From NCBI GenBank assembly GCA_030536315.1, contig JAUNQF010000003.1, positions 1 to 64,000 on the forward strand: a stretch of DNA of 64,000 bases, read 5' to 3'. The position numbers and the translations under genes were made by a program. The notes under the pieces are model-generated. The model searched no databases. It was not told where the DNA came from and was given only the letters and a program-made list of their open reading frames with translations. Of this stretch, positions 1 to 64,000 are shown in pieces (positions within the stretch are counted from its first letter, which is position 1; every line of letters starts with the position of its first letter). This DNA is from Coriobacteriia bacterium. GTDB lineage: Bacteria > Actinomycetota > Coriobacteriia > Coriobacteriales > Eggerthellaceae.

Positions 1-1
1 T

Positions 2-886
2 TTAAGCGACCCGAAGAAAAGGCAGGTTTATGATCAGTTCGGCACCGCAGGTGCCGCAGGTTTTCAAGGTGGTAATCCGTTTGCCGGCGGAGCCGGAGGT
101 CCATTTGGAGGCGGTGCCACTTATGTAAATGTTAACGGCATGCCTTTCGACATTGGAGATATATTTAAGGGAGCTAAGGGCTGAAGCGACATTTTAGACA
201 GAATGCGAAGTGGCGAAGGTATCTTCGGCACTGATTGGGATTTTAAAAGCAATGGTGGCCAGGGCTTTGGACGAAGCACCGCAGGTGCAAGTCCATTTGA
301 TCCATTTGGAGGGTCAGGTATGGGCTATGAACAAGCTGTTCCAAAAGAAAGTTTTGACATTAAGGCTGATTTAAATATTAGCTTCGATGAGGCATTTCGT
401 GGAGCGAAAAAAAATTTTAGTGTAAGGATACCAGGCAAGTCAAAGGCTGATTCAATATCTCTTAAGATTCCTGAGGGCTGCCCAGAAGGCACGAAGCTTC
501 GTCTTAAAGGTCAAGGAAAACCTTCGCCTTCAGGCGGCAATGGCGATTTGATTTGCGAAATTCATATTTCGCCACACAAGTATTTCGAGCTAGATGGCAA
601 AAACGTAATTGTAAATGTTCCGGTTACTAGCTGCGAAGCAGCTTTAGGGGACAAAGTAGAAGTCCCAACTCCAGATGGGAAGAAGCTTCGTATTCGTGTG
701 CCGAAGGGCACGCAAAGTGGCACCAAGCTTACAGTTAAAGGCAAAGGCGCACGTAAGCGCAATGGAAGCTTCGGAGATTTGATTGTAAAGATTGAAGTTG
801 TTGTTCCGAAGAATCTTACAAAAGAACAAGAGAAGAAGTTGAAGGCTTATAGCGAAGTCGAGGACAAGGGGGTCAGACCATGGTAA
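2..886 (+). CDS. dnaJ: DnaJ co-chaperone, zinc-finger-less type (5' end outside window)
   Basis: J-protein that delivers substrates to DnaK and stimulates its ATPase. The start is missing; the visible part opens with the end of the J domain (DPKKRQVYDQFG), followed by a Gly/Phe-rich linker and two C-terminal beta domains (from about residue 110 of the fragment). The CxxCxGxG zinc repeats are absent, as in CbpA/DnaJ2-type proteins. An in-frame TGA at 182-184 falls in the G/F linker (AKG-W-SDILDRM) and must be read through. The stop overlaps the hspR start, as in actinobacterial dnaK-grpE-dnaJ-hspR operons. The upstream operon genes are probably just outside the window. The call is secure. Confidence 0.93.
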
Positions 887-1308
887 TGGATGATCGAGAC
901 AGACCGGTATATATGATTAGTGTAGCGGCGGAACTTGCGGGCGTGCATCCGCAAACTTTGCGAGGTTATGAGCAAAAGGGATTGGTTGTGCCAAAGCGCA
1001 CAGAAGGAAACACGCGCAGGTATTCGCAGGCGGATATAGAGCGCCTCTCGCTGATAAGCGAGTTGACCGAAGAGGGCATTAATTTAGCCGGGGTTATTCG
1101 AATTTTAGACCTTCAGGGAAGATTGGAAGAGAGGAATAAAGAAGTAGACGATCTTCATAGTAGAGTTCGAAGATTGAAGGATAGAGTCCATGAGCTGGAA
1201 ACAAGAGAGAATGTTAAAGAGTTGGTAAACGATAATGAGAATTCGCTTGCAATAAGGAAGCACGGCGGATTATTGGAAGAGATTATAGAGGAGTTAGATA
1301 AGTTTTAG
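880..1308 (+). CDS. hspR: HspR, MerR-family heat-shock repressor
   Basis: MerR-type repressor of the dnaK/clpB regulon, 142 aa. It has an N-terminal winged helix (SVAAELAGVHPQTLRGYEQKG, about residues 14-34) and the family's RRYSQADIERL motif, then a coiled-coil C-terminus rich in Glu/Arg. It overlaps dnaJ by 7 bases, which implies translational coupling. Starts at 880 (ATG) and 886 (ATG) are both possible. Known HspR proteins bind HAIR elements (CTTGAGT-N7-ACTCAAG); I see none between here and clpB, so the operator is probably upstream of dnaK. Its position between dnaJ and clpB supports the name. Confidence 0.92.
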   Translation: MVMDDRDRPVYMISVAAELAGVHPQTLRGYEQKGLVVPKRTEGNTRRYSQADIERLSLISELTEEGINLAGVIRILDLQGRLEERNKEVDDLHSRVRRLKDRVHELETRENVKELVNDNENSLAIRKHGGLLEEIIEELDKF

Positions 1309-1315
1309 ACGTAAG

Positions 1316-1399
1316 GCCGGCCGCGCAAGGTGTGTGCTCTGGCTGCACTTTGAGCGAAGCGATGTGCAGACAGAGTGCGCACCGACTCGGCAGGCCGGC
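1316..1399 (+). promoter_or_regulatory. Long imperfect hairpin between hspR and clpB
   Basis: This GC-rich stretch in AT-rich surroundings folds back on itself. GCCGGCC (1316-1322) pairs with GGCCGGC (1393-1399). Inside, CTCTGGCTGCAC pairs with GTGCAGACAGAG with one mismatch around a 15-base loop. No U-tract follows, so it is not a classical terminator. It lies about 33 bases before the clpB start and could tune read-through or translation. Its function is unknown. Confidence 0.6.
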
Positions 1400-1432
1400 A
1401 GATAGAGTAAAAAGAAAGGATTAGTGGTTTAA

Positions 1433-4159
1433 ATGAATATGGGAAACTTAGGAAAATTAGCGCTTACCGCGCAGGAAGCGCTTCAAAATACAATGAACAT
1501 TGCCGGCGAAGCTAAAAGTGCTATGGCTCAACCAGTGCATATGCTAAAGGCTTTGCTGGACGCAAACGAGAATAACCTCGCAGCAATTATTAAGAGGATT
1601 GGTGCAGACCCAGATACGCTGCTTCAAAACGTCGAGGCAGAAATTGAGAGCATGCCAAAAACTGAAAGCAGTGGCGGCATGATTCCTACGGGTGCGCCTG
1701 GCCCTGAGCTTATGAATTTGCTGGATGAGGCAGTTAAAATTGCAGAAAAGCTTGGCGACCAATACGCAACAAGTGAACATTTGCTGATCGCACTTTCAAA
1801 AGATAAAGGAGCGGCAGGCAAAATCTTGAATGCTGCTGGCGTCACGCATAAAAATATTGAGGAGGCCTATGACAAGCTTCGCGGGGACACTCGCGTAACT
1901 GACCAAACCGAAAAAGCTCAATTTGAGTCTTTGGAACTTTATGGTCAGAACTTGACTCAGCTTGCTCGCGAAGGTAAGTTGGATCCTGTTATTGGCAGGG
2001 CCGATGAAATTCGTCGCACAATTCAGGTTCTTTCGCGCAGGACTAAAAACAACCCTGTGTTGATTGGTGAGCCTGGCACTGGTAAAACTGCGATTGTAGA
2101 AGGGTTGGCTCAACGTATTGTTGCGGGGGATGTGCCTTCGTCAATTCAAAACAAGGACATTATTAGTTTGGACTTGGGTGCTATGATGGCAGGTGCGAAG
2201 TACCGAGGTGAATTTGAGGACAGACTTAAAGCCGTTCTTCGTGAAGTTAAAGATAGCGCTGGGCAAATTATTTTGTTCATCGATGAGCTTCACACAATTG
2301 TAGGCGCTGGAAGCACAGGAGACTCTTCGCTTGATGCTGGAAATATGTTAAAGCCAGCTCTTGCTCGTGGTGAACTTCACGCAATTGGCGCCACAACTTT
2401 GGATGAATATAGAAAGTATGTTGAAAAAGATGCTGCGCTTGAGCGTCGTTTTCAGCCTGTTACAATTGGTGAGCCGAGCGTCGAAGACACCATCGCAATT
2501 TTGCGTGGCCTCAAGGAAAAATATGAAATCCATCATGGAGTTCGAATCCAGGATGGCGCAATTGTAAGTGCGGCTGAGCTTTCGAACCGCTATATTACAG
2601 ACCGCTTTTTACCTGATAAGGCTATTGATTTGATGGACGAAGCGGCTTCGCGTCTTCGCATTGAAATTGATAGCATGCCTGAAGAGGTCGATGCTGCTGA
2701 ACGCAAGTTGACTCAAATGCAAATTGAAGAGCAGGCCCTTATGAAGGAAAAGGACGATGCATCCAAAGAGCGTTTGAAGAAGTTGCAAAAGGAAATTGCT
2801 TCGGCTCAAGATGCGCTTAATAGCAAGAAGGCTGAATGGCAAAACGAAAAGGATGTTATCGTTAATGTTCAAAATATCAAGAGCGAACTTGACAAGGCGC
2901 GTGCTGACGAAGAACGTGCAACTCGCGAAGGCAATTTGTCTGAAGCATCCGAGATTCGTTTTTCACTAATTCCAAAGCTTGAGAAAGATTTAAAAGATGC
3001 CGAAAAGCTTCTCGAGAAAAAGCAAAAGGAAGGCGCGATTTTAAAAGAGGAAGTAACCTCCGAAGAAGTTGCTGAAGTTGTTTCAATTTGAACGGGCATT
3101 CCTGTAACAAAAATGATGCAAGGTGATTTAGAGAAGCTTGCTAATTTAGAAGAGCGTTTGCACGAGCGTGTTATTGGTCAGGACCGTGCGGTTAGCAGTG
3201 TTGCAAGTGCGATTCGGCGTTCGCGTTCGGGGCTTTCGGACCCAGAGCGACCAATTGGAAGTTTCTTATTCCTTGGGCCTACTGGTGTTGGTAAGACCGA
3301 GCTTGCAAAGGCTTTGGCTGAGAATTTATTTGATAGCGAAAAGGCAATGGTTCGCATCGATATGAGTGAATACATGGAGAAATTTAGCGTTCAACGCCTG
3401 ATTGGTGCTCCTCCAGGATATGTTGGTTATGACGAAGGTGGACAGCTCACTGAAGCTGTTCGTCGCAAGCCTTATAGCGTTATCTTGCTTGACGAAATTG
3501 AGAAGGCACATCCAGATGTCTTCAATGTCTTACTTCAAGTGTTAGATGATGGACGCCTTACCGATGGTCAAGGTCGCGTTGTGTCTTTTAAGAACACAAT
3601 TATTATTATGACGTCTAACATTGGAAGCGACCAGATTCGCGAGATTAGTGAGAAGCGTAAGGATGCGGCCCTTGATAGTAAAGGTAAGCCAAAAGATTTA
3701 AATAAAGGTAAAAGTGAAGACAAGTCGCTTGCCGATTTAATGAACAATCCTGAAGAGATGACAACAAAGAACTTGGCTGACATTGCCAACAAGATGCAAG
3801 ATGCATTGAAGTCAACCTTTAAGCCAGAGTTTTTAAACCGCATCGATGAGATTATTACTTTCGATGAACTAACGCTAACAGACATCGAACCAATTGTTGA
3901 CCTTCAGCTCAACGATGTTCGCAAGCGCTTGGCTGACAGAGACATTACTCTCGAAGTTGACGGCGAAGCTTTAGAGCACCTCGCTATTGACGGTTACGAT
4001 CCAGTTTATGGTGCACGTCCTCTCAAGAGACTTGTTCAGCGTGAGATTGTAGATAAAATTGCTAACGAAGTTGTTTCCGGCAAGCTTGTTGATAAGTGCA
4101 AAGTCAAAGTTTTCATCAACAAAAACGGCGACTACGATTGCAAAATAACGAATAAATAG
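1433..4159 (+). CDS. clpB: ClpB protein disaggregase
   Basis: Hexameric AAA+ disaggregase that works with DnaK/DnaJ; 908 aa when TGA is read as Trp. Order of domains: Clp-N domain, AAA1 with Walker A GEPGTGKT (about residue 212), middle coiled-coil (about 400-540), AAA2 with Walker A GPTGVGKT (about 615) and the C-terminal D2 small domain. TGA at 3089-3091 is residue 553 in the near-invariant VVSxWTGIPV motif, so it must encode Trp; under the standard code the gene would appear cut in two. An alternative start is the ATG at 1439. It follows hspR, fitting heat-shock control. A Lys-rich insertion of roughly 40 residues precedes the sensor region of AAA2. Confidence 0.96.
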
Positions 4160-4231
4160 TTCTTGCGGAAAAGTGGGGCGAGTGTTAGAATTATTTCATC
4201 AAAAAATTCTATCTACAAAAGGAGGAAGAAA

Positions 4232-5350
4232 ATGATTGTAGGTTGTCCTAAAGAAATTATGAACAGTGAAAACCGTGTTGGCTTAACACCTGACAATGTT
4301 GCTCAGTATGTTGCTCATGGCCATAAGGTTTTAGTTCAAACAAAGGCTGGTGAGGCTTCGGGCTTCAGCGATGCTGAGTACAGAAAAGCTGGTGCTAAGA
4401 TTGTTAAGACTGCTCGCGAGGTTTGGTCTAAGGCTGAAATGATTCAAAAGGTTAAGGAGCCTATCGAATCTGAGTACAAGTTACTCAAGAAGGAATCGAT
4501 TGTTTACACTTATTTGCATCTTGCAAACCACAAGGGTTTGACAGAAGCAATGCTTAAGAAAAAAGTTAAGGGTGTAGCATTTGAGACAATTACTAACCCT
4601 GACGGAACTGGCCGTCCATGCTTGTGGCCAATGTCTCAAGTTGCTGGTCTTCTTTCAATCCAGGAAGGCGCAAAATATTTAGAGCGCACTTATGGAGGCG
4701 AAGGCTTACTTCTTCATGGCGTTCCAGGTGTTAAAAAAGGTAATGTTGTTATCATTGGTGGTGGTATGGCAGGTACTTATGCTGCTAAAGCTGCTGTTGG
4801 TATTGGTGCAAATGTTACAATTATGGACGTTGATCTTAACAGATTGGCTTATCTCGAAGATATCTTCGGCGATCGTGTAACTACTCTATATTCTTCTCCA
4901 GGAAATATTGAAAATGCTATCAAAGATGCTGACATTGTTGTCGGATCAGTTTTGATTCCTGGTGCGAAGACACCACAACTTATCCGCAAAAAGCATCTTA
5001 AGCTCATGAAAAAGGGTAGTGTTATTGTTGATATTGCTATCGATCAAGGTGGTGCAATTGAAACATCTCATGTTACAACACATCAAGATCCTATTTTTAT
5101 TAAAGATGGTATTGTTCATTATTGTGTTGGTAACATGCCTGGTGCTGTACCTTATACTTCAACAATGGCTCTTACTAATGCCACTATTCGCAACGGCCTT
5201 CTTATTGCTGATAAGGGTCTTGAAGGTGCATGCAAAATTAACCCTGGTCTTGTTCCTGGCATCAACACATATGATGGCAAGTGCGTTTTCAAGGGTGTTG
5301 CTGATGCTTTCCGCATTAAGTACACTCCAGTCGAAGAAGTTCTTAACTAA
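4232..5350 (+). CDS. ald: Alanine dehydrogenase
   Basis: NAD-dependent alanine dehydrogenase interconverting L-alanine and pyruvate plus ammonia; 372 aa, the normal length. The N-terminus MIVGCPKEI and the lysine in the VQTKAGEASGF segment are family hallmarks. The Rossmann motif GGGMAGTYAAKAA lies near residue 175, and a conserved GNMPGAVPYTST segment lies near 300. The start at 4232 is chosen because a strong AGGAGG (about 4219-4224) precedes it; an upstream in-frame ATG at 4163 would add 23 residues unlike the family. A terminator follows directly, so it is probably monocistronic. Confidence 0.96.
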   Translation: MIVGCPKEIMNSENRVGLTPDNVAQYVAHGHKVLVQTKAGEASGFSDAEYRKAGAKIVKTAREVWSKAEMIQKVKEPIESEYKLLKKESIVYTYLHLANHKGLTEAMLKKKVKGVAFETITNPDGTGRPCLWPMSQVAGLLSIQEGAKYLERTYGGEGLLLHGVPGVKKGNVVIIGGGMAGTYAAKAAVGIGANVTIMDVDLNRLAYLEDIFGDRVTTLYSSPGNIENAIKDADIVVGSVLIPGAKTPQLIRKKHLKLMKKGSVIVDIAIDQGGAIETSHVTTHQDPIFIKDGIVHYCVGNMPGAVPYTSTMALTNATIRNGLLIADKGLEGACKINPGLVPGINTYDGKCVFKGVADAFRIKYTPVEEVLN

Positions 5351-5370
5351 TAGTTGAACTAAAAAATTAA

Positions 5371-5401
5371 AGCAGCCTGGATTCGTCCGGGCTGTTTTTT
5401 T
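5371..5401 (+). terminator. Rho-independent terminator after ald
   Basis: A stem of CAGCCTGGA and TCCGGGCTG around a TTCG tetraloop is followed by seven T residues. It sits 20 bases after the ald stop codon and is the clearest intrinsic terminator in the window. Confidence 0.92.
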
Positions 5402-5460
5402 ATGCACGAAATTCCACCTACTTTGCTATAATTCAATTTCGATATCGACAGGAGTTTATA

Positions 5461-6240
5461 ATGGCGAAAAAGAAAACTAAATTTATAATTAAGGATTGGT
5501 ATTATTTGGCAGGACCTTTATCGTTGGTCGCTTTTTTATTAATGGATGTTATTGGCGGTTTTAATTATCCAGGATATGATTGGTCTGGCCAGGTTATTCA
5601 AGATTTACTTGCTCTTAATGCACATTCTTTTCCATTCGCTCTTGTATTTTGTATTATTTATTTGTTGTTGACTGTTTTTGCAGCTTATTGTATTTACAAG
5701 TTCTTTAAAACTAATAAACTTAATAAGCAAATTTCTCGTGGAGTTAAATTATTTTTAATTGCCGCAATTGTTGCTGCGATTTCACTTGCAGTTTTTTATA
5801 TGCCAGAAAGCGGAATTCTTGCAAAAGTTAAGGATCAAGGTGTTATTGCTACAACCACCGAAGTTGTAGATTCCGAATCTGAAACGCAAGAAACCCAAGA
5901 AGTCTTCGATGCGGATGCCACTATGGAAAACCTGGCTACAGTAGGGGAAATGATTTCTCATCCATTAACAATTTGTAATCTTGCACTTGGTTTTGTTTCG
6001 GGAATTTTAGCTGTAATTGCATTTATTTTTATGATTATTGGTGGATTTAAAAAGAAGGGAAAACTCTTCTTCGCTGCCGCTTCAATATTCTGTCTTGTAC
6101 TTGTTTTATATTCAAATATAGCATTTATAGTTATGGACACAAGCATAATGGGTCTTAATGCTCGATTTGCTTCATATTCTATTGCCCTGTTTATGGCATT
6201 TTTAGGCTCTTACATCTATATAACAGACGTTAAAGAGTAA
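5461..6240 (+). CDS. DUF998-type integral membrane protein
   Basis: A 259-aa membrane protein with about six hydrophobic segments: near residues 15-32, 58-85, 98-118, 170-195, 205-225 and 232-252. A Glu/Thr-rich soluble loop lies at about 125-160. The N-terminal pattern (LAGPL, then YDWSGQVIQDL after the first helix) resembles the DUF998 family, whose function is unknown. A GGAG lies 6-10 bases before the ATG. The permease gene follows 3 bases after the stop and is probably cotranscribed. The DUF998 assignment is moderately secure. Confidence 0.7.
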   Translation: MAKKKTKFIIKDWYYLAGPLSLVAFLLMDVIGGFNYPGYDWSGQVIQDLLALNAHSFPFALVFCIIYLLLTVFAAYCIYKFFKTNKLNKQISRGVKLFLIAAIVAAISLAVFYMPESGILAKVKDQGVIATTTEVVDSESETQETQEVFDADATMENLATVGEMISHPLTICNLALGFVSGILAVIAFIFMIIGGFKKKGKLFFAAASIFCLVLVLYSNIAFIVMDTSIMGLNARFASYSIALFMAFLGSYIYITDVKE

Positions 6241-6242
6241 TT

Positions 6243-7583
6243 TTGAGTGCAAATTTAGAACGTAAAATAGGTTTATGAGCTATTGTTTCCTTAGGTATCG
6301 GAGCGACAATCGGTACAGGTATATTTACTACCATGTCCGAAGTTGCTGCTATTTCTGGATGTGGAATTATATTAGTGCTTGCATATGTTGTTGGAGGATT
6401 GCTGCAGATACCTGCAAACTTTTGTTATGCCGAGTTGTCCAGTGCTTACCCTCAAGACGGGGGATATTACATTTACATCAAAGAAGCCGGAAGTCCGAAC
6501 TTAGGTTTCTTTTGTGGTTGATCTAGTTTTTGGGCTCTTGATCCTCCATCTTTGTCTATTATTGCTCTTGGTTTAGTAAGCTATTTATCTTTTTTAACTA
6601 ATTTTGACACGATTGTTCTAAGGGCTATTGCGGTTTGCATAATTTTATTATTTATGATTTTAAATATTAGATCTGTTGGCGGCGGAAGTATTGTTCAGAT
6701 TATTTTAACAGTATTAAAAATTCTTCCTTTTGTAATAGTAATAGGTTTAGGTTTATTCTTTTTGAAAGAAAATTTTATTGCTAGCGAAATTCAGGATTTT
6801 AGCAATATTACCAATTCCTCGGAACCATGAATTTTGACTATATTTACAGCTATTGCTGCAACTACATTTTCTTATGACGGAATGTATGCTCCTACATATA
6901 TGGCTGGCGAAGTTAAGAATCCAAAAAAAGTCATGCCTATTGCCTTTATAATTATTGCTCTTGTTGTAGTTCTATTGTATTTTGCGCTTTCGTTGGTTTC
7001 TGTTGGTCTTTTAACTACACAAGAAATTGCTCAAAGTTCAGCGCCAATTGCTCAAGTTGCTTCTCGAATTCCTTTAATAGGGAACTTTGCTGAAACTATT
7101 GTTGCTGTTATGGCTGTCATTGTTATTATAGGTTCATTGGCAAGCGTTACGATGTATCAGCCTAGACTTGGTTATTCTATGGCAAAGGATGGTCTTTTCT
7201 TTAAAGTTTTTGCTAAGGTTCACTCGAAGTATAAATCTCCTTATGCTGCTATCATTATTTATTGTTCGTATTCAATAATATTGACTTTTGTTGGTAATTT
7301 AAGCGATTTATTAGGCTATTTTACGTTAATTACTTTATTGAGAAATTTTATGACTTTTGGAACTATATTTTTCTTGAGAAAAAAGGATTCATACAAGCCT
7401 TCATATAAAGCACCTGGTGGATTAACTTGTCCAATAGTTTCTTGTCTAGTTACTTCTTTGCTATTTATTGGTGTTTTTATAAATAATGCAATTCCGAGTT
7501 TAATTGCTATGATTGCTCTGGCAATTACTGGAGTCATTGCTTATTATATATTTAAAAAAATGAGTTATAGTAGTTTGGATTAA
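6243..7583 (+). CDS. APC-superfamily amino-acid permease (first of a tandem pair)
   Basis: Secondary transporter of the amino acid-polyamine-organocation superfamily, 446 aa, about 12 membrane helices. The signature GATIGTGIF (residues about 19-27) in the first helix binds the amino-acid backbone in this family. FCYAELSSAYPQDGGYY near residue 60 and AGEVKNPKK near residue 220 are also typical of the LAT-like branch. In-frame TGA codons occur at residues 12, 93 and 196 (6276, 6519, 6828); without reassignment the gene looks like a three-piece pseudogene. The likely start is TTG at 6243, giving MSANLERKIGLW. It is paralogous to the next gene. Substrate unknown. Confidence 0.88.
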
Positions 7584-7635
7584 TATTAGCGCGAAAAAAG
7601 AAAATAAGTATACAAATTCAAGGCTTGAAAGAAAG

Positions 7636-8943
7636 ATGGGGCTTGGGGCGCTCATTGGTTTAGGTGTTGGTGCTACTGTTGGTTCTGGAATTTTTTCTAC
7701 CATTTCAAGTGTTGCTAACACAGCTGAGTCAAGTTTGTTTTTAGTTTTGGCATTTGCTGTTGCAACGTTGCTTCAGATTCCTGGAAGTTTTTGTTATGCT
7801 GAACTTGCTAGTGCTTATCCCGAAGACGGTGGCCATTATGTTTATTTCCGTGAAGCTGGTTTTAAGATGGTTACTTTTATCATTGGCTGAATTACATTTC
7901 TTGCTCTCGACGCTCCTGCATTGTCTGTTATGTCTTTGGCGATCGTAAATTACTTACATTACTTTTTCCATGTTGACGTGATATTTTTAAGACTTATTGC
8001 TATTGCAATTATCTTTGGATTTGCTTGTATGCATATACGTTCAGTAAAGGTTGGAAGTACTGTGCAGGCTGCAATTACCTTTATTAAGATTGTACCTTTT
8101 GTATTGATAATTGGGGTAGGTGCTTTTTTTATAAATCCAGATTTGCTTTTGTCTCCTGAGACAATTTCTGGCGCTAATAATTTACCTAATTCAGGAATAG
8201 CAATAATGCCGTTATTTAGCGCTATTGCTTTAAGCTTTTTCTCGTGCGATGGAGTTTTTGCAGGGTGTTATGTTTCAGGCGAGGTAAAAAACCCGAAGAA
8301 AACTTTGCCCCTCGGACTTGTTTTATCAGTTTTAATTATCATGCTTTTGTACGTTGGTTTAACAACCACTGCTACTGGACTTATGCCGGTCGATGAAATT
8401 GCTTCGAGTACGGCTCCAATTGCAGATATGGCTGGAAAACTTCCAGTAATAGGAATGTATGCGGGACCTATAATTGCTGTTGTAGCTATTATTGTTATTA
8501 TGGGAACAATTTCAAGTTGCATGCTATATATGCCTCGCTTTGAGTTTGCAATGGCTCGTGATGGGCTCTTTTTCCCAATTTTTGCAAAGGTTCACAGGAA
8601 GTTTAAAACTCCACACAGAGCCATCACAATCTTTTGCGCTTACGCAATTTTTCTCGTGTTCTTTGGTGATTTGAGCAATCTTCTTGGTGCATTAACCATT
8701 ATTATTCTTCTTAAAAACACACTCACATTTGCAACAATTTTTATACTCCGAAGAAAAGAAAACTACAATCCAACTTACAGGTCTCCTGGTAATTGACTTA
8801 TGCCAATTATTTCAACAGTTGCTACTGGAATCTTATTCGTTTTTGCAATAATTACTGCTTCTTCATTTCAAATCTTATTTAATGTTGGAATAATTATCCT
8901 TGGTATTGTTGCTTACTTTGTTTGAAAACATTTCAATAAATAA
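7636..8943 (+). CDS. APC-superfamily amino-acid permease (second of a tandem pair)
   Basis: Paralogue of the preceding permease, with the same layout and motifs: GATVGSGIF in helix 1, FCYAELASAYPEDGGHY, and SGEVKNPKK near residue 220. In-frame TGAs at 7888, 8794 and 8923 are read as Trp; the last two lie in the C-terminal helices, so a standard-code reading would lose the C-terminus. The ATG at 7636 is the first conventional start. However, homology with the upstream copy begins about 4 codons earlier (RLERK), so an ATT at 7585 may be the true start, which would be unusual. It ends where convergent priA begins, with no gap. Confidence 0.85.
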
Positions 8944-11073
8944 CTACAATAAATTAATCGGATCTATATCGATTGTTACTTTTACTTTTGTGGTTTTCTT
9001 TAGAGGCTTTAAGGATTCTTCTATAAATTTTGATAGATTAAAATTTAATGGAGCCTTAAGTACAATATGGTAGCGATATTGATTACGAAGTTTTTCAATC
9101 ACGCAACTTGTTGACGGCATTATATTTATTCTTTCGTTAATATTATTTTCTAGAAGTTGTTGTATCTCATTGCTATATTGCATTGCGGCGTCTTCGTCAG
9201 GCGAAGAGGAGATAATGTTGGCTAATTGATAATACGGAGGAAAATGTAGAAGCCCTCGTTTTTGAGATTCAATAGAAAGGAAGGTCTTCTTGTCGTATAT
9301 TGTTGCAAGCTCAACTGCTTCGCTATCAGGAGTATAAGTTTGAACAATCACTTTACCAGGTTTTTCACCTCGGCCAGCACGTCCTGCTACTTGCAAAATC
9401 ATATTAAAGGTTCTCTCTGAAGACCTAAAATCTGGCAAACTCAAATTTGTATCTACAAGCACAATTCCTACTAGTGTTACCTCATCGAAGTCCAGACCCT
9501 TTGCTATCATCTGAGTTCCAAGAAGCACTGCTGGCCCAGATTTCGAAAATTCGTCTAAGCATTTTTGATGCCCGCCAACATTTTTTGTTGTGTCTGCATC
9601 CATACGAATTACTGATACTTGTTTAAGATCGTTTTCAAAAAGCAAAGCCTTAAGTGAGTCTTCGACATTTTGAGTACCTGCACCATATCTTGCAATATAA
9701 GGGCTTCCGCATTCCGGACACTTAACAGGTACTTGTTCTTTAAGGCCGCAATGGTGGCATTTTAATTCTTGCGAAGTTGAGGCGCCAGAGTGGCTTCTAT
9801 GATATGTCATGGTGGTCGAACAGTTTGAACAAGTTGGTGTGTATCCACAATTACGGCAAAACATATAATTTGAAAATCCTCGTCGATTATGGAAAAGAAG
9901 AACTTTATTGCCTTCAGACAATTCTTTTAGGATGTTTTTTCTAAGGTGATACGAAAATAGATTTTTACTGCCTGATTTAAATTCCATTCCCATATCAACA
10001 ACTTCAATTTGGGGAAGTGGCTTGCCATTTGTTCTTTCAGGAAGTTCAAGTAGACGTCAATTTTTTTCAGTCTCGCATTTATATAATGACTCCATTGAAG
10101 GGGTTGCCGAACCAAGAATGAGCAGGGCGTTATTTGTGGTTGAAAGCCACTCAGCGCAAGTTCGTGTATGATAGCGCGGATTGTTATCTTGCTTGTAAGA
10201 GTTTTCGTGTTCTTCGTCAATTACAATTAGACCAATATTTTTAAGAGGGCAAAATAAGGCACTCCTGGCCCCAATCACAAGTTTTATTTCTCCATTTTTA
10301 ATCCGATGAAATTGATTGAAGCGCTCTGCAGGCGTCATTTTTGAATGAAGAACAGCAATCTTGCTACCGAAGCGAGCGCTAAAGCGCGATACAATTTGAG
10401 GTGTTAATGAAATTTCCGGAACTAAAACTATTGCAGTTTTGTCAATATCTAAAACTTTTGCTATAGCTCTAAGATAAACTTCAGTTTTACCGCTTCCTGT
10501 TACGCCATCCAGAACAAAAGCATTATTTAAGTTTGAATCTATTGAAGATGCTATAGCGTCTAGCGAGACTTGCTGACCCTTTGTGAGTTGAAATTTTTCT
10601 CAATCTTTTTCAGCAAAATTTTTTGAAATATATTTTTCGGTATAGTTTTTATCTGTAATTCTAAATTTGTGGGATGTTGCAATTCATTTATTGCCAACAT
10701 GTTTTAGCCTAGGCATGCTGCCTGATGGTACAAATAGACGAAGCGCCGTGGCCATTGCACATAAATATTTATTTGCGATAAATTTTGCAAATTCGTAAGA
10801 GTCTTTATCAAAAAACGATTCACTTACAACACATGCAATGCTCTTTAGTGAATTTGTCGGTCTGGAGATTTCTGTTTCGCTGACAATGTCAACTATAAAT
10901 CCAAGCTTGAATTGTTTACCGAAGGGAACAACGCAAACGCAGCCAACTTCGGCTTCGTAATTTTTACTAGATTCAAATTCAACTTGCGAACTTTTGCCTG
11001 GTAAAATAGCGAATTCAAGTGGATTCGAGAATTGGTTGCTTTGTATGTCTAAAATTACTTTTGCAACTTGCAT
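8944..11073 (-). CDS. priA: PriA primosomal helicase
   Basis: Superfamily 2 DNA helicase that restarts stalled replication forks; 709 aa. The N-terminal 3'-end-binding domain is followed by Walker A GVTGSGKTEVY (about residue 190), a DEEH box (VIDEEHENSYKQ) and GSATPS. The four paired cysteine motifs CRNC, CSNC, CHHC and CPEC (about residues 405-458) bind two zinc ions, and the C-terminal helicase lobe follows (QVAGRAGR). In-frame TGAs (complement at 10057, about 10598 and 10684) read as Trp join what would otherwise be three fragments. All helicase motifs are present, unlike the degenerate PriA of some actinobacteria. It lies downstream of the MATE gene with a 30-base gap. Confidence 0.94.
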
Positions 11074-11103
11074 GGTAGCGCTATTCTAATACATTTTATT
11101 TAA

Positions 11104-12468
11104 TTAGTGAAAGAATTTTTTGTACTTTGCGCAAATAAAAATAATTGTGAGTATTGCTGCGAGGAATTCTGCAAGTCCGACCGAATATCAGATACCATCA
11201 GAACCGATTATTTCTGGCAAGATTAATAACGCAGCAGCTTCAAAAACTAATGTACGTAAGAATGCTATTAATGCCGAAGTTAAGCCGTCGCCTAAACTCG
11301 TAAATAGGGAAGAACCGTAAATTGAAATTCCTGCGAATAAGAATAAGATTGAATAAATTCTAAATGCATACACAGAATATTGCTCTAGTTGAGCGTCATA
11401 GCTAACAAAAATACCTGCAAATGCAGGAGCTAGCACTTCGGATAATGCGAAGCAAATTACAGAAGAAACAATAATTATTGTAAGACAACATTTCAGTAAG
11501 TTGCGCATTTCGGTTTTGTTTTTTGCTCCATACTGATAGCTCATTAGTGGTGCGCTAGCTATTGAAAAGCCTAAATAAAATGAATTGAAAATAACTCAAG
11601 CATAGTCTGCAATGCCGTAGGCTACCAAGCCGTCTTCGCCAATAAATCTATTTATTTGAAACATGCACAGTAATATTACTAACGAGGCAGCGATTTCTTG
11701 AACTGCTTCGCTAGAACCATTCAGTGATGATTTAATAATTAGGGCAACAGAACTTGGATTTTCGTTCTCGAAGGACTTTCTAAAACCTACTAAGTGAAGC
11801 AGGCTGCTATTGTTTTTACGAGCAAAGTATACAAGAGGGATAATTGCGCTTATATATTCCGAAGTGATAGTTGCAATCAAAATTCCGTTGATTCCTAACT
11901 TTAAAATGGCCACCAAAACTAAATCCAATACAAATATTGCAAGGCCAGATATAATCGCAGTTATAAGTCCCATCTTTGGTTTGCCTGCAGTATTAAAGAA
12001 TGTTGTAAATGCTGTTTGAAGTATGTAAGCTGGCAGTGATATTAAAGACACCAATCCGTAATAAACAGCAATTTCAAAAAGTTCGTCTTCTGCTCCTAAT
12101 AGAATTACTACTGGTCTCATTATGAATATTCCAATAATTGACAGAATAACACCGCCAATAATAATGAAGTATACAAACATCGAGAAATATCTGTTGGCTG
12201 TATTTGGTTCCTTTTCGCCTAATTTTTTTGCAATAATTGCGCTGGAACCTGTAGCAAGCATCATTCCAAAAGAAGTAAATATCATCAATACTGGAAAGAC
12301 TAGGTTTACAGCTGCAAAAGCTGTAGAATCAACAAAGTTGCTAATGAAAAATCCATCAACAATTACATATACAGATATTGTAAGCATCATGACAATTGAA
12401 GGAAATGCATACTTTAACAATTGCCATTTTGTTCAATGTTTATTTAATGTTGTGTCATTTTTGCTCAT
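11104..12468 (-). CDS. MATE-family multidrug/cation exporter
   Basis: Multidrug and toxic compound extrusion transporter of 454 aa, with about 12 hydrophobic helices in two repeats. Motifs include FPSIVMMLTISVYVIVDGFF in helix 1 and a second-half counterpart GLVAYGIADYA. In-frame TGAs at about 12434, 11596 and 11188 (complement) are read as Trp; the last lies close to the C-terminus. The start at 12468 gives MSKNDTTLN. It is placed between the amidohydrolase cluster and priA on the same strand, so it may export a product of those enzymes. That is only contextual. Confidence 0.87.
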
Positions 12469-12486
12469 AAATTTTACATTAACCTA

Positions 12487-14190
12487 TTACTTTGCAAGTG
12501 GATCTGGGAAGTGGCATTCTTGACCATCAAAGTATGTGCATACTGGATTAATAGACCCAATTTCGTTATCTGGAATTGAGAAAATATCTTTATCCAGCAC
12601 AACAAGGCAAGCACGTTTGCCAACTTCGATAGAGCCAATTTTATCCAGCCATCTCATGCGCTCTGCATTTGTATAAGTGCAAGCATGAATGCTTTCTTCA
12701 ACGCTAAATTTAGCGCTGTCGGGCAATCGCCCGTTTGGATATTTTTTAGTGTCCGTTGCGGCAATCACACCGCATCCTGGGTTGATTGCAGTTTTTGCAA
12801 TTTGCATCCCTATAAACAAAGGCACGTGTGACAATTCTTGATTTGTTGTATTGTCCGAAGAATAGCCATACTTCACGCCATCTTTTCTAAATTGAGAAAA
12901 GTCAAAGTAAGTTTTCATACGTTCTTCGCCCATAAAGGAAAGCGTGGCTTCGGGCATGTCTCCAAACCAATGAGCGGTTAAATCGGCTCGCACACCAAGC
13001 TTTTTAAAGCGCTTGGCATCATCAGGGTGCATAATTTCAAGGTGCGCTAAAGTAACTTCGATGCATCAATCATCGCCGCAAGCTTTTTGAGCCGCTTCGA
13101 TAGCATCCAACATACGACGAAGAGTTCCATCGCAAATAATATGAGCGTGAAAATCAAGACGCTCTTTATTTAGGCGAATAAGAACATCGCGCATCTCGTC
13201 AACTTCGAAGTTACAGCTACCGCAATTTTTACCTTCGGGGTCATTTGAAAATGGCACCAAGCTAAGCACATCTCCAGCTTCGTTAGAACCATCACCAAAA
13301 AACTTTACAGTACGAATGCGGATGTGATCGGACTCATAATTTTTTTGCCATTTTCTAGCCTGAGTGATAGTGTTCTCAATATCGCCACAATTGTCAAGCA
13401 ACACGGTAACATCAAAATACATGCATAACTTTCCTTGTTTGTCGAAGTTATACAAGAACTCAACATCAGCATCGTCCTTGACCGCAGCTTCCATACATCC
13501 AATATCGCCATGGTGTCGCATGATATTTAAAATTTCTGCGGAGTTATTTTCTGTCATGGTAAGTTCAGGACGCCACCCGAGAGCCTCAAAAACTCCCTCA
13601 TCGCCATTTTGAAAGGTTTGAAAAGCCACACCTGTGTATTCGCCATTTTCATCCTTAAAAAATTCTTGTCCGGAAATAGGCGAAACAGAGTGGGGGACGC
13701 CATTTTCGTCCTTTAGCATATCCAGCGCCATGCTGTTATATAAGCACCCGTGGCCTGAATCGTCATTAACGCGCGCAGGTCGATCCGATATTACTTTGTC
13801 CAGGTCTTCTTTTCTGGGGCCCTTATCACCGAATGTTTCAGCGTGATACAAGTTGTATACAAAGTAAGGCTTTTCTTCTTTTGGGTGCTCTTTTGCGGCC
13901 TTTGCGATATTTTCAAAAAGTTTATCTTTGTCGTATTCATCTGGACCATAAATTATTCACGAAGATTTAGAAATAAGAACAGGGTGATTATGCCCATCTA
14001 TAAGTCCCGGAAGAACAGTTTTTTCTTTAAGGTCAACAGTTTCATAATCCTTCGCGTTGAATTTAGCATATTTAATAACTTCCTCGTTAGTTCCCACGCA
14101 AACGAAGTTTTTGCCTTCGATAGCAACAGCTTCGGCTCATGGTTTGCGAGTGTCTTCGGTATAAAATTTTCCGTTGATTAAAATTTTCAT
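12487..14190 (-). CDS. YtcJ-like metal-dependent amidohydrolase (copy 1)
   Basis: Amidohydrolase-superfamily enzyme of 567 aa, resembling YtcJ/Amidohydro_3 proteins that hydrolyse exocyclic amide or ester bonds; substrate unknown. The metal-binding HxH appears as LPGLIDGHNHP near residue 60. Further His residues occur in FHAHIICDGTLRRML, and a conserved YGSSDNT strand lies late in the barrel. It is the third and last of three tandem paralogues transcribed leftwards, with the MATE exporter 18 bases downstream. In-frame TGAs, for example at about 13063 (complement), are Trp. Confidence 0.85.
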
Positions 14191-14201
14191 TTATATCCTT
14201 C

Positions 14202-15890
14202 CTAAAATTGTTTTTGACCATTTATATATAAATGCTTTGGAGCAATTCCGCAAGTCTTTGCGTCCTTCATTGCCTCTTCGTTAGTAAAATCTATGTCATA
14301 AACAATAAAATCTGCTTGCTTTCCAGCCTCTAAACTTCCCACCGTATCTTCTTCCTTAAGTACATAGGCAGAATTAGTGGTCAGGCATTTAAGCGCATCG
14401 TAAGGCTGCATTTTTTCTTTGATGTTTCGAGGCCTCATGTTAGGGTCTTCGAAGAGGTCCACCTTGTTTACCGCTGCATATAAAATTCGGCTTATTTCAA
14501 CATCTGGGTCCCCATCCGAATGAAATGCCATGGTTGCGCCCGTATCTAAATAAGATTGTAATGAACTTATGTCTTCATATCCGTTGCCGTCAAGATCTTT
14601 GTTGGTCTCTGGGTCGCCATAAATAGTTTTCTCTGCTCCAATTTCGGCAGGAACAAATGTATATCAATGTGGTGCGGTAACAGGTGTTACATTCAATTTT
14701 CCGAAGCGTGGGACATCATCTTGATGCACGCAATTTAGGTGAGATACAGCGTTTCTAAAATCAGGATTTTTGCAACCTGCTTGAGCTTTTTCTAAAACAT
14801 CCAAAGCGTATCTTGCAGCACCAGAACCTATAGCATGCAATTCCACAGACATCCCATTTTCATTTGCCTTACGAATGATTTGCGCAAGCTCATCAATTCT
14901 GTCATAGTTTCATCTTTTGCATCCAGAATAAGGCTGGCCTTTAAATTTGTAATTTTTGTAAGGCTCCAAAGTCCAACAACTCATTCCGCCATTAACGCCA
15001 TCTAAGAAAATTTTGAAACCAATTATTTTAAATGCATCGCAATTGTATTTTTTAGCGTATTTAATTGCCTTGTCAATTTCCTTTAGCGGCTCTTCACAAG
15101 TTTCGAAGATTTGGTAGTAAGCGCGAACTTTAATTTTTAACTTGCCTTCTTGCGCAAGCTGTCCCATGGCAGTTACCATGGGGTTTGCGCCTTCGTCAAT
15201 TCCGCAATCTCCAACCATTGAATAACCATGATTTATGTGGTCCTGTTGGATTTCAGTAAATATTGCTTTGGCTTCGTCTAAATCAACCGGAATTGAACCA
15301 GCCACAGCATAATGCGGCGATTCCTTTAAACACCCAATGGGCTCTCCGTTATCATCGCAAAGAACTAAGTCTTCGCCAAACTTTTTAACTAAATCTTTAT
15401 TAACAGAAAACTTATCCATAGCAGCCTTGTTCAGTCAGCTCAAATGACCATTTACATCCATAACAACAATTGGCTTATCAAACTTTTTGCCGTCAATTTC
15501 AATATTGTCAAGCATTTCATGTGTGGGGAAGCCACGATTTGAATCTGGAGTAAAACCATAAGCCTTATAAATTTCTTTGCCAGGATTTTCCTCAATATAT
15601 TTTGTAAGCTCTTCTATGTTTTTTTCGTACGAATCTCCATAATCGAAGCTGGGGCCTCCCGCCATAATTGTAGAGAGCAAACCAATATGACTATGGACAT
15701 CTATAAAACCAGGGTAAATTGTTTTACCGCTGAAGTCTATAACTTCGGTGTTTGAATCTATTAAATTTTGGGCATCGTCCTTAGAGCCAACAAATGTGAT
15801 TTTTTCACCATTAATAATCATAGCTTCGGCTCTTGATTTGTCTTTGTCCATGGTTACAATATTTCCATAAATTACTTTTGTCGAATTCAT
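14202..15890 (-). CDS. YtcJ-like metal-dependent amidohydrolase (copy 2)
   Basis: A 562-aa paralogue of the flanking genes. MNSTKVIYGNIVTMDKD starts the typical small beta domain; YPGFIDVHSHIGL carries the HxH metal ligands near residue 65. Interior conserved blocks include VGDCGIDEG, SVELHAIGSGAARYALD (a His ligand) and MAFHSDGDPDVE (Asp ligand of the barrel). Several TGA codons read as Trp join it: W is found, for example, before KRDYDR near 14910 and before YTFVPAE near 14664. Eleven bases separate it from copy 1. Substrate unknown. Confidence 0.84.
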
Positions 15891-15921
15891 AAATGAACCT
15901 CTCTTAAATTATTAAGAAAAC

Positions 15922-17637
15922 TTATGCCTTATAGCTTGTTTCGCCCTTAAATAAAGTTTCTTTTACCTTCATTAAACAAATATCTTCCGGCGCAACTTGT
16001 TCGATATCTTTATCTAAACATACAAGCTCGGCAGATTTTCCAACTTCAATAGAGCCTGTAATATCTTCGCGGCAAAATTGATATGCAACGTTGATTGTCC
16101 ATCCCTTAATTGCCTCTTTAAGTGTAGTTGCCTCTTCCTTGTTTGTTACGGGAGCATCTTTATATGTTTCATAATGCATATCTGTCTTTGGATATTTTCT
16201 TGTCATGGCTATGGTTATGCCTTCTAAAGCATCGCTCATTGTAACGGGGTAGTCTGAGCCATATGCACATCTAATTCCAGCACGAGCAAGGCTCCCATTA
16301 GGATAAATTCCTTTAAAGCGCTCCGGTCCAACCATAGATTGAAAAGTAGGGCAATCCTCAACATTAGCACCTTCTCACTGAGGTTGAATGCTTCCTATAA
16401 TGCCATTTTCAGCCATACGTGCTGTGTCTTCATCACTAATGAAGAAAATGTGAGCAATAATGTCTCGAAGTTTTCCACTTTCGTCATACTTGCGAGCGTT
16501 AAGCATGCTATTGATTGTTTCACGAGTAGCTAAGTCACCATAGCTATGAACATGAATGTTGTAGCCGGCCTTTTTTACGTCTTCCATAGACTTTTTATAG
16601 TGCTCAATGTCTCACAGGAGGCCATCTGCCGAACCTGAGCCCTTTGGCATTCCAGACATCTCACAAAATTCATCGGTGTAAGGCTCAATCATGGCAACGT
16701 CTTCGTCCATAAAATACTTAACGGTATCAACTTTTAAGATGTCGTCAACATCGAAGGCGCCTCGCTCTGCAATTGCCTTTTTAATATCTTCGTCTCTTGT
16801 TTCATCCTTACAATTGTAAACGCCATCAATTCGAACTTTAAATTCTCCGTCTTGGGCCATTTTCTTAAGTACCTTATATGGGGCTTCGGTGCGCAGGCAA
16901 TCAGATAGGTAAGTGAAGCCTCGCGAAGCAAAATAATCTTGTGCATTAAGCATAGCTTGTCTATTTTGCTCGTCAGAATGATTAAAGTCAGGGATTTTAC
17001 TACAAACATCCACAATAGCACTGGTTTCTTGAATCATGCCATTTGGGGTGCCGTCTTCTTCGCGCTCTATTAGATCTCCATGTTCTTTGTAATCTTTAGT
17101 AATTCCTGCATGTTCAAGAGCTTTGGTGTTTAGCAAGCAGCGATGTCCACAGCTACTATCTAAAGCCACAGGTCTGTCCGCAATAACAGCATCTATGTCG
17201 TGGCGTGTAAGCTTTTTAACAATTCCGCCTAAGTTGCCTTCAAACCATTCTCTTTCCCAGCCACTGCCGTGAATAACCTTGTCATTTGGGTGGCTATCGG
17301 CAAATTCCTTTACGCGGCCTTGTATAATTTTGATAATGTCATCTGGTGTTTGGTTGTTGGTATCTGTTACCAGATCATTAAGATCTACAACACCAAAGCG
17401 CCTAATAGACACGGTAAAGTGCATATGAGCATCTCCAAATCCTGGAAGAATGCTTCCGCCTTCGCAATCTGTAACTTGGGTATCTGGGCCAATTCAATTT
17501 TCGGCCTCTTCGTTAGTCCCGATAAACACAAATTTTCCATCTTTAATGCCTAAAGCTTCGGCACGTGTTTCTGTATCGTCCAAAGCTATAGAGTATACCT
17601 TGGCATTTTTAAAGATTCTGTCTGCTTTATTTTCCAT
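15922..17637 (-). CDS. YtcJ-like metal-dependent amidohydrolase (copy 3, first gene of the cluster)
   Basis: A 571-aa Amidohydro_3/YtcJ-type enzyme. The HxH metal site is GDAHMHF near residue 70, a conserved His block reads YNIHVHSYGDLATRETI, and the late barrel motif is CAYGSDYPV. TGAs at 17490, 16609 and 16375 (complement) are Trp. It is the first gene of the leftward cluster (copy 3, copy 2, copy 1, MATE, priA). It is divergent from the ABC transporter gene across a 129-base intergenic region that must hold both promoters. The three copies have clearly diverged, which suggests different substrates. Confidence 0.86.
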
Positions 17638-17731
17638 GATTTTCCTTTGTTTCCGTTTTCTAAAATTATAAAGTAAAAGAACAAAATTTATCTGAAAATG
17701 TATTTTTGGAGAGTGTAAAATTTTTTTACTG

Positions 17732-17737
17732 TATAAT
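17732..17737 (+). promoter_or_regulatory. Probable -10 box for the ABC transporter gene
   Basis: A perfect TATAAT lies 30 bases upstream of the ABC gene start, in AT-rich DNA. A clear -35 at the usual spacing is not visible; TTGGAG ends 20 bases upstream. Confidence 0.5.
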
Positions 17738-17766
17738 AAAAGTGCTATAGATTTCTGGAGGAAACA

Positions 17767-20700
17767 ATGTTAAAAATTGTCAATCTGTCTAAGACTTATA
17801 TGTCTAAAAAAAAGGTACCTACGCATGCTCTAAAAAGCGCAAATGCTGAGTTTTTAAGGGGGGAAACTGTAGCAATTTTGGGACCAAGTGGAAGTGGTAA
17901 AACTACACTTCTCAATTTATTAAGTGGTTTTGATAAGGCAGATGCTGGTGGAGAAATTTTTATAGAAGGTATTTCTACTAAAAATTTTATAGATAACAAT
18001 TGAGATAATTACAGAAGCCATAAAGTTGGATATATTTTTCAAGACAATTGTTTAGTTGAGCATTTGACTGCGCTTGACAATGTTTGCGCATCTACCGCTT
18101 TTTCTGGCATGGGCAAGAAGATGCGTGTTAAGCTTGCAAAAGAAGCCTTAAAAAAGGTTGGTTTAGAAGGATTAGAAGACAAATTTCCAAATGAACTTTC
18201 TGGTGGACAGCAACAACTTGTGGCAATTGCTCGAGCCATCGTGAAGGACCCTGATATTATTTTAGCTGATGAACCTACAGGTTCACTCGACACAAAAGCT
18301 AGCAAGCAGGTTTTAGATGTTCTTAAAAAGGTATGCGAAGGTAAGTTGTTGATAATTGCTTCGCATAACGAAAAGCTTGCAAAAGAATACTCTACTAGAA
18401 TTATTTATCTTGAAGATGGTGTTTTAACGGCAGGTGCAAGCAAGCAGGTTGCCCAAGGCAGTATAGCTAAAAAAATTACTGCGAGTCCTGCAGAAGAAAA
18501 GAAGACAAATTCAACAATTATCCTAGAAAATAATAAAATTAAAACAAAGAAATCTCGCTTACCATTATCTGCTGGAATTCATGTTGCTTTAAGAAGCTTA
18601 ATGTATAGAAAAGTTAAATCTTTTTTGATGTTTGCTGCAGGTGCTGTGGGAGTTATTGTAGTTTCGGTAATCTTAAGTTTTTCAAATGGTCTTAATACAT
18701 ATATTAAAGATATGGAAAATACAACTTTGGCTCAATATCCAATTAGTTTTACACAAAGCAGAGACATGACAAAGGTAGATTCTTATGTTAAGGCCGAAAC
18801 TGAAAAAGCCAATAAAGCTGAATCTGATCATCAAACAAAGTCTGAGCAAAGAGAAAAGGCTTACCAGGCGGCAAGGGCAAACGATAGAGTGTTTTTAAAA
18901 AACACAATTGGAGCCATGATGTCTACAAGTGGGGAGAGCACAACGGCTAACTCAGCTTCGACAGTAAACGATTTATATTCTTTAAAAAAATACTTAGATA
19001 CAAATCCTGAAAATTTTAATGATTATATTATAGACATTGAGTATGCTTTTAGGACATCTCCTGTAATTTATTCTTTCACATCAAATGGTGCCGAAGAAGT
19101 TTTTCCGGCGAATTCCATGTTTGGCTCGCTTGGCACATCTTCTGGAAAAACAAGTTCTACCGGTTCAAGCAAAAAGCAAGCAATGACAAGTGCCAATTCT
19201 ATGTACAATTCAATGTCTTCAATGGGCCCGCTTCCAAGTTCTGAAGATATTTATAGGGATGATGATTGTTTGGTCGCTGGACATTGACCATCTAATCCAT
19301 ATGAACTTTTACTTGTTTTGGGCGAGGATGGCACTATCGATGACACTATGATTTATACCTTAGGTATGCGTGATTTTGCAAGTGAGCTTGCTCCTTTGAT
19401 TGAAAAATATCAAAGAAACGAAAAGGTTGATTGGCCTGGGCAACTTGATTCCTATGCTTATTCTGATTTTTTAGGCAGGACTTTAAAAATGATTAACCCT
19501 TCTGATTGTTATGCAAAAGAAGGCGGCGTTTGGGTTGATATGTCTGCCGACGAAGCGTTCATGACAAATGTTTTAAATAATGCCAAAGAATTAAAAATTT
19601 CTGGTGTGGTTTTGCCCAAGGCAGGTTCTCGCACTGCTTCGTATTTAAAACAAGGAATACTTTTCCCTTATAAACTTTACGAAGAAAGTGTTAATCAAAC
19701 AAAGAATTCTGCTGTCGTTCAAGACCAGCTTAATAATCCAGATATTGATGTTTTGTCTGGTGTTTCTTTTGCCGAATTAGAACAGGCTAAAGGCATTGCA
19801 GATAGACTCGGCCAACGTAGGCTTGTTCACTTTAATTTAGAAATGTTGCTAAGTTCTATAAAAATTAATCCAGAGGCACTAGATATTAAGGATCCAAAGT
19901 CTAAGTCCAAGGAGATGGAAATTACCGAAGAAGAAATGGTGCAAATGTTAATTGACCTAATTGAGGATCCTGAATTTCAAGAATTTATTTATGACTTAAT
20001 GAAGGATGGGCATTTTGAACAAGCGACATGAGTTGCCTGCATAGAAGCTACTAATGCTTACTTACAATATGCAGAATCTCAACTTTATCCGCTTAGTCCA
20101 GCTGAGTGGTTTTCTTCGCCAGATGGAGAGGAAGTCGTTAGAAATATTTTGGCAAAATACCCTGAAGCTATTGCAGCTGACCTTCTAGAATTTTTGGAGA
20201 AGTATGGTCCTAAGTTTATAGAGAATTTTATTTATGAGTTTTCTGCAGAGGTTGGACAGTTTATTAGCGATTTGTTTGAAATTTTGCTAGACGATAGTGG
20301 TCCTTCGCTTATTGAATTTGATCCTCAAAAATTTTCAAAATCGATGGGCATTAATGTTACCAAGAATGATATCAATCAGCTAATGTTATATATAGTTGGT
20401 GCTACAGAGCATACATACAAGGGTAATTTAGCTGATTTCGGCTATGATGATCTGGAGAGCCCTATTGGGATTGCTATTTATCCGAAAGATTACGAAAGCA
20501 AGACACAGGTTGTTAACATTATTGATAACTACAACGAAGAAATGGTTAGTTCAGATCAAGAAAGCAAGTTTGTAACTTATACTGACGATGCGTCAAGCAC
20601 TATTGGAGCTGCTCAGGTAGTAGTAAAGATTATTGCAGCATTGTTAATATTTTTTGTTTCGTCTGCATTTATAAGTTCCACGCTTTTGTTGGGTGTTATT

Positions 20701-21024
20701 TTTGGTCTTTCAACAATTTCACGCCGAAGAGAAGTTGGAATCATGCGTGCTTTGGGTGCAAGACGCAGAGACATAACAAGAATGTTTAATTGCGAAACTT
20801 TGCTAATTGGTTTTTTTGCTGGTGTTTTGGGCGTTATTGTTGCGCTTTTAATTTGCGCTGTAATTAACGGAAGCGCTAATGCCGGCTTCGATATTTGCAT
20901 ACTGCCAATTGGAGGAGCAATAGTCTTGATTGTTGTTAGCATCCTTCTTATGTTGTTTGCGGGCTTTGTTCCAGCAAAAATTGCAAGTAAAAAAGATCCA
21001 GTTAAAGCAATTCGTGGTTTATAA
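17767..21024 (+). CDS. ABC transporter with fused ATPase and FtsX-like permease, 1085 aa
   Basis: MacB/LolCDE-like export or mechanotransmission ABC protein with ATPase and permease in one chain. The N-terminal ATPase has Walker [10 protein letters not shown] (about residue 38), the Q-loop FQDN, signature LSGGQQQL and Walker [13 protein letters not shown] first membrane helix lies at about 283-303, followed by an unusually large extracytoplasmic domain of about 640 residues. Three C-terminal helices belong to the FtsX domain ([18 protein letters not shown] between them). TGAs at 18001, 19285 and 20029 are Trp; the first falls in the NNWDNYR stretch, where this family usually has Trp. RBS GGAGG. 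Substrate unknown. Confidence 0.88.
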
Positions 21025-21077
21025 ATTTAAATTTTGTGGTATAAATAATCTTTTGGAAGTTTATTAGAAAGGATCAA

Positions 21078-22743
21078 ATGGCTACCAAAGCTACAGTTAA
21101 GAAAACTTCAAAGAAATCACCCAAAAAGACCACTGTAAAAGCTACTGCTAAAAAAACTGCGGCGAAGAAGCCGACTGCCAAAAAGGCAACAACAAAAAAG
21201 CAAGCTAAACCAGTGGCAAAAAAAAACAACAGCAAAAAAAACAACAACTAAGAATGTAAGTAAGAAAACAACAGCGAAAAAAGCCACTACAAAAAAAACT
21301 GCTCCAAAGAAAGCTTCAGCTAAGAAGACAGCTCCAAAGAAGACGAGCACAAAAAAGACTTCGGCGAAAGACCAGGCTAAGCGAAATGCTCAACTTGCTA
21401 AAGAAATGCAAGAGCTCTTTGAGGCTATGGAATTTGACGGTAAGAAGCCAAATAAAAAATCATCAAAAAAAACTTCTAAAAAGGCTGAAGTTTATGATAC
21501 CGATGCTCTTGACATGGAACTTTCCACAGCAGAAGTAGAGCCTGAAGAGGAAGCTGAAGAGGTTGATATTACAGAAACAATGAAGGATTCAGACATTGAC
21601 AAGCAAGTTGCTGCAGAAGAAAAAAAGCTTGCCGAAGATGCTGAAGATGGCGAAGAAGCCCTTGACTCTGAGGATATTTTAGAGGGCATTCCAGAAAGTG
21701 AGCTAAATGCTGTTCCCGAGCCTGGAGCGCTTCCTCGTATATCAAATAAAAATACACGTTCTGCGCGTGTTCGTGCTCGTAAGCATGTGTTTGATCAAAG
21801 CACGGTTATGCTTATGGGGGACCCTGTTCGTATGTATCTTAAAGAAATTGGCCGTGTGCCGCTTCTTGACGCCGAACAAGAAAAAGCTTTGGCAATGAAA
21901 ATTGAAAATGGTGTTAAGGCTTCAAAAGAGCTTGATGCACTTTATGAAAAAGAGAAGGCCGGCAAGAGTGTTGACCGTAAAGAGAAGCGCCGTTTGAGCC
22001 GTAAAGAGCAAGTTGGAATTGATGCCAAGAGCGATTTAACCGAGGCTAATCTTCGTCTTGTTGTTTCAATTGCGAAGCGCTATATTGGTCGAGGTATGAC
22101 ATTTTTGGATTTGATACAAGAAGGAAACCTCGGTCTTATTCGCGCTGTTGAAAAGTTTGATTATCGCAAAGGTTTTAAGTTTTCAACTTATGCAACTTGG
22201 TGGATTCGTCAGGCTATTACTCGTGCTATAGCAGATCAGGCTCGTACAATTCGTATTCCAGTTCACATGGTTGAAACAATCAATAAAATGACTCGAATTC
22301 AGCGTCAGCTTCTTCAAGAAAAGGGTCGCGAGCCCACGGCCGAAGAAATTGGCGAGTTAATGGAACTTCCGGCTGAACGTATTCGCGAGATACAACGCAT
22401 CAGCCAAGAGCCTGTTAGTTTGGAAACTCCAATTGGCGAAGAAGAAGACAGTCAACTTTCAGATTTTATAGAAGATGAAAAGGCTGTTATGCCAATTGAT
22501 GCTGCAAGTTTTTCGCTTTTGCAAGACCAGCTAATGAAAGTATTGGGTTCATTAGGAGAGCGCGAGCGCAAAGTTATTACGCTTCGTTTTGGGCTTCAAG
22601 ATGGGCTTCCGCATACGCTTGAGGAAGTGGGAAACGAATTTAACGTTACTCGTGAGCGCATTCGTCAAATTGAAAGCAAGACGTTGGCGAAGCTTCGTCA
22701 TCCGTCACGCTCTTCAAAGCTAAGAAATTACCTGACTGATTAA
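21078..22743 (+). CDS. rpoD: Primary sigma factor RpoD with an apparent +1 frameshift in its Lys-rich N-terminus
   Basis: Principal sigma-70 factor. Conserved regions 1.2 to 4.2 are complete: [13 protein letters not shown], region 2 ([20 protein letters not shown], then [12 protein letters not shown]) and region 4 helix-turn-helix ([19 protein letters not shown]). The N-terminus is a long Lys/Ala/Thr repeat, as in many actinobacterial primary sigmas. The ATG at 21078 with RBS GAAAGGATC opens frame 3, which hits TAA at 21249. The same Lys-rich composition continues in frame 1 to the true stop. The switch must occur around the A9 run (21218-21226) or A8 run (21234-21241). Either an assembly indel or slippage explains it. 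If there is no frameshift, the only start in frame 1 is the ATG at 21406. Confidence 0.88.
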
Positions 22744-22750
22744 TTTTTGG

Positions 22751-22868
22751 GAAGAATTTTGGAACGTGCGCCGCTCACTAGGCTTCGCGGAATGTCCTCG
22801 TGCGGGCAAGCCGCCAGCAAGACCTCGGCGCTGCAGAATCGTTCGGGTCACACATTCCAAAATTCTTC
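22751..22868. repeat. 118-base inverted-repeat element after rpoD
   Basis: GAAGAATTTTGGAA (22751-22764) pairs perfectly with TTCCAAAATTCTTC (22855-22868), and GTG/CAC extends the stem. The GC-rich interior contains a second stem (GCGCCG with CGGCGC). The element lies between the convergent rpoD and the small minus-strand gene. It could be a bidirectional terminator, a structured RNA or a small mobile element; its GC content stands out from the flanks. Confidence 0.6.
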
Positions 22869-22876
22869 ACTTAAAT

Positions 22877-23500
22877 TTATCGTAAGTTGAATATAAACAA
22901 GACTATCAATATTATCACGAACAAAAAGAAGAAGATGCTTGCTATGTAACATCCTGGTTTTCGTTGGCGGCCGGCTTCGATGATTTTTTCCATGAAGCTT
23001 TGTTTGTTCTTTAAGATTACTGTGCCTTTTTCGAGCTCAGGAGCTTTCAAGAACTTCGTAATTTTAAATGCGCCATTACTTTTAACAATTTCTTTGCATT
23101 CGAATTCATCAAGGCAGATATCTGGTCGTGATCCTCTTGTTAATTTTTCGCTAACGCGACTCACAAAGTTTTCATATGCTTGAGCTTGCTGTTTTGGATA
23201 AGCTATGATCAAAAATTCTGCAGAATGTTTACTTTGGGGCTCGCAGTAAAATACGCAACTCAATAAGGCAATTACATCTAAGTCTTTATTGGTCCATAGT
23301 TTTATAAGCTTGGACTTTTCTTCTGAAAGCTCTGCCACATCATAATCAAATTTATTTTTTATTTTTACAACTTTGCTTTTTGAGTTAATTTTTAATTTGA
23401 AGAGGTCTCCACATAGCGAATTAGAACTGGTAAGCTGGGCTGCCTGCTTTTTGTTTTTAGGATTTGCCAGAATATATTTTGCAAAATTTTCTTGCCGCAT
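22877..23500 (-). CDS. Uncharacterised protein with a C-terminal membrane anchor
   Basis: A 207-aa protein I do not recognise. Most of it is soluble and mixed alpha/beta, with Lys-rich segments; the last 30 residues hold one strongly hydrophobic helix (YIASIFFFLFVIILIVLFIF), suggesting a tail-anchored topology. The ATG at 23500 is preferred to a TTG at 23533 that would overlap mfd. It is divergent from mfd across only 20 bases, so one promoter must overlap the other gene. Confidence 0.6.
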   Translation of the reverse strand: MRQENFAKYILANPKNKKQAAQLTSSNSLCGDLFKLKINSKSKVVKIKNKFDYDVAELSEEKSKLIKLWTNKDLDVIALLSCVFYCEPQSKHSAEFLIIAYPKQQAQAYENFVSRVSEKLTRGSRPDICLDEFECKEIVKSNGAFKITKFLKAPELEKGTVILKNKQSFMEKIIEAGRQRKPGCYIASIFFFLFVIILIVLFIFNLR

Positions 23501-23520
23501 AGGCGGTATTTTATCATAAA

Positions 23521-26500
23521 ATGTTACACGCAATGATTCAGGAAATTAGCAACATATTAAGAGGTTCCAATGAGCTTAAGCCTTATTACAGTAAGCTTGA
23601 TAACGGTGAGGATGCTTCGCTTGCCGTTGTTACTTCGGCAAGACCTTTAGTTGTGGCAACCGATTTTATGACGAAGAAGAAATCGACTTTTGTTGTTGTA
23701 GCAGGCGAGAAGAATGCTAAAGTTTTTGCAAACGAGATAAATTCTTTCATTCCGGGGACAGGGTTGCGTTTAGCAGGTAATACAGAGGCGTTGTGGTGCC
23801 TTCGCTCTGGCAAGCCTAAAATTGTGGTTGCTTCGGCTTCGGAGGTTTTAAGAAAAATACCCGACACGGACATTGCTAAGCTTAAGCCCTTAACCTTGAA
23901 AATTGGAATCGAGATTGAGCGTAACACTCTTTTAGAAAAACTTAAAAGCTTTGGCTATACGCGCCTTGCGGTGTTGGATGGTCCTGGAACATTTAGTGTT
24001 AAGGGTGGCACCATTGACATTTTCCCAGCGCAGTTAAGATATCCCGTTCGAATTGATTTTTTTGGTGACGAAGTCGAGGACATCCGCCGCATCGTGCAAA
24101 CCACTGGGCAAACCATTAATTCGCTGAAAAGTGTTGAAATCTTTTTTGCAAAGTCAAGTGAAGAGTTTGAAAAAACAATCCAGCTGCAAGATATGTTAAA
24201 TAAAAACACCGTCGTATATTTTGATGAACCGCGTGGTGTGCTTGACGACATGCGAAATTATTATGACAGTTTGGGTAAGACAATTAAGATGTCTAAAGCA
24301 GACAGGAAAACCTTTTACATGAATCCGCTTGATGTTAACATCGCTAATAATCAAAATGTTTCACTTGTTTCAATTATGCAACGAGGTATTAATCCAGATG
24401 CGAAGTTGACCTTGAAGCGCCCGCCTCGTCATAAAAGTATCGATGAGTTGCGAGATGCTTTGCCAGGTTATAAGTTGATTACTGAACTGCCTGTTAACAT
24501 GACTTATTTAATTCCAGACGGCAAGCTTGCTATTGTATGTAAGCAAGCGCCGAAGTATTTGGCTGGAACAAAGGGCGAATACTTCGATGTTAGCAAGCTT
24601 GATTTTGTGGACATTACAAAAATCACCTTTCCGTACAAACCAGGTGATTATGTTGTTCATTCATTTTATGGAATTGCGCTTTTTAAGGATATTGTTAAGC
24701 GCGAGATTGCCGGAAGCATTCGCGATTATTTGCTACTGGAATATGCTGAAAAAGATAAGCTTTATGTACCAATTGAGCAGTTTGGTCGCATAACAAAGTA
24801 TGTTGGTCCTCAAGGGACGAAGCCAAAAGTTACCCGTCTTGGTACTGCCGATTGGTCAAAAGTTATGAGCAGAGCTCGTGTTGCAACGCGTCGTATGGCC
24901 TTCGATTTGGTTGATGTTTATAGTCGTCGTGCGCTTGCAAAAGGACATGCCTTCGCGGCCGATAATGCCAAGCAAAAAAAGATGGAAGCCGATTTTCCAT
25001 ACCTTGAAACCGGCGATCAAATGAAGGCAATTAATGATGTTAAGTCGGACATGCATTCTCAAAAGCCAATGGATAGGTTAATTTGTGGAGACGTTGGATT
25101 TGGTAAGACCGAAGTTGCTCTTCGTGCTGCTTTTAAATGCGCCCAGGACAAAATGCAAGTTATGTTTTTGTGCCCTACAACTATTTTGGCGCAGCAACAC
25201 TACACAACTTTTTATAAGCGTTTGGATAGATATGGCATTAAGGTTGAAGTTTTAAGTAGGTTTAAATCTGCGAAGGAAAGCAAGCAAATTGCCGAAGATT
25301 TTGCAAATGGCAAGCTTGATGTTTTAATTGGAACGCACAGATTGCTGTCGCGCGATATTAATCCTAAAAATTTAGGCCTAATTATTATCGACGAAGAACA
25401 GCGCTTCGGAGTTGGACATAAAGAGCAGCTGAAAAATTTCCGCGATAGCGTCGATGTACTTACACTCACGGCCACGCCAATTCCTCGTACTATGCAAATG
25501 GCAACTTCGGGCGTTCGTGATATGAGCATTATTAACACGCCGCCAGACAGTAGAAAGGCTGTTGAAGTTCACGTTGGTGAGTGAGATAGCGATATTGTAA
25601 GTGAAGCGATTCGCCGAGAAATTGAGCGTGGTGGTCAGGTCTACTATATTAGTAACAGGGTTCGCACAATTAATGATGCTGCTAATAGGGTTGGGCTTTC
25701 CGCTGGCGAGGCCAGGATTGGTGTTGTGCATGGTCGTATGAAAAAAGATCAAATTGAAACTGTTATGGAAGATTTTAGTGCAGGGAAGTTTGATGTTTTG
25801 GTCTCAACCACAATTATTGAAAACGGAATTGACAATCCAAACACCAACACGCTTATCATCGAAGACAGCGAGCGGCTTGGCCTCTCACAAATGTATCAAC
25901 TTAAAGGTCGCGTTGGTCGAAGCGTTGAGCAAGCCTACGCGTATTTTATGGTTCGCAATCCTAATATTTTGACCCAAGAAAGTGTTGAGAGGCTGAAAGC
26001 CATTGATGAGTTTACGGATCTTGGAAGTGGCATGCAAATTGCAATGCGAGATCTTGAAATTAGGGGAGCTGGAAATTTCTTGGGTGCTGAACAAAGTGGA
26101 AACTTAAGTCATGTTGGTTTTGACCTGTTCGCTCAAATGCTTAAAAGTGCTGTTGAGAACACTCAAAACTACGAGTCTTATAACAAGCAAGATACTCAAG
26201 ATTACCTTGAGCCTTCAATTTCAGACGTGGCAGTAAATATTCCAGGAAGCGCATTTCTCTCAAACGAAGTAATTCCTGAAATTGAAAAACGAGTTATGTG
26301 ATATAGAAGATTTTCTTCTGCTAGGTCTTTAGAAGAAGTCTTCGCTCTCGAAAAAATGCTTCGCAGGGAGTACAAAGATCTAAACGAGACTTGCGAAAAT
26401 TTCATATTTAAAAATGCAATTGCTGCTGTTGGTTTAAAGCAAGGTTTCAACTTAATTTCTGTTATTCGAGGCAATCTTGTTTTGGAAGGCAAGAAATTAG

Positions 26501-26652
26501 CCCCAACAATGGTTGCGCAGCTTCGTCAAATTGAGGGAAGTTACTATGAAAGAAAATATAAAACCACCATTCCTCTTGACAGGATTATCGATAAGGATCC
26601 AGACCTTCTCTTTGGGCAAATTTTCGACTTTCTAATCAACTGAGATTTTTAG
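23521..26652 (+). CDS. mfd: Mfd transcription-repair coupling factor
   Basis: DNA translocase that removes stalled RNA polymerase and recruits UvrA; 1043 aa, about 100 shorter than E. coli Mfd, with the reduction in the N-terminal UvrB-like part. A CarD-like RNAP-interaction domain (PGDYVVHSFYGIALF, about residue 375) precedes the helicase with Walker A GDVGFGKTEVALRAAFK (about 523), DEEQRFGVGHKE and GRVGRSVEQAYAY. The C-terminal TRCF domain completes it. TGA is read through at residues 688, 927 and 1041; the last makes the protein end in Trp-Asp-Phe before TAG. A second ATG (23533) is possible. Confidence 0.95.
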
Positions 26653-26653
26653 T

Positions 26654-26727
26654 TGGCTGGAGTGGAAGGAATCGAACCCTCACATACGGCACCAGAAACC
26701 GCTGTCCTACCGTTAGACGACACTCCA
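26654..26727 (-). tRNA. tRNA-Gln (anticodon CTG)
   Basis: 74-base cloverleaf including an encoded CCA. Acceptor stem TGGAGTG/CACTCCA, discriminator G, T-loop GGTTCGATTCC, anticodon loop TTCTGGT with CTG in the middle. The anticodon stem has two G-U pairs. It lies one base after the mfd stop, on the opposite strand. Confidence 0.93.
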
Positions 26728-26749
26728 GTTTTGCTAAACAGAAGCGTTA

Positions 26750-28072
26750 TTATAGACAGAAACAAGGATTAATGCAAGCAGTATCTGTATAAGTTAGATT
26801 ATGCTTTTCAGGGTTTCCATATGCATCAAGAGTCATTACGTTATATAGATTGTCAGGGTATACAGTTCGCTCTAGTACTCTATCTTGATTAAAACCTGCA
26901 TCTTCAGGATATCCGTTAAACAGACCAACTCATTTTTCAACAAATTTTATTGCGCTTTCAAAAATTGTAGGATATTTAATTTCTTTATTGTTAAAAATTC
27001 AGTCATATCCTTCGTCAGTAACGCTTGAAAGAACAGGTCCAGGTCATACTTGATCTTCTACTGGCACACTTTTTATTGGGTCCCAATATATTATTTTATG
27101 CCAGTTTGACAACCAATACCAATTGTCATGATCTATGTATTCATATTTCGAACCTTCAGTTGGCCAACCCTTATATCCTTTACCACCAAGCTCAGTGTAG
27201 CTTAGCAAGAATAAACTATCTGTGCTATCAGATGTTGAATTATTATATTTTACTCAGTCGTCATCGTCTCCAAATGCCAATGCGTATTTTTTCTTGACAT
27301 TAGTAATTTTATCCGTTAATTCTTTTGGAAAGCATTTAAAAATTTCTCCATTTTCTTGTAGCTTTTCACGAATTGATGAAGATTTCCAATTTACTGCATA
27401 GTCTTGATTTGCATTACCATAAGCATATGAGATTGGCAACGTATTTACTGGTGCAAACGTTAATCCAGCTGGCTTTCCATCAGATTTTAGATCGTGACAA
27501 ATACCAATAATTCGGTAATGAAGCGTTTCTGTAACAAGGCCTTTTTTGAATTCTACATCTTTTGTGTCGCCAGCATCTGCCATTGTCTTAAATGTTTCGT
27601 AGTATTCCGAAGTACTTTTTTTTGTTGTGGGGTTTCATTTTTGGCTTATATCTTCAGCAATATATTTTAAATCTTCTCAAGTGTATTCATTAATACATGT
27701 GTTTTCAGTTCAGATAGCAGGAATGGTCGTGTCTTTTGATAAATTTCCTCTGTCCGGAGTATCCCAGTAATTAAACTTAAAACCAAGTCTGGAAATTTTG
27801 GTTTTTTCTCATTCTTTCATGATTGTATCGAAGTTTGTCCCTTCGTCAAAGTTCTTTGTGTATAAACTGCTTTTTTCAGTCCATCCGCTTGGTTTAGCAC
27901 TGTCAAGCACTCCGCCTGCTAAATCTACAGAAACTGTGTAAGATTGATTTTGTTCACTTTCAACTTCACTTGCATTTGCCTTGTTAAGAACAAGTGAAAA
28001 AAGTACAGCCGCAATACAGATTGTCGAGATAAGCGAAATTACTAGAATCTTATTTAGCTTAGTTATTTTCAT
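26750..28072 (-). CDS. Secreted protein with InlB-type beta-repeat and DUF6273-like domain
   Basis: A 440-aa exported protein. The signal peptide (MKITKLNKILVISLISTICI onwards) ends near ANA at about residue 35. Residues about 45-120 resemble an InlB B-repeat/Listeria-Bacteroides repeat: a VDLAGGVLD strand, FDEGTNFDTIMKEW, then IPAIW. The central and C-terminal part resembles DUF6273 (NWKSSSIREKL, FLLSYTELGGKGY), a domain common in Clostridia and relatives with no known activity. Many Trp are TGA. The start at 28072 follows GTGAGGA. The upstream SusD-like gene ends 2 bases before this start, so the pair is an operon and likely acts together at the cell surface. Confidence 0.72.
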
Positions 28073-28073
28073 A

Positions 28074-29798
28074 TTAGTCCTCACTTTCTACTCAGCCAGG
28101 ATTTTGTCAGTATTGTCAGTCTACGCCAAGCAGCAGCATCGTATCTTGTGGTATTTGTAAGAATGATTTATTATTTATATTTTCTGGCTTATAGGCCTCA
28201 AGGTTAACATCTGGCGTTCCTGCTTCCATAACTTTAACATCCTTCGAGTATTTAATTATGTATTCTGAATGTGGCCAACCGTTTACTTTGCAAAAAAAGA
28301 TATAGTACCAATAACTATTTGCTTCAAATGCAGTTTCTTTTTGTATGAAACTATACAACTCTTCTATAGTCCCCACAGAAATAGGTGACAATCCGGCTCT
28401 TGCCCTGAGTTTTTCTAATGTATAAAAGGCACCTTGTATATCTCCTTTTGCTGCAAGACAAAATGCCTTCATTATAAATATATCAGCGTACCTGAATATT
28501 TTATAATCTTGAGAATAGTTAGCTGGGGTTCCGTCCGCCAAACATAGCGGAGTGTATTTTCCAGGGAAAAATTCAGTACATTCATGCCAATCTAATATGG
28601 CTATAGGTCATTTTTCATCTTCCGTCATATGACTTTTTTCTGCCTCGATAATGCTTGTTGCGTATCTTGCATCAGAAGAGTCTGACTGAAACTCTTTTAC
28701 GAATATTGGAGATACGTTAAGCATGCCTTGTCCTTCGCCTGTACCTCGGTAACTCATGTTTCGGAGCCCCATATTTTGATATCATTTGCATGATTCCGGA
28801 TTTAATTCCTTGTCGTTAAATGTTATTGAGAAAATTGTCTCTCTGTCTTTATCGCCGGTTAAATATCCATCAAGTAGACTATCTAAAGTTCTTCCACCAC
28901 CCTGTTCGACATTATTTCTTGCGCATGCAGATGCTCAAAGACTTGCGTAATCAGGTAATATCTCATAATCTCCACTGGCAATTACGCTATCCGTGTATTT
29001 TACAACATGATCTAAAGCACTATTATCAAGATAACTTTGAGATCATGCATACATATACAAATGAGCGAGCAATGCCTCGGCTATGCACCTACTTGAAGCT
29101 CTATGGTTGTTATGTGCTGAAATTTTTTGTGGGGGTAGAATACCCCTGGCTTTTTCTAAGTCTTCTATAAGCATTTTAATAGTTTCTTCTGGGTTTCGCT
29201 TTTCTTGCATGACAGAACAAATCTCTTCGTATTGATAAAATTGAGTGCCGTCTAAATCATCTCTTAACATTGGAATTGGACCAAAAAGCTTCATTAAATT
29301 TAAGTAACAAAGTGAGCGTATTGTTTTAGCTTCATATTCATATTTTGCTGCAATTTCTGGGTCTTCAATACTGTATGATTCAGTAATTACTTTATTACAT
29401 TTAAGGATAGTGGCATAAAAATTATTTCATTCAGGTTCGAATAAATTTTTGTTATTGTCTGTAATATTTAAGTCAAGACGGTCAATGATACGCGCTTGCT
29501 TTCCGTCCGTGGTACCTCCACTTGCAAAAGTGAGTGGGTCTAAAAGTTCAGAAATCATATGCATACCAATACCGTCGTTATAAGCATGTGAAAGATATCT
29601 ATAGACCTCTTTCATGTCTTCTTCCAGAGCTTCTTCACTATTATTCGTATACCAGACGTTTCCTTCTTGGTTATCAGCTCAGGCTTTTAAAGTTCCAGTT
29701 TGTGACAAAGCAAAAGCCATAATCGATAAACTTGCAACTAACGAAATCGCAATAGCAACAATTTTTTTATGTGCGTTTAATCAAGACACAATGTTCAT
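28074..29798 (-). CDS. SusD/RagB-family secreted protein
   Basis: A 574-aa protein with the SusD/RagB fold signature. WNNFYATILKCNKVI near residue 120 and RSLCYLNLMKLFGPIPML near 160 are typical. So are the HNNHRASSRCIAEALLAHLY helix and, near 480, FRYADIFIMKAFCLAAKGD followed by LEKLRARAGL. SusD proteins bind glycans and pair with SusC porins in Bacteroidota outer membranes. Here there is a signal peptide with a cleavage-like AWA-D site but no lipobox Cys, and no SusC gene nearby. Several conserved Trp, including that of WNNFY, are TGA, so the gene has adapted to this code. RBS AAAGAGGGG. Transfer from Bacteroidota is an inference. Confidence 0.82.
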
Positions 29799-29872
29799 TT
29801 TCCCCTCTTTCCTTAAATAGCATGTATGTTTATTATATACAAATGTAGTGTTTGTCGTTCTTTTATTTTATA

Positions 29873-29901
29873 TTGCCAATTCGATTTTATGTTATCATAA
29901 T
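29873..29901 (+). promoter_or_regulatory. Probable promoter of the fructose PTS gene
   Basis: TTGCCA (29873-29878), 17-base spacer, CATAAT (29896-29901), 20 bases before the gene start. It lies in the divergent region shared with the susD-like gene. Confidence 0.55.
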
Positions 29902-29920
29902 TATCTAACAAAGGAGGATT

Positions 29921-32020
29921 ATGAAGATTGTTGATTTGTTGGATAAGCGAAGTGTTAAATTTGGAGTTGATGCTAAATCTAAAGAAGATGCAATTCGTCA
30001 AATTTGTCATTTAATGGCGGAATCAGGAAAAATTGATGATGTCGAAAATTACATTAGCGGCGTTCTTGACCGCGAAGACATCGCAACCACCGGTGTTGGA
30101 AATTTCATCGCAATGCCGCACTGCCAAGGTGATTTTATCAACAGTGCTGGTCTTGCTGTTATGAAGTTTAACGAGGGTGTAAATTGAGATTCGCTTGATG
30201 GTGAGCCTGTTAAACTTGCAATTTTGATTGCTGCTCCTCAAACATCTGATAATTTGCATTTGGATGTTTTGGCAAAGCTTTCTGGAATGCTGATGCATGA
30301 CGATTTTCGCGAAGGCTTGCTCAACGCAAAAGATGAAGCTGAATTCTACCAACGAATTGTTGATGCTGACAAGGAAGAGGAAGAAAAAGCTGCCGAAGAC
30401 AACTCAAACATAAACCCAGAAGGACCATTAATTTTAGCTGTAACAGCTTGTCCTACTGGCGTTGCTCATACATATATGGCTAAGGAAGCCCTTGAAACCA
30501 AAGCCAAGGAACTTAACATTAACCTTAAGGTTGAAACTGATGGTTCTGGTGGTATCAAAAATGAGTTGACCGATGAAGACATAAAGAAGGCTAAAGCAAT
30601 TATTGTTGCTGCAGATGCTTTCGTCCAAATGGGTCGATTCAACGGCAAGCCAGTCATTGAAGTTCCAGTTTCAAAGGCGATTGGCTCTCCTGATGTTTTA
30701 TTAAATTCTGCTGTAAATGATAATATTCCAAAATATAAGGCGGGGGCTTCGGAGGTATTTCAAATTGGCGCCGGCGATGGCAGAATGGAAGGCTCAAGTA
30801 AGGCCCACAATGTTTACAAGCACTTGATGTCTGGTATTTCTCACATGATTCCGTTCGTTGTTGCTGGTGGTATTTTGCTTGCCTTCGCATACATGATCGA
30901 TGGTCTTTGCGGATCTCCTAAAGACGGGCTTGAAATCGACGGTATTTATTACGCTTTTGGTTCAATTAATGAAGCTGCGAGAGTCTTGCATGACTTAGGA
31001 GCGACCTTTGGTCTTGGATTGATGTTACCTGTTCTTGGCGGGTTTATAGCTTACTCAATTGCAGGCAAACCTGGACTTGTTTCTGGATTTGTTGGAAGTT
31101 TCGCGGCAACGCAAGGCATGTATTCGGCACTTTATTATTATTCGCTACTGGTTTATGGTATTGATGCAGATAGCACATTGCAACTTGCAACCTCAAGTGC
31201 TGGTTTTATTGGGGCAATTGCTGCTGGTTTTATAGCTGGTTATTTTGTCAAGTTTTTGCAAAGAAAGTTTTCGAATTTTAGCAGAACGCTTGAGCCCGTG
31301 CGCGATATGTTAATAATCCCACTTATTTCAACAGCTTTTGTAGGTGCATGTATGTTTTTCTTGAATGCGCCATTCGGCCTGCTTAATATTTATCTTGGAA
31401 TTGGACTCCAAGTTTTAAAAGATGCAAATTTGATACTGCTCCTTGCTGCTCTCGTTTCTGCTTTGATGGCAACCGATATGGGAGGTCCAATCAACAAGGC
31501 AACACATTACTTCGTGCTAAGTCTTGTTACAACTTCTCTTGGTTCAAGTGGAACTCCAGAAATGCAAACGCTTGCCTGTCAGTTGATGGCTGCAAACATC
31601 GTTGGAATTATGGTTCCTCCAGTTGGTATTGCAATTGCAACTTGGCTTTTCCCTCAAAAGTTCACAGCAGCTGACAGAGTACCTTCGCTTGCAAACTTCT
31701 TCATTGGTCTCTCTGGTATTACCGAAGGCGCAATCCCATATGTTGCAATTAGCCCTGTAATTTTCATTTTCTGCTGCATGACAGGTGCTGCCGTTGGTGG
31801 CGTAATAAGCATGCTTTTGGGCATGGAAGCTATCGCTCCCGAAGGTGGAACAATCTCTTATCTTGTAATGGGCGCATCATGCTGGAAGGGTATTGTTGCG
31901 ACCTTCGCAGGTGCTTTTGTAACAGCAATTTTGATTGGTTTGCTCCGAAAAGATGTCGAGCCGCAATATGCTAAGTTAGGCAAGTGGAAAGGCATCCCAA
32001 TCGGACGCAAATTTAAATAA
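29921..32020 (+). CDS. Fructose-family PTS permease, fused EIIA-EIIB-EIIC
   Basis: Phosphotransferase-system transporter that imports and phosphorylates a fructose-type sugar; 699 aa. The EIIA domain has its phospho-His in IAMPHCQ (about residue 65), the EIIB domain its phospho-Cys in ACPTGVAHTYMA (about 178), and the EIIC membrane domain starts near 290 (HMIPFVVAGGILLAFAY). TGA at residue 89 falls in VNWDSLDGEPV, a Trp conserved in EIIA domains. AGGAGG precedes the ATG. No fructose-1-phosphate kinase or regulator is adjacent. The exact sugar is unproven. Confidence 0.92.
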
Positions 32021-32064
32021 TTGAAACGCTTGTTGTTGTGCTAAAATTACCGCTTGCTTAAAGT

Positions 32065-32141
32065 GGCCCGGTCGTCTAGCGGTTTAGGACGCCGCCCTCT
32101 CAAGGCGGAGGTCGCCGGTTCGAATCCGGTCCGGGCTACCA
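32065..32141 (+). tRNA. tRNA-Glu (anticodon CTC)
   Basis: 77-base cloverleaf with encoded CCA. Acceptor GGCCCGG pairs with CCGGGCT (one G-U), anticodon loop CTCTCAA has CTC in the centre, T-loop GGTTCGAATCC. TTGAAA and TAAAAT (15-base spacing) upstream may be its promoter. Confidence 0.93.
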
Positions 32142-32146
32142 CTTTG

Positions 32147-32285
32147 GATGCTTGGCCTAACGGCCTTCGCATCTAGCTTTCGCTCCGAAATAATTCTATC
32201 CATCATCTGCACCCTTGTTTTTTGACTCGCGTACGCAGTACGCGTCGTCAAAAAGGCGGGCACATCTGAAGGATACAATTATTTC
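32147..32285. repeat. Two nested hairpin structures downstream of tRNA-Glu
   Basis: GATGC-TT-GGCC-TAAC-GGCC-TTC-GCATC forms a compact hairpin (32147-32173). Next to it GAAATAATTCTATCC (32187-32201) pairs, with one mismatch, with GGATACAATTATTTC (32271-32285). This second stem encloses an inner stem of TTTTTGAC/GTCAAAAA and CGCGTAC/GTACGCG. The first may stop or process the tRNA transcript. The second resembles the long elements at 1316, 22751 and 37089. Confidence 0.58.
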
Positions 32286-32330
32286 TCGCTGTCTTTGCCT
32301 TAATCCCTATGATAAAAACATATTTTGATA

Positions 32331-32420
32331 TATAATAACTACACCAATCCGGGGCCAGGAAGTTTTTGTGGAGCCATACAAAAGTCCACTCCTGGTTCCA
32401 ATAATCTGAAAGGGTGTTTT
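32331..32420 (+). promoter_or_regulatory. -10 box and leader hairpin before the nuclease-like gene
   Basis: TATAAT at 32331-32336 has no clear -35. The short leader contains CCAGGA paired with TCCTGG around an inner TTTTTGT/ACAAAAG stem. AAAGGGTG serves as a ribosome-binding site before the ATG at 32421. Confidence 0.4.
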
Positions 32421-33164
32421 ATGAAAACTTTTGATAATTGCTTCTATGTAGGTAGCATTGATGAATTTAGAAAAGATAATTACGACAAAAATAATAACTG
32501 TGTTAAAAAAAGCTTTTTAGACAGCTTAGAAAAGAGATATAACAATATTTATCCTAATGGAAGAGACATAGATAATGAGAGAAAAGCATGAAAAGATTCA
32601 TTAAAACAAATGCATAATAGGTTTTCTTTTGAGGTTAAGAATACAAAAAAATTTATTTCTGGCAATTGTGGTGTCATGATTGAGTATGTATTCAAAAATT
32701 ATCCAGGTGAAATTGAGGATCACTGACATAGGGCTGATTTTATTATTTGTGGTCGACAAAAAGAAAATATCAATATCATTGTCATTGAATTAAAAAGCTG
32801 AAGTAAAGATGGTAAGTGTATTAGTATGTTGAAAAGTTGTAATAAGTGAGCAGATTCAAATCATCCCATGAATCAAGTTTTTAAATACCAAGATATTATA
32901 AAGAAAAGCAATAAATATGTTAATGAAGATAATGTAAATGTATATAGTTGCGCTTATTTACACAATATTCAAAACAAAAATATTGATTGGATCCGAAATA
33001 AAGTTCCCGCTGGCAACATGAGCAAATTATTTTTCTGCGGAGAAGGCAATGATATGAAACAATGAATCTATGACTTAACTATAGATACAAGTGAAAATGA
33101 GGGCAAAGAAATTGCATCTAAGTTTCTTAACTCAGAGATTATTAATCTTGACTTAGATAGTTAA
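32421..33164 (+). CDS. Stand-alone PD-(D/E)XK nuclease-like protein
   Basis: A 247-aa protein. The core HRADFIICG...NIIVIELKSW (about residues 105-132) fits the D...ExK catalytic pattern of PD-(D/E)XK nucleases. The following HPMNQVFKYQDII and CAYLHNI segments resemble the N-terminal domain found ahead of DUF2075-type helicases, but no helicase domain is attached here. Five of six Trp are TGA (32589, 32724, 32802, 32847, 33063). Under the standard code the gene would be in fragments. No signal peptide. It overlaps the convergent metallophosphatase gene by 12 bases. Possible roles are defence or DNA processing; neither is shown. Confidence 0.6.
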
Positions 33165-33770
33165 TTTTAGTATCGGGATAATTTTACTTTCGAGGGTGGA
33201 GCCGTCGATGTAGTAGTGGTTGTGACCGTCGTGGTAGATGTCGTGGAAGTTTGGGTCGCCGGAGATTGTTGAAGTGCCTATGTGGCCGGCGATAATATTC
33301 ATGTCTAGATTTGGAGTTTGACCGATTGAGGCTGGGTATTTATCTGTGAAATAGTGTTTGGGAGTGCCAACTTTTCAGAGGTCGCCGCCTTCTTCGTCGA
33401 TTCCTGCATGAACAAAGATGTTGTTTCCTTCAACGTGGTAGAGCTTTAGAGTTTTGAATCACTTAAGAATTATTGCTTCGATATTTTTGTCGTATTTTTC
33501 GGTTGGTTCAATTGGCGTTCCGTTTTCGATGCAATCTCGTTCGTGATTTCCCATAAGCGTTATAACGCGATCTGTCCCGTATTGTTTTTGGAGCTCCATT
33601 ACTTTTTTGCAGACTTCGTAGTTTCCATCGCCTCCATGGATGTAATCTCCAAGAAGGATAAGTTTGGAGTCTTCGTTATCTAATGATTTTTTAATTTTTG
33701 ATAGAGCAGTAGTGAACTCTTTATAGCATCCATGTATGTCGCTCATACAAAAAATTTTCATATCAATCAT
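33153..33770 (-). CDS. Calcineurin-like metallophosphatase
   Basis: Phosphoesterase of the PP2A/ApaH type, 205 aa. Metal-binding motifs are present in order: MSDIHGCYKEF (DxH), LLGDYIHGGDG (GDxxxxG), LMGNHERD (GNHE), then VHAGIDEEGGDLW and GHIGT with late His ligands. The start MKIFCMSDIHG is either at 33770 or, three codons on, at 33761. Two TGA codons (complement at 33459 and about 33378) are Trp. It could act on phosphoproteins or dinucleoside polyphosphates. The gene overlaps the 3' end of the nuclease gene. Confidence 0.85.
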
Positions 33771-33932
33771 AGAAAATTATAGACTCAAAATAAGATATTT
33801 TTAGCAAAAATTAGGAAAATTTTAGAAAAAATATTGATTTTTTTGAAATTGCCATTATAATAATATCTCATAATATCTCATTAATAGACCAAGTCAAACA
33901 AAGTTTTCCAAAAAAATATTTTTTAAATTTAC

Positions 33933-33961
33933 TTTACAAATGTTTTTCAACACGTTATAAT
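33933..33961 (+). promoter_or_regulatory. Strong sigma-70-type promoter for the clpP2 operon
   Basis: TTTACA (33933-33938), exactly 17 bases, TATAAT (33956-33961). Transcription would start near 33968, leaving a leader of about 160 bases before clpP2. The upstream 160 bases (33771-33932) are very AT-rich and show no gene; they also hold the promoter of the divergent phosphatase. Confidence 0.8.
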
Positions 33962-33967
33962 GCGCTT

Positions 33968-34127
33968 CGCAAATAGTACTTCGGACCGTTATAGAAAACG
34001 GTCGAGGCGCCCGTCGGGGAAGCCTCATATATAAAAATCAATAACAGATCAGATGGCAATGGCCCATCGGGGCACGTGCGTCCAACTAAGGGCGTAGTGT
34101 CAAAGAATCCGAGAGAAAGGATTAATT
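33968..34127 (+). promoter_or_regulatory. Structured 5' leader of the clpP2-clpX2 operon
   Basis: Several hairpins lie one after another in a GC-richer stretch: GACCGTT/AACGGTC; GAGGC/GCCTC enclosing CCC/GGG; GATGG/CCATC; and GGCAC..GCGTCC paired with GGGCGT..GTGTC. AGAAAGGATT then serves as RBS. I do not recognise a known riboswitch class. It may be a protein-binding or stress-sensing leader, or a small RNA in its own right. Confidence 0.5.
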
Positions 34128-34727
34128 ATGCACCAACAAATTACAATAACTGAAAGAGCGAACGGTAGGTTTAACAACACAAACCTGGAAAGTAGGATGT
34201 ATGTCGACAACATTTGTTACATCTTTGGAGAAATTGACGACGAAACAGCCTACAACATCGTTCAGCAGCTTCAGTATCTTGAGGCAAAAGACCCAGAGCA
34301 AGACATTACCATCGTAATTAATAGTCCTGGTGGTTCTGTTTCGGCAGGTCTTGCGATTTTTGATGTTATGTGTGGTGTTCAAAATGACATTAACACTGTG
34401 TGCGTTGGTAAAGCAGCAAGTATGGGAGCTTTCTTGTTGGCTGGTGGAACAAAAGGGAAGAGGCAAATATACCCAAATGCCGAAGTTCTAATCCATCAAC
34501 CATTAGGAGGGGCTCAAGGTCAGGCAACTGAAATTGAAATTGTTGCTGAACACATTAAGAAGACAAAAAAGACGTTAAATAAAATTTTATCAGCAAATAC
34601 TGGTAAATCGGAAAAGGAGGTGGCGAAAGATACAGATAGAGACAATTGGATGTCATCGTTAGAGGCCGTTAAATATGGAATCTGTGACGAAGTGATATCT
34701 GCCAAAGAAGTTAAGAAAGCAAATTAA
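34128..34727 (+). CDS. ClpP-family serine protease (ClpP2)
   Basis: ATP-dependent protease proteolytic subunit, 199 aa. The catalytic triad is complete: Ser in KAASMGAFLLAGG (about residue 103), His in VLIHQPLGGAQGQ (about 128) and Asp in KDTDRDNWMSS (about 177). INSPGGSVSAG forms the oxyanion segment. The protein starts close to the mature N-terminus, with little propeptide. It is followed 18 bases later by the ClpX-like ATPase. No trigger-factor gene precedes it, unlike the usual tig-clpP-clpX order, so it is probably not the housekeeping copy. Its single Trp is TGG. Confidence 0.92.
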   Translation: MHQQITITERANGRFNNTNLESRMYVDNICYIFGEIDDETAYNIVQQLQYLEAKDPEQDITIVINSPGGSVSAGLAIFDVMCGVQNDINTVCVGKAASMGAFLLAGGTKGKRQIYPNAEVLIHQPLGGAQGQATEIEIVAEHIKKTKKTLNKILSANTGKSEKEVAKDTDRDNWMSSLEAVKYGICDEVISAKEVKKAN

Positions 34728-34745
34728 GAAAGGAATGGTGAAATT

Positions 34746-36485
34746 ATGACTAAGACTAAAAATAAAAATAGAAAAAATACTATTGATGTAAAAATTTCAA
34801 CTACAGAAGCTAATCAAATAATGAGGCTTGTAAAGAAACCGCCTAAATGTAAAAATCTATTTCAATTTCAACAACATGAGGACATTGAAACAAGCCTGCT
34901 TGAATTAAAAAATCTTATAGCCTCGATTTTGGGCTATTATCGCTGGGTAGATAGACAGTGAGAAGGTAAGAGCCTTGCCTTAGATGATGCTTGGCGTTGC
35001 CAAAGTTATATCATTTCTCTTATTGTATTTATGTATTCTGGTATGTATTTTTTAGCAAAACAAGACAAACCAGATGATAACTACATTTCTGTTCCGCTCG
35101 GTTCGCCTTTATGTGAATTAAAACATTTTGCTGAGGAATCGGGGAACTTTAATTTTTTAATTGATTGATGAGGAGATTATAGTTTTTTTGGCAAAAGTGA
35201 TACTTTTGTAGAGAAGTGCATTAGAGAGTTAGAAGAAGATGAGGACTTAAGTAAAGACGTCGCTAAAAGTCTTGTAGATTTTCTTACACATCAACATGCA
35301 GATATAAAATTAATTTTGAATGGAGATGTTGATATTCCTAATAAAGCTAATGTTATTAAAAACGTACACTGTTATGAACATAGAAAAATTGATTCTTATG
35401 AAATTCCTACAAAATTATTTAAAGAACAGGTAAATAAGTTAAACGATAAATTTTGTCCCAGTGAAGATGATAAACAGGAAGCAATTAACGATGAAGTCAT
35501 GTCTATAGCTCAAGAATTTTTAGAGAAATATAAGCTTCAAGATATTTATGATTATATTTCTACAAAGGTTTATAAGCAGGATAGAGCTAAACGTGCTATT
35601 AGCCTTTTGATTTTGAATCATATGAATAGACTTGCTTATCCAAAAGCTAATATTGCGAAGTATAATTACATGTTGATTGGTCCAACTGGGTCTGGAAAGA
35701 CAGAAATAATACGAGCTATTTCAGACATTCTTCCTGTCCCTGTAATAATTGTAGATATGGCTTGTGTTACGGCAGAGGGATGAAAGGGGCAAAGCTTATC
35801 AGACAATATTAAGGCTCAATATAAACAACTAGAAAACAAAGCGTTAATAGATTATGCTATTTTTGTCTTTGATGAAGCAGATAAAATATTAAATTTGGCG
35901 AACACCGAACATTGAAGTGCCACATCAACCGAAATGCAGAGTAATTTATTAAAATTTTTAGAGGACGGAGATTTCCGTACTGATAGTGGGAATCTACTTT
36001 GTAAGACGAAACATACTTCTACGATTTTTGTTGGTGCTTTTACGGACGTTCTAAATTCAGAAGAAATTAAAGTCAATAGCTTTAATAAAAGTCCTAAACA
36101 AAGAAGAGATACTTCTAATCTTATTTACAATAGACTAATTGATGCTGGTATGATGCCTGAGCTTGTTGGTAGACTTTCTGATTATGTATTTGTGGATGAG
36201 CTTTCTGCCGAGGATTACTTATACATTATTAAGAATCTTAATGATTCATATGTCGATAAAGTAATGAACGAATTTAAACTTAATGGTGTGAATTTAAGTT
36301 TTACCCCTAACTCGTTAAGAGAAATTGCGGCTTATGCGAAAGAGAGAAATTTGGGAGTGCGTGGTGCGACTTCGCTAATTCGCTTGATTATTAATGATAA
36401 AGCATTCGAATCTATAACCGGACCCGACAAAGATTTGTGTGTAGATAAGAATATGGTTAAAAGCTATATGGAACAAGAGCTTTAA
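34746..36485 (+). CDS. Divergent ClpX-like AAA+ unfoldase with a novel N-terminal domain
   Basis: A 579-aa AAA+ protein; the C-terminal 280 residues are ClpX-like. Walker A GPTGSGKTEII (about 311), Walker B FVFDEAD (about 373), MPELVGRLSDYVFVDEL and the sensor-2 stretch NLGVRGATSLI are clear. The first 190 residues match nothing I know and lack the Cys4 zinc domain of ClpX. The pore loop GYVG is replaced by GWKG, whose Trp is the TGA at 35781-35783. The IGF loop used to dock on ClpP is not recognisable (NSFNKSPKQRR in its place). Five of seven Trp are TGA. It presumably feeds ClpP2; the specificity is unknown. Confidence 0.8.
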
Positions 36486-36500
36486 GAGAAAGGATATAAC

Positions 36501-37049
36501 ATGAAAAAATATAACAGAGACACAAAGTTAATACTAATCAGTTCTGGAATTACATTAGCAATTTGTATTTTGATAAGCCTGATTGTAGTTCCGCATTTAA
36601 TCGAGAGTGCTGAATGAAAAGCCACTATAGAACCTGAAAAATCTATGCTAAATAACAGTCCGTATATCAAGTTTATTCAAGTAGGCGATGAAATAGAATT
36701 CGGCAACGACCTTCGTACAGGAAAGAAAGATGTTGCAGAACCACTTAATTGACATGTAGAAAAAATTGAGGGAATTAAAGCGTACTTGGTTCTTGACGAT
36801 TATTTACTTGTAGAAAATTGTAATGATTGTAACGACTACCTAACTAGCTGAGACAGAACTTGAATTAATGAAAGGTTTTACAATGACTGGTTTTCTGATT
36901 ATGGAAGAGAGCAATTTGTTCCTAGTGAAACTGGAGTTGTCCCTTCGGGCAAGGCAATTGTTGGAGATAAAGTCTTCTGTGTTGATGCAAGGGATAGAGA
37001 AGATGGACTAAGAGAAATAAAGCCCGCTATGTGATTACTGATTCATTAG
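36501..37049 (+). CDS. Membrane-anchored DUF6273-like protein of the clpP2 operon
   Basis: A 182-aa protein with one N-terminal helix (LILISSGITLAICILISLIV, about 10-29) followed by an extracytoplasmic domain. The pattern TSWDRTWINERFYNDWFS and GDKVFCVDARD resembles the DUF6273 domain. Five Trp are TGA and one TGG, so standard-code annotation would miss the gene altogether. A CNDCNDY stretch might bind a metal. AGAAAGGATA precedes the start, and it lies 15 bases after clpX2. It could be the substrate, an anchor or an inhibitor of the Clp pair. Confidence 0.65.
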
Positions 37050-37088
37050 AATATTTGTATCCCACTGGGTAAGGAGATGAGTGTTTAG

Positions 37089-37156
37089 ACACTCTTTCAG
37101 GGGCGAAGGTTTGATTTGTGTAAAGAGCACAATCCACCTTCGCCTTCTGAGAGTGT
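37089..37156 (+). terminator. Long hairpin at the end of the clpP2 operon
   Basis: ACACTCTTTCAGGGGCGAAGGT pairs with a near-complementary arm carrying ACCTTCGCC and GAGAGTGT, giving a stem of about 28 base pairs with small bulges around a short A-rich loop. TTAAAAGTTTAAAAA follows, without a strong U-tract. It probably ends or stabilises the operon mRNA. Confidence 0.6.
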
Positions 37157-37222
37157 TAAAAGTTTAAAAACAGAGGCAATCTGATAAAATTGTTGAAAAT
37201 ATTAAATTAGCTGCAGGAGGAT

Positions 37223-38614
37223 ATGATGAGATTTAATATGGTCAAAAATTACAAAATTCTTAAAATGTTACTTATATGCTCAACATTATTTTTATTAGTT
37301 GACGCTTTGATTTTGTTGGCTGGGTGTAACAATGGGAGATATGCAAATATTTTAAGCTATGGAGCAGAATCTGGAATTGCTTCGTATGATAATTCTGAAT
37401 CTATCCAAAAAGCGATTGATCAAGTAAATGAGTCCGGAGGGGGAAGAGTTGTCATACCGGCTGGTGATTTCTATACGCATCCAATTGAGTTAAAGTCTGG
37501 TGTCGAGCTTCATTTAGAATCGGGAGCAAAACTTATAGGCGTTGACAATATTGAGGCTTATACAAAATTGAAATATAAAAAGAACCCATCGTTAATTTTT
37601 GCCGATGGGCAAGAAAATATTTCTGTAACAGGTACAGGAACAATTGATGGTCAGGGCGGAGCACCTACTTTTCAGGTTAAAGGTGACCCAGGTGGTCGAC
37701 CTATGATTATATTATTCCATGACTGTAAAGACGTTACAGTTACAGACGTAACTTTAACAAATTCAGCTCATTGAGTGCAATTTTATACGGCATGTGAAAG
37801 AGTTAGGATAAGAGGTATAAAAGTTAACTCTCATGCTAATTTAAATAATGATGGCATTGACATTGGATCTAAAGATGTTGTTGTAAGCGATTGTGTTATT
37901 GATAGTGACGATGATGCCATCTGCTTTAAAGGCGATGAACTTTGCGAGAATGTAACTGTTACAAACTGTGTTGCTTCTACAAACTGCAATGGAATTAAAT
38001 TTGGTACTGCTTCCACAAAAGGATATCGCAATGTTAAAGTAAACAATATAAAGCTAAGTCATGCAAGCGAGGATAATCATAGACAGTGGTCTACAAAATA
38101 TCCAGGAATAACTGCACCTGTTACAATTATTTCAGGCATCGCAATAGAAGTTGTGGGTGGAGGTATCGCTGAGAATATAGACATAAATAATGTCTCGATG
38201 ACTGATGTTCAGACACCTATTTTTATTCGTCAAGGAAAACGTTATGATGAAAGTAAGGCTCCAAACACATATTTAAAAGACATTAAAATAAGTAATGTTA
38301 AGGCCGTAAGCGAGAGCATGATGACTAGCTCTATAACTGGTGTTCCTGGTCTTTATCCTGAGAATATAACTCTTACAAATATTGATATAACTGCGCCAGG
38401 AGGTGGCACTGCTGATATGGGGTCTATAGTCGTTCCTGAAGCTGAAAAAGAATATCCAGAAAACAGAATCCTAGGCACAATTATGCCAGCAAGTGGTTTA
38501 TATATAAGGCATGCCAACAATATTACACTATCAAATGTTAATTTTCATTTTCGCGAACCTGACGATCGTCCTCTAATCATCAAAGATGATTGTACAAATA
38601 TTAACTATTTGTAA
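37223..38614 (+). CDS. GH28-like right-handed beta-helix lipoprotein
   Basis: A 463-aa exported protein. A hydrophobic N-terminus ends in the lipobox LLAGC (about residue 34), so it is probably membrane-tethered. The body is a pectate-lyase-type beta-helix with polygalacturonase features: NNDGIDI, DSDDDAICFKG and NCNGIKFGT, spaced as in GH28 family enzymes. The canonical GHG motif is replaced by NGI. TGA at 37772 (SAHWVQF) is Trp. RBS AGGAGG; ATG at 37223 or 37226. It likely acts on a uronic-acid-containing or similar glycan outside the cell. Its 3' end overlaps the convergent hydrolase by 14 bases. Confidence 0.8.
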
Positions 38615-39341
38615 CGAACTGCAAGATTTGGGTTGCGGATGATGTTTGCTGTTCTTCGGGGGTAATTTCTGGTTCGCCATCTGTGAGCATGGTGCCAAAG
38701 TCGCCAAAATATGCATGACAACCTCCATTAATAAGATAGTAGGCTTTGTTTGGGGGAAGGTTGTTTTCGAACATGTAATATATGTTTGGATTTGCAAATG
38801 TATCATTGCTGGCATATATACTTAGTAGACGAAGTGAACTGTCTGAAAAATTTTGTCTGAGATGAGCACCAAGATTTATGGCGCCCTTCACACGATCTTG
38901 GTATTTGAGTGCTTGGCGGTCTGCGACTTCGCCACCTAGAGAATGTCCAGCAAAATACCAATTCTTAATATTCGGATACCTCTCAAAAATATTTTCGCAA
39001 TCTTGCATGCTAAAAAGAGGAATATGAATTAGGTTGTCTTCGGCAACACATAAAATGTTGTTTTCCGCTAAATTAGCTAACATATAACCATAAGCGTAAT
39101 GCTCAATTTTGGCACCAGTATAAAATATTATTCCTATATCAGGATTTGAATTTTTGGGTGAACAGACAATTTCATTTTCGTTATATTCTGTAATGATATT
39201 TGAGCTTGGGTTAGTGATTTTAGATTTAACTGCATCACTTGCCGTTCTTGGTATAAGCATGTAAATTACAATACCTAATATAAAGATTATTATAACCAGG
39301 AGTAACGATAGTAGTATTTTCTTAAGCAACTTCTTACTCAT
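38601..39341 (-). CDS. Membrane-anchored alpha/beta hydrolase
   Basis: A 246-aa protein with one N-terminal transmembrane helix (about residues 8-28) and an alpha/beta-hydrolase domain. The nucleophile elbow is GHSLGG, and IIFYTGAKIEHYAYGYMLA resembles the PF12695 type. The acid appears in SIYASNDTF and the His in INGGCHAYFGDF. The start at 39341 (MSKKLLKK) is chosen over an upstream in-frame extension of 53 residues that reads into the divergent promoter region. Substrate unknown; likely a surface esterase or lipase-like enzyme. Confidence 0.8.
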   Translation of the reverse strand: MSKKLLKKILLSLLLVIIIFILGIVIYMLIPRTASDAVKSKITNPSSNIITEYNENEIVCSPKNSNPDIGIIFYTGAKIEHYAYGYMLANLAENNILCVAEDNLIHIPLFSMQDCENIFERYPNIKNWYFAGHSLGGEVADRQALKYQDRVKGAINLGAHLRQNFSDSSLRLLSIYASNDTFANPNIYYMFENNLPPNKAYYLINGGCHAYFGDFGTMLTDGEPEITPEEQQTSSATQILQFVTNS

Positions 39342-39402
39342 TTTGTTGATGATATAGTATACTAGAAAATGAAAATAATATATTCCAATTATAGGAGGCC
39401 CC

Positions 39403-40101
39403 ATGAATAAAGGAAAAACAATCCTAAAAGAGTTCTTTTTGCCATTGCTTGGACAATTTGGCGTATTGATTATTGCTATTCTTTTGCACAGAGTTTTCAT
39501 TGGCTTAGGTCCAAATATTTTGGATCCAGTACAAATTGGTGATGAGATAACGAAACCAACATTAGGGAGATTGTGTTATTTGATATTTGCATTTATTATG
39601 TTTTTGGTATTCGCGATAGTTGCCATGAAAAACGCAAACAAAGTTTACTTTTCGTTTTTTACAGGCATCTTGTCCGGCACCTTTTTGTGACAAATGCTTG
39701 GCGAAGACATGTGGCACTTCGGCCTTTTAGAACACGGAGAAATTGTTCATTTTATCAGGCTTGAAAGCATTTCGGTCTTACCATTTCTGATACCTGTGTT
39801 GATATTTGTAGTGTACTGCGCGACAAGAAAAAATTTCAATTGAGGAATTACCAGTGTGCTTGTTTCATTTTTTATTAATTGATTAGGGCATTACGTTTCG
39901 CATGGGACTTATCCAATATTCCAATTTGTTATGACTGAGGATGTTTGGTTCCAAATTGCAGGCTGCCTATTTGGATCGTTGATAATTATAATTAGTATTT
40001 ACCTGGCTATATTCAAAGCTAAAACGCTTAAAACAAGAATATTGTGTTCGGCATTATTGTATGCGGGAATTGCTATAGTCGCTTTTGGCTTCATGGAGTA
40101 A
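39403..40101 (+). CDS. Uncharacterised multi-pass membrane protein
   Basis: A 232-aa protein with about six membrane helices, rich in Phe and Ile. In-frame TGAs at 39688, 39844 and 39883 (FLWQMLGEDMWHF, FNWGIT, INWLGHYV) are read as Trp. His and Trp are frequent in and around the membrane segments. AGGAGG precedes the ATG. I do not recognise the family. It is convergent with the PRTase-like gene, 4 bases apart. Confidence 0.7.
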
Positions 40102-40105
40102 TTGA

Positions 40106-41200
40106 TTAATAATTTTTTAGAGCCGAAGTAAACTCTTCGATGCGCTTGTTGGCTATATCTTTAAGCGTTATTTCGTTTAGGCTCTCAATATACTTGAGTT
40201 CTTGCTGATATAGGTCTTTAACTTCGTCTTTGGGGAGACTATTATAGTGGCAACTGTCACATCAATCTTCGAATGATATTGAAAGCTTATGTCCAAGTTT
40301 TTCTTCAAGCAATTTTTGCATGTCAATTTCATCCGCACGCGCGAGAATTCCATTTCAAAATTCAAGTACTTCATCAATATGTTCTTTGATATTAAATCTG
40401 CGAGCACCACCATCATAGATGATACATTTTTCAAATAGGGCATCTCTCATTGAAAGAGTTTGATGGCGAAATTCCGGAGAGATAATCCCGTCCCTTCAAA
40501 TGAAATCTATCAATGGGCGGTTAATTCCCGACACTCCATAATCTCCAGGCTCATAACAGCTAAAAATTCCTTCGTAAAAAACAGTAATAAAGCCTTCGAA
40601 ATCTGGTCAATAGCCTCGTAATTCATTAGTTAGATCTTCAAGAAGAGGAATAGCCCTACTTCCTCCAATTGTGAAGAGAATTATATTTTTGAGTCTCTCA
40701 TTATTTTGACGGTAATAATCTGTGACATGACGAAGGCACTCAATCAGTGTTTCGCCAGAAGCTAAAATGTCTCCAATCATAAGTGTAGCGTCAGGCACAG
40801 TGTCAATCTTTTCGTATTTAACTGCCAGCCCATTTATGTCGCCATTCTTGTCGAAGGTACGCTCACAAGATAAAAAGCTAATATCATTAATAGAAATATT
40901 GTTTAGATGGCAAGCCTCTTCAACAGGGAAGTTTAGAGCGCCTCGTAAAATATTTAGAATGCTTACAGAATGAATTTTGCCATTATTGTTGAGGTAATTT
41001 AGTGCTTTGCAGCTTGGTCCGAGAAGGGATGTATAAACCTCATATCCAACAACCTCAGGACAATTCATTAGTCTTCTACTTTTTTCTGATGAAATAATAT
41101 AGTAGTTGTTTAACAAATCGCTTCCACGCAGTTTGTAGCAGTTAACATCTGAAGATGAAAACTCTGAAATTATATGTGCGTTAATTAAATTGTTGTCCAT
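40106..41200 (-). CDS. Phosphoribosyltransferase-like protein, 364 aa
   Basis: The segment DATLMIGDILASGETLIECL (about residue 150) resembles the PRPP-binding loop of type I phosphoribosyltransferases, and LNILRGALNFP (about 75) resembles their N-terminal substrate loop. The C-terminal 160 residues are helical, with a CDSC pair near residue 320. TGAs (complement at 40607, 40498, 40354 and 40261) are Trp. The start at 41200 follows GGAGAA and lies just after a TATAAT (complement 41217-41222). It is divergent from the microcompartment operon. Reaction unknown. Confidence 0.65.
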
Positions 41201-41230
41201 TTTTTCTCCGTTTTGCATTATACTATACAC

Positions 41231-41254
41231 GTAAAATTTTCATGCGAATTTTAC
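41231..41254. promoter_or_regulatory. Palindrome in the divergent region upstream of the microcompartment operon
   Basis: GTAAAATT and AATTTTAC flank an 8-base centre containing CATG, forming an almost perfect 24-base palindrome. It lies upstream of the PRTase-like gene's -10 box and about 60 bases before the first shell gene. It is a candidate operator for one or both; no regulator gene is adjacent. Confidence 0.4.
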
Positions 41255-41312
41255 AAATCTAACAAAGCTAAAACGTTCAACTGAATTTTGTTTTTGACCT
41301 ATTGGGGGATTG

Positions 41313-41660
41313 ATGGAAGACTCTAAAAAAACAAGAATTATTCAAGAATACGTTCCTGGAAAACAAGTTACACTTTGTCATTTAATTTCTAAACCCGATA
41401 AAAATTTATACGATAAATTAGGCCTGATGGATGTGTCCGGCTCTATCGGAATTTTAACTATTACACCTGGCGAAGGCGCTATCGTCGGTGGCGATATTGC
41501 TCTTAAAACCGCCAATGTAAATATAGGTTATTTAGACAGGTTCAACGGTTCGCTCGTTATTTATGGTGATGTTTCGGCCGTTGAGTCTTCGCTAAAAAAT
41601 GTTGTTTCATCGCTTAAAGATAAGCTTGGATTTCATCCTTGCGCATTTACAAAATCGTAG
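41313..41660 (+). CDS. pduU: EutS/PduU-type microcompartment shell protein
   Basis: Circularly permuted BMC-domain hexamer subunit, 115 aa. RIIQEYVPGKQVTLCHLI at the N-terminus and GILTITPGEGAIVGGDIA are typical of EutS/PduU, whose N-terminal strands form a small beta-barrel plug on the hexamer. It opens the operon; GGGGGA precedes the ATG at 41313 (a TTG at 41310 is also possible). EutS and PduU cannot be separated by eye; the operon favours PduU. Confidence 0.9.
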   Translation: MEDSKKTRIIQEYVPGKQVTLCHLISKPDKNLYDKLGLMDVSGSIGILTITPGEGAIVGGDIALKTANVNIGYLDRFNGSLVIYGDVSAVESSLKNVVSSLKDKLGFHPCAFTKS

Positions 41661-41669
41661 TGCTTATTT

Positions 41670-42116
41670 ATGAGCGATGTTGATATTAAAAGAATAATAT
41701 TGATTGGAAGATCGGGAAGTGGCAAGACTTCGCTGTGTCAAGCAATTAGAGGAGAAGATTTAAAGTTTTATAAAACCCAGACAGTTCATATAGAGAACAT
41801 GTCGATGATTGACACACCGGGTGAATACATAGAAAGGGCATTTTTTAAAAGTACATTGACAGCTGCTGCGGTAGATGCGGAAATTGTTGTTTTATTCCAA
41901 GATCCTACTCGCGAACAAATTATTTTTCCGCCGGTCTACACTTCAATGTTTAACAAGCCATCAATTGGTTTAGTAACGAAGACAGACATCGCCAGCGAAA
42001 AGTCAATTCAAAATGCTGAACATTTTTTGCGTTTAGCCGGTGTAGATAAAGTGATGAGGGTGAGCAATAAAACAAGAGAAGGAATTAAAGAATTTTTAGA
42101 ACTTATTAAAAAGTAG
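41670..42116 (+). CDS. pduV: EutP/PduV-type small GTPase
   Basis: Ras-like P-loop GTPase of 148 aa found in eut and pdu operons. Walker A GRSGSGKTSLCQA is at residue 12, the switch-II DTPGE at about 50 and the base-recognition motif TKTD at about 109. The first 15 residues (MSDVDIKRIILIGR) lead straight into the P-loop. Members have been linked to shell positioning and acetate-kinase-like activity, but the role is unsettled. It lies 9 bases after the first shell gene. Confidence 0.87.
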   Translation: MSDVDIKRIILIGRSGSGKTSLCQAIRGEDLKFYKTQTVHIENMSMIDTPGEYIERAFFKSTLTAAAVDAEIVVLFQDPTREQIIFPPVYTSMFNKPSIGLVTKTDIASEKSIQNAEHFLRLAGVDKVMRVSNKTREGIKEFLELIKK

Positions 42117-42137
42117 TTCTTAGGCAGGAGGAGATAA

Positions 42138-42908
42138 ATGAAAGCAATTACAGAAAACATGATCAGATACGAAATTGGAGATTCCAAGCCAGAAGTTTAT
42201 GTTATTAAAAAAGGTTGCATTCTAACAACTTCGGCACTTGATTTTTTGGAAGACAACAATATTAAAGTTGCTAAAGAAGGAGAAACTCTTCCTCTAAAAA
42301 TTGATAATGAAAACGACGTCAAAGTTCCTAAGGGTAAGAAAAGCAAAATTTACATTTGCAAGGAAACTGGTAAGCGTTATACAAAAAAGCCAGAATGCAT
42401 GACTCAATTGCATGACAATATTTTAGTTAGCAAATGCTCTGACAGAATTTTATTTAGAGGCAAGTTAGACAGCATGGAGTCTCTTATTGTTTATGCTCAA
42501 GCTGTAATTGCCGAGGTTAACGACATCAAGATTGTTAATGACCTTGATACAATTTTATTTGCTGTTAGAGAATTGGTTCGTGCCGAAGTTCTTGAGGAAG
42601 AAATTCGTCCTTTTGAATTGATAGGCATGTCCTTTGATGAAATTCACGAGAGGTCTCACAACCCTCAAAAGTATTACGGAATTGAGCAATGCAAATTGGC
42701 TGATTATAAATTGGGCAAAGCTTATGCTCTTCTAAATATGATTCGAAGTGGCATGAGAGAGGCCGAAGTTGCAGCTGCTAAGGCATATATTATTGACGGC
42801 AAAACTGAAAGGCCAGATATTATCGAGGCCCTAAACAGAATGTCAAGTGCTATGCATGTAATGATGTCGAAGTTAGATGCTGGAGAATACAACAACAAAG
42901 AGGCGTAA
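42138..42908 (+). CDS. eutT: EutT-like corrinoid adenosyltransferase
   Basis: Makes adenosylcobalamin, the diol-dehydratase cofactor, from cob(I)alamin and ATP; 256 aa. The N-terminal domain has a lone YICKETGKRYTKKPECMTQL block where EutT has its Cys-rich metal site. The C-terminal half has the conserved HERSHNPQKYYGI and RPDIIEALNRMSSAMHVMM segments. It replaces the PduO-type adenosyltransferase usual in pdu operons. AGGAGG precedes the ATG. The stop is one base before pduL. Confidence 0.88.
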   Translation: MKAITENMIRYEIGDSKPEVYVIKKGCILTTSALDFLEDNNIKVAKEGETLPLKIDNENDVKVPKGKKSKIYICKETGKRYTKKPECMTQLHDNILVSKCSDRILFRGKLDSMESLIVYAQAVIAEVNDIKIVNDLDTILFAVRELVRAEVLEEEIRPFELIGMSFDEIHERSHNPQKYYGIEQCKLADYKLGKAYALLNMIRSGMREAEVAAAKAYIIDGKTERPDIIEALNRMSSAMHVMMSKLDAGEYNNKEA

Positions 42909-42909
42909 A

Positions 42910-43527
42910 ATGCACGAAGAACTTGCAAATAAAATAGAAGAGCAAATGATCAAAGAAGGCTATGTCCAAATTGAGGCAAGTGCTCGTCACGTTCATTTGT
43001 GCAAAAAAGATTTAATGGCTCTTTTTGGTAAGGAAGATCTTGATCAGGTTCGTCCGCTTTCGCAACCAGGTCAATATTTATCTGAGCAAAAACTTGTTTT
43101 GCAAGGTCCAAAAAGATCCATTGAACGAGTTTCTGTATTAGGTCCGCTTCGTGATATTACCCAAGTTGAAATTTCAAAGAGCGACGCAATTCAGTTGGGC
43201 GTTGATTGTCCAATTAGAGAATCTGGAGACATTAAAGGTTCTGGAAAGATTACTTTGGTCGGCCCAAATGGAACTCTTGATATAGACGAAGGTGTTATTA
43301 TTGCTCAAAATCATGTTCATGTAACTCCTTATGAAGCAAAACTTTTAAACTTAAAAGATAAAGAAATTGTTTCAGTTAAGGCAATGAGTGTTCGCCCTGT
43401 AACATTTGAAAACGTGGTTATTAGAATTAGTGACAAGTTTGCTTTTAGGATGCATGTAGATTTTGACGAAGCAAACGCAGCAGCGGTGCAAGGTTTTACT
43501 TTAGGTAAGATTATTAAAAGGAAGTAA
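42910..43527 (+). CDS. pduL: PduL phosphotransacylase
   Basis: Converts acyl-CoA and phosphate to acyl-phosphate inside the compartment, regenerating CoA; 205 aa. Two PduL beta-barrel repeats carry the zinc-binding SARHVHL (about residue 24) and NHVHVTP (about 137). RPLSQPGQYLSEQ and GPLRDITQVEISKSDA are family motifs. The first 16 residues form an amphipathic helix (MHEELANKIEEQMIKEG) of the encapsulation type shared with other enzymes in this operon. The ATG at 42910 is chosen over an upstream in-frame codon inside eutT. Confidence 0.93.
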   Translation: MHEELANKIEEQMIKEGYVQIEASARHVHLCKKDLMALFGKEDLDQVRPLSQPGQYLSEQKLVLQGPKRSIERVSVLGPLRDITQVEISKSDAIQLGVDCPIRESGDIKGSGKITLVGPNGTLDIDEGVIIAQNHVHVTPYEAKLLNLKDKEIVSVKAMSVRPVTFENVVIRISDKFAFRMHVDFDEANAAAVQGFTLGKIIKRK

Positions 43528-43531
43528 TTTA

Positions 43532-44386
43532 ATGTTTGATCGAGAAGCCATAGACGAATATATATCGAAGGTTGAGACTTCGCTTCGTAAGGTCAATAAG
43601 CCTACTAAGCTTCCGTTAAAGGTTGGGGTTGATTTAGGTACGGCATATATTGTTATTGTTGTTTTGGATGCCGAAGATAATCCTGTTGCTTGTGAGATGA
43701 AACAAGCTAGTGTTTTACGAGATGGTGTTGTCGTTGACTTTATAGGAGCGCAGGCCATTGTTAAAGAGCTTAAAGAAAAAATCGAAAAGCGCATCGGAGA
43801 AAAATTAACGGAATGCGCAATTGCAATGCCGGCTGGAACTGAGTCAAGCACTAAAACTCATCAATTTGTTGCCGAAGGCGCAGACTTTGAGGTCATCAAT
43901 ATTTTAGATGAGCCAACTGCCGCAAACAGCATTTACAATATTGAAGATGGTGTTGTTGTTGACATTGGTGGAGGCACCACGGGTCTTGCAATTTTCGAAA
44001 ATGGAAAAGTTGTTCAAATCGAAGACGAGCCAACCGGTGGAACTCACATGAGTCTAGTACTAAGTGGCAATTATCAAATTTCATTTAAAGATGCAGAAAA
44101 GATGAAGTTAGATTACAGCAAGCATAAAGAAATTCTTCCTATTGTTCAACCAACCATAGAGAAGATGGCTACCATTGTAAGTAGCTACATTAATAAGAAG
44201 AAAATTAAGACTATATATTTGTGTGGAGGAACTTCAAATTTGACTGGAATTGAAGACATCTTCACCGATTACACGGGTATTAAAACGGTTAAACCTAAGA
44301 ATCCATTTTTGGTAACGCCAAGTGGAATTGCGAAGAACTGTGTTAAGAAAAACAGAAAAAGAAAAAAGAAAGAGAATGATGTATAA
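43532..44386 (+). CDS. eutJ: EutJ-type Hsp70-like chaperone
   Basis: Actin/Hsp70-fold ATPase of 284 aa common in eut and some pdu operons, thought to assist assembly or enzyme repair. The phosphate-1 loop is VGVDLGTAYIVIV (about residue 32), the phosphate-2 loop VVDIGGGTTGLAIF (about 142) and the adenosine motif YLCGGTSNLTGIE (about 231). It has a Lys-rich tail (KKNRKRKKKE). It follows pduL by 4 bases. Confidence 0.88.
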   Translation: MFDREAIDEYISKVETSLRKVNKPTKLPLKVGVDLGTAYIVIVVLDAEDNPVACEMKQASVLRDGVVVDFIGAQAIVKELKEKIEKRIGEKLTECAIAMPAGTESSTKTHQFVAEGADFEVINILDEPTAANSIYNIEDGVVVDIGGGTTGLAIFENGKVVQIEDEPTGGTHMSLVLSGNYQISFKDAEKMKLDYSKHKEILPIVQPTIEKMATIVSSYINKKKIKTIYLCGGTSNLTGIEDIFTDYTGIKTVKPKNPFLVTPSGIAKNCVKKNRKRKKKENDV

Positions 44387-44410
44387 TCAAAAAAGTCAAG
44401 GAAGGCAATC

Positions 44411-44671
44411 ATGGACAAAGCATTAATTGATGAAATTGTTAAGCGTGTAGAAGAAAAATTGGCCGAAATGGGCCAGGTCGAAGGCGCTTCGAGCGTTGCT
44501 TCGGCAAACGAAGAAGTCACCTACACAAGAAGGTTGTTATCTGAGAAAGATATCATCGAACACAACAAAGCCGGGAAGACAAAAATTGTTTATAGCAAAT
44601 GCACGATTGTGACTGACGTTGCTAAAGATTATGCAAAGCAATTTAATATTGAGTTAATAGAGCAAAATTAA
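44411..44671 (+). CDS. Small microcompartment-associated protein with targeting-type helix
   Basis: An 86-aa protein with no family I can name. Residues 1-20 (MDKALIDEIVKRVEEKLAEM) are an amphipathic helix like the encapsulation peptides of PduD, PduE and PduP. After a flexible Ala/Ser linker, the second half (LLSEKDIIEHNKAGKTKIVY, then a TIVTDVAKDYAKQFNIEL stretch) resembles a short helix-strand motif seen at the start of some EutT/EutQ-type proteins. It lies between eutJ and the pentamer gene. It may be a scaffold linking cargo to shell. Confidence 0.65.
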   Translation: MDKALIDEIVKRVEEKLAEMGQVEGASSVASANEEVTYTRRLLSEKDIIEHNKAGKTKIVYSKCTIVTDVAKDYAKQFNIELIEQN

Positions 44672-44697
44672 GCTTAATTAATTGCGGAGGTAAGGAA

Positions 44698-44985
44698 ATG
44701 AAAATTGGAAAAATAATTGGCTCTGTTTGGGCTACGAAAAAAGACGAATCGCTAAATGGCTACAAACTTTTGATTGCGAAGCTTGTAAATGTTGACAAAC
44801 CTAAGGACGAGCAAGCTCCAATTGTTTGTGCTGACACGATTGGCGCTGGCGTTGGCGAGACTGTAATTTTAACTTGCGGAAGTGGTGCAAGAAATGCAAC
44901 TCCTAACAGCCATGTTCCTATCGATGCAACAGTTGTCGCTATTGTCGATGACTTAGAAATTGGCGGAGTTAAGAAGTCGGTATAG
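44698..44985 (+). CDS. pduN: EutN/PduN-type microcompartment vertex protein
   Basis: Pentameric BMC-P protein of 95 aa that closes the shell's vertices. The CcmL/EutN fold is shown by MKIGKIIGSVWATKKDESL, DTIGAGVGETVILTCGSGAR and PIDATVVAIVDDLEI. GGAGG precedes the ATG. Its single Trp is TGG. It lies 6 bases upstream of pduS. Confidence 0.92.
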   Translation: MKIGKIIGSVWATKKDESLNGYKLLIAKLVNVDKPKDEQAPIVCADTIGAGVGETVILTCGSGARNATPNSHVPIDATVVAIVDDLEIGGVKKSV

Positions 44986-44991
44986 TAACTT

Positions 44992-46341
44992 ATGGATTTT
45001 GTAAGTCAAATAAAAGATGCAGGCATTGTCGGTATGGGAGGAGCCGGTTTTCCGACTCATGTTAAGCTTGACACGAAGCAAGAATACTTCATTATTAATG
45101 CCGCTGAGTGTGAACCATTAATTGAAGTTGACAAGTTTTTGTGCAGAAACCATGCTGACATGATAATCGAAGGCGCGCTACTAATTGGCAAGCATCTAGA
45201 AGCCAAGCATATTGTTATCGCGCTTAAAGAAAAGTACGTTGAAGAAATTAAATCTCTAGAAAATGCAATCGCCAAGAAAAATGCAAATATAGAAATCCAC
45301 AAGATGCCTTACTTTTTCCCTGCTGGAGATGAACAAACTATGGTTCAGCAAGTAACTGGCAGAATTGTTCCAGAGCGAGGCATTCCTTCGGAGGTTGGAT
45401 GCGTAGTTGATAATGTTGGAACTGTTCTTTATGTTTATTTGGCTTCTAAGGGTAAGAAAGTTTCGCAAAAATTATTTTCTATTGTTGGCGAAGTTGAAAA
45501 GCCAATCATTGAGTGTACTCCTATTGGCACAAGCGTTCGTGAATGCATAGAAAAGGCGAAGCCACTTATTCGCGATTATAGCATTATTATTGGTGGCCCT
45601 ATGATGGGCAAATACCTAACAACTGACAAAGAAATCGACGAAGCAGTTGTAACCAAAACTTTTGGAAACGTAATTGTTCTTCCAAAAGATCATTATTTAT
45701 TTACGCGTGATAAAAAATCGATTGATCGAATTAAGCGCGAAGCAAAGTCTGCATGCATTCAATGCAAGATGTGTAGCGATTTGTGTCCTCGCCGTTTATT
45801 GGGTCACAATATCAGACCACATAAAGTTATGCGCAGTTTGCCATATATGGACATCATTAATGACAACAAATCTTTTGAAGAAGTTTTTGGAGATGCTCAA
45901 AATTGTGTTGGTTGTAATTTGTGCGAAATGTATTCTTGCCCAATGGGTTTGTCTCCAAAAAGAGTTAATGATTATATGAAGGGCGAATTAAGAAAGAGAA
46001 ACATTAATGTTGAGCGTGATTTGAATCCAAAAGTATCAAAAGCTGTTGATATGAGAAAAGTTCCAACAAACAGGCTTGCTGCAAGATTGGGTCTTTCTAA
46101 ATATTATGGAAAGCACGCTAATGACTTAATTTATATAAAGCCAAAAGAAGTATTTATTCCTTTTTCACAACACATTGGTAAACCTGCTGTTTGTGTTAAG
46201 AAGGTTGGCGACAAGGTAAAAGTAAATGAGCTTTTAGCCAAAGCCGATGAAGGACTATCTACAAATATACACAGTAGTGTTGATGGAAAAGTTGTAGAGA
46301 TTAATGACATTGGTGCAAGGATTAGTTGCAAGGGAGAGTAG
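44992..46341 (+). CDS. pduS: PduS cobalamin reductase (RnfC-like)
   Basis: Flavin and iron-sulfur protein that reduces cob(III)/cob(II)alamin for reactivation; 449 aa. The N-terminal FMN/NADH-type domain has VGMGGAGFPTHVKLD and AAECEPLIEVDK. Two ferredoxin-like clusters follow: CIQCKMCSDLCPRR (about residue 256) and CVGCNLCEMYSCP (about 304). A C-terminal SLBB/lipoyl-like region ends the protein. It works with EutT for cofactor repair and might also vent electrons. The stop is 2 bases before the pduT GTG. Confidence 0.93.
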   Translation: MDFVSQIKDAGIVGMGGAGFPTHVKLDTKQEYFIINAAECEPLIEVDKFLCRNHADMIIEGALLIGKHLEAKHIVIALKEKYVEEIKSLENAIAKKNANIEIHKMPYFFPAGDEQTMVQQVTGRIVPERGIPSEVGCVVDNVGTVLYVYLASKGKKVSQKLFSIVGEVEKPIIECTPIGTSVRECIEKAKPLIRDYSIIIGGPMMGKYLTTDKEIDEAVVTKTFGNVIVLPKDHYLFTRDKKSIDRIKREAKSACIQCKMCSDLCPRRLLGHNIRPHKVMRSLPYMDIINDNKSFEEVFGDAQNCVGCNLCEMYSCPMGLSPKRVNDYMKGELRKRNINVERDLNPKVSKAVDMRKVPTNRLAARLGLSKYYGKHANDLIYIKPKEVFIPFSQHIGKPAVCVKKVGDKVKVNELLAKADEGLSTNIHSSVDGKVVEINDIGARISCKGE

Positions 46342-46343
46342 CC

Positions 46344-46883
46344 GTGAATATTGCATTAGGAATGATAGAGTTAAATAGCATTGCAAAAGGCATAGAGACA
46401 AGCGACTTTATGGTTAAAGCTGCAGATGTTGACATCATAAAGGAATCTACTGTATGCCCTGGAAAATTCATCATTATTGTTTATGGCAAGACAGAGTCTG
46501 TTAACACAGCAGTAAAAGAAGGCATAAAGAAGGGTGCTGAATGTGTTGTAGATACTTTGTTTATACCTAAAGCTCACGAATCTCTCGTGCCAGCTATTAG
46601 CAATGTTAACGAAGTTGGAAAGGTCGATGCACTTGGAGTAATTGAATTTTATTCAGTTGCAAGCGCCATTAAAGCTGCAGATGCTGCAGCAAAAGCCGCT
46701 AATATTACTTTGATTGAAGTTCGTATTGGCTATGCAGTTGGAGGCAAAGGTTATGTTACTTTAACTGGCGATATTGGATCTGTTAGAGCAGCTGTAAAGT
46801 CTGCAATAGCAGACAGTGATTTGCTAGTAAACACTGTTATTATCCCAAGACCGTCAAAGAAAGTAATAGATTCTTTGTTGTAA
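46344..46883 (+). CDS. pduT: PduT shell protein (tandem BMC trimer with Fe-S site)
   Basis: Two BMC domains in one 179-aa chain; three copies form a pseudohexamer. In PduT the pore is plugged by a [4Fe-4S] cluster ligated by one Cys per subunit; here the matching Cys is in STVCPGKFIIIV (about residue 38). The second domain starts at VDALGVIEFYSVASA. The start is GTG 46344 with AAGGGAG upstream. It adjoins pduS, in keeping with proposed electron transfer between the two. Confidence 0.9.
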   Translation: MNIALGMIELNSIAKGIETSDFMVKAADVDIIKESTVCPGKFIIIVYGKTESVNTAVKEGIKKGAECVVDTLFIPKAHESLVPAISNVNEVGKVDALGVIEFYSVASAIKAADAAAKAANITLIEVRIGYAVGGKGYVTLTGDIGSVRAAVKSAIADSDLLVNTVIIPRPSKKVIDSLL

Positions 46884-46890
46884 GTTTGGA

Positions 46891-46921
46891 ATTATTTGTC
46901 GGTTAGACAATCGACAATAAT
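46891..46921 (+). promoter_or_regulatory. Intra-operon hairpin before pduA
   Basis: ATTATTTGTCGGTT pairs with AATCGACAATAAT around a 3-4 base loop in the 77-base gap before pduA. It could protect the 3' end after processing or attenuate, so that pduA and later genes are expressed differently from the first nine. Confidence 0.5.
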
Positions 46922-46960
46922 TTATAAAGTAATTTTTTAAGAGTTTAAAAGGAGGAAATT

Positions 46961-47245
46961 ATGAAGAACGATGCATTAGGAATGATTGAAACAAGAGGTC
47001 TAGTAGCTTCTATCGAAGCAGCAGATGCTATGGTTAAAGCTGCTAACGTTGTTTTGATCGGAAAAGAACATGTAGGAGGAGGACTTGTTACTGTAATGGT
47101 ACGCGGTGATGTTGGCGCTGTTAAGGCTGCTGCTGACGCTGGTGCTGCTGCAGCTGACAGAGTTGGCGAATTAGTTTCTTGCCATGTAATTCCAAGACCA
47201 CATGCAGATGTTGAGAATATTCTTCCAGGCAAAAAGAATGCCTAA
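46961..47245 (+). CDS. pduA: PduA/EutM-type hexameric shell protein
   Basis: Main BMC-H shell protein, 94 aa. It is canonical from residue 3 ([21 protein letters not shown]) through [20 protein letters not shown] to the C-terminal [17 protein letters not shown]. The central-pore segment reads KEHVGGG, in place of the usual KxxxGSG-type loop. Strong AAAGGAGG RBS. Expected to be the most abundant protein of the operon. Confidence 0.94.
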
Positions 47246-47283
47246 GAAGAATAATTTGTAAGATTTAGTCGGAAGGAAATACA

Positions 47284-48072
47284 ATGAACGAGGAATTAAC
47301 TTCAAAAATTATTGATGAAGTTATGAAACAAATTGACGGCGGAACTTCATCTGCAAGCACTGGTGGAAATGCAGATGCTTGCACAGTTACCGAATTTGTT
47401 GGAACTGCTGAAGGCGACACCATTGGTCTGGTTGTTCCTAACCTTGATCGACAAGTTGCTGAAAAGTTTGGTTTCGACAAAAAGTATCGCGCAATTGGTA
47501 TTGTTGGTGGTAGAACAGGTGCTGGTCCTCATATCTTCGCTGCTGATGAAGGTGTTAAGGGCAGCAAGGCTGACATTTTATTGATTGAACTACCAAGAGA
47601 CACTAAGGGCGGTGCTGGTCATGGTAACTTAATCATTTTTGGCGCAGAAGACGTTTCTGATGTCAAAAGAGCCGTAGAAATTACACTTAAAGAGCTTGAC
47701 AGAACTTTTGGTGATGTTTATGGCAACGAAGCTGGTCACCTAGAGTTCCAATACACTGCAAGAGCAGACGCTGTACTTAATAAAGCATTTGGCGCTCCAA
47801 TTGGAGAGGCATTTGCTATTACAGTTGCTGGTCCTGCTAGCATTGGTGTAGTACTTGCAGATACTGCAGTAAAGGCTGCAACAGTTGATGTTGTTGGACT
47901 TTCTACTCCAGGCAATGGTGGAACAAGTTTCTCTAACGAGGTAATCTTGACATTCACTGGCGAAAATGGCGCTGTAAAGCAAGCTGTTATGGCTGCTAGG
48001 GATATTGGACTGAAGCTCTTAGGTGCATTAGGCGACGAACCTGTTTCAACAACAAAGCCATATATTGTATAA
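47284..48072 (+). CDS. pduB: PduB-type trimeric shell protein
   Basis: Double-BMC (BMC-T) shell protein of 262 aa. The N-terminal extension (MNEELTSKIIDEVMKQIDGG) is an amphipathic helix like the enzyme targeting peptides; in Salmonella the PduB N-terminus ties cargo to the shell. GTAEGDTIGLVVPNLD opens BMC repeat 1, and AITVAGPASIGVVLADTAVK lies in repeat 2. RBS GGAAGGAAA. Confidence 0.93.
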   Translation: MNEELTSKIIDEVMKQIDGGTSSASTGGNADACTVTEFVGTAEGDTIGLVVPNLDRQVAEKFGFDKKYRAIGIVGGRTGAGPHIFAADEGVKGSKADILLIELPRDTKGGAGHGNLIIFGAEDVSDVKRAVEITLKELDRTFGDVYGNEAGHLEFQYTARADAVLNKAFGAPIGEAFAITVAGPASIGVVLADTAVKAATVDVVGLSTPGNGGTSFSNEVILTFTGENGAVKQAVMAARDIGLKLLGALGDEPVSTTKPYIV

Positions 48073-48120
48073 CAGGGAAATTTTAAACTGCAAGAAACTT
48101 ATAAGTAATAGGAGAATATT

Positions 48121-49782
48121 ATGAAAAAATCTAAAAGATTTGAAGTGCTTGCCAATCGTCCTGTTAACAAAGATGGTTTCGTTGAGGAATGGCCAGAAGA
48201 AGGCCTAATTGCAATGAATAGTCCACTTGACCCTAAACCTTCAGTGAAGGTTGAAAACGGTGTTATAGTGGAGATGGATGGCAAGTCAAGAGATCAATTT
48301 GACATGATTGATACATTTATAGCTGATCATGCTGTAATTGTTGAAAATGCCGAAAAAGTATGCCAGACAGATTCTCTAAAGATCGCTCGCATGCTTTGCG
48401 ACATTAATGTCACAAGAGATCAGGTTCTTGAATACACACTTTCTATGACTCCAGCAAAAGCAGTTGATGTTCTTAACAATATGACAGTTCTTGAGATGAT
48501 GATGGGCGTTACCAAAATGCGTGCAAGAAAGCAACCATCTAATCAGGCTCATGTAACAAACGTTAAGGATAGTGCAGTTCAAATTGCTGCAGATGCAGCG
48601 GAAGGTGCACTTCGTGGCTTCGATGAATTAGAGACAACTGTAGGTGTTGGACGTTTTGCTCCTACTAATGCTATTGGTATTTTGATTGGGTCGCAAGTTG
48701 GCCGCCCAGGTGTTCTTACTCAATGTGCATTAGAAGAGGCAACAGAGCTACAGCTTGGAATGAGAGGCTTCACCGCTTATGCAGAAACTATTTCGGTATA
48801 TGGTACTGAGCAAGTTTTTACAGACGGTGATGATACTCCTTATTCAAAAGCATTTTTGGCTTCATGTTATGCATCTCGCGGACTTAAGATGAGATTTACA
48901 TCTGGGTCTGGTTCTGAGGTATTAATGGGCTTTGCTGATGGAAAGTCAATGTTGTATTTGGAATCTCGATGCTTGTTTGTAACTAAGGGTGCTGGTTCTC
49001 AGGGTACACAAAACGGTTCAGTTTCATGCGTTGGTGTTCCTGGTGCTGTTCCTGGTGGTGTTAGAGAAATCTTAGCTGAAAATCTTCTTGCAATGATGCT
49101 TGGTCTTGAGTGTGCTTCGTCTAACGATCAAACATTTACTCACTCAGATCTTCGAAGAGTTGCAAGATCTTTGATGCAAATGGTTCCTGGAACAGATTTT
49201 ATTTGTTCAGGTTACAGCTCAACACCTAACTATGACAACATGTTTGCTGGTTCTAACTGGGATGCAGAAGACTATGATGACTGGAATGTTATTCAGCGCG
49301 ATCTTAAGATTGATGCTGGTCTTCGTCCAGTTAAAGAAGACGAAGTTGTTGCAGCAAGAAACAAAGCTGCAAGAGCTATGCAAGGTCTATTCAAGGAACT
49401 TGGTCTTCCAGAAATTACCGATGAAGAAGTAGAGGCGGCAACCTATGCTCATGGTAGTCAAGAAATTATCGACAGGAATACTGTTGAGGATATCAAGGCT
49501 ATCGAAGAAATGATGAACAGAGGCGTTACTGCTATCGACTTCATTAAAGGTTTGAACAATGCAGGCTTTCCTGATATTGCCGAGAGCATCTTTAACATGA
49601 CAAAGCAAAAGGTTGCAGGTGATTACTTACACACTTCTGCAATTATCAAAGATTGGCATGTTATTAGTGCTGTTAACCAGCCTAACGACTACAACGGTCC
49701 AATGACTGGTTATCAGGTAGAAGGCAAGACTTGGGATGACATTAAAAACATTGATCGCGCTATAGCCGCGACGGACATTTAA
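48121..49782 (+). CDS. pduC: Propanediol/glycerol dehydratase large subunit
   Basis: Alpha subunit of the B12-dependent diol dehydratase, which converts 1,2-propanediol to propionaldehyde or glycerol to 3-hydroxypropionaldehyde; 553 aa, the normal length. The TIM barrel is intact, with KRFEVLANRPVNKDGF at the start, VGRFAPTNAIGILIGSQVG and SSNDQTFTHSDLRR. All five Trp are TGG. Diol and glycerol dehydratases cannot be told apart here by eye; the complete pdu set favours propanediol. Confidence 0.96.
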   Translation: MKKSKRFEVLANRPVNKDGFVEEWPEEGLIAMNSPLDPKPSVKVENGVIVEMDGKSRDQFDMIDTFIADHAVIVENAEKVCQTDSLKIARMLCDINVTRDQVLEYTLSMTPAKAVDVLNNMTVLEMMMGVTKMRARKQPSNQAHVTNVKDSAVQIAADAAEGALRGFDELETTVGVGRFAPTNAIGILIGSQVGRPGVLTQCALEEATELQLGMRGFTAYAETISVYGTEQVFTDGDDTPYSKAFLASCYASRGLKMRFTSGSGSEVLMGFADGKSMLYLESRCLFVTKGAGSQGTQNGSVSCVGVPGAVPGGVREILAENLLAMMLGLECASSNDQTFTHSDLRRVARSLMQMVPGTDFICSGYSSTPNYDNMFAGSNWDAEDYDDWNVIQRDLKIDAGLRPVKEDEVVAARNKAARAMQGLFKELGLPEITDEEVEAATYAHGSQEIIDRNTVEDIKAIEEMMNRGVTAIDFIKGLNNAGFPDIAESIFNMTKQKVAGDYLHTSAIIKDWHVISAVNQPNDYNGPMTGYQVEGKTWDDIKNIDRAIAATDI

Positions 49783-49795
49783 GGAGGGTTGAACA

Positions 49796-50449
49796 ATGGC
49801 AATTGATGAAAAAATAATTCGAGACGCTGTCGCTAGTGTTTTACGCGACTTAAATGTAGACAACAATGCAAGCAAACCTGCTTCGGCAAAAAAGGCTAAT
49901 GTTCCACTAAGCATAACTTTTGGTGACAAAGGCGATGCTCAAAAAGGAACAAAGTCCGATGAAGTAGTAATTGGTATTGGTCCAGCTTTTGGTGTTCACC
50001 AAACCGCTACAATTATTGACCTTCCTCATGATAAGGTTCTAAAAGAAGTTATTGCTGGAATTGAGGAAGAAGGTTGTAGCTACAGAATTGTTAGAGTTTA
50101 CCAAACATCTGATGCTTCGTTTGTTGCTCATCATGCAGCGAAGCTTTCGGGTTCTGGTATTGGTGTTGGCATTCAATCTAAGGGTACAACAGTTATCCAT
50201 CAAAAAGATTTGCCACCTCTTTCTAACTTAGAGTTGTTCCCACAAGCTCCATTGCTAGATTATGAAGCATTCAGAAACATTGGTAAGAATGCTGCAAAAT
50301 ATGCGAAGGGGCAGACTCCGGAACCAATTCCTGTAAAGAACGACCAAATGGCAAGACCACGTTATCAGGCTATTGCAGCCCTTCTTCATATCAAAGAAAC
50401 AAAATTCTGCGATACAAATAAGAAGGACCAAGAAGTATCTATAGGTTAG
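49796..50449 (+). CDS. pduD: Propanediol dehydratase medium subunit
   Basis: Beta subunit, 217 aa. The first 18 residues ([18 protein letters not shown]) are an encapsulation helix, followed by a linker and the catalytic-complex domain ([40 protein letters not shown]). It starts 13 bases after pduC with an AAGGAGGG RBS. It delivers the dehydratase into the compartment. Confidence 0.94.
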
Positions 50450-50467
50450 TGGACGGGGAGGATAATT

Positions 50468-50992
50468 ATGAATAATGAAGAATTAGTAAGTAAAATTACT
50501 CAAGAAGTTCTTAAAAAGATGGATTCTCCATCCTCTGGTGCCACTAAGGTAAGTAGCTCTACTGCAGCTGCTGGAAGTACTGGAATGGATAAATCAAACT
50601 ATCCATTAGGAGAAAAATCTGCTGATAAGATTTATTCTTCAACTGGTAAAAAATTGTCAGAAATGACAATGCAGCAAGTTTTAGATGGCAAGCTTAAGGC
50701 GGAGGATATTCGTATTGCTCCAGAAACCTTAAACATGCAAGCAGATGTTGCTGATTCTGTAAAGAATTACCCATTTGCTAAAAACTTAAGAAGAGCATCG
50801 GAGCTAATTGCTGTACCAGATGATAGACTTCTTGAAATTTACAATGCACTTCGTCCAGGCAGATCTTCACAGAAAGAACTGCTTGACATTGCGGACGAAT
50901 TGAGAAATAAATACCATGCTGAAACTTCTGCAAAATTAGTAGAAGAAGCCGCTGAGGTTTATACAAAAAGAAATAAACTAAGAGTAGATTAA
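50468..50992 (+). CDS. pduE: Propanediol dehydratase small subunit
   Basis: Gamma subunit, 174 aa. The N-terminal helix MNNEELVSKITQEVLKKM again resembles a targeting peptide. Conserved core: YPLGEKSADKIYSSTGKKLS, then DIRIAPETLNMQADVA and DDRLLEIYNALRPGRSS. It completes the PduCDE enzyme. It is followed by an 88-base gap with a hairpin. Confidence 0.94.
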   Translation: MNNEELVSKITQEVLKKMDSPSSGATKVSSSTAAAGSTGMDKSNYPLGEKSADKIYSSTGKKLSEMTMQQVLDGKLKAEDIRIAPETLNMQADVADSVKNYPFAKNLRRASELIAVPDDRLLEIYNALRPGRSSQKELLDIADELRNKYHAETSAKLVEEAAEVYTKRNKLRVD

Positions 50993-51024
50993 TTTCTACC
51001 ACTTAAATTTCTTATATTATTTTT

Positions 51025-51051
51025 CGCTTAGCAAGACAATCTTGCTAGGCG
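51025..51051 (+). promoter_or_regulatory. Intra-operon hairpin between pduE and pduG
   Basis: CGCTTAGCAAGA pairs with TCTTGCTAGGCG around a CAA loop. The gap also lacks a strong RBS for pduG (only GAGC). Both features would lower reactivase synthesis relative to the dehydratase. Confidence 0.5.
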
Positions 51052-51080
51052 GGAATGGTATATGTTGAATTGAGCAAATT

Positions 51081-52898
51081 ATGGGAATAATTGCAGGTAT
51101 AGACATAGGTAATGCGACCACAGAAACAGCCATTGCTGATATCAACGGCAATGAAGTTAATGTGTTGTCTAGTGGTATATCTATGACTACGGGCATTAAA
51201 GGCACAAGCGAAAATGTCCATGGTTTGTTCACTTCTTTAACAGAAGCTCTTAAAAAAGCTAATCTCGATATCAAAGATTTATCTGAGATTAGAATAAACG
51301 AAGCCGCACCTGTAATTGGGGATGTAGCTATGGAGACTATCACAGAAACCATAATTACAGAATCCACAATGATTGGCCATAATCCTGAAACTCCAGGAGG
51401 ACTTGGCACAGGTGCTGGCTTCACAACACTTATTAATGACATAAATAATATCAACGACGACAAAGAATATGTTGTTGTAATTCCAAAAGAAATTGGCTTC
51501 GAAGAAGCCGCAAGAATTATTAATGATAATTCGGATAGGTTGAAAATTCAGGGCGCTATTGTTCAAAGCGACGATGGCGTTCTTATAAATAATCGTTTGG
51601 ATAAAAAAATTCCTATAGTTGATGAGGTTAAACTCATTGACAAAGTGCCAATTGGTATGTATTCGGCTATTGAAGTTGCTGATGTAGGTGAGGTTATTCA
51701 AGTTTTGTCTAATCCTTACGGAATAGCAACATTGTTTTCCCTTGATTCCGAAGAGACGAAGCACGTTGTTCCAATTGCTAGGGCACTTATTGGCAACAGG
51801 TCTGCTGTGGTTATTAAAACTCCAGAGGGAGATGTCAAAGAAAGGTCGATTCCAGCTGGCTTCGTTGAATTTATAGGGGATAAGAAAACTGCAAAAATTG
51901 ATATTGACCGTGGTGCTAAAGAGATAATGGACACCATGGAAAAAGTTGGTGAGCTACAAGATGTCAAAGGTGAGAGCGGAACTAATGCAGGAGGCATGTT
52001 TGAAAAAGTTCGCGTTGTAATGTCTCAGCTTACACAATTGCAACCAAAAGATATTCATGTTCAAGACTTACTTGCCGTAGACACTTTAACACCTAAGGCT
52101 GTTAAAGGTGGTTTGGCCAACGAGTTTTCTAAGGAAAGCGCGGTTGGTGTTGCAGTTATGGTTCAAGCTGACAAGCTACAACTTGAACAAATCGCAAATG
52201 ATTTGTCTAATAAATTAGATGTTGAAGTAACTGTTGGAGGCGTCGAAGCTGATATGGCAATTCGAGGCGCTCTTACAACTCCAGGCACCAATAAACCAAT
52301 TGCGATTCTTGACATGGGAGCTGGCTCAACTGACGCTTCGATAATGACGCCGGATGGGAAGATCACTTCGATTCATTTGGCTGGTGCTGGTAATATGGTT
52401 TCAATGCTCATTCAAGCTGAACTTGGATTGGATGACTTCGAAACTGCCGAATCAATCAAGAAATTCCCTTTGTGCAAAGTTGAAAGTATGTTCCATGTTC
52501 GTCACGAAGATGGAACAGTCGAATTTTTCGATAAGCCACTAAGTCCGGATACTTTTGCAAGAGTTTGCATAATCACTGATGACGGGTTGGTTCCTTTAGA
52601 AAAGTTTAATTCTGTAGAGACAATTCGTCAGGTTAGAAGACAATGCAAAGAAAAGGTGTTTGTTACGAATGCGATAAGAGCATTAACTACAGTTTCGCCA
52701 ACCAATAACGTTCGCGACATCCAATTTGTTGTAATGGTTGGAGGATCGGCGCTCGACTTCGAAATTCCACAGCTTGTAACAGATGCTTTGTCAAAATATA
52801 GCGTGGTTTCTGGTAGAGGAAATATTAGAGGTGTTGAAGGTCCTCGTAATGCAGTTGCAACAGGACTTGTTTTATCGGTTGTGGAGGGCGAAGTGTAA
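51081..52898 (+). CDS. pduG: Diol dehydratase reactivase large subunit
   Basis: Hsp70-like ATPase that swaps damaged cobalamin out of the dehydratase; 605 aa, the usual length. GIDIGNATTETAIADI forms the first phosphate loop; ILDMGAGSTDASIM (about residue 410) is the second. DVQFVVMVGGSALDFEI-like sequence near the C-terminus completes the actin fold. The weak RBS and preceding hairpin suggest low expression. It shares TAATG with pduH. Confidence 0.94.
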   Translation: MGIIAGIDIGNATTETAIADINGNEVNVLSSGISMTTGIKGTSENVHGLFTSLTEALKKANLDIKDLSEIRINEAAPVIGDVAMETITETIITESTMIGHNPETPGGLGTGAGFTTLINDINNINDDKEYVVVIPKEIGFEEAARIINDNSDRLKIQGAIVQSDDGVLINNRLDKKIPIVDEVKLIDKVPIGMYSAIEVADVGEVIQVLSNPYGIATLFSLDSEETKHVVPIARALIGNRSAVVIKTPEGDVKERSIPAGFVEFIGDKKTAKIDIDRGAKEIMDTMEKVGELQDVKGESGTNAGGMFEKVRVVMSQLTQLQPKDIHVQDLLAVDTLTPKAVKGGLANEFSKESAVGVAVMVQADKLQLEQIANDLSNKLDVEVTVGGVEADMAIRGALTTPGTNKPIAILDMGAGSTDASIMTPDGKITSIHLAGAGNMVSMLIQAELGLDDFETAESIKKFPLCKVESMFHVRHEDGTVEFFDKPLSPDTFARVCIITDDGLVPLEKFNSVETIRQVRRQCKEKVFVTNAIRALTTVSPTNNVRDIQFVVMVGGSALDFEIPQLVTDALSKYSVVSGRGNIRGVEGPRNAVATGLVLSVVEGEV

Positions 52899-53263
52899 TG
52901 GCGCAGTCTCAAGTAAATACTAACAAGCCTTCTATTTTGGTAAAAGTTGCGCCTGCTTTTGATGGTTCGAGCATATTTAATAATGTACTGTTTGGAATTG
53001 AGGAAGAGGGAATACCTTACACTGTTGATGTTGCTCAAGATAGCACGCTTATGACTCGGAATTTGTCTTACGAAGCAAGCAGCCAGAGCAATCTTGGTGT
53101 TGGAGTTGGTATTGCAGATGATGGAATTTCGGTTCATTTTGAAAAGTTAAGCGCAGATGACACCTTGTTTTGTATTGGGACAGATTCTAGTACAGATAAG
53201 ATTAGAGATATTGGATCTAACGCAGCGAGAATAGTAAAGAGGATGCCGTTTAAGGCTTTATAA
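52898..53263 (+). CDS. pduH: Diol dehydratase reactivase small subunit
   Basis: Small reactivase subunit, 121 aa, resembling the dehydratase beta subunit so that it can displace it. KPSILVKVAPAFDGSSIFNN and SSQSNLGVGVGIADDGISVH are conserved. Its start overlaps the pduG stop by one base, coupling the two at a fixed ratio. Confidence 0.92.
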   Translation: MAQSQVNTNKPSILVKVAPAFDGSSIFNNVLFGIEEEGIPYTVDVAQDSTLMTRNLSYEASSQSNLGVGVGIADDGISVHFEKLSADDTLFCIGTDSSTDKIRDIGSNAARIVKRMPFKAL

Positions 53264-53294
53264 ATATTTAGACTCTGGTTTAAAGGAGAGGATA

Positions 53295-53750
53295 ATGAAA
53301 AAAGCACTTGGATTGATTGAAACGATGGGTCTTACAGCCAGTATTACAGCAGCTGATGCAGCAGTAAAATCAGCTAATGTTGTGCTGTTAGGCCGTGAAA
53401 ATACAAGAGGTGCTGGTTTGACTTCGATTAAGTTCGAAGGAGACGTTGGAGCTGTTAAGGCTGCAGTTGACGCTGGAGTAATGGCTGCATCTGCAGTTGG
53501 CGAAGTTGTTTCGGCTCATGTTATACCAAGGCCAGATGACGCTATTGATAACATTTGTGTTTTCAATGAAAGAATGATCAACGGCACCAGCAAAGCAAAG
53601 CCTTCTCCTAAGGCCGTTAAACAAGCTCCAGCTAAGGCCGCTAAAAAACCTGTGAATAAAAAAAGTTCTGCTCCAGTAAAAAAGCAAGTAAAGAAAAGTC
53701 CAAGCAGAAAGACCAACACTAAGAGTAGTAAAAGTAAAGGCAAGAAGTAA
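53295..53750 (+). CDS. Hexameric shell protein with a long Lys-rich tail
   Basis: A PduA/PduJ paralogue (residues 1-90: KALGLIETMGLTASITAADA, REN-TRGAGLTSIKFEGD pore segment, AHVIPRPDDAIDNIC). It carries an extra 60 residues made of Lys, Ala, Pro and Ser (APAKAAKKPVNKKSSAPVKK and similar). PduK has a tail too, but with cysteines; this one has none after the BMC core. The tail may bind nucleic acid, polyphosphate or acidic cargo helices. RBS AAAGGAGAGG. It ends 6 bases before the next gene. Confidence 0.85.
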   Translation: MKKALGLIETMGLTASITAADAAVKSANVVLLGRENTRGAGLTSIKFEGDVGAVKAAVDAGVMAASAVGEVVSAHVIPRPDDAIDNICVFNERMINGTSKAKPSPKAVKQAPAKAAKKPVNKKSSAPVKKQVKKSPSRKTNTKSSKSKGKK

Positions 53751-53756
53751 TAGGTT

Positions 53757-54239
53757 ATGAACAAAGATGTAGATAAAATAATTAAAGATGTAGTTGCTAA
53801 AGTTTTAGCTGAATACGACTTGAAAAAGGGCGCTATCTCTAAGGAGCTTAACTTGGCATATGCTAAAAAGCTTGCTGAGTTTGCAGAATTTAAGGCTACT
53901 CAAATGGGAATTAAATGTGTGTTCTCTGTTGTGGATAGCGTTGGTGACACTATGTTGCTTCATCGCATGAATGGGTCGCTTCGGATCTCTATTGAGCTTT
54001 CACAAAATAAAGCATTTACGGCCGAAGAGCTTCGTATGCCAACAGAAGAGCTTGCAAAAATTAGTGTCCCGGGCGAGTCGCTCTACAGCATAGATAATTG
54101 TTATGGAGGCCGCATTACCTTAGTTCCTGGTGGCTTCCCATTATATAAAGACGGCGAGGTTATTGGTGCTATTGGAGTTAGCGGAGGCACCGCAGAAGAG
54201 GATTGCGAAATCGCAAATTACGTTTTAGATAATTTATAA
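53757..54239 (+). CDS. GlcG/HbpS-like (PduO C-terminal-type) protein
   Basis: A 160-aa protein of the DUF336/GlcG family, like the C-terminal half of PduO, which binds haem. LAYAKKLAEFAEFKATQMGI, VVDSVGDTMLLHRMNGS and GGFPLYKDGEVIGAIGVSGG are typical. The first 20 residues (MNKDVDKIIKDVVAKVLAEY) are an encapsulation-type helix, so it is probably lumenal cargo. The adenosyltransferase half of PduO is absent; EutT supplies that activity. Confidence 0.88.
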   Translation: MNKDVDKIIKDVVAKVLAEYDLKKGAISKELNLAYAKKLAEFAEFKATQMGIKCVFSVVDSVGDTMLLHRMNGSLRISIELSQNKAFTAEELRMPTEELAKISVPGESLYSIDNCYGGRITLVPGGFPLYKDGEVIGAIGVSGGTAEEDCEIANYVLDNL

Positions 54240-54263
54240 AAGTTTTGTTTTTAGGAGGCTTTT

Positions 54264-55685
54264 ATGGAAATAGATGAAAAAATTATTGAAGAAATTGTTA
54301 ATGAGGTTGTAAAGTCTACAAAATCTTCAGGTGGCGAAGTTGCTGCAACCGGTTCTTCGGCGGGCAATTTAGGAATCTTCGACACTATGGAAGATGCTGT
54401 CAATGCTGCAGATGAGGCTTTCAAAAAGTACTTGCATTGCAGCTTTGATGACAGAAGAAAATTCGTTCAGGCAATCAGGGATACCGCATTGGATGAATCT
54501 CATCTACAGGAAATGGCAGAAAACACTGTCAAAGAAACTGGAATGGGCGAGGTTCATTACAAACTTGCGAAGAATAGATTAGCAGCTGAGCAAACTCCTG
54601 GCGTAGAAGACTTATACACTTCTGCTCTAAATGGTGATGATGGTCTTACAACCGTTGAATATTCTCCATTTGGAGTTGTTGGATCAATTACTCCTACAAC
54701 AAATCCAACAGAGACCATTATTAACAATTCAATTGGAATGTTAGCCGCGGGCGATACTGTTGTATTTAGCCCTCATCCTAAAGCAAAAAATGTAACTATT
54801 AAATTGGTTCAATGAATTAACGAAGCCCTCGAAAAGGCTGGTGCACCTAAAAACCTTGTTTGCACAGTTTCGGAGCCTTCGATAGAAAACACTCAAGCAA
54901 TGCTTGAAAACAAAAAGATTCGCATGTTAGTTGCTACTGGCGGTCCTGCTATTGTTAATAAAGTCCTTTCAAGCGGGAAGAAGGCCATTGGTGCTGGCGC
55001 AGGTAATCCACCAGCAGTTGTTGATGAGACCGCTGATATTGAAAAAGCAGCTAAAGACATCATTGATGGATGTAGCTTCGATAATAATTTGCCTTGCACA
55101 TCTGAAAAAGAAGTTATTGCAGTTGATTCTATTGCAGACTTTTTGATGTTCAACATGAAAAAATCTGGCGGATATGAACTGAAAGACCCAGATCAAATTA
55201 AAAAGTTAGTTGAGCTAACGACTGTTGACGGCAAAAGTCCTAACAAAGATTTTGTTGGTAAAAGCGCAAAATATATTTTGGATAAAATTGGTATTAATGT
55301 TGGCGATGAAATTAAAGTTATTTTTATGGAGACTGAATTTGAGCATCCATTTGTTCAAGTTGAAATGCTTATGCCAATTTTGCCAGTTGTTCGCGTAGAA
55401 GATTGCGATAAGGCAATGGAGCTTGCTGTTATTGCTGAGCATGGCAATAGGCACACAGCAATGATGCATTCGAAAAACATCGACAGGTTGCTTAAGTTCC
55501 ATAAGATGATACAAACAACAATTTTTGTTAAAAATGGTCCTTCATATGCAGGTATTGGATATGGCGGCGAAGGTCATGCAACATTTACCATTGCAGGCCC
55601 CACCGGCGAAGGCTTGACTTCGGCAAAAAGTTTTTCAAGAATTAGGAGATGCGTTCTTTGCGGAGTAGGCAAAGAGCTCTTATAA
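54264..55685 (+). CDS. pduP: CoA-acylating propionaldehyde dehydrogenase
   Basis: Oxidises propionaldehyde to propionyl-CoA with NAD; 473 aa. The N-terminal 17 residues (MEIDEKIIEEIVNEVVK) form the encapsulation peptide. The catalytic Cys lies in FDNNLPCTSEKEVIAV (about residue 277), and cofactor-binding GVVGSITPTTNPTETIINN lies near 137. TGA at 54813-54815 (residue 184, VQWINEALEKAG) is the only Trp and the only TGA-Trp in the whole microcompartment operon. The enzyme makes NADH that needs a recycling partner. Confidence 0.94.
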
Positions 55686-55717
55686 ATTATTGGTTATATT
55701 AGAAAGGTTAATAAATT

Positions 55718-56914
55718 ATGAAAGTACTCGTTATTAATTGTGGAAGTTCATCGCTTAAGTATCAGCTAATTGAAATGGATGACGAATCTGTTTTGGCTAA
55801 AGGCTTGTGCGAGCGAATTGGGATTGATGGATCTGTTTTAACTCATACAAAAACAGGTCAGGACAAAGTTGTAATTGAAAAACCAATGCCATCACATAAA
55901 GAAGCAGTTCAACTTGTATTTGATGCTTTACTTGATGCTGATCATGGCGTAATTAAATCTATGGACGAAGTTTATGCTATAGGTCACAGACTCGTTCACG
56001 GAGGAAATGTATTTACGGATTCTGTAATAGTAGGAGACAAGGAAAAGGAACTTATTAAAGAGGTTTCTGATTTAGCTCCACTTCATAATCCAGCAAACCT
56101 TCTTGGTGTTGAAGCTTGCGAAAACGTTGCTCCAGGCAAGAAAAACGTCGCTGTTTGGGATACTGCTTTTGGTATGGGCATGGATCCAAAATCTTACTTA
56201 TACGCAATTCCTTACGAACTATATTTAAAGTATGGAATTAGAAAATATGGATTCCACGGCACAAGCCACAAATATGTTACTGGTGAAGTTATTAAATTAG
56301 CTGAATTGCCGCAGAATTCTGCAAAAGTTATCGTCTGTCACTTGGGCAACGGTGCTTCGGTGTCTTGTTCTATTGGAGGCAAATGTGTTGATACTTCTAT
56401 GGGCTTAACTCCGCTTGATGGTCTTATTATGGGAACAAGAAGCGGAACAATCGACCCTGGTGCTGTTCAATATATGTGCCGCAAATTGGACATCGACATC
56501 GATAAATGCATAGACATTTTGAATAAAGAGTCTGGCGTTTTGGGTCTTTCTGGCGGTGTGTCTTCGGACTTTAGAGATATTGGAGAGGCTGCAGATGGCG
56601 GTAATGAATATGCAAAGGTAGCGCTCGAAGCTTATTGGTATAGAGTTGCTGGCTACATTGGACAATACGTTGCATACATGAATGGCGTTGACGCAATTGC
56701 ATTTACTGCTGGCGTTGGCGAAAATGATATCAACGCAAGAAAGCAAATTTGTTCTTACTTAACTTATCTTGGTGTTGAAATTGACGAAGCCGCAAACGAT
56801 GTTCGTGGGGAAGTTCGACAAATTTCTACAGATAACAGTAAGGTTAAGGTTTATATTTATCCAACTAACGAGGAACTTGCAATCGCCCGCGAGACACTTC
56901 GTTTAGTAAAATAA
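55718..56914 (+). CDS. ackA: Acetate/propionate kinase
   Basis: Makes ATP from acyl-phosphate and ADP; 398 aa. MKVLVINCGSSSLKYQLIEM is the N-terminal phosphate-binding strand. HRLVHGG, GFHGTSHKYV, HLGNGASV and GLTPLDGLIMGTRSGTIDPG hold the active site. In this position it acts as PduW, closing the pathway with substrate-level phosphorylation. Both Trp are TGG. It is the last gene of the operon; no clear intrinsic terminator follows. Confidence 0.95.
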   Translation: MKVLVINCGSSSLKYQLIEMDDESVLAKGLCERIGIDGSVLTHTKTGQDKVVIEKPMPSHKEAVQLVFDALLDADHGVIKSMDEVYAIGHRLVHGGNVFTDSVIVGDKEKELIKEVSDLAPLHNPANLLGVEACENVAPGKKNVAVWDTAFGMGMDPKSYLYAIPYELYLKYGIRKYGFHGTSHKYVTGEVIKLAELPQNSAKVIVCHLGNGASVSCSIGGKCVDTSMGLTPLDGLIMGTRSGTIDPGAVQYMCRKLDIDIDKCIDILNKESGVLGLSGGVSSDFRDIGEAADGGNEYAKVALEAYWYRVAGYIGQYVAYMNGVDAIAFTAGVGENDINARKQICSYLTYLGVEIDEAANDVRGEVRQISTDNSKVKVYIYPTNEELAIARETLRLVK

Positions 56915-56918
56915 GTGA

Positions 56919-57515
56919 TTAATCGTTAGCCAATTGCTGGCTGACTGATTCTTCGCAAGATTGCATTGCAGCAATTGTTTTTTCAAAGAGCTCCGAAAGT
57001 TCTCAACCAAGATTTTCGGAGCCTTTTGTTATTACATCGCGAGAACATCCCGCGGCAAATTTTAGATCTTTAAATTTTTTCTTTAGGCTTTTTACCTTCA
57101 TATCAACGCAGTTTTTCTCTGGTCGCATTAATGCATAAGCCCAAATCAAGCCCGTCAATTCGTCAGCTGCATATAAAACTTTTTCCATCTCATGCTCTGG
57201 TGTAACGTCTGAAAAGTGTCCATAGGAATGACAAACAATTGCGTGAACCATGTCTTCGGAACATCCAATTTCAGCCAATAGCTCAGGTGCCTTTAGCGTA
57301 TGTTCTTCTGGGAACTCTTCAAAGTCAACATCGTGAAGTAGTCCTACAAGCCCCCAAAATTCTTCGTCTTCGCCATATCCAAGCTCATTTGCATACCAAC
57401 GCATTACACCCTCAACAGTATAAGCATGACGAAGATGAAATTCTTCCTTGTTGTATTTTTTCAAAAGTTCTAGTGCTTGATCTCTGTTAATTGTCAATTC
57501 CATAACAACACCCAT
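56919..57515 (-). CDS. HD-domain phosphohydrolase-like protein
   Basis: A 198-aa protein with an HD metal-binding domain: HLRHAYTVEGVMRWYA (first His), LVGLLHDVDFEEFPEEHTLK (HD pair) and HAIVCHSYGHFSD, then ADELTGLI. TGA (complement at 57003) extends it 27 residues past the standard-code stop. The start is 57515 or 57503 (MELTINRD). It is convergent with ackA, 4 bases apart. Likely a small-molecule phosphohydrolase; substrate unknown. Confidence 0.82.
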
Positions 57516-57575
57516 TCTTTTGCAAATTATTTTAGCATATTCAATGATATAATCAGCTTTGCTAAAGGAGGAATT

Positions 57576-58349
57576 ATGGAAACTTTTATGGAGATGTTTG
57601 GCGGTTATATTATTCCGCTTTTTGTCGCTATTCTTGTAATTGTCTTAGTTGCAATTTCTAAATCAAAGCAAAAGAAATTCAAAAATGAAATAACATCAAA
57701 AATTATTAAGGAAATGTTTCCAGACGCAGATTATCGTCCAGGTGAATACATTACAAGGGACGAATACACTGATATGTGTTTTCCTATTGGAGATAATTTT
57801 TCAGGTAGCGATTTGCTTTACGCCACAACTAAAGGTGGAAGGAAGTTTAGATTTTGTGAAATTAACACTTCAACAACTGTTCATAGTGGAAAAACCACAA
57901 CAACTGTGCCTGTTTTTAACGGAGGCATTTTTTCTTTTGAGTATTCGAAATCTTTTGCGTCTCCCGTATTTATACATAAAAAATGGCAAAGCAATCAAAG
58001 CGTAATTAAAACTTGGGGGAGCCACAAAATTGAAACAGAAAATGTAACCTTTAACAAAAAGTTTGTTGTTAATGCAGAAGATGATGAAACCGCTTTTTAT
58101 ATTTGCACTCCAAAGTTTATGGAAAAATTGCTTAACTTCGCCGACACTTATAAAAAAGGCTTGATGATAACTTTTAAAGATAATTGGGTCCACATTGCAA
58201 TTTCGCAATTAGATATGTTCAAGGCTCCAACTTTTGGATCTAGAAAGCCTGAAAAAATTGCGAAGTTTTCTCAACGTTCTCACGAAGATTTGGAACGCAT
58301 CGATAAATTTATAGAAGATCTGGAAATCGATTCGCGAATGTTTAAATAA
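57576..58349 (+). CDS. DUF3137 membrane-anchored protein
   Basis: A 257-aa protein: one N-terminal helix (YIIPLFVAILVIVLVAIS), then a soluble domain like DUF3137. In that family a GSDLL-type motif is followed by a VFNGGIFSFEY strand and FYICTPKFMEKLL near the end. Function unknown. The start at 57576 has AGGAGG; TATAAT lies at 57548-57553. It is followed by the MFS gene one base after its stop. Confidence 0.72.
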   Translation: METFMEMFGGYIIPLFVAILVIVLVAISKSKQKKFKNEITSKIIKEMFPDADYRPGEYITRDEYTDMCFPIGDNFSGSDLLYATTKGGRKFRFCEINTSTTVHSGKTTTTVPVFNGGIFSFEYSKSFASPVFIHKKWQSNQSVIKTWGSHKIETENVTFNKKFVVNAEDDETAFYICTPKFMEKLLNFADTYKKGLMITFKDNWVHIAISQLDMFKAPTFGSRKPEKIAKFSQRSHEDLERIDKFIEDLEIDSRMFK

Positions 58350-58350
58350 G

Positions 58351-59526
58351 TTGAAAAAGTATTATTCTCATATAATCACTGCGTGCGCGTTTCTTATAAT
58401 GTTCGTAAATGTTGGATTTCCAAGCACTTCATTCGGGGTTTATCAGCCATATATTGTTGATGTTCCAGGCATGTCTCATTCTGATGGGTCAATTGTTGTT
58501 ACGGTCAGAAATTTAGCAAGTTTGGTGTCAATCTTTTTTATTGCTTGGTATTACAGAAAGTTTGATTGCCGTATGGGAATTTTCCTAGGGACCTTGGCCA
58601 CGGCTATTGGTTTTGGCATTTTCGCAATTTCATATAATTTAACCATCTTTGTAATTGCTTCTGTTATTTCTGGAATTGGCTATGGTTTTGCTGGTACTTC
58701 GGCAATGACAATTTTGATAGCAAGATGGCACGAGAAAGATACCGGTACACCATTTGGCATTGCGACAATAGGGAGTAGTGTCGCTGGTGTTTGCGTTCCT
58801 ATGGTTGTTTTAGCTATCTTATCTACAGGCGAGTTAGGGCAAGCTTTTGGAGTTCAGTCCATATTTGCACTTATCACAGCTTTTATTTTGTTGATTTTTA
58901 TACGCAATAGCAAAGATGGTAAAAAGACCAATGATCAATTAAAGTTACAGAAGAACGCGAAACGTAATCTGCCGAAGGGCAAGTATTATTTATATGTTTT
59001 TGGTGTTTTTCTTTTGGGTGGAGCATGTCTTTCTGACATTGTTTATTTAAGTGTTTTGTTTACATCTTCAGGAGCAGATCCAGTTTTGGCTGCTGCTGTG
59101 GTTTCTGTTGCAAATTTTGCTTTGGCTTTTGGAAAAATTGTTTTGGGCTATCTATTAGATAAGCTTGGAACATTAAAAGGAACTATTGTCGCTTTTGTAA
59201 TTTTGCTTACGGGGAAGTTGTTGATTTGCTTTGCTGCAGATTGGACAGGAATTTTTCCTTATATCTCAACAGCAATTTTTGGCTTCGGTACCGCTATTAC
59301 AACTGTAGGTATTGCTCAATGGTCTGTAGATCTTTCTACTCCAGAGTCACGTTACAACTGCGTTAGAGACCTTCAGGTTGCATACACTGGTGGTGGATTT
59401 TTAACCGGAATGATTCCAGGCATAGTTGCCGAATTCACAGGTTCTTACGTGCCATTTTATTTCGCCTCGGCAATTGCTGTATTAATCTCAGCAATAATAA
59501 TTATTAAATTATTCCCTAGAAAATAA
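58351..59526 (+). CDS. Major facilitator superfamily transporter
   Basis: 391 aa and 12 predicted helices. The pattern of the first half (FPSTSFGVYQPYIV, then SGIGYGFAGTSAMTILIARW with HEKDTGTPFGIATIGSSVAG) resembles the oxalate/formate antiporter-like MFS branch for organic anions. It starts at TTG 58351, directly after the DUF3137 gene. Substrate not inferable; an organic acid product of the nearby pathway is only a guess. Confidence 0.83.
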   Translation: MKKYYSHIITACAFLIMFVNVGFPSTSFGVYQPYIVDVPGMSHSDGSIVVTVRNLASLVSIFFIAWYYRKFDCRMGIFLGTLATAIGFGIFAISYNLTIFVIASVISGIGYGFAGTSAMTILIARWHEKDTGTPFGIATIGSSVAGVCVPMVVLAILSTGELGQAFGVQSIFALITAFILLIFIRNSKDGKKTNDQLKLQKNAKRNLPKGKYYLYVFGVFLLGGACLSDIVYLSVLFTSSGADPVLAAAVVSVANFALAFGKIVLGYLLDKLGTLKGTIVAFVILLTGKLLICFAADWTGIFPYISTAIFGFGTAITTVGIAQWSVDLSTPESRYNCVRDLQVAYTGGGFLTGMIPGIVAEFTGSYVPFYFASAIAVLISAIIIIKLFPRK

Positions 59527-59568
59527 TAATTGGTTTATAATTAGCGTGGATAAATTATTGGAGGAAAA

Positions 59569-60261
59569 ATGATTTATACAGCTGAAGTAGAAAAGATGTG
59601 CCCTGTTCGTAAGGGTGCAGATCACGGCCCAGCTCCAATTCCTCAAGAGGGGGAATGGACAAAGGCCAAAGAGATTAAAGACATCAAGGGCTTGACCCAT
59701 GGTGTTGGTTGGTGCGCGCCACAGCAAGGTGCTTGCAAGCTTAGTTTAAACATCAAAGATGGAATTATCGAGGAAGCACTTGTAGAGACTCTTGGTTGCA
59801 GTGGTATGACACATTCGGCGGCCATGGCTTCGGAGATTTTGATTGGTAAAACTATTCTTGAGGCACTTAATACTGATCTTGTTTGCGATGCTATCAACAC
59901 TGCAATGCGTGAGATTTTCCTCCAAATTGTATATGGTCGTAGTCAAACTGCTTTCAGCGAAGGCGGTTTGCCGGTTGGTTCCAACTTGGATGACTTGGGT
60001 AAGGGGCTTCGCTCTATGGTTGGCACAACTTACGGGACGAAGGCGAAGGGACCTCGTTACTTGGAGCTTACCGAAGGTTACATTACAAAGAACGCCCTTA
60101 ATAAAGATAATGAGATTATTGGTTATGAATATATCAATGTGGGCAAAATGATGGATTATATTAAAGAAGGCATGGATGCCAATGATGCTCTTGAAAAGGC
60201 AAAAGGCACCTATGGACAATTTGAGGGCGCGGCGAAGTACATCGATCCGCGTAGCGAATAG
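59569..60261 (+). CDS. NifU/IscU-like iron-sulfur scaffold protein
   Basis: A 230-aa protein with a NifU_N-type domain. The Cys sites are APQQGACKLSL (about residue 55-62) and LVETLGCSGMTHSAAMASEI (about 75-90). It has extra N- and C-terminal segments compared with IscU, ending in AKYIDPRSE. It sits 9 bases before the GGGtGRT gene; the two occur together in Coriobacteriia and Clostridia. AGGAGGA RBS; TATAAT at 59536-59541. Its exact client is unknown. Confidence 0.82.
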   Translation: MIYTAEVEKMCPVRKGADHGPAPIPQEGEWTKAKEIKDIKGLTHGVGWCAPQQGACKLSLNIKDGIIEEALVETLGCSGMTHSAAMASEILIGKTILEALNTDLVCDAINTAMREIFLQIVYGRSQTAFSEGGLPVGSNLDDLGKGLRSMVGTTYGTKAKGPRYLELTEGYITKNALNKDNEIIGYEYINVGKMMDYIKEGMDANDALEKAKGTYGQFEGAAKYIDPRSE

Positions 60262-60270
60262 GAGGCAGCC

Positions 60271-61269
60271 ATGGCTATTACTTTTGAAGGTTTTGAGAGA
60301 AGAATTGACAAGATTAATGGCGTGCTAAAAGAGCATGGTATTAAGTCTTTAGATGAATGTAAAGAAATTTGTGACAAGTCTGGTATTGACCCAATGGCTA
60401 TTGTCAAAGAAGTTCAACCTATCGCTTTTGATAACGCTGGCTGGGCATATACAATGGGTGCGGCTATTGCATTAAAGGAAGGTGTATCTTCCGCTGCTGA
60501 AGCCGCTGAGAAAATCGGAATTGGGCTTCAAGCTTTTTGCATTCCGGGCTCAGTTGCCGATGACCGCAAAGTTGGTCTTGGACATGGAAACCTCGGCGCG
60601 ATGCTTCTTCGTGATGAAACCAAGTGCTTTTGCTTTTTGGCAGGGCATGAGAGCTTCGCAGCTGCCGAAGGCGCTATCGGTATTGTAAAGAATGCTAACA
60701 AAGCACGTAAGGAACCGCTGAGAGTTATCCTTAATGGCCTTGGCAAAGACGCTGCTTTAATCATTAGTCGTATCAATGGTTTTACTTATGTACAAACTCA
60801 ATTTAACTATAAGACTAGCAAACTTAAAGTTGTTAAAGAAACAGCTTATTCTGATACTGAGAGGGCTGATGTTCGATGCTTCGGCGTGGATGATGTTCGC
60901 GAAGGTGTAGCTGTAATGCATCACGAAGGTGTTGATGTTTCCATTACTGGCAACTCCACTAATCCAACACGCTTTCAGCATCCAACCGCTGGCACCTACA
61001 AAAAAGAATGTGTTGAGCAAGGGAAGAAGTACTTCAGTGTTGCTTCTGGTGGAGGTACAGGACGCACGCTTCATCCTGACAATATGGCTGCTGGTCCTGC
61101 GTCTTATGGTATGACTGATACACTTGGACGTATGCATTCGGATGCGCAGTTTGCAGGATCTTCGTCAGTTCCTGCTCATGTTGAAATGATGGGCTTCTTA
61201 GGTATGGGGAATAATCCAATGGTTGGCGCCACAGTCGCAACCGCCGTAGCGGTTTCACAATCTAATTAA
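60271..61269 (+). CDS. GGGtGRT family protein
   Basis: A 332-aa protein recognised by its strongly conserved C-terminal block, ASGGGTGRTLHPDNMAAGPA followed by YGMTDTLGRMHSDAQFAGSS. The name of the family comes from this motif. Function unknown, but it is always near the NifU-like partner, which suggests an iron-sulfur role. Cys residues at CKEICDKSG and CFCFLAGHESFAAAEG are candidate ligands. RBS GGAGG. The end overlaps mnmA by 8 bases. Confidence 0.87.
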   Translation: MAITFEGFERRIDKINGVLKEHGIKSLDECKEICDKSGIDPMAIVKEVQPIAFDNAGWAYTMGAAIALKEGVSSAAEAAEKIGIGLQAFCIPGSVADDRKVGLGHGNLGAMLLRDETKCFCFLAGHESFAAAEGAIGIVKNANKARKEPLRVILNGLGKDAALIISRINGFTYVQTQFNYKTSKLKVVKETAYSDTERADVRCFGVDDVREGVAVMHHEGVDVSITGNSTNPTRFQHPTAGTYKKECVEQGKKYFSVASGGGTGRTLHPDNMAAGPASYGMTDTLGRMHSDAQFAGSSSVPAHVEMMGFLGMGNNPMVGATVATAVAVSQSN

Positions 61270-62302
61270 TTATTCCGCCGCCGAGTACGCGGTCGCCAAC
61301 GTATAGAACAGCGAATTGGCCAGGTGTGACTGAGTCGATACCTTCTGGATATTCCAAGATTACAGAATTTCCATCAACTTTAGCAAGGCAATCTTTTGGG
61401 ACTTGCCTATAGCGTAATTTTGCTTGGCATTTAAAATTCTCTGCAGGGGCTTTCCCTGATATCCAAGTAAAATCAGAAACATGAACTTCATCCACAAAAG
61501 TCTCATCCTTAGTACCTAAGATCACTTCGTTTTTCGTTTTGTCTAGCGACAAAACGTATAGGGGATCGCCCCCGGCGATGCCGAGGCCTTTTCTTTGTCC
61601 AATCGTATAGTTGATTAGGCCTTCGTGCTCACCAAGTATATTTCCTTTTGTGTCTATAACATTGCCAGGTTCAGGTTTGTAGTCAGAATTTTCAAGAATA
61701 TATTCGTAATAGGTTTTGCCTTCGGCAAAACACAAATCCATACTTTCTTCTTTGTCTACACAGGGAAGATTTGCTTCGCGAGCAAGCTCGCGGACCTCAT
61801 CTTTTGTATATTCCCCAAGAGGGAATATGATCTTCGATAATTTTTCTTGGTCCAAGAAATGGAGAACGTAAGATTGATCCTTCGTTAAGTCCTTAGCTTT
61901 ATGAAGCTCAAACTTATTCGCTTCGCAAACGATGCGAGCATAATGACCGGTAGCTATATGGTCACAATTTAGTTTTTTCGCGAGCTCAAATACTATGCCG
62001 AACTTCATTCTTTGATTACAAACAATACATGGATTAGGTGTCTTCGCTTCTTTATAAGTGTCGATAAAATAGCTGATAACTTCTTGTTGAAATTTTTCTC
62101 TGTAATCCACTACTTGAAATTCTATTTTTAGTTGCTTCGCAACTGATTTTGCGACTCTAAGATCATTATCGAAGTTAGGGCTATCGTGGAGGTGCATCAT
62201 GCAGCCAACTACTTCGTAGCCTTGGTTTTGAAGTAGAATAGCAGCGACGCTGCTGTCAAGCCCGCCGCTTAGTTCAACTAATATCTTCTTTTGCTTACTC
62301 AT
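61262..62302 (-). CDS. mnmA: MnmA tRNA-uridine 2-thiolase
   Basis: Adds sulfur to U34 of tRNA-Lys, -Glu and -Gln; 346 aa. PP-loop ELSGGLDSSVAAILL at residue 8, catalytic Cys in TPNPCIVCNQRMKFG (about 98) and the partner Cys in DLCFAEGKTYYEYI (about 195). NYTIGQRKGLGIAGGDPLYV is the family signature. The start at 62302 overlaps the end of the rlmB-like gene. The window also carries tRNA-Glu and tRNA-Gln genes, two of its substrates. Confidence 0.95.
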   Translation of the reverse strand: MSKQKKILVELSGGLDSSVAAILLQNQGYEVVGCMMHLHDSPNFDNDLRVAKSVAKQLKIEFQVVDYREKFQQEVISYFIDTYKEAKTPNPCIVCNQRMKFGIVFELAKKLNCDHIATGHYARIVCEANKFELHKAKDLTKDQSYVLHFLDQEKLSKIIFPLGEYTKDEVRELAREANLPCVDKEESMDLCFAEGKTYYEYILENSDYKPEPGNVIDTKGNILGEHEGLINYTIGQRKGLGIAGGDPLYVLSLDKTKNEVILGTKDETFVDEVHVSDFTWISGKAPAENFKCQAKLRYRQVPKDCLAKVDGNSVILEYPEGIDSVTPGQFAVLYVGDRVLGGGIIN

Positions 62303-63041
62303 TGTTCTGACGAACAAATTCATACATACAAGCAGTTGCTGCCTGTGCGACATTTAGTGATTCGATGTTGTTGATAGGTAATTTAACGATAAAGTCTGAG
62401 TTTTCCAAGACAAGTTTTGAAACACCATTGTGTTCATTTCCAAAGATCATTGTAATTTTGCCTTTTAAGTTTGTGTCTCATATATTTTCTGAGCCATGCT
62501 CGGAAGCACTCGCTATTCAATATTCATTTTTCTTTAAAGTTTCTATAACGGCATTTATATTGGACACTTTTACAATTGGTAATTTAAAGACAGCTCCAGC
62601 TGAAGTCTTATAAGTTGTTGAAGTTACTGAAGCAGCGCGGTCGTTTGGGATTATAAGTGCCGAGGCGCCGAAGGCGAGGGCGCTGCGTGCAATTGCGCCA
62701 AGATTGCCAGCGTCTTCGATGTGATCTAGAATCACGATCAGGCTCTTGACCTTATCTTTAGTCGTTTCTAACACGTTATCAATTTTGGCATATTCAAATG
62801 GTTTGGCTAGCGCCAAACAGCCTTGATGGGCTCCTCGAACAGATAGCTGATCGAGCACGGACTTATCGACCTTCTCAACTTTTATATTTTGAGATTGTGC
62901 AATTCGTACTATTTCAGAGATACCTTTATTATGTTTGAGGTTAATATAGTTTCCAATATAAATTTTTGAAATAGGCACGCAAGCGTGCAAAGCTTCGTTG
63001 ACAGCGCGAGGTGATTCTATATATTCAGAATTTTTATCCAC
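62295..63041 (-). CDS. TrmH/RlmB-family rRNA/tRNA 2'-O-methyltransferase
   Basis: SPOUT methyltransferase of 248 aa, probably the 23S rRNA Gm2251 enzyme. The N-terminal substrate-binding domain (IESPRAVNEALHA) leads to the trefoil-knot motifs: ILDHIEDAGNLGAIARSALA, IFGNEHNGVS and LPINNIESLNVAQAATACMY. TGAs (complement at 62517 and about 62478) are Trp; without them the last knot motifs and the SAM site would be lost. It overlaps mnmA by 8 bases. Confidence 0.9.
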
Positions 63042-63047
63042 TAAAAA

Positions 63048-63485
63048 CTAAATTGATTCAACCAAGGAACAAATTTCTTCAGGAGTTTCTGCCTTCATTA
63101 ATTTTTGTCTAAAATCTTCGTGAATCAAATTGCGAAAAATAAGAGCCAAAATATCAAGATGCTGGTTTGCGGCACCTTCGGGAACAGCAATTTGAAAAGC
63201 CATAGAAACTTTTTCGGAATTTGAATCCCACTGAATTGGATTTTTAAAACGTGTAAATGCAAGGCAAGCTTCTTTTACGCCAGCTGATTTTGCATGTGGG
63301 GTAGCGATAGAAAATCCAACAGCAGTAGACGCAGAGTTTTCGCGTTCAAAGACATCCTTTATATATTGTTCTTTGTCACTAAGTTTACCTGCGGCTTCCA
63401 TAGCATCAGCCATTTGCTTGATGGCTTCGTCTCTATAAGAAACGCCGCTATCAAAAATAACTAAATCTGTAGATATTAAACTCAT
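63048..63485 (-). CDS. Stand-alone PTS EIIA (fructose/mannitol type)
   Basis: A 145-aa phosphocarrier domain. The phospho-His is in GFSIATPHAKSAGVKEA (about residue 62), and AFQIAVPEGAANQHLDILAL is the conserved second part. The EIIABC gene at 29921 already has its own EIIA, so this one may serve another EII or have a regulatory role. It follows the M18 peptidase gene and precedes the methyltransferase. RBS GGAGGAAG. Confidence 0.88.
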   Translation of the reverse strand: MSLISTDLVIFDSGVSYRDEAIKQMADAMEAAGKLSDKEQYIKDVFERENSASTAVGFSIATPHAKSAGVKEACLAFTRFKNPIQWDSNSEKVSMAFQIAVPEGAANQHLDILALIFRNLIHEDFRQKLMKAETPEEICSLVESI

Positions 63486-63494
63486 ACTTCCTCC

Positions 63495-64000
63495 TTACTT
63501 TACTGTGTAATTTCCATCATCATGCATAATTAGTGTAGACGAATATACTGATTGAATTAGTTTCTTTAAGTGAAGCGCATCATGAGAGCTGCATGTTTCA
63601 TAGGCAGAATGCATTGCAAGTTGGGCAATTCCAACATCTGCGCCAATAACTGAAGTGTATGGCAACAAGAAACGTGCAAGTGTTTGCCCAGGAATAACAC
63701 CAGGTCTGTTATAGTAATCTTGAAGCTTCGCACCTTCCTTTTCGGCCATAGTGTGAAGAAGCGAAGAGCTAACAGCGTTTGTGCAATAAGAATACGAAGC
63801 TGCCTTCTTAAGCACTGCACCTTTGCCCATATAGGCACGTGCAATCTTATTGAACTTCTCTACATAATTAGGGTGCAATGCGTGAGCATTGTCAATTGAT
63901 AAGATAAATGAGTTTGGAAGCATCGCCCTAAAATCTGTCTTGTTCATCTTCATGCTGCCAAGACAGCGCATCATGACATTTGCCATAAATGTTGAATCGG
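63495..64000 (-). CDS. M18 aspartyl-type aminopeptidase (5' end outside window)
   Basis: C-terminal part of a dinuclear zinc aminopeptidase of the M18 family. SIDNAHALHPNYVEKF holds a metal-binding His and Asp, and GADVGIAQLAMHSAYET holds the second His near the end. The ASYSYCTNAVSSSLLHTMAE segment is also typical. The N-terminal half lies beyond the right edge of the window. It is upstream of the EIIA gene, 9 bases away, in a leftward operon. Confidence 0.88.
   Translation of the reverse strand, partial: DSTFMANVMMRCLGSMKMNKTDFRAMLPNSFILSIDNAHALHPNYVEKFNKIARAYMGKGAVLKKAASYSYCTNAVSSSLLHTMAEKEGAKLQDYYNRPGVIPGQTLARFLLPYTSVIGADVGIAQLAMHSAYETCSSHDALHLKKLIQSVYSSTLIMHDDGNYTVK

Follow-up and report, generated by a model that had tools for sequence, protein, structure and literature searches.

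Within the window, by which is meant the whole analysed stretch of 64,000 nucleotides, the minus strand carries at positions 28074-29798 a single frame of 574 codons, ten of them in-frame TGA, that encodes a SusD/RagB-like protein, and the plus strand of the same segment is non-coding and full of stops. SusD is normally a nutrient-capture protein of the Bacteroidota, paired with the outer-membrane transporter SusC. The original prediction was right that a SusD gene exists here, on what is now seen to be the minus strand, but it missed both a coupled downstream gene and a second copy in another contig. The features that enter the argument are the following.

23521-26652, plus: mfd-like host core gene near the SusD operon, with three TGA codons for Trp (named from sequence)
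26654-26727, minus: tRNA-Gln(CTG), just past the SusD operon, part of the host backbone
26750-28072, minus: downstream coupled gene, with a Sec signal, DUF6273, an InlB-like segment (recognized by eye) and eight TGA codons
28074-29798, minus: SusD/RagB-like protein of 574 amino acids, with TGA read as Trp, a Sec signal without lipobox and a C-terminal QNPGW
29799-29920, no strand: divergent intergenic region, which holds the Shine-Dalgarno-like AGAGGGGAAAATG before the SusD start
29921-32020, plus: fructose-family PTS EIIABC-like permease, divergent from SusD and about 120 bases away (family named from sequence)
37223-38614, plus: GH28-like polygalacturonase lipoprotein with lipobox LLAGC, outside the SusD operon

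The downstream gene probably starts with ATG at 28072, one base past the SusD stop, the listed open reading frame beginning with GTG at 28084. Since DUF6273 is common in the order, where it is present in 32 of 61 genomes, this partner of SusD looks native. The PTS permease is a context gene, tied to SusD only by position, and the GH28-like lipoprotein, 7.4 kb from SusD, is a possible partner enzyme. The best plasmid relatives of the latter are from Bacteroidota (37-40% identity), and it may therefore be another acquired gene. Elsewhere in the window, positions 41670-62000 hold a large gene set with few TGA codons that resembles a pdu/eut-type cluster for a diol/glycerol dehydratase and a microcompartment, and a tandem run of three YtcJ-like amidohydrolases, each about 565 amino acids long, lies on the minus strand at 12487-17637.

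Family membership and the second copy

The assignment to the SusD/RagB family was confirmed in several ways, beginning with the Pfam check that had been proposed for it, in which the protein scores significantly against both PF07980 (38.2 bits, Pfam cut-off 23.1) and PF14322 (32.8 bits, cut-off 27). When phmmer is run against the PDB, 6gcz is matched with an E value of 4e-15 together with many further SusD entries, and a profile search of the PDB gives matches to 28 distinct sequences, nearly all of them named SusD. When copy 1 and its paralogue are aligned and compared by hhalign with an alignment of thirteen Bacteroidota SusDs, the match is at 100% with an E value of 7.7e-55 over 441 columns. 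Judged by these sequence comparisons, the homology to the SusD superfamily is real and not a chance match. A two-sequence AlphaFold model is mostly helical but poor, with a pLDDT of 37.

The second copy (P0003) is found at L006:5553-7286, on contig C10 of the same assembly, and scores higher than the first, with 61.1 bits for PF07980 and 54.6 bits for PF14322. Its 39-kb contig also contains a ribosomal-protein operon and secY, gene names being read from sequence. In pairwise alignment it is 31% identical to copy 1 (P0001) and 20-26% identical to other relatives, and in a tree of 21 rows the two copies group with support 88/95, a value that comes with a long-branch warning. The copies are probably paralogues, and the preferred reading, short of proof, is a single acquisition with a later duplication.

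As had been predicted, copy 1 begins with a plain Sec signal, cleaved between LKAWA and DNQE when the site is placed by eye. The signal region of each copy is free of Cys, so that no lipoprotein anchor for signal peptidase II is seen in either, and at the C terminus, which ends in QNPGW(VESED), there is neither a transmembrane segment nor an LPXTG-like sorting signal. The check for cell-wall anchoring thus gives a divided answer, with no anchor on SusD itself and sorting-signal-like segments in the neighbours of copy 2. These neighbours are P0004, a giant repeat protein of the CarboxypepD_reg/SpaA type that copy 2 closely follows, and, downstream, P0005, with InlB-type repeats and a C-terminal AQTGD motif, transmembrane segment and RKK, followed by a giant DUF285/Flg_new protein. 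Each SusD copy is probably co-transcribed with surface proteins of native type, in what appear to be operons. Among class genomes sampled, SusD stands beside InlB-repeat/DUF6273 proteins only in this one. P0004 was considered as a decayed SusC and rejected, since PF13620 and SpaA give the best matches to its CarboxypepD_reg part and neither a plug nor a barrel is seen; a domain common to P0002 and P0004/P0005, suspected by eye, was also dropped, with a weak blastp match (E 0.01) and nothing from phmmer.

A side observation concerns the giant surface proteins of this genome, several of which carry a module resembling a sorting signal at the N terminus, where a QTGD-type motif, a transmembrane segment and Lys/Arg residues are followed by a second signal or transmembrane segment.

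L006:12253-19998, L078:1568-9841, L081:5325-20000, L079:15372-20000, L006:1798-5544 and L082:3610-6054 (minus): giant proteins with the N-terminal QTGD module

The same type of motif occupies its usual C-terminal place in P0005 and in L082:5933-17338, and the N-terminal modules possibly reflect an unusual use of sortase.

Genetic code and cell envelope of the host

The Trp residues of copy 1 are encoded by ten TGA and four TGG codons. TGA encodes the conserved Trp of the W..Y helix in both copies (W124, with W126 as its counterpart in copy 2), and likewise the Trp of the C-terminal NPGW, in agreement with the claim that conserved Trp is written as TGA. In ClpB (VVSIwTGIP), Mfd and PriA, as in many further genes across the window, TGA likewise stands at Trp positions, and in 35 other window genes the ratio of TGA to TGG is 47 to 48. 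In GC, GC3 and codon usage the SusD gene falls inside the range of its neighbours, and its TGA codons show it to be adapted to this recoded host.

Release factor 2 was not found above the model's cut-off in this genome, and 56 of 61 genomes pass. The only match here reaches 272.5 bits against a cut-off of 370, about what relatives give for their second and lower-scoring match, and is read as RF1. RF2 was also not found in G013, a 97% complete genome of the same family, which may therefore share the reassignment of UGA. A tRNA with anticodon UCA lies on contig C4 (L056:1498-1593, minus); it is called SeC by ARAGORN, is matched in Rfam by RF00005 only, and has A1-U72 and G73 as in tRNA-Trp together with a long variable arm. 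This tRNA is a candidate decoder of UGA, and a standard tRNA-Trp with anticodon CCA is also present in the genome. In the open-access literature no report was found of UGA as Trp in Eggerthellaceae, or of SusD in a monoderm. A stretch that had been taken for 16S (L042) contained no rRNA and gave no match.

Turning to the envelope, a search of the 1.09-Mb assembly with PF00593 finds no TonB receptor or SusC, and none adjoins SusD, as had been predicted for the neighbourhood. A search with PF01103 finds no Omp85/BamA in the genome, one sortase is present, and the primary sigma factor scores best with mycobacterial SigA (407 bits), the best non-actinobacterial entries scoring lower. The sigma-factor result and the sizes of related genomes suggest a host in the Actinomycetota, probably in the Coriobacteriia, whereas a scan with Mfd matched only a distant member of the Bacillota. 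Each absence is weak when taken alone, because the genome is 75% complete and SusC or Omp85 could sit in the lost quarter. The outcome of this envelope check, proposed together with the prediction, is that the host is probably single-membraned (monoderm).

Origin and possible role of the SusD proteins

Among 400 genomes of the class, in 154 genera, only this one has a match to PF07980, and in a sample of the phylum the sole other SusD match is in G700. The G700 gene (L077, G700:C134) belongs to an intact SusC/SusD/GH3 cluster in standard code with Bacteroidota-like genes, likely a case of binning contamination. Relatives on plasmids, at 21-33% identity, belong to Bacteroidota (Parabacteroides, Persicobacter, Hymenobacter, Spirosoma and others) and in one case to Gemmatimonadota, and every plasmid relative opened with annotation adjoins a TonB-dependent receptor. 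A lipoprotein-type Cys where the signal peptide ends is seen in 19 of 19 collected relatives, as read from printed N termini (a simple lipobox pattern fits only some of the 19), and in neither of the two copies here. Scans for related loci, with P0001 for genome contigs and with A1 and four Bacteroidota-type SusDs for viral contigs, gave no relatives.

We consider it fairly probable that SusD was acquired long ago from a Bacteroidota or Bacteroidota-like donor, and re-used as a secreted binder of ligands at the surface. A sortase-bearing host lineage, reading TGA as Trp, would have taken up the gene; SusC would have been lost or never received, and SusD kept and then duplicated. Both copies would have lost the lipoprotein Cys and been exported by an ordinary Sec signal. 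The DUF6273/InlB-like protein would be the partner at copy 1; at copy 2 this part would fall to the giant proteins of the CarboxypepD_reg and InlB-repeat types, in which segments resembling sorting signals occur. The TPR-type SusD domain may then serve as an extracellular module that binds a glycan or peptide and, held near the cell surface by a signal anchor or by the operon partners, may concentrate substrate, either for attachment or for hydrolysis and uptake of small sugars, with a PTS permease lying divergently at copy 1. A lid function over a TonB-dependent transporter would not be its role. Against the account count the incompleteness of the genome, the long branches joined by the grouping of the two copies, the existence of SusD-like proteins that bind no glycan (PMC9599597), and a search for PF01547 that gave no sugar ABC binding protein for the uptake step.

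It is possible, though in our view rather unlikely, that the SusD copies are parts of adhesins only, joined to giant InlB-repeat proteins and binding host or microbial glycans for attachment and not for nutrition. The position of copy 2 between P0004 and P0005, the latter with its C-terminal sorting signal, speaks for such a role, as does a PF01547 search that found no sugar ABC binding protein in the genome, whereas the GH28 lipoprotein and the PTS permease near copy 1 are compatible with nutrition.

We regard it as unlikely that the two copies stem from two separate transfers, a reading made possible by the fact that their grouping joins long branches and consistent with their low mutual identity. 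Against it stand the support for that grouping, the lack of a lipobox in both, and the observation that every relative found is somewhat less similar to the copies than they are to one another.

That the host has an outer membrane and a SusC outside the assembly, with SusD as an ordinary transporter lid, is highly improbable: the incomplete assembly would allow it, but neither PF00593 nor Omp85 is found, a sortase is present, neither SusD copy has a lipobox, SusC adjoins SusD in the annotated Bacteroidota relatives and not here, and other sampled genomes of the class have no SusD. The least tenable reading, that the SusD genes are Bacteroidota DNA binned into the assembly, is suggested by the otherwise Bacteroidota distribution of the family and by the intact SusC/SusD/GH cluster of G700, which looks exactly so, but it is very unlikely and largely refuted, because ClpB, Mfd and PriA share the TGA code that the SusD genes also need and RF2 was not found, and it is further opposed by the location of the SusD genes inside contigs of 111 kb and 39 kb with rpoD, mfd and ribosomal proteins, and by the missing SusC and lipobox.

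To return to acquisition and re-use, the current view is that SusD cannot be separated from its outer-membrane transporter, SusC. If the account is true, the SusD lid alone is useful, its binding role is separable from the transport role, and the gene has passed two barriers, that of the cell envelope and that of the genetic code. The TGA codons, moreover, let the usual objection of contamination be tested from sequence alone. With more reserve, and as a somewhat doubtful extension, we suggest that the secreted SusD modules and the giant InlB-repeat proteins may together be a new SusC-free device for glycan capture or adhesion, in a monoderm with UGA reassigned to Trp.

Comparison with known systems

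The proteins described here resemble the SusD/RagB family in having both Pfam parts in order, the W..Y helix, the RYAD, RARAG and C-terminal QNPGW motifs, and PDB relatives such as 6gcz, 3otn and 7kv2. The Bacteroidota SusD is described as a lipoprotein lid of SusC that works by a pedal-bin mechanism (PMC7782687, PMC7618045), and some SusD-like proteins are said to bind no glycans (PMC9599597). Unlike the Bacteroidota proteins, both copies here have TGA as Trp, DUF6273/InlB-type neighbours, no lipoprotein Cys and no SusC neighbour, and their host has no detected outer-membrane genes. In this assembly, 75% complete, the marks of a SusCD importer, namely an adjoining SusC, a lipoprotein anchor and a host with Omp85/BamA, were all not found, and the pedal-bin mechanism is unlikely, unless its parts lie in the missing quarter of the genome, because lid anchor and barrel are both missing.

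The lowest E value among plasmid matches to copy 2 is that of Parabacteroides distasonis WP_009276809.1 (L058; 25.5% identity, E 1e-31), the alignment with which extends into the long insert region. Unlike the genes here, its gene comes immediately after that of a TonB-dependent receptor, and its signal peptide contains the Cys. RagAB of Porphyromonas gingivalis, a peptide-type SusCD with a lid protein of four TPRs according to PMC11817032, has the family name in common with the present copies, and uses a TonB-dependent barrel of a kind not found here. The partner genes, finally, are of types also known from Gram-positive gut bacteria, namely InlB-repeat/DUF6273 surface proteins.
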